A stretch of 16,624 bases of DNA, taken from contig DLCS01000203.1 in NCBI GenBank assembly GCA_002480735.1, forward strand, positions 1 through 16,624, in the 5' to 3' direction. The translations under genes and the position numbers were made by a program. The first letter of the stretch is position 1, and each line of letters opens with the position of its first letter. Source of the stretch: Bacillaceae bacterium UBA7792 (GTDB lineage Bacteria > Bacillota > Bacilli > Bacillales > Cytobacillaceae). The notes beneath the pieces were generated by a model. That model was not told where the DNA came from. It made no database searches and saw only the letters and a list, made by a program, of their open reading frames with translations. Below are positions 1 through 16,624 of the stretch, piece after piece.

Positions 1-432
1 CTTCTTGTAGGAGGCAATCATCAAGGCGGGAATAACCATTCCCCCACTGGATGCCCCTGCACGAATGAGGATGCCTACGCCAATACCAAAAAAAATACTA
101 CCTCCTAAAATATCCAGTATGATATGCCAATGTGGGATTGGGAGAAAATACGAAGATAGGATCGTGACAGTAGTAGAGGTTGTCGCCACAGCTAGAATCG
201 TTCGAAATGTCCATGTGTAGCCAAAATATTTCAAAGCAAATACAAGGAAAACAATATTAGCTAACCATAAAGAAAAGCCTAAAGGCAGTTGAAACCAATG
301 ATTCGCTAAGATGGCCAAGCCAGCCGCACCACCCGATGGAATGGAATGGGGAAACAAGAAGATGGACATCGCCATTCCTTGTAGCGATGCTCCTAAAAAT
401 AGCGAGCAATAAATTAATAATGTTTTATACAT
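1..432 (-). CDS. YitT-family membrane protein, N-terminal half (truncated by window edge)
   Basis: Reading the minus strand from an ATG at 432 gives 144 codons with no stop before the window edge, about half the usual family length of roughly 280 residues. The product is very hydrophobic, with about four membrane segments visible. Residues 26-40 (LFPHSIPSGGAAGLA) and 126-131 (GASSGG) match the paired small-residue loops typical of the YitT/DUF161 family of Firmicutes membrane proteins. The function of that family is not well established. A GGGAGGG ribosome-binding site lies 9 bases upstream at 442-448. The gene follows modB on the same strand with a 96-base gap and no clear terminator between them, so read-through from modAB is possible. 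The family call rests on motif resemblance. Confidence 0.75.
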   Translation of the reverse strand, partial: MYKTLLIYCSLFLGASLQGMAMSIFLFPHSIPSGGAAGLAILANHWFQLPLGFSLWLANIVFLVFALKYFGYTWTFRTILAVATTSTTVTILSSYFLPIPHWHIILDILGGSIFFGIGVGILIRAGASSGGMVIPALMIASYKK

Positions 433-528
433 TTCTTGTTTCCCTCCCAACCAGGCTTCTCCCCTTGTCCATTTTATGAATGATGAAAAGAGAATATGAA
501 TTCACTTCTGAATTCTCTCTTAGTTGCA

Positions 529-1209
529 TCACTCTTTTTTTATCCGGACAGTCAGCAGCATGATAAAGGATATAAGGACAATCGAAATCACCCACATCCA
601 CGCCATTTTCATATTACCAGAGTCAATCGCTATATAGATGGCTGTAGGTATTGTTTGTGTCTCTCCTGGGATATTACCTGCAAACATCAAGGTGGCGCCA
701 AATTCACCCAATGCTCGCGCAAAGCTTAATATACTTCCAGAAATGAGGGTCCTTGAAGCTAACGGAATAGAAATAAATAAAAAAATTCTCCATTCACTTG
801 CTCCATCTACCCGAGCTGCGTCCTCTATGTCACGGTTAACCCCCTCAAATCCCGATTTTGCGGATTGATACATAAGTGGAAATGCTACAACGATGGAAGC
901 AATGACAGCTGCCCACCATGTAAAAATGATGGGCTGCCTAAAGATCCATTCGATTGCCTGTCCTGCCAAGCTATTCTTTCCAAAGACGACAATAAGAAAA
1001 AATCCAACAACTGTAGGTGGGAGAACCATCGGGAGCATGAGAATGGTCTCCAAAACGGCTTTCCCTCTAAAAGTTCTTCTAGCGAAAATTCTTCCTATCA
1101 ACGCTCCAATGAAAATTACGATAATACCCGATATCGTAGCTACTTTTATAGATAGCCAAATTGGACTTAAGAATTCTTGCATGAATTCTTTATTTAGTAG
1201 TAAATCCAT
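529..1209 (-). CDS. modB: Molybdate ABC transporter permease ModB
   Basis: The inner-membrane permease of a molybdate (possibly tungstate) ABC importer. The 226-residue product has about five membrane segments. It carries the family loop MLPMVLPPTVVGF (58-70), the EAA-type ATPase-docking loop around residues 129-150 (EDAARVDGASEW then FISIPLA) and the conserved ALGEFGATLMFAGN stretch (166-179). The start is uncertain. ATG at 1209 was chosen over TTG at 1218 and ATG at 1182. The ribosome-binding signal is weak for all three (AAAGG and GAGG just upstream of 1209). With ATG 1209 the gene overlaps the end of modA by 20 bases, which suggests translational coupling. No modC ATPase gene follows, so the permease must use an ATPase encoded elsewhere. 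Other Bacillus modAB loci also lack modC. Confidence 0.92.
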   Translation of the reverse strand: MDLLLNKEFMQEFLSPIWLSIKVATISGIIVIFIGALIGRIFARRTFRGKAVLETILMLPMVLPPTVVGFFLIVVFGKNSLAGQAIEWIFRQPIIFTWWAAVIASIVVAFPLMYQSAKSGFEGVNRDIEDAARVDGASEWRIFLFISIPLASRTLISGSILSFARALGEFGATLMFAGNIPGETQTIPTAIYIAIDSGNMKMAWMWVISIVLISFIMLLTVRIKKE

Positions 1210-2005
1210 AATCCTCAAATACCTTTAGAGCAGCATCACTTTGTAAATACTCATAAAATTCTTTTGCTGCTTCGTAATGTTTTGAATCTTTAATGATCCC
1301 AAGTGGATAAATAATTGGAGTGTGTGTTTCCGGATCGGCTGATGCAACAATTTCAATTTTATCCGAAACTAATGCATCGGTTTTGTAAACAATTCCAGCG
1401 GCCACATTACCAGTTTCAACATAAGATAAAACCTGACGAACATCCTTTGCGTAAACTACTTTTGATTCAACATCTTTCCATATATCCATCTTTTCAAGAG
1501 ATTCTTTTGCGTATTTTCCTGCAGGTACTGATTCAGGAGTTCCAATTGAAATTTTGCCTACCTCTTCTTTTGTAAGATCTTCAAAACCTTTAATTGATTG
1601 ATCCCCCTTTGGAACAACTAATACAAGTTCATTTCCAAGCAGATCCAATCCATCTTCCTTTGCAATATTCCCTTCCTCTACCAATAAATCAAACTTATCT
1701 TCTGCTGCTGAGAAAAATAAATCAACTGGCGCTCCTTGAGAGATTTGCTGCTGCAAAGAACCGGAAGCTCCAAAGTTAAATTTCAAAGTTACTTCAGGAT
1801 GTTTTTCTCGATATGTCTGCCCGATCACATCCATTGCATCCTTCAAACTTGCTGCTGCAGAAATCGTTAATTCCACCTTCTCCTTGCTTTCTTTTTTTGG
1901 TTCCTGCTTGTCTGAAGATTGATCTGTATTCTCATTATTCGAACACGCTACCGCAAACATAAGTACAAATAAGAGAATACCAACGAATTTAAACCACTTT
2001 TTCAT
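1190..2005 (-). CDS. modA: Molybdate-binding lipoprotein ModA
   Basis: The extracellular solute-binding protein that captures molybdate and delivers it to ModB. The 271-residue product starts with a lipoprotein signal: KKW, a hydrophobic core, then the lipobox FAVAC with Cys21 as the lipidated residue. A Ser/Asp/Lys-rich linker (22-45) leads to the binding domain. That domain shows family features: the AAASLKDAMD stretch (50-59), NFGASGSLQQQISQGAPVDL (76-95), GTPESVPAGKYAKE, and a late VGIVYKTDA-type segment (here AAGIVYKTDAL). Ser and Ala residues in the first two motifs normally contact the oxyanion. The start ATG at 2005 has an AGAGGTG ribosome-binding site a few bases upstream. The gene is first of the modAB pair and is preceded by a strong palindromic operator candidate. 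Tungstate selectivity cannot be excluded. Confidence 0.95.
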   Translation of the reverse strand: MKKWFKFVGILLFVLMFAVACSNNENTDQSSDKQEPKKESKEKVELTISAAASLKDAMDVIGQTYREKHPEVTLKFNFGASGSLQQQISQGAPVDLFFSAAEDKFDLLVEEGNIAKEDGLDLLGNELVLVVPKGDQSIKGFEDLTKEEVGKISIGTPESVPAGKYAKESLEKMDIWKDVESKVVYAKDVRQVLSYVETGNVAAGIVYKTDALVSDKIEIVASADPETHTPIIYPLGIIKDSKHYEAAKEFYEYLQSDAALKVFEDYGFTTK

Positions 2006-2026
2006 TTTGCACCTCTGCCTTATGAA

Positions 2027-2081
2027 TATAATTAGTTATAACCATTTATAACTAATTATAGTTTATTATAACTAGTGATAA
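2027..2081 (-). promoter_or_regulatory. Promoter and operator candidate of modAB with repeated TAGTTATAA motif
   Basis: A perfect 15-base inverted repeat (left arm TATAATTAGTTATAA at 2027-2041, spacer CCAT, right arm 2046-2060) lies 22 bases upstream of the modA start. A second palindrome, TTATAACTAGTGATAA, at 2066-2081 matches itself in 7 of 8 arm positions. The core TAGTTATAA or its complement therefore occurs three times (2033-2041, 2046-2054, 2066-2074). On the minus strand two TATAAT boxes (2065-2070 and 2055-2060) lie inside the repeats, and a weak -35 TAGTCA sits 18 bases before the first. A repressor bound here would cover the promoter. By position, a molybdate-responsive repressor is the natural candidate, but none is encoded in the window. 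Confidence 0.6.
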
Positions 2082-2181
2082 AAATAAATGACTAATCTCA
2101 CAGTTTTAGAATACACATATCCTTAGTTTTTTCCCATTATCCGTCTAGCATTAATAAAAGAAAATAAAGAGCCCAGTTTTA

Positions 2182-2211
2182 AAAAAGGAACAGCATTTAC
2201 TGTTCCTTTTT
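2182..2211 (-). terminator. Second rho-independent terminator after the CwlO-like gene
   Basis: A perfect 12-base stem (arm AAAAAGGAACAG, six-base loop) is followed on the minus strand by a six-T run. It lies 26 bases beyond another terminator for the same upstream gene, so it acts as a tandem backup that insulates modAB. The symmetric A and T flanks mean it could also work on the plus strand, where no gene reads into it. Confidence 0.75.
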
Positions 2212-2236
2212 AGGTTGATTATTGATGGCAAAATTA

Positions 2237-2273
2237 AAAAGGCTTATCCCCATCACTTGAGGATAAGCCTTTT
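2237..2273 (-). terminator. Rho-independent terminator of the CwlO-like gene
   Basis: A 13-base stem (arm AAAAGGCTTATCC, 11-base loop) begins 8 bases after the stop codon of the endopeptidase gene. On the minus strand it is followed by TTTTTAATTTT. Confidence 0.88.
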
Positions 2274-2281
2274 ACCTATTA

Positions 2282-3496
2282 TTAAAAGTTTGCGATTCTT
2301 CTTACATGACCAGAAAAATGACTCTTATAGTAACCAGAATTCATATCTGCAATCGCTACACCTGTAGATGACTGAGAACCGATGAATTTGCCTCCTCCAA
2401 GGTAAATCCCCACATGTCCATCCTTCTTGTAGGTGTCGAAGAATACTAGATCACCAGGGCGAGCTTCGCCATAGGAAACTCGGGTACCTTGATTTCTTAA
2501 GGCACTAGTGCTTGTCCCAATATTGATGCCAGCTTGTCTGAATGCCCAGCTAACAAAACCAGAACAGTCAAAACGGCCATTTGCTACATCATATTGGCTT
2601 CTTCCAGCACCAAACACATATACAGAGTTTCCAATATATCGATAACCAGCTTGTAAAATTGTATTTAGGCTTCCATCATTTGCAGGTGGAACATATCCAA
2701 CTTTTCCACCGCCGCTACTGCTGCTGCCGCCTTTACTGCTTCCACCTGATGATGATTGAGAACTACGTGCAGCGTCTCTTGCAGCCTTTGCAGCCGCCTC
2801 CGCTGCCGCTTTTTCAGCTGCGATTCTGGCAGCTTCCTTCTCTTCTAGGTCACTCTTCTTAGCAAGATTGCCCTTTTGTTCTTCTTCAAGCTGCTTTTTC
2901 AATTCATCGTTTTGAGCCTTTTGCTCAAGCATTTGAGCCTTCATACCTTCAAGCTCTGTTTTCATTTCCGTTAATCCAGTTAATTTCTCATCCACTGCGG
3001 CCTGTTTTTCTTTTACAGCCGCTTTATCTAATTCATGCTGTTTAATCAAATCGCTATCAGCGTTAGCAATTTGTGAGACAGCAAAAACACGGTCGATAAA
3101 ATCACTAAAATCCTCAGAGCCTAATAATACTTCAATATAACTAACCTTTCCACCTGATTCCTGGAAGGACTGTGCACGCTTTTTAAGTATCTCCGTTCTT
3201 TTGGCAATCGTGTCATTTAAGACAGCAATTTCTGCTTCGAGCTTTGCGATTTCTTGTTGAGTTGTTTTTATATCGCTTTCTGTCTTAACAATCAAATTAT
3301 TATTGTCTCTAATAGCCTCTTCCACGCGTTTAATTTGTTTCTGTAAGTCAGACAATTCTTTTTGCGTATTAGCTATATCTTCATTAACTTGTTGAATTTG
3401 TGAAGAGTAGTTTGCACTTACTGAAGGGATTGCAATTAGGCTTCCAACTCCTAAAATGATGGATGTGTTCAGAGCTACAAGTTTCTTTTTCAACAT
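2282..3496 (-). CDS. cwlO: CwlO-like NlpC/P60 peptidoglycan DL-endopeptidase with coiled-coil N-terminus
   Basis: A secreted cell-wall hydrolase that would cut the D-Glu/diamino-acid bond in stem peptides during growth. The 404-residue product has a Sec signal peptide (1-28, cleavage after SVSA), a long heptad-rich coiled coil (about 30-245) and a low-complexity Ser/Gly linker (about 246-270). An NlpC/P60 domain (about 278-404) follows, with catalytic Cys311 in RFDCSGFVSWAF and His361 in DGHVGIYLG. The coiled coil includes the segment KRAQSFQESGGKVSYIEVLLGSEDF (split here only by description), close to CwlO of Bacillus subtilis. In that family this region is regulated by the FtsEX complex. 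The third catalytic position, His or Asn in relatives, appears to be Gly in KFIGSQSS. The ATG at 3496 has a GGAGGA site six bases upstream. It stands alone between terminators. The symbol is by resemblance; other family members are possible. Confidence 0.88.
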   Translation of the reverse strand: MLKKKLVALNTSIILGVGSLIAIPSVSANYSSQIQQVNEDIANTQKELSDLQKQIKRVEEAIRDNNNLIVKTESDIKTTQQEIAKLEAEIAVLNDTIAKRTEILKKRAQSFQESGGKVSYIEVLLGSEDFSDFIDRVFAVSQIANADSDLIKQHELDKAAVKEKQAAVDEKLTGLTEMKTELEGMKAQMLEQKAQNDELKKQLEEEQKGNLAKKSDLEEKEAARIAAEKAAAEAAAKAARDAARSSQSSSGGSSKGGSSSSGGGKVGYVPPANDGSLNTILQAGYRYIGNSVYVFGAGRSQYDVANGRFDCSGFVSWAFRQAGINIGTSTSALRNQGTRVSYGEARPGDLVFFDTYKKDGHVGIYLGGGKFIGSQSSTGVAIADMNSGYYKSHFSGHVRRIANF

Positions 3497-3661
3497 AAGC
3501 TTTCCTCCGACCTCTTGATTTCGACAAGTTCTATTAAATATGTACTCTACGAAAAACCGATTAAATTACAAGTTCTTCGCTTTCGTTCGTAATTTTCTAT
3601 AAAAATGACAAATTTCCAGTTAAAAAAACATTTTTTTCCCTGTCTAGTACTATAGCAGTCT

Positions 3662-3692
3662 ATCATAACAGTAAGGTTAAGATAATATTACA
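3662..3692 (-). promoter_or_regulatory. Possible WalR-type half-sites and -10 upstream of the CwlO-like gene
   Basis: On the minus strand TGTAAT (3687-3692) and TGTTAT (3665-3670) lie exactly 22 bases apart, with a poor half-site CTTAAC midway (3676-3681). This gives the 11-base rhythm of WalR sites (TGTWAH-N5-TGTWAH). A TATGAT -10 candidate (3662-3667) overlaps the last half-site, which is not the usual layout for activation. It is reported because WalR controls cwlO in relatives. The match is weak. The rest of the 240-base leader shows no riboswitch that I recognise. Confidence 0.25.
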
Positions 3693-3733
3693 AATATATT
3701 TCAATTTATTAGTACCAGATGCTAATACAAGCA

Positions 3734-3761
3734 CAAAAAAAGCCTCCCAAAATGGGAAGCT
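3734..3761 (-). terminator. Rho-independent terminator of the LtaS-family gene
   Basis: On the minus-strand RNA AGCTTCCC pairs with GGGAGGCT across a five-base loop, using one G-U wobble, and is followed by seven to eight Ts. The wobble pairs only in the minus-strand transcript, which fixes the direction. The hairpin starts three bases past the stop codon. Confidence 0.88.
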
Positions 3762-3764
3762 CTT

Positions 3765-5720
3765 TTATTGTTCATTCGTATCTTTTTCTTCTGGTTTACT
3801 GTAATCATACTGAGAACGGTCAACTGGCTTGAAGCCGTTCGGTGCATAGAAACGTAGCAAATCTCCGTTTACGACCTTGTCAGATAAATGCAATTTATAT
3901 TCAACAATTTTCTGGAGTCCTTTTGCTTTCTCCTGCTCGGTATCACTGAGCGGCTCTCCAGTATTGGAATCATAGAACTTTCCACCTACTGATGAAATAG
4001 TTGGACTTACAAAATCACCATTTCGGAATGGGATTAGGGTATCGTGCTGCTCTGATAATAAATCCGTACCTAATTGCACATACTCTTTTGTATCAATTCC
4101 TAATAAGTGCAAGAGAGTTGGAAGTAGGTCGATTTGGCCACCATAAGTATGGTTGATACCGCCCTCCATACCTGGAACACGGATGAAGAGTGGCACACGC
4201 TGTAGGCCTGCTGCTGTATCAAAGGTTGACAGCTCTCTGCCAATTACTTTCTCCATCGCACTATTATGGTTTTGTGAAATACCGTAGTGGTCTCCGTACA
4301 TGATAATAATAGAATTGTCATAGAGACCAGATTCCTTCAAATCATTGAAGAATTGCTCTAACGCTTCATCCGCATAGCGAGCCGTTTGGAAATAATTATC
4401 TACAGACTTATCACCGGTTGTATGCGGCCCAATCGTTGCCAATGACTGATCCATTGAATATGGGTAGTGATGAGATACAGTAATAAATTTTGTATAGAAT
4501 GGCTGTGGCATTTGTTTAAGCATTTCGAAGGATTGTTGATAGAAAGGCTTATCCATTAGACCATATTCAGCCATATTTTGATCATCTGTTTCATAATAGC
4601 TTAAGTCATAAAAACGATCGTAGCCAAAAGATTTGTAAATCTCATTACGATTCCAGAAGCTTCCGGCGTTTCCGTGGAAGACAGCAGAAGTGTAACCCTG
4701 CTGGCCTAAGATCGCTGGCGCAGCTTCGTAAGTGTTCAAGCCTTTTGTTGTAAAGGCCGACCCCTGTGGCAAGCCATACAGTGAATTCTCTAACATAAAC
4801 TCAGCATCAGAGGTTTTTCCTTGAGCTGTTTGATGGAAGAAGTTATCAAAGAACATCGTGTTTCCATCTTTTACTAAAGAATTCAAGAATGGCGTTACTT
4901 CCTCTCCATTGAGCTTATAGTTAATAAGAAACTCCTGCATCGACTCAAGATGCAAGTAGATCACATTCATCCCTTTACCAACGCCAAAATACTTTGGATT
5001 AGGTTCCGCATAGTTGGACTTTGTAAAGTTAATGACTTCCGTAATATCACTGCTATCAGCTAGTACCCTTTGGGCAGATGCCTTCGTACTTTGAACGGCA
5101 TCATAAATTGTATAGTTGTACATTCCCAAGTACTTGACAATATAGTTTCGGTCAAAGCCTCTTGTTAAAAGCTGCGGTCTATCTCCTTCTGCCAATGCAA
5201 GATTCAAGCTTGAAATTCCTAACGCAAGAGATAGCACCCCGGCAACAGTGCGTCGGTTAAAGTTCTTTGCATCAACCTTTACTACTTTAAATACATATAG
5301 CCCAATGAGTAAGAAAACATCTACAAAAAATAGAATATCATATGGTTTTAAGAGTGAAACAACACTGCTTGATACATCACCGAAGTTCTGTGTTTGAAAT
5401 AAGGTTGGCAGCGTAATAAAGTCGTTGAAAAATCGGTAATACACGACGTTTGCATAGACAAGAAATGATAACAAAAAGTCTAATATCAATAATACCCGAT
5501 ATTTTCTTTTTCCCTTAAAGAAAAGTGCTATTCCCAAAAATAATAGGGAAGATCCAAGTGGATTTATAAATAATAAGATTTTCTGTAAAGTATTCTCAAT
5601 TCCTAATTCAAATTGTGTTAATTGAATGACATAAGTTTTTAACCAAAGGAGTAGAACGGTAATCAAGAAAAAACCAATATATTTATCAAATATTTGAGGA
5701 CGTTTTAGTATTTTATTCAT
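3765..5720 (-). CDS. ltaS: LtaS-family lipoteichoic acid synthase (glycerolphosphate polymerase)
   Basis: A polytopic membrane enzyme that transfers glycerolphosphate from phosphatidylglycerol to build the lipoteichoic acid chain on the outer face of the membrane. The 651-residue length is typical. About five membrane segments lie in residues 15-180, followed by a linker with a possible signal-peptidase-type site near KASAQ (214-217) and the extracellular sulfatase-fold domain (about 245-600). Expected metal and catalytic residues are present: Glu259 in HLES, Thr303 in GKTSD (nucleophile), Trp356, His417 in VSHHYP, and Asp477-His478 in YGDH. An acidic, charged tail ends the protein. ATG 5720 has AGGTG five bases upstream. 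The gene is monocistronic, with its own terminator. Bacillus genomes carry several paralogues (LtaS, YfnI, YqgS, YvgJ), and the sequence alone does not say which this is. Confidence 0.93.
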   Translation of the reverse strand: MNKILKRPQIFDKYIGFFLITVLLLWLKTYVIQLTQFELGIENTLQKILLFINPLGSSLLFLGIALFFKGKRKYRVLLILDFLLSFLVYANVVYYRFFNDFITLPTLFQTQNFGDVSSSVVSLLKPYDILFFVDVFLLIGLYVFKVVKVDAKNFNRRTVAGVLSLALGISSLNLALAEGDRPQLLTRGFDRNYIVKYLGMYNYTIYDAVQSTKASAQRVLADSSDITEVINFTKSNYAEPNPKYFGVGKGMNVIYLHLESMQEFLINYKLNGEEVTPFLNSLVKDGNTMFFDNFFHQTAQGKTSDAEFMLENSLYGLPQGSAFTTKGLNTYEAAPAILGQQGYTSAVFHGNAGSFWNRNEIYKSFGYDRFYDLSYYETDDQNMAEYGLMDKPFYQQSFEMLKQMPQPFYTKFITVSHHYPYSMDQSLATIGPHTTGDKSVDNYFQTARYADEALEQFFNDLKESGLYDNSIIIMYGDHYGISQNHNSAMEKVIGRELSTFDTAAGLQRVPLFIRVPGMEGGINHTYGGQIDLLPTLLHLLGIDTKEYVQLGTDLLSEQHDTLIPFRNGDFVSPTISSVGGKFYDSNTGEPLSDTEQEKAKGLQKIVEYKLHLSDKVVNGDLLRFYAPNGFKPVDRSQYDYSKPEEKDTNEQ

Positions 5721-6101
5721 TCTTGCACCTACCTTCTAGTAAACTATTATACATTTCTGGTTACGGAATAAAATATGAATTTTTTCCCAAATTTATTTAT
5801 TGCTAACTCGGCTTCTGTTTGTAATCGGATGAAATCATCTTTGGGACAAAATCCTCAACAATATATATGATAGAACTGCTCAAATTTGAACATCAATAAT
5901 AGATATTCATGTATCAGTTTCTGCCACCAACCTTGAACAAAATATTAATATACTCCTTTTTTTAAAAAAGTCAACTGGCTAACGATTTATTTTAAGAAAA
6001 GAACTTTTCTCAAAGCTTGTTGCTAAATAAAATTACTAACATTATGAATAGACGTATTACCCTCAAAAAAGTTTCCCCAAACGTAAAAATTTCACTATTT
6101 T
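5721..6101. other. AT-rich intergenic region upstream of the LtaS gene
   Basis: No gene is supported here on either strand. A minus-strand TATAAT (revcomp at 5746-5751) lies 25 bases before the LtaS start and would give a leader of about 19 bases, but no convincing -35 box precedes it. A seven-base inverted repeat, AGAAAAG/CTTTTCT with a two-base spacer, sits at 5995-6010. A CAAATTTG palindrome lies near 5883. Nothing else stands out. Confidence 0.5.
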
Positions 6102-6103
6102 GA

Positions 6104-6151
6104 AAAAAGGGCTCATTGCATGATTCATTCTTCATACAAATAGCCCTTTTT
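6104..6151 (-). terminator. Rho-independent terminator of the glycerate kinase gene
   Basis: A ten-base stem (AAAAAGGGCT / AGCCCTTTTT) with a long 28-base loop begins two bases past the glycerate kinase stop codon. It supplies its own T-run on the minus strand. The large loop is unusual but the position is right. Confidence 0.72.
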
Positions 6152-6153
6152 CA

Positions 6154-7284
6154 CTATTTTAGTTGGATAATTCGACAAATATTTTCTGCTGCTGAAGCAA
6201 GATTTTTCTCACCAGACTGTAAAGCTTCCTCAATGGAGGTTACCTCTTTAAGGATCCCTATAACAGAGGTGAATCCGTGCTTATACAGTTCCTCAATGCC
6301 AGCTCCAACCCGTCCGGCAAATGCTATGACTGGAATGTTCAAGCGGCTGGCAGTTCGTGCTACACCATAGGGCGTCTTTCCATAAAGAGTCTGTCCGTCA
6401 ATGCTTCCTTCCCCTGTAAAAACAAAGTCGGCACCAACCATTTTTTTCTCAAGATCGGTATATTCGATCACAAGCTCGATACCTCTCTTCAATTCTGCAT
6501 TTAGAAAAGCCATTAATCCTGCCCCAAGCCCTCCAGCAGCACCTGCCCCTTCCTTCTCAGCAATATCTATACCTGTAAATTCATAAATTTTGTTGGCAAA
6601 ATGTGTAAGGTTCTGATCGAGCTGCTTCACGATCTCAGGTGTTGCTCCTTTTTGCGGACCAAAAATGTAGGAGGCCCCATTGGGACCAACTAATGGATTG
6701 GTGACGTCACATGCTACTTCTATGGTGACCGAAGCCAACCGACCATCAAGCTGACTCGTGTCGATGGTGTCCAGCTCTTTTAAAGAACCTCCCCCAAATG
6801 AAAGCTCCTTTCCTTCTTTATCCTTAAATGAAGCTCCAAGGGCTTGGAGCATTCCCAAACCACCATCATTTGTTGCACTTCCACCTATTCCGATTAGTAT
6901 TCTCTTTGCCCCTCGATCAAGAGCGTCCTTAATTAGCTCACCCGTCCCGTATGTAGTCGTAAAAAGCGGATTTCTCATCTCTTTCTTGATTAATTGGATC
7001 CCGCTTGCACTTGCCATTTCGATTACTGCTGTCTTTTTGTCTCCTAGCAGTCCATAATTCGCAGGAACCTTATCCCCTAAAGGTCCGGTAACCTCCATGT
7101 CGATCACAGTTCCATTCAACCCGTCGACCAATGATTCGACGGTTCCTTCACCACCATCTGCCATTGGAACAATGACACATTCTGCATCAGGAAATACATT
7201 TTTTATTCCCTTTTCCATCGCAAGGGCTGCCATTTTTGCTGTCATACTCTCTTTGAATGAATCTGGTGCTAAAACAAATTTCAT
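6154..7284 (-). CDS. glxK: Glycerate kinase (GlxK/GarK family)
   Basis: A cytoplasmic kinase that phosphorylates D-glycerate, feeding phosphoglycerate into glycolysis. The 376-residue length is standard for this family. Signatures are APDSFKESMTA (6-16), PMADGGEGT (40-48), GTGELIKDALDRGAKRIL (113-130), GIGGSATNDGG (132-142) and a late TGEGSIDGQTLYGKTPYGVA stretch. The ATG at 7284 was chosen over an in-frame TTG directly before it because GAGG sits four bases upstream of the ATG. Whether the product is 2- or 3-phosphoglycerate cannot be told from sequence. No glyoxylate or glucarate genes are nearby, so the gene stands alone, bounded by terminators on both sides. No promoter is clear in the short gap after the tatA terminator. 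Confidence 0.93.
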   Translation of the reverse strand: MKFVLAPDSFKESMTAKMAALAMEKGIKNVFPDAECVIVPMADGGEGTVESLVDGLNGTVIDMEVTGPLGDKVPANYGLLGDKKTAVIEMASASGIQLIKKEMRNPLFTTTYGTGELIKDALDRGAKRILIGIGGSATNDGGLGMLQALGASFKDKEGKELSFGGGSLKELDTIDTSQLDGRLASVTIEVACDVTNPLVGPNGASYIFGPQKGATPEIVKQLDQNLTHFANKIYEFTGIDIAEKEGAGAAGGLGAGLMAFLNAELKRGIELVIEYTDLEKKMVGADFVFTGEGSIDGQTLYGKTPYGVARTASRLNIPVIAFAGRVGAGIEELYKHGFTSVIGILKEVTSIEEALQSGEKNLASAAENICRIIQLK

Positions 7285-7326
7285 CAAACCTCAACCCTTT
7301 TCTATCATTTATTTTTCTACTTAACG

Positions 7327-7357
7327 AAAAAGAGCATGTTCATGATAGAACATACTC
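7327..7357 (-). terminator. Rho-independent terminator after tatA, probable end of the reductase operon
   Basis: A ten-base stem on the minus-strand RNA (GAGTATGTTC with GAACATGCTC, one U-G wobble, six-base loop) is followed by TTTTT. The wobble works only on this strand. It lies 13 bases after the tatA stop and is the first convincing terminator downstream of the radical SAM gene. Confidence 0.87.
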
Positions 7358-7370
7358 CTCTAGTTTCAGC

Positions 7371-7550
7371 TTAAATTTTCTTTTGTTCTTCCTCTAAATC
7401 ATCATCCATAATCCCTTTTGTAGAACTCTTAAATTCTCGAAGGGATTGTCCGAAAGCTCTTCCGATTTCAGGTAACTTTTTAGGTCCAAAGATAATGAGG
7501 GCAAGTACAAGAATAATGATTAACCCTGGAATGCCAATATTTGATAGCAT
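7371..7550 (-). CDS. tatA: Twin-arginine translocase subunit TatA
   Basis: The small pore-forming component of the Tat pathway, which exports folded proteins. The 59-residue product has a short membrane helix ([15 protein letters not shown], about 7-21), the hallmark [14 protein letters not shown] hinge and start of the amphipathic helix (21-34), and a charged tail [13 protein letters not shown] 7550 was chosen because the protein then begins MLSNIG as TatA proteins do. A longer TTG start at 7598 would add 16 untypical residues. A GGAG lies about 10 bases upstream. No tatC is adjacent. A weak extended -10 (TGTTACAAT, 7691-7699) may give it its own promoter, but it is also the last gene before the operon terminator. 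The Tat-dependent catalytic subunit upstream is its obvious client. Confidence 0.93.
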
Positions 7551-7710
7551 TTCTCGACCACTCCTTTTGTATATCGCTTCAGCACCAATCGCTATCAAGC
7601 TTTTAACAGCTTGTACAACGCTGGTCAGGGTGCTTAGCTCATCTTAGTTTACCGCATCAAAAATTTTCATTACATATTCTATCCAACAACATTGTAACAC
7701 AGTTTACCAC

Positions 7711-8613
7711 CTATTGCGCAAAAAGTAGAGTTTTTTTCGTGCAACGGACACACTCCTCTACGCTATCAGACAATGCCTCAAAGGACTGTCCACAGGTTTG
7801 ACATGTCTTCGTTTGAATGTCAAATTTCCTTTCTTCGTATTGACGAACGGTCTCAGAAACGGAAATTGCTTTTTCTGGACAAATATCCTCGCATAATCGA
7901 CAAGCAGAACAGGCCTGTGCTGAAATAATAACATGTGAATTTGTGATTTGGATACAATTTTTATCACAGAGCTTTTGACACGCTTTACAGAGGGTGCATT
8001 TTCCTGTGTCCAAATAAATATCGGCGAATTGATAGTCCTGGTAATATTTAGATAAATCCAAATCCTTATGATTAAATCTCCATTTTGCTGGCGCCATTTC
8101 CTTCATTAGTGATTGTGTTTCTTCTTTCCAAGAAAAGAATAGCTCTCTGCGGGTATAGGTTTCTTCTTTGCGCTCAATTTTTTTATACTGAATGGACAAA
8201 GGAGCCATATCTAACTTCTTCAGGAGCTCATTCGTCTTCTCGATCGTCTCACTCCATGCTTCGCCTACGTTTTCCTCGGAAATAATGCCTTTTACACCTT
8301 TTTTAGCATAGACCAGCATTTCCTTCACCGAGGGAATCCTGTCCTTGTCTACCACTAGATGCTGCTGTAGGAATTCCCTTTTAGGAAAAATACCTGCCAC
8401 TGCCTGCACGGGACAAGCTGTAATGCACTTGCCGCATTCCATGCATTTCTTTTGATGAATAACAGGTGTCCCGCCTTTAAGTGTGATGGCTTCTGTTGGA
8501 CATATGTCCAAGCAGCTTGTACAGGTTGAACGGGGACTCTTATGGCGAGAACACGATGTCAAAATGCTATATTCGTAATCTAGACTCTCAATCCATTTGC
8601 TAAAAATCCCCAT
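7711..8613 (-). CDS. Polyferredoxin with four [4Fe-4S] motifs and a C-terminal zinc ribbon
   Basis: A probable electron carrier tied to the reductase. The 300-residue product has no signal peptide or membrane segment. Motif 1 is unusual: Cys21, then nine residues, then Cys31, Cys34 and Cys38-Pro. Motif 2 is standard (Cys57, 60, 63, 67-Pro). A middle region without cysteines (68-205) contains ETYTRRELFFSWKEE. Motif 3 (Cys206, 209, 212, 216, with an extra Cys220) and motif 4 (Cys235, 238, 241, 245-Pro) follow. A zinc-ribbon-like end has Cys271, 274, 288 and 291. ATG 8613 was chosen over GTG 8622 because AAGGAG lies eight bases upstream. It follows the anchor gene after a 127-base hairpin-bearing gap. 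I know no exact characterised homologue. Roles as an extra electron route or an assembly factor are both open. Confidence 0.85.
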   Translation of the reverse strand: MGIFSKWIESLDYEYSILTSCSRHKSPRSTCTSCLDICPTEAITLKGGTPVIHQKKCMECGKCITACPVQAVAGIFPKREFLQQHLVVDKDRIPSVKEMLVYAKKGVKGIISEENVGEAWSETIEKTNELLKKLDMAPLSIQYKKIERKEETYTRRELFFSWKEETQSLMKEMAPAKWRFNHKDLDLSKYYQDYQFADIYLDTGKCTLCKACQKLCDKNCIQITNSHVIISAQACSACRLCEDICPEKAISVSETVRQYEERKFDIQTKTCQTCGQSFEALSDSVEECVRCTKKTLLFAQ

Positions 8614-8637
8614 TTTCAACACTCCTTCTTTTTTGCC

Positions 8638-8706
8638 GCATCATGCGTATGGGTTCACTTCGTTGCTCGTACCGAGCAAAACACGTTCACTCCATACGCA
8701 TGATGC
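8638..8706. repeat. Large two-tier inverted repeat between dmsC and the polyferredoxin gene
   Basis: Perfect 15-base arms (GCATCATGCGTATGG at 8638-8652 and its complement at 8692-8706) enclose a second hairpin, TTGCTCG/CGAGCAA, with a three-base loop (8663-8679). A GTTCACT motif occurs twice inside (8653-8659 and about 8685-8690 in near form). Neither side has a T-run: the minus strand continues GGCAAAAAAG and the plus strand TAAGTTC. It is therefore not a standard terminator. It could be an mRNA-stabilising or processing structure between cistrons, or a dispersed palindromic repeat element. Confidence 0.8.
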
Positions 8707-8740
8707 TAAGTTCAATACTGAACAATATCAAAGACAGTAA

Positions 8741-9586
8741 TTAAGCTCCTAGTACATAGAATACATATCTACTCATACCTTCAGCTAAGAAAAGAACGAC
8801 TAATGCTACATAGGCAAATGTAAGAGAAACTTTTTTTGCACGCTCTAGAGATAAATAGCCAAGCACGCCTACTCCAAGAACCTCGATAATCCATCTTAAT
8901 GCTACAGTTGTTTGATAGCCTTCAAGTGAAGCGAAAGCGTTATGTCCTGCAATCATATTTACTTCTGGGATAGCTGTACCAAATAATGCGACACCTATTA
9001 GTTGAATAGCGAGCCCTGCTAAAGAAATGAAGAATGCACTCCTAACAACATTCTGTGCTAGTTCACTTTGATTTCCTTTTAATACCGGTACAAGAAGGCT
9101 AGCAGTTAGTACTGGGCCTAACACTAAAGCAGTTCCATAAAATGATGTGAATGTATTTATGGAGTGCCATCCGCTTACTAAGGATTTAGAGTAAATCGCA
9201 CCCATACAATAAATATCAACCAGTCCAACTACGGATGTGATAACTAGCAGAAGTAAGTTTACCTTTTTCTGTAAAAGAGCCAATCCCGCTGTTACACAAG
9301 TAGCCCCAATAAATGCACTGGTCACTAGTATTTCACGACTCATCCAAGAAGTGCCGACATTCCGAATCGCATTTAATGCATGAGATGGTGTTCCTAAGTG
9401 GGCAAATGAAGCAGCCAACCCTACAATTGAAAATCCTGCAATGACTAATAAAGGAAGCTTCATTGCTTTATAGGCTTGCTCTGTGCCAAGTTTCATCATT
9501 TTTTTATAAAAAATAGTTAGCATGAGGATACCGCCGATAGCTGCCTGCATACAAACGGTAAAGATTAATAATGCCCATTCATTCAT
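8741..9586 (-). CDS. dmsC: DMSO reductase-family membrane anchor subunit DmsC
   Basis: The integral membrane subunit that oxidises menaquinol and passes electrons to DmsB. The 281-residue product has about eight hydrophobic segments and almost no large soluble parts, with the family pattern of an N-terminal NEWALLIFTVCMQAAIGG helix and a GTPSHALNAIRN loop after helix 2. It fits the PF04976 DmsC type rather than the NrfD type, by general resemblance. ATG 9586 is preferred over ATG 9592 because GGGAGG (9595-9600) sits 8 bases from the former and only 2 from the latter. That ribosome-binding site directly abuts the dmsB stop at 9601, so the two are co-translated neighbours. Quinone-site residues cannot be named with confidence. 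Confidence 0.9.
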   Translation of the reverse strand: MNEWALLIFTVCMQAAIGGILMLTIFYKKMMKLGTEQAYKAMKLPLLVIAGFSIVGLAASFAHLGTPSHALNAIRNVGTSWMSREILVTSAFIGATCVTAGLALLQKKVNLLLLVITSVVGLVDIYCMGAIYSKSLVSGWHSINTFTSFYGTALVLGPVLTASLLVPVLKGNQSELAQNVVRSAFFISLAGLAIQLIGVALFGTAIPEVNMIAGHNAFASLEGYQTTVALRWIIEVLGVGVLGYLSLERAKKVSLTFAYVALVVLFLAEGMSRYVFYVLGA

Positions 9587-9600
9587 GATCATGACCTCCC

Positions 9601-10137
9601 TTATTTAGTATGGATAATTAGGTTTGGTTTTGTAATGCTTGAGGATGGAAGCCCTTTGATGTTTGCATTATCACCATGTTTCTTACGTAGTTCATCAATT
9701 GGTCCGAACTCAATGGCTCTCATAATACAGGATGAGACGCACACTGGGTCTTCCCCCTTCTCACGTAAATCTAAGCATGTATCGCATTTTGTCATTTTTC
9801 CGATTTCTTCATTATATTGCGGTGCTCCATATGGACAGTTCCATTCACAATAACGGCACCCGACGCATTTATCATGGTCAACTACAACGACGCCATCCTC
9901 TTCACGTTTGTGCATAGCAGTTGTTGGACATCCTTGTACACATCCTGGCTCATCGCAATGATTACAAGAAATAGATACATGATAGATTGATGGCTTTGGG
10001 AAGGTTCCTTCCTGAAAGTCATATACTCTGCGGTAGTTTCTTCCAATCTCTAAATCACTTTTATCCTTGCAGGCAACTGTACAGGTTTTACATCCCACAC
10101 ATTCTGCAACATTTATATAAAAACCCATTTGAGTCAT
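9601..10137 (-). CDS. dmsB: DMSO/selenate reductase-family iron-sulfur subunit DmsB
   Basis: The electron-transfer subunit between the membrane anchor and the catalytic subunit. Its 178 residues hold 16 cysteines in four [4Fe-4S] motifs: 13/16/19/23, 58/61/66/70, 91/94/97/101 and 118/121/133/137, with CxxxCP-type ends (GCP at 69-71, NCPYG at 100-104). The order and spacing are those of DmsB, with the typical CNHCDEPGCVQGCPTTAM stretch. It has no signal peptide, as expected for a partner exported by hitch-hiking on the Tat signal of DmsA. A strong AAAGGAGGG site precedes ATG 10137. The gene starts 15 bases after dmsA. Length is a little below the E. coli subunit (about 205). Confidence 0.96.
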   Translation of the reverse strand: MTQMGFYINVAECVGCKTCTVACKDKSDLEIGRNYRRVYDFQEGTFPKPSIYHVSISCNHCDEPGCVQGCPTTAMHKREEDGVVVVDHDKCVGCRYCEWNCPYGAPQYNEEIGKMTKCDTCLDLREKGEDPVCVSSCIMRAIEFGPIDELRKKHGDNANIKGLPSSSITKPNLIIHTK

Positions 10138-10152
10138 GATTCAAGCCCTCCT

Positions 10153-12729
10153 TTAATCAAACTTGATAATTCGCTGTGCCCATTTTGCATCATCTTCAAG
10201 TTGCTCTCCGTCCCACTTCTCCAAATTACAACGGGCTGTATTATATCCGGATGTACCTAATCCAGTCGGGACAAAACCAACAAGCATATTATCTGCCCCT
10301 CCTCTGTCTACTCCTGTTTCTTCATCTATATCAACCCATGCTCCATGTGGTAGGGCAATTGTTCCAGGCATTAATGTTTCAACAATTTTTGCTGGTCGAA
10401 TCGTTTTACCGTGTTCGTTAGACATAAGCACCGTTTCGCCTTCTTTAATTCCTAGTTTCTTTGCATCCTGAGCACTGATATAAACTGGATTTGGCCAAGC
10501 TTCACGGAGCTGTGGAACGTTATCAAAAGTACTATGTGAACGCCTTAAATAATGTGGATTAAATACTTGATATGGGTACTTTCCTTTTTTCTTCGTTTCC
10601 CAGTTTTCGAAAGTAGATTCATATCCCTCTGCCTTCGCCATATATTTTGGAATTGGAGGAATCTCTGTAAAGGCAGTCTTTGAAGCCTCATTTAGAGCTC
10701 TACAGTATATTTCAAACTTCCCGCTTTCACTGGAAACAGGATTCTCCTCTGGATTATCGATAAAATCCTTGTAGGCAATAAAGCCATAGTTATCGCCTGG
10801 TTTTCTAGGAATCTGATATATTCCTGTGTCAACAAATTCCTTCAATGGAATACGCCCTTGCTGAGGTGTTCCTTCTACTCCCCACTCCTTAATATCTTGG
10901 GCAGTAATGGTACAAAGCGGCTCATAATCCACTCCATTTTCTTTAACAACTTCACTTCCGGCAAGCTGATTGAAGTACATTTGCTTTTCTGAAATTGGAT
11001 ATACTTCATCTGGATTGGTTCCGAACTTCTTCAATAATTCTTTGGCGATTTCGATATCCGTCTTGGATTCATATAATGGATCAATAATTTTTGACCAATT
11101 GATTAAGATCTCTCTGTTTCCTCCTTTGACGGCACCTTCTGTTTCCCACTGAGTAGCAACCGGGAGGACAATATCCGAATACTTGGCATTCGTTGTTAGG
11201 GCATAAGCATTTGTCACAACAAACTCTACCTTACGATGTGCCTCTATCCCTCTTCCAATGCTGCTTCGGGTTTGTAAATGAGCATTGTAATTATGATAAA
11301 TAAACTGGATATCTACTTTTCTTTTCCCTTCACCTTTTTGAAGGAACTCTCCATTCAATACAGCATCCCAAATTTCATTTTCGTTCATTAGATTGTCTAC
11401 TGGATTATCGATAGAAGGAAGTCCAGCTCCTCCACCATTCAACAGCATTGGACCGTTGTTCCCAGCATACTCCCAACAGCTAACTCCTGTCATATTGCCA
11501 GAGCTTCCCATATGTCCTGTCATCATGCCAAGAGTTGAGAAGGTTTGTACCCATCCTTCTCCATTATTTATACGAGCAGGTGCCCAACCTGTTAATAATG
11601 CAACTCTTTCAGTACCGCCAATCTCACGGGCAAGAGAACGAATTCTACTAGGTTCAACACCACAAATTTCAGCAGCCCATTCTGGTGTTTTTGGTTGCCC
11701 ATCGTATGTTCCAAGAAGATAGTCTTTGAAATTGTCCTTTGGGTCTGCCCCCTCAGGCATATGGTCTTTATCAAAACCAATCGTATATTTATTTAAGAAA
11801 TCCCATTTCACCAATGGATTTGTTGCTGGATCATGCTCGTCTAGTAATGTATACATCATCCCAAGGGCAAGAGCATCGTCCGTTCCTGGTCTAATTGGAA
11901 CCCAATCTGCATCAAACACACTTGCAGAATCGGTATACAATGGATCAATCGTAATAAAGCGTGCTCCAGCTTTTTTCGCTTGTAAATAGTTGTAGGTCGG
12001 ACTTCCCATTGTGCTCCAAGCTGGATTGGCTCCCCATAACACAATCAATTGTGAATTACGAAGATCTAGGCGATCATTAATCCCATTAACGTAAAGACCT
12101 TCCCCAACTCCAAGCATTTCATACGTATACAGCCATGCTCCCCAAGAGATCGTTCCAGTACTTTCTGTACAACCACCTTGTGTTTTGAACACTTTCCCTA
12201 TGTCAGCTCCACCAGATACATAGATGGACTCATTTCCGTATTTTTTCTTAATTCTATTTGTCTCAGAAACGATATGATCGAGAGCTTCGTCCCAAGAAAT
12301 TCTCACCCACTGGTCTTTGCCTCGAAGCTCTTTCTTTCCACCACCAGGCTCCCAGTTCTTACGTTTCATTGGATATTTCAAACGGTCTGCATTAAACACT
12401 TGCTTCCGTTGAGAACGTCCTCTCAAGCAGCCTCGCTGCTGTGGAAAATCAGGACTATCTGGATGTGTATCGTCTGTTTTTTGACGAATGACAACCCCAT
12501 CCTTCACCAAGACCTTATTTAAGCAACGGCTTCCACAGTTATGCCAGCAAGCAGCTGTTTTCCAAACACCTTCTCCTCCGCTATCTTCCATACCAATATT
12601 TGCTTCAGCCTTTGCTACAAGACCCCTACTCACTGGAATGGCCGCAGTCGCAGCAATTGCTGAAGACCAGCCAATAAAAGATCTTCGGGACATTTTAAAT
12701 TCTTGTGCTTTCTTAAATAGATCAAACAT
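10153..12729 (-). CDS. dmsA: DMSO/selenate reductase-family molybdopterin catalytic subunit DmsA, Tat-exported
   Basis: The catalytic subunit of a terminal reductase binding the bis-MGD molybdenum cofactor. Its 858 residues begin with a Tat signal (SRRSFIG at 14-20, then a hydrophobic core and ALVAK/AEA-like end). A [4Fe-4S] site follows (Cys61, 65, 69 in CWHNCGSRC and Cys101 in RGCLRGRSQRKQ), then NADRLKYPMKR (113-123) and the three molybdopterin domains. The dinucleotide-binding domain occupies about residues 725-850, with NPHYLRRSHSTFDN and VGFVPTGLGTSGYN. By alignment of the GGxxxxxxGxxS region with E. coli DmsA, Ser195 in TGTISWGA is the likely molybdenum ligand. AAAGGAG lies seven bases before ATG 12729. 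The substrate is unknown: DMSO, TMAO, selenate and sulfur oxyanions are all possible for this family. The gene follows the chaperone gene by 25 bases. Confidence 0.93.
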   Translation of the reverse strand: MFDLFKKAQEFKMSRRSFIGWSSAIAATAAIPVSRGLVAKAEANIGMEDSGGEGVWKTAACWHNCGSRCLNKVLVKDGVVIRQKTDDTHPDSPDFPQQRGCLRGRSQRKQVFNADRLKYPMKRKNWEPGGGKKELRGKDQWVRISWDEALDHIVSETNRIKKKYGNESIYVSGGADIGKVFKTQGGCTESTGTISWGAWLYTYEMLGVGEGLYVNGINDRLDLRNSQLIVLWGANPAWSTMGSPTYNYLQAKKAGARFITIDPLYTDSASVFDADWVPIRPGTDDALALGMMYTLLDEHDPATNPLVKWDFLNKYTIGFDKDHMPEGADPKDNFKDYLLGTYDGQPKTPEWAAEICGVEPSRIRSLAREIGGTERVALLTGWAPARINNGEGWVQTFSTLGMMTGHMGSSGNMTGVSCWEYAGNNGPMLLNGGGAGLPSIDNPVDNLMNENEIWDAVLNGEFLQKGEGKRKVDIQFIYHNYNAHLQTRSSIGRGIEAHRKVEFVVTNAYALTTNAKYSDIVLPVATQWETEGAVKGGNREILINWSKIIDPLYESKTDIEIAKELLKKFGTNPDEVYPISEKQMYFNQLAGSEVVKENGVDYEPLCTITAQDIKEWGVEGTPQQGRIPLKEFVDTGIYQIPRKPGDNYGFIAYKDFIDNPEENPVSSESGKFEIYCRALNEASKTAFTEIPPIPKYMAKAEGYESTFENWETKKKGKYPYQVFNPHYLRRSHSTFDNVPQLREAWPNPVYISAQDAKKLGIKEGETVLMSNEHGKTIRPAKIVETLMPGTIALPHGAWVDIDEETGVDRGGADNMLVGFVPTGLGTSGYNTARCNLEKWDGEQLEDDAKWAQRIIKFD

Positions 12730-12754
12730 CGTAATTCTCCTTTCATTAGGAAAG

Positions 12755-13456
12755 TTATTGAATAATTTCTATATTCAAGAGTTCTTTTAGAACCTGTGAA
12801 TCCATTTGAAGATAATAATTTAACACCTTGGCCATCCCTTTATAAAATTGGGTATCAGCATTTTCTATAATTTTCTTGCTGAATTCTGGAACAAAAACGA
12901 GTAAATGATTATCCATAAACTGTTTTTGCTCAGCAAGTAAGTATGTGACTTCTTTGATATTTCCTTCTTCAATAGACTGAATACAGAGCTTATTTAAGTG
13001 GTAGAGAAAATCTAATTCTAATCCGATATGGTCATCTGCTTCGACATGCCGTTCAGCAATTTCAAACCCAAAATGCTTATATTTGTTTCTTACATCTATC
13101 GTGCATTGCTGAAAGAGAATGGGCTCCTTCTGAACGTAGACAGATTCCCAAGGAGGGGCTGGTAATTCAAAGGGACCTACCATCATTCTCGTATAATCCC
13201 AATGCAGGTCATCAAAGTGACTCTGGTTATGAACAACATCAAACCTCTCAAAATACTCCTTTATCTCATTAATCCCATTTTGAATTTCTTGCGAATCTTC
13301 TTTAAATGGGAACATCTCAGCCATGTTTTGCAGCCTAAAGATTTTTATATATTCTTGTGAAGGCTCTTCAATAAAGAATCTCCGCAAAATGTCATAGGCG
13401 TATTCCCTAGCAAAAAGAAGATCAGCTATTTCCTGCAAGGCGATTTGAGCTCTCAT
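12755..13456 (-). CDS. TorD/DmsD-type molybdoenzyme chaperone
   Basis: A cytoplasmic chaperone expected to bind the Tat signal of the catalytic subunit and hold it until cofactor insertion. The 233-residue, mainly helical product has the two family signatures: YTRMMVGPFELPAPPWESVY (88-107) and EADDHIGLELDFLYHL (139-154). ATG 13456 has a strong AGGAGGAGAG site just upstream, which lies inside the last codons of the radical SAM gene. The two genes overlap by 35 bases and the catalytic subunit follows 25 bases later. This placement between an unknown radical SAM protein and the enzyme suggests that all three act in enzyme assembly. Family membership is clear; the exact partner is inferred from context. 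Confidence 0.92.
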   Translation of the reverse strand: MRAQIALQEIADLLFAREYAYDILRRFFIEEPSQEYIKIFRLQNMAEMFPFKEDSQEIQNGINEIKEYFERFDVVHNQSHFDDLHWDYTRMMVGPFELPAPPWESVYVQKEPILFQQCTIDVRNKYKHFGFEIAERHVEADDHIGLELDFLYHLNKLCIQSIEEGNIKEVTYLLAEQKQFMDNHLLVFVPEFSKKIIENADTQFYKGMAKVLNYYLQMDSQVLKELLNIEIIQ

Positions 13457-14798
13457 AAGTCTCTCCTCCTGTTATATTTATAAGCTCTTCCATTTTGAAT
13501 AGATCTGGTGTCGTCCAATCAAGGCCAATTTCACGAATAAGTTGTTCTCCATCTTCCCTTTCCGCTACATTGGAGCTGATTGCAATTTCGATATTTTTGT
13601 TTCTCAAGTGCTTTATAGCATGAATAGAGAATTGAATGAAATCGTACTGGTCATTTTCGGTATAATGAATCTCATTTTTTTCTAGAAGTAATTTCACTTT
13701 TTTTCGTTCAGTGCCAAAAACCTTAGCTGTTTTAAAAAAGTAATCGATATCAGAAAAAGTATAAGTGCGATCGAGTGCCCCACCGTAATTTTGCTGATAG
13801 ACCTGCCCCGTATGCTTATTTTCTAAAGAGCAATAATGAACACCCAGATTTAAGTTCTCTTTCAAAGCAAACTCTACAAGTTCTAGACATTCTTTTTCAC
13901 TTTCTGCTACTGCAAGCCCTCCTGCATACCAATAGTTGTAGTACATTTCGTATGGAGGATATTTAAGCTGAAAGCCTCTTTCTTTAAAGGCTTCAGCATT
14001 GCCAAGTGGGAAGCAAAATTCCAACAAGTTAATGCCGAATATATCAATTTTGTCCAATTTAAGGAGGAGTACCTTCATCTCATTTAAGGTTCCAGGAATA
14101 ACAGGCATTTCAACCATAATGTTCGGAATATATTTCTTCGCAAGCTCAATTCGACCAAGTGTAAAGTTGATGCGTTTATACGAATCGTCCATTTTGATGC
14201 TGAAGCGAATTTCATCTAACCCTGATTTTTGAAGCTTCTCTAATAACTCTTCATCTAATAGATCTCCTGTTGTATAGAGCCTTGTGTAAGCCTCGGGTAT
14301 CAAGTCGTTAGCAGTTTCGAAAAACTCTACCGTCTCATCCTTAAAAAGGAGTGGCTCCCCACCCGTAAGTGCCAGATGCTTAAGCTTGACACCGCTATTG
14401 ACCAGCTCCAAAAGTTCCTTTTTTATGTCTTTTTGTTGATTCTTATAAAAGGTGTAATCATCCTGATTTGGATTAAAGCAAAAATAACAACTACGGTGAC
14501 ATTTTAACGAGGTATAGGTTGTGTAGCTTCCTGTTCCCGTTTGACATGCCTCGCAAGCACTGGATATTCTACCTGTGACAACGCTTTTCTTGTTATTGCG
14601 AATCGTTGCACCCGCATTTTCTAATTTCCTTAACTTCAACTCTTTTTCAGAATCAAGAGCTTTTACTTCAAAAGGAAGGCCAAACGTCTCTATATGTTCG
14701 ATCGTCCTTCTTTCAATATTTGTGTATATTTGAGCATATTGCTGAAAGACTTTGTTTTTTATCGTTGTGACATTATCCATTGTGATTTTTCGAAGCAT
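13422..14798 (-). CDS. Radical SAM protein of unknown function, first gene of the reductase operon
   Basis: A radical S-adenosylmethionine enzyme by motif: Cys100-x3-Cys104-x2-Cys107 (CHRSCYFC) for the catalytic [4Fe-4S] cluster and GGEP (146-149) for SAM binding, in a 458-residue protein. Before the cluster lies CEACQTGTGS (82-91), a second cysteine pair. This CxxCxxG-then-CxxxCxxC layout resembles the uncharacterised COG2108-type proteins related to pyruvate-formate-lyase activating enzymes, from memory. Further cysteines occur in LEFCFPLG and VHYCSLENKHTG. ATG 14798 was chosen over GTG 14831 because AAAGGA sits nine bases upstream. It overlaps the chaperone gene by 35 bases and is the promoter-proximal cistron, below a Fnr/Rex-like site. 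A role in maturing the reductase is inference only. Confidence 0.85.
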   Translation of the reverse strand: MLRKITMDNVTTIKNKVFQQYAQIYTNIERRTIEHIETFGLPFEVKALDSEKELKLRKLENAGATIRNNKKSVVTGRISSACEACQTGTGSYTTYTSLKCHRSCYFCFNPNQDDYTFYKNQQKDIKKELLELVNSGVKLKHLALTGGEPLLFKDETVEFFETANDLIPEAYTRLYTTGDLLDEELLEKLQKSGLDEIRFSIKMDDSYKRINFTLGRIELAKKYIPNIMVEMPVIPGTLNEMKVLLLKLDKIDIFGINLLEFCFPLGNAEAFKERGFQLKYPPYEMYYNYWYAGGLAVAESEKECLELVEFALKENLNLGVHYCSLENKHTGQVYQQNYGGALDRTYTFSDIDYFFKTAKVFGTERKKVKLLLEKNEIHYTENDQYDFIQFSIHAIKHLRNKNIEIAISSNVAEREDGEQLIREIGLDWTTPDLFKMEELINITGGETYESSNRLAGNS

Positions 14799-14827
14799 AT
14801 CCTCACATCCTTTTGGTAATAAGAACC

Positions 14828-14860
14828 TCACAATAAACTATATTGTGAAACTCATCACAA
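14828..14860 (-). promoter_or_regulatory. Fnr/Rex-type operator upstream of the radical SAM-dms operon
   Basis: TTGTGAAACTCATCACAA (14843-14860) contains a perfect TGTGA-N6-TCACA, the Bacillus Fnr consensus. It also differs from the Rex pattern TTGTGAA-N4-TTCACAA at one base. A third half-site upstream, TCACAATA (14828-14835), forms a second inverted repeat with TATTGTGA (14841-14848), so half-sites are shared. The Fnr box centre is 41.5 bases before position 14810, but the -10 there (TTATTA) is poor. A good minus-strand TATAAT (revcomp at 14877-14882) would instead place the box just downstream of the start, which suits repression. Confidence 0.6.
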
Positions 14861-14906
14861 ACTTGAGCTTATTTTTATTATAGAATGAAGAGTAAGAGAA
14901 AGATAC

Positions 14907-15010
14907 GTACTCAGTAGACAAAAAGCAATGGACATTTTTGTACTCTGTAACAACTCATTTATTACGAACTTGTGACTTCGATTGTTCAATCAAAAGGTCT
15001 GAACTAAGAT
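14907..15010 (+). promoter_or_regulatory. Divergent control region of the PucR-type regulator
   Basis: Two direct repeats GTACTCAGTA (14907-14916) and GTACTCTGTA (14940-14949) lie exactly 33 bases apart, about three helical turns. An inverted repeat GATTG/CAATC with spacer TT (14980-14991) overlaps a weak -35 TTGTTC (14982-14987), which is 17 bases before a -10 TAAGAT (15005-15010). Any of these could be the operator of the adjacent regulator. None matches a known PucR site that I can name. Confidence 0.35.
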
Positions 15011-15045
15011 AGATAGGTGAGATTGCTTTAAGAAAGGGTGATTAG

Positions 15046-16272
15046 ATGGGCAATTTGGAAGAAAACCGCCTTGTTCCTGATATATTCAATAGTCTGCTAG
15101 TAGTTTCTGCTGAAGAAGGATTAAGTGGGATTTCAAATGAGCTGTCTAGGCTCTTATCCCTCCCGGTCATTGTTACCGATACTTTTTATAATGTACTTGC
15201 TACATCCATTGACAACGACCCATTGGAAATCGTCGTTTCTACCCATTTCGAAAGACAGCAAAATACAGCATATTTTAAATGTACGCTAGACATATTAGGA
15301 GAAAGCTATGAAAGTTTTGGCCTTCCAATTCGTCAACGGGAGCAAAACCATGGCTATTTATTTTTTTTGAATAAGCACTCAGAACATCATATTCTTGAAA
15401 AATATGAAGCACTTAATCAGTTTAGCGCTTCATTATGTATGCTTAATTTAAAACAGCTCAACGATCTTAAAGAAGAAAAACATCGCTTTAAGGATGCTTT
15501 TCTATACGACATTCTTTATGGAAACTTTAAAAATAAAGAAGATATTATTTCCTATGGTGCCATTTGGAAATGGGAGTTAGACCAGCCTCATATGGTGATT
15601 GTTTTTTCTATCATAGAATACAATCATTATTCAGCCGATCGACAATTAATTGAAACTCTTCTATATATAATAGATAAAACTCTCACTCAGCACGGAATTG
15701 AGCCAATCACAATTAAGAAACAAAATGAAGTCATTGCTATCATCCCAGCAAGTGAGAAAACAAGCTTTTCTAGTAAAAGCAAGCTAATTGATTTCCTTCA
15801 TTATCTCATCGATGAGACTAAAGAAACGAGCTTACTAAATCGAGTAGCTTGTGGAGTCGGACAAATATACGATAACCCATTGGAATTATACAGGAGCTAT
15901 CAGGAATCAAAGGTTGCTTATGAGTTAGGCTTGTTATTAAAAATAGAAATACCATTTTTTCATAATCTAGGACTTGAACGAGTGTTATACAAACATGATT
16001 TACAGGATCTGAAGGAATTTTATCAACATATTGTCGGAGACTTAGTGAAGTACGACCAATTAAACGGAAGTGAACTGATGTATACTCTAGAAAGCTTCGC
16101 TCACCATCAGTTTGATCTAAAGCAAACTTCTGAAACGATTTTCCTCCATCGCAATACATTAAGATATCGAATCAAAAAGATCGAGGAAATCTTAAATATC
16201 AAATTAGATGACTTTCATCACCGCCTAAATATAACCGCCGCCTTCAAAATCAAACAGCTGCACAAAATTTAA
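15046..16272 (+). CDS. PucR/CdaR-family transcriptional regulator
   Basis: A DNA-binding regulator, probably responding to a small molecule. The 408-residue product has an N-terminal sensor-like region (about 15-130) that starts ELSRLLSLPVIVTDTFYNVLATS, as in GAF-type PucR relatives. A middle GGDEF-like CdaR region (about 150-300) includes GVGQIYDNPLELYRSYQESK. The C-terminal PucR-type helix-turn-helix contains SETIFLHRNTLRYRIKKIEE (362-381). AAAGGGTG precedes ATG 15046. It faces away from the dms operon and is followed after 16 bases by a molybdopterin oxidoreductase gene, so it most likely controls that gene and perhaps itself. Whether it also acts on the divergent operon is open. Family members respond to purine or sugar-acid pathway signals; no ligand can be named here. 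Confidence 0.88.
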   Translation: MGNLEENRLVPDIFNSLLVVSAEEGLSGISNELSRLLSLPVIVTDTFYNVLATSIDNDPLEIVVSTHFERQQNTAYFKCTLDILGESYESFGLPIRQREQNHGYLFFLNKHSEHHILEKYEALNQFSASLCMLNLKQLNDLKEEKHRFKDAFLYDILYGNFKNKEDIISYGAIWKWELDQPHMVIVFSIIEYNHYSADRQLIETLLYIIDKTLTQHGIEPITIKKQNEVIAIIPASEKTSFSSKSKLIDFLHYLIDETKETSLLNRVACGVGQIYDNPLELYRSYQESKVAYELGLLLKIEIPFFHNLGLERVLYKHDLQDLKEFYQHIVGDLVKYDQLNGSELMYTLESFAHHQFDLKQTSETIFLHRNTLRYRIKKIEEILNIKLDDFHHRLNITAAFKIKQLHKI

Positions 16273-16288
16273 AGTAGGTGATCTGTCG

Positions 16289-16624
16289 ATGAAAATAACT
16301 CGCAATGTATGCCCAAGAAACTGCTTTGGAACCTGCAGCATTCTCTCCTATGTGGAAGATGATCAATTGCTAAAGATAACGGGTGATCCAAAGCATGGCT
16401 TTACCGGAGGACATTTGTGTGCCAAGGGCTATGCCTATACCCAATACGTGGATAACCCTTTGCGTTTAAAATATCCGATGATCCAAGCATCAAGGGGCTC
16501 TGGGAATTGGAAAAGGATTTCATGGGACGAGGCCTATACCATTATCGCTGAGAAAATGGTTGAGCTCTACCGCCGCTACGGTTCTAATCTAGCAAGTGGA
16601 TTTAATAAATTTTCAGGAAACTTA
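16289..16624 (+). CDS. Cytoplasmic molybdopterin oxidoreductase, N-terminal part (truncated by window end)
   Basis: The first 112 codons of a second DMSO-reductase-superfamily enzyme, running off the window without a stop. It starts directly with its [4Fe-4S] domain: Cys8, Cys12 and Cys16 in VCPRNCFGTCS and Cys44 in HLCAKGYA. NPLRLKYPM (57-65) and WKRISWDEAYTII (73-85) follow, all standard for this superfamily. There is no Tat signal, so the enzyme should stay in the cytoplasm, unlike the exported catalytic subunit encoded divergently. AGGTG lies upstream of ATG 16289, and the gene begins 16 bases after the regulator stop, which indicates an operon. The substrate cannot be judged from this fragment. 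The CPRNC-type start resembles formate-dehydrogenase-like and YoaE-like oxidoreductases, a loose comparison from memory. Confidence 0.88.
   Translation, partial: MKITRNVCPRNCFGTCSILSYVEDDQLLKITGDPKHGFTGGHLCAKGYAYTQYVDNPLRLKYPMIQASRGSGNWKRISWDEAYTIIAEKMVELYRRYGSNLASGFNKFSGNL

Follow-up and report, generated by a model that had tools for sequence, protein, structure and literature searches.

In several bacterial phyla, a radical SAM protein (rSAM) is encoded next to one branch of exported respiratory enzymes resembling DMSO reductases and nearly always accompanies it, which points to an undescribed extra step in their assembly. In the window, the whole stretch of 16,624 nucleotides analysed here, open reading frames place its gene at the head of seven minus-strand genes, read from 14798 to 7371 in the order rSAM-TorD-DmsABC-polyferredoxin-TatA. 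An earlier note on this DNA had proposed this single-strand order: all seven genes are present, each with Pfam support.

The rSAM gene (13422..14798) has an ATG start and codes for 458 residues matching Pfam Radical_SAM; an in-frame GTG lies upstream, at 14831. The ORF of a TorD/DmsD-like chaperone (12755..13456; Nitrate_red_del, 102 bits) shares 35 nt with that of rSAM. It is followed by the DmsA-like catalytic subunit (10153..12729, 858 residues; Molybdopterin, 158 bits), the four-cluster ferredoxin subunit DmsB (9601..10137; Fer4_11, 93 bits) and the membrane anchor DmsC (8741..9592; Pfam DmsC, 101 bits). The polyferredoxin (7711..8622) matches several Pfam Fer4 families and has a NapF-like layout; its final cysteines (CQTC...CVRC) look, by eye and without a family match, like a zinc ribbon. 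The last gene encodes TatA (7371..7598; TatA_B_E, 76 bits), with the true start likely inside this ORF, near 7547. The operon likely ends at a minus-strand hairpin, GAGTATGTTC-TATCAT-GAACATGCTC, followed by TTTTT (7327..7357), which is visible in the sequence and was not listed by a simple terminator scanner.

Between the divergent operons lies an FNR/CRP-type palindrome, TTGTGAAACTCATCACAA (14843..14860), with a perfect TGTGA-N6-TCACA box at 14844-14859 heading the rSAM operon. Upstream of rSAM, an FNR-like box with at most one mismatch occurs in 17 of 22 Bacillaceae-type loci, perfect in 10 of them, and is absent from all six Enterobacterales loci tested. In Bacillaceae, an FNR-type regulator probably activates the operon when oxygen is absent.

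The signal peptide of DmsA carries the twin-arginine motif SRRSFIG (residues 14-20 of the translation; 12670..12690), and S195 aligns with the serine of E. coli DmsA that is the presumed Mo ligand; together they give the layout of a DMSO-reductase-type A subunit. Against TIGR02166 (DMSO/selenate reductase A) the protein scores 513 bits, below the cutoff of 777.7, and we therefore regard it as a divergent relative. On the tree it falls in a separate branch, of about 860 residues, which we name clade R. DmsB, at 244 bits for a cutoff of 214.1, belongs to the equivalog TIGR02951 (DMSO/selenate reductase B).

With 70.4 bits against Pfam Radical_SAM (cutoff 29.5), the rSAM is a member of that superfamily. 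The CxxxCxxC motif (C100, C104, C107) and G146-G147-E148 are invariant across 75 aligned rows, as are four more cysteines: C82, C85, C262 and C323. Its predicted structure (pLDDT 93.4) is nearest in fold to viperin, NifB, PFL-activating enzyme and RiPP maturases, with HydE also among the matches. None of the narrower maturase and viperin families scored reaches its sequence cutoff: the viperin family NF038283 gives 46 bits (curated cutoff 180), the putative metalloenzyme maturases of TIGR04311 19.3 bits (400) and the cyclophane-forming peptide maturase YhhB, NF041707, 23.6 bits (445). The C-terminal domain, searched for a NapD fold, gave a confident model with no significant PDB match, and NapD is not among the matches listed.

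The linkage extends well beyond the window. Among the best 80 of 243 rSAM loci, with flanks of up to 10 kb, TorD and DmsA are both present in 61, and in 48 of the 54 that have at least 9 kb on either side; a protein was counted as DmsA from 150 phmmer bits against the DmsA of the window upwards, so other Mo enzymes may be included. Four of the 54 have neither gene nearby (L056, L063, L064, L074), and in each case a DmsA reading CWHNC is found elsewhere in the genome. Bacillota, Chloroflexota and Enterobacterales each show linkage of the rSAM to TorD-DmsABC: its place beside DmsABC is not a local accident of this operon. The earlier note had proposed this search for co-occurrence and named an absence of conserved linkage as one refuting outcome; the loci showed the opposite, and whole genomes add co-occurrence with one DmsA branch. 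Its emphasis on a promoter-proximal rSAM does not generalize, as Enterobacterales have fdx-rSAM-TorD-DmsABC besides rSAM-TorD-DmsABC, and Chloroflexota often dmsABC-X-torD-fdx-rSAM, with rSAM last.

Clade-R DmsA was found in 42 of 740 genomes from four samples. The rSAM is present in 39 of these 42, and in three of the 698 others (Fisher p 9e-58, with genomes treated as independent of kinship). Depending on the search, at most 3, 4, 7 or 17 candidates were scored per genome, so that a DmsA may have been missed; weaker matches, for example in G540, G584, G562, G653, G622, G638 and G604, were left unread, and two fragments from G742 were left out. By sample, the rSAM occurs in 28 of 193, 7 of 299, 2 of 119 and 6 of 130 genomes, a patchy distribution that makes horizontal spread likely. 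The two genes can be far apart (1.6 Mb in G306), and one rSAM can accompany several clade-R DmsAs, as in the genome of the window itself (C167 and C252) and in G098, which has four. In Chloroflexota, a second DmsA group is also accompanied by rSAM. The exceptions run both ways: clade-R DmsAs occur without an rSAM match in G664, where the loop is CWHNC, and in G426, where it is CIYDC; G469 and G010 have rSAM with no clade-R match, and in G363 the rSAM adjoins a DmsA outside clade R that reads GAHNC.

We consider it likely that the rSAM is a dedicated cytoplasmic maturation enzyme for the clade-R DmsAs and for the second Chloroflexota group, acting before Tat export. The data show the gene order, the linkage, the co-occurrence, a promoter box that recurs and cysteines that are conserved; catalysis, timing and target are our inference. 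It would act in the cytoplasm alongside the TorD chaperone, on apo DmsA or on the cofactor during loading, and the modification would precede Tat export of the folded enzyme. The reading of the earlier note is partly supported: linkage and co-occurrence with one DmsA branch favour it, but a special system that includes the polyferredoxin is not supported, and a promoter-proximal rSAM is not the general arrangement. In line with its claim of novelty, an open-access literature search found no description of such an rSAM partner of DMSO reductases.

The bis-MGD cofactor may be what the rSAM modifies, although we think this rather unlikely. On the protein, the most suggestive target is the loop of the FS0 cluster motif, C61-W-H-N-C65-G-S-R-C69 (12523..12549, minus strand), where W62-H63-N64 lie between the first two cysteines, together with W199 near S195 (12133..12147, minus strand); this proposal is tentative and, on balance, unlikely. 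W62 and W199 mark two aromatic signature columns, the second coming from a column analysis from which L121, L022_13 and five outgroup rows were left out by hand. Trp or Tyr directly follows the first FS0 cysteine in 124 of 162 DmsAs from rSAM genomes and in 2 of 28 from rSAM-free genomes, proteins below 700 profile bits being omitted; L361, added later, moved the latter count from 1/27. Three E. coli proteins, all lacking the aromatic, are tallied separately, as the genomes searched for rSAM did not include E. coli. The 38 DmsAs of rSAM genomes without the aromatic include some beside rSAM, with CVHNC or CIHNC (L154, L155), and the rSAM-free G146 reads CWFDC. The CIYDC of the clade-R DmsA in G426, which has no rSAM, fits the association; CAHNC in the rSAM-free G778 is uninformative, since the relatives closest to it among DmsAs of rSAM genomes read CPAHNC. 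On the DmsA tree, there are only four changes of the aromatic state. In three independent pairs differing in the aromatic, rSAM differs the same way in 1.5 (mean), the opposite way in 0 and not at all in 1.5; among the 11 pairs with a difference in rSAM, the aromatic changes in the same direction in 1.5 and shows no difference in 9.5. The association tracks the family tree closely, and is therefore a lead rather than proof. W-x-N is a motif crosslinked by cyclophane-forming (YhhB/triceptide) maturases. By a more specific and quite unlikely route, the rSAM might modify W62, or crosslink it with N64 or W199, before Tat export, giving a built-in modified aromatic cofactor between FS0 and the Mo cofactor. 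A 2025 preprint on Salmonella paralogs places the FS0 loop region against the pterin (PMC12636705).

Other readings leave DmsA untouched. The rSAM could make a small molecule for the reductase pathway, be it acceptor, electron carrier or precursor: a PucR/CdaR regulator and a second Mo oxidoreductase adjoin the operon in many Bacillota, much as in a catabolic locus, and some of the nearest-fold enzymes (viperin, NifB, PFL-activating enzyme, RiPP maturases) act on small molecules. However, inspection of the locus gene tables by eye shows no further biosynthetic gene that recurs, the constant part of Enterobacterales loci is rSAM-TorD-DmsABC, often with fdx, and several DmsA paralogs share one rSAM; we judge such a product unlikely. 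That the rSAM merely travels with the operon as an unrelated neighbour would suit its patchy distribution and likely horizontal spread, but the association persists though gene order differs between phyla, and the DmsA branch is still present where the rSAM is unlinked, which makes neutral hitchhiking very improbable.

We also find it improbable that the rSAM acts for a partner other than DmsA, be it the polyferredoxin, TorD or the second Mo oxidoreductase, which is encoded divergently. The genes for fdx and rSAM do overlap in L030, and in L064 the rSAM adjoins DmsB2-Mo2-PucR in a locus lacking DmsABC. Yet the same polyferredoxin family occurs in DmsAB operons of the rSAM-free genomes G103 and G135 and is therefore not rSAM-specific, contrary to its earlier assignment to a special system; at a threshold of at least 20 phmmer bits, which may admit other ferredoxins, no match was seen in 29 of the 80 best-scoring rSAM loci (out of 243), nor in 21 of the 54 whose flanks reach 9 kb or more. 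The second Mo oxidoreductase (mo2N) was found in only 23 of the same 80, and TorD is general to DMSO reductases (PMC4464133).

If a dedicated maturase is correct, a whole branch of respiratory enzymes would have an additional, radical-based maturation step. Such a requirement could account for failure of these enzymes in foreign hosts, and the FS0 loop aromatic offers a residue-level lead.

E. coli DmsABC and YnfEFGH with DmsD, srnABCD of Enterobacter cloacae and the window share a Tat-exported Mo subunit, a TorD-type chaperone, a four-cluster B subunit and a membrane anchor. The srn operon is under FNR control, and the word "radical" does not appear in the paper describing it (PMC12724226); no rSAM gene is annotated next to E. 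coli dmsABC or ynfEFGH within the stretches examined. The FS0 loop reads CTVNC or CSVNC in the E. coli proteins and CWHNC in the window DmsA. A published account of how DMSO-reductase-type enzymes mature lists the binding of a chaperone, insertion of FS0 and loading of the cofactor; it does not contain the word "radical", and it reports that rebuilding the NapA cluster in vitro needed NapF (PMC10609526). Like NapF, the polyferredoxin is a four-cluster ferredoxin of the cytoplasm that accompanies a Mo enzyme destined for export, although it scores only 35.6 bits against TIGR00402 (cutoff 102.2). YhhB/triceptide enzymes share the rSAM core, whereas the supposed substrate here is a large enzyme and not a short peptide. 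As with HydE, NifB and the putative TIGR04311 maturases, a radical SAM protein would be devoted to a single metalloenzyme; unlike theirs, its partner is a branch of the DMSO reductases.

The minus strand carries, from 14798 to 7371, seven genes in the order rSAM (13422-14798), TorD-like, DmsA-like, DmsB, DmsC, polyferredoxin and TatA. Pfam and NCBIfam searches support the family assignments and confirm the single-strand operon of the earlier note. The first two genes, rSAM and TorD, share an overlap of 35 nt, and a hairpin with a T-run (7357-7327) sits between the TatA gene and a glycerate kinase gene. About 5 kb beyond the operon, on the same strand, modB and modA of a molybdate ABC transporter (529-2005) score above the NCBIfam cutoffs. 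At the other end, a divergent PucR/CdaR-type regulator is followed by a second, CPRNC-type Mo oxidoreductase (15046-16624), truncated by the contig end; a trio of such a regulator, second Mo oxidoreductase and second DmsB repeatedly adjoins rSAM in many Bacillota. Two further Mo oxidoreductase frames of the same genome (contigs C150 and C181) have one in-frame TGA each, perhaps because they encode selenocysteine formate dehydrogenases.

A perfect TGTGA-N6-TCACA box (14844-14859) lies between the rSAM operon and the PucR-type regulator. Of 22 Bacillaceae-type loci (the window plus L002-L019, L057, L062 and L070), 17 carry it upstream of rSAM with at most one mismatch, 10 of these without any; it is missing in L007, L018, L057, L062 and L070, and absent from all six Enterobacterales loci tested. 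As FNR/CRP-type regulators recognise this sequence in Bacillus, the operon is probably induced without oxygen in Bacillaceae-type hosts.

A scan of genomes from 84,980 species returned 243 rSAM relatives, of which the best 80 were analysed. Their loci come from Bacillaceae, Desulfosporosinus and other Peptococcaceae-type MAGs, Lachnospiraceae, Anaerolineae and other Chloroflexota, and Enterobacterales (Providencia, Morganella, Serratia, Leminorella). Among these best 80 of 243, TorD lies near rSAM in 67, DmsA in 64, both in 61, and polyferredoxin-like proteins in 51. Where both flanks reach 9 kb or more (54 loci), DmsA is present in 50, TorD in 48 and both in 48. In four of these 54 (L056, L063, L064, L074) neither is near rSAM, and their genomes all encode DmsA elsewhere, each with a C-W-H-N-C motif. 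A TIGR02166-type DmsA (E <= 1e-60) is present in 43 of 45 rSAM genomes searched, which represent 45 of the best-80 loci picked outside Bacillaceae except L070; none was found at this threshold in G526 and G531. The order is (fdx-)rSAM-TorD-DmsABC in Enterobacterales, fdx being the polyferredoxin, and often dmsABC-X-torD-fdx-rSAM in Chloroflexota. Many Chloroflexota loci have a protein of about 1000 residues between DmsC and TorD (e.g. L030, 3529-6684). In Enterobacterales loci L025 and L049 dmsA shows up in two frames, and in Bacillus sp. V3-13 (L019) an uninterrupted classic DmsA is adjoined by a shortened rSAM of 339 aa and a dmsB broken in two.

The FS0 cluster of these subunits is held by a C-x3-C-x3-C...C motif, which reads C61-W-H-N-C65-G-S-R-C69 in the window's DmsA. 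In a tree of 126 DmsA representatives, computed with the FS0 columns left out, a fully supported branch sets apart 71 rows including this protein (clade R). Of these, 69 come from rSAM genomes and have an aromatic residue following the first FS0 cysteine; the other two are from G146 and G426, which lack rSAM. A separate Chloroflexota DmsA group, reading CYHNC, is also rSAM-linked (e.g. L031, L032, L034, L037, L038).

The earlier note called for a co-occurrence search across genomes, and the association held in 740 distinct genomes, sampled without selection for rSAM from the window's family and phylum, the Providencia order and the Anaerolineae class. In the family (193 genomes), rSAM and clade-R DmsA occur in 28 genomes each and together in 27; the mismatches are G146, which has the DmsA alone, and G010, whose rSAM is short and shares the coordinates of L019. 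In the phylum (299 genomes), rSAM occurs in seven and clade-R DmsA in G000 (the window's genome), G205, G306, G410, G475 and G426; there, rSAM was not found in G426, nor clade-R DmsA in rSAM-bearing G363 and G469. In the Providencia order (119 genomes), 48 have some TIGR02166 match, and the two with rSAM (G513, G539) both have clade-R DmsA. In the Anaerolineae class (130 genomes), all six rSAM genomes have clade-R DmsA, and G664 has it with no rSAM match; absences in the order and class samples are soft because the completeness of those genomes is not given. Pooled, rSAM is found in 39 of 42 genomes with clade-R DmsA and in 3 of the other 698 (Fisher p 9e-58, kinship ignored), clade-R DmsA being counted among a capped number of candidates scored per genome, which leave out some weak matches.

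When 56 clade-R DmsAs and 11 others linked to rSAM were set against 10 classic DmsAs, columns emerged that are common to both rSAM-linked groups and missing in the classic proteins, among them W62 (Trp/Tyr), H63, Q107, M403 and W199 (Trp/Tyr), four residues after the presumed Mo-ligand Ser195. The aromatic after the first FS0 cysteine is present in 124 of 162 DmsAs from rSAM genomes vs 2 of 28 from rSAM-free genomes (1 of 27 in the 192-protein set, before L361 of G664 was added). It is found in none of three E. coli DmsA-type proteins, counted apart since E. coli was not searched for rSAM; E. coli-type DmsAs inside rSAM genomes read CTVNC, CLVNC or SSFDC. At the DNA level, C-[WY]-H-N-C matches in 6 of 299 Bacillota genomes; five matches are real, all five with rSAM, and rSAM genomes G363 and G469 gave no match. 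The clade-R DmsA of G426 reads CIYDC. Counter-cases are G664 (CWHNC) and G146 (CWFDC), aromatic without rSAM, and L154 and L155 (CVHNC/CIHNC), where rSAM adjoins a DmsA lacking the aromatic. The aromatic state changes four times on the tree, and in three independent pairs differing in it rSAM differs in the same direction in 1.5 (average), in the opposite direction in 0 and not at all in 1.5. Given the counter-cases and few changes, the aromatic is therefore a lead, no proof. In rSAM genomes, the DmsA-type proteins at L146, L174 and L022 have lost the first FS0 cysteine (GAHNC, GSHNC, APHNC), and in Chloroflexota clade-R proteins L223, L228, L214 and L259 the motif is one residue longer (CWHNCGGQRC, CWHNCGGHRC).

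What the analysis shows is gene order, linkage, co-occurrence and a signature, with rSAM a conserved partner of one DmsA branch plus the second Chloroflexota group. The window's genome has clade-R DmsA on both C167 and C252 with a single rSAM, G098 has one rSAM and four clade-R DmsAs, and 1.6 Mb separate rSAM from DmsA in G306; an enzyme serving the whole branch would fit this pattern better than one bound to a single substrate pathway. The proposal that rSAM adds a maturation step to DmsA is partly supported: the conserved linkage (48/54) and co-occurrence (39/42) stand, and the inclusion of the polyferredoxin in a special rSAM system is not supported, since in G103 and G135, which lack rSAM, a member of its family comes after DmsB. 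The polyferredoxin appears to be a general accessory that may help to assemble clusters or supply electrons. Its four clusters and TRR or SRR stretches give it a NapF-like layout, yet it scores only 35.6 of 102.2 bits against NapF.

No description of rSAM paired with TorD/DmsA was found among titles and abstract openings in searches of open-access literature, subscription papers, where one is possible, lying largely outside; the word "radical" is absent from a survey of NarJ-family chaperone operons (PMC4464133) and from a maturation review (PMC10609526). Within the reach of those searches, the conserved partnership is undescribed. As to chemistry, all of which we infer, a cytoplasmic radical enzyme beside TorD could act on the FS0 loop or the pterin before folding is completed, with Tat export coming after. 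In NarG, according to the review, FS0 goes in ahead of the cofactor (PMC10609526), and the title of its reference 95 indicates the same for DmsABC. A 2025 preprint sets two residues against the pterin, an Arg and an Asn that lies between FS0 cysteines one and two (PMC12636705).
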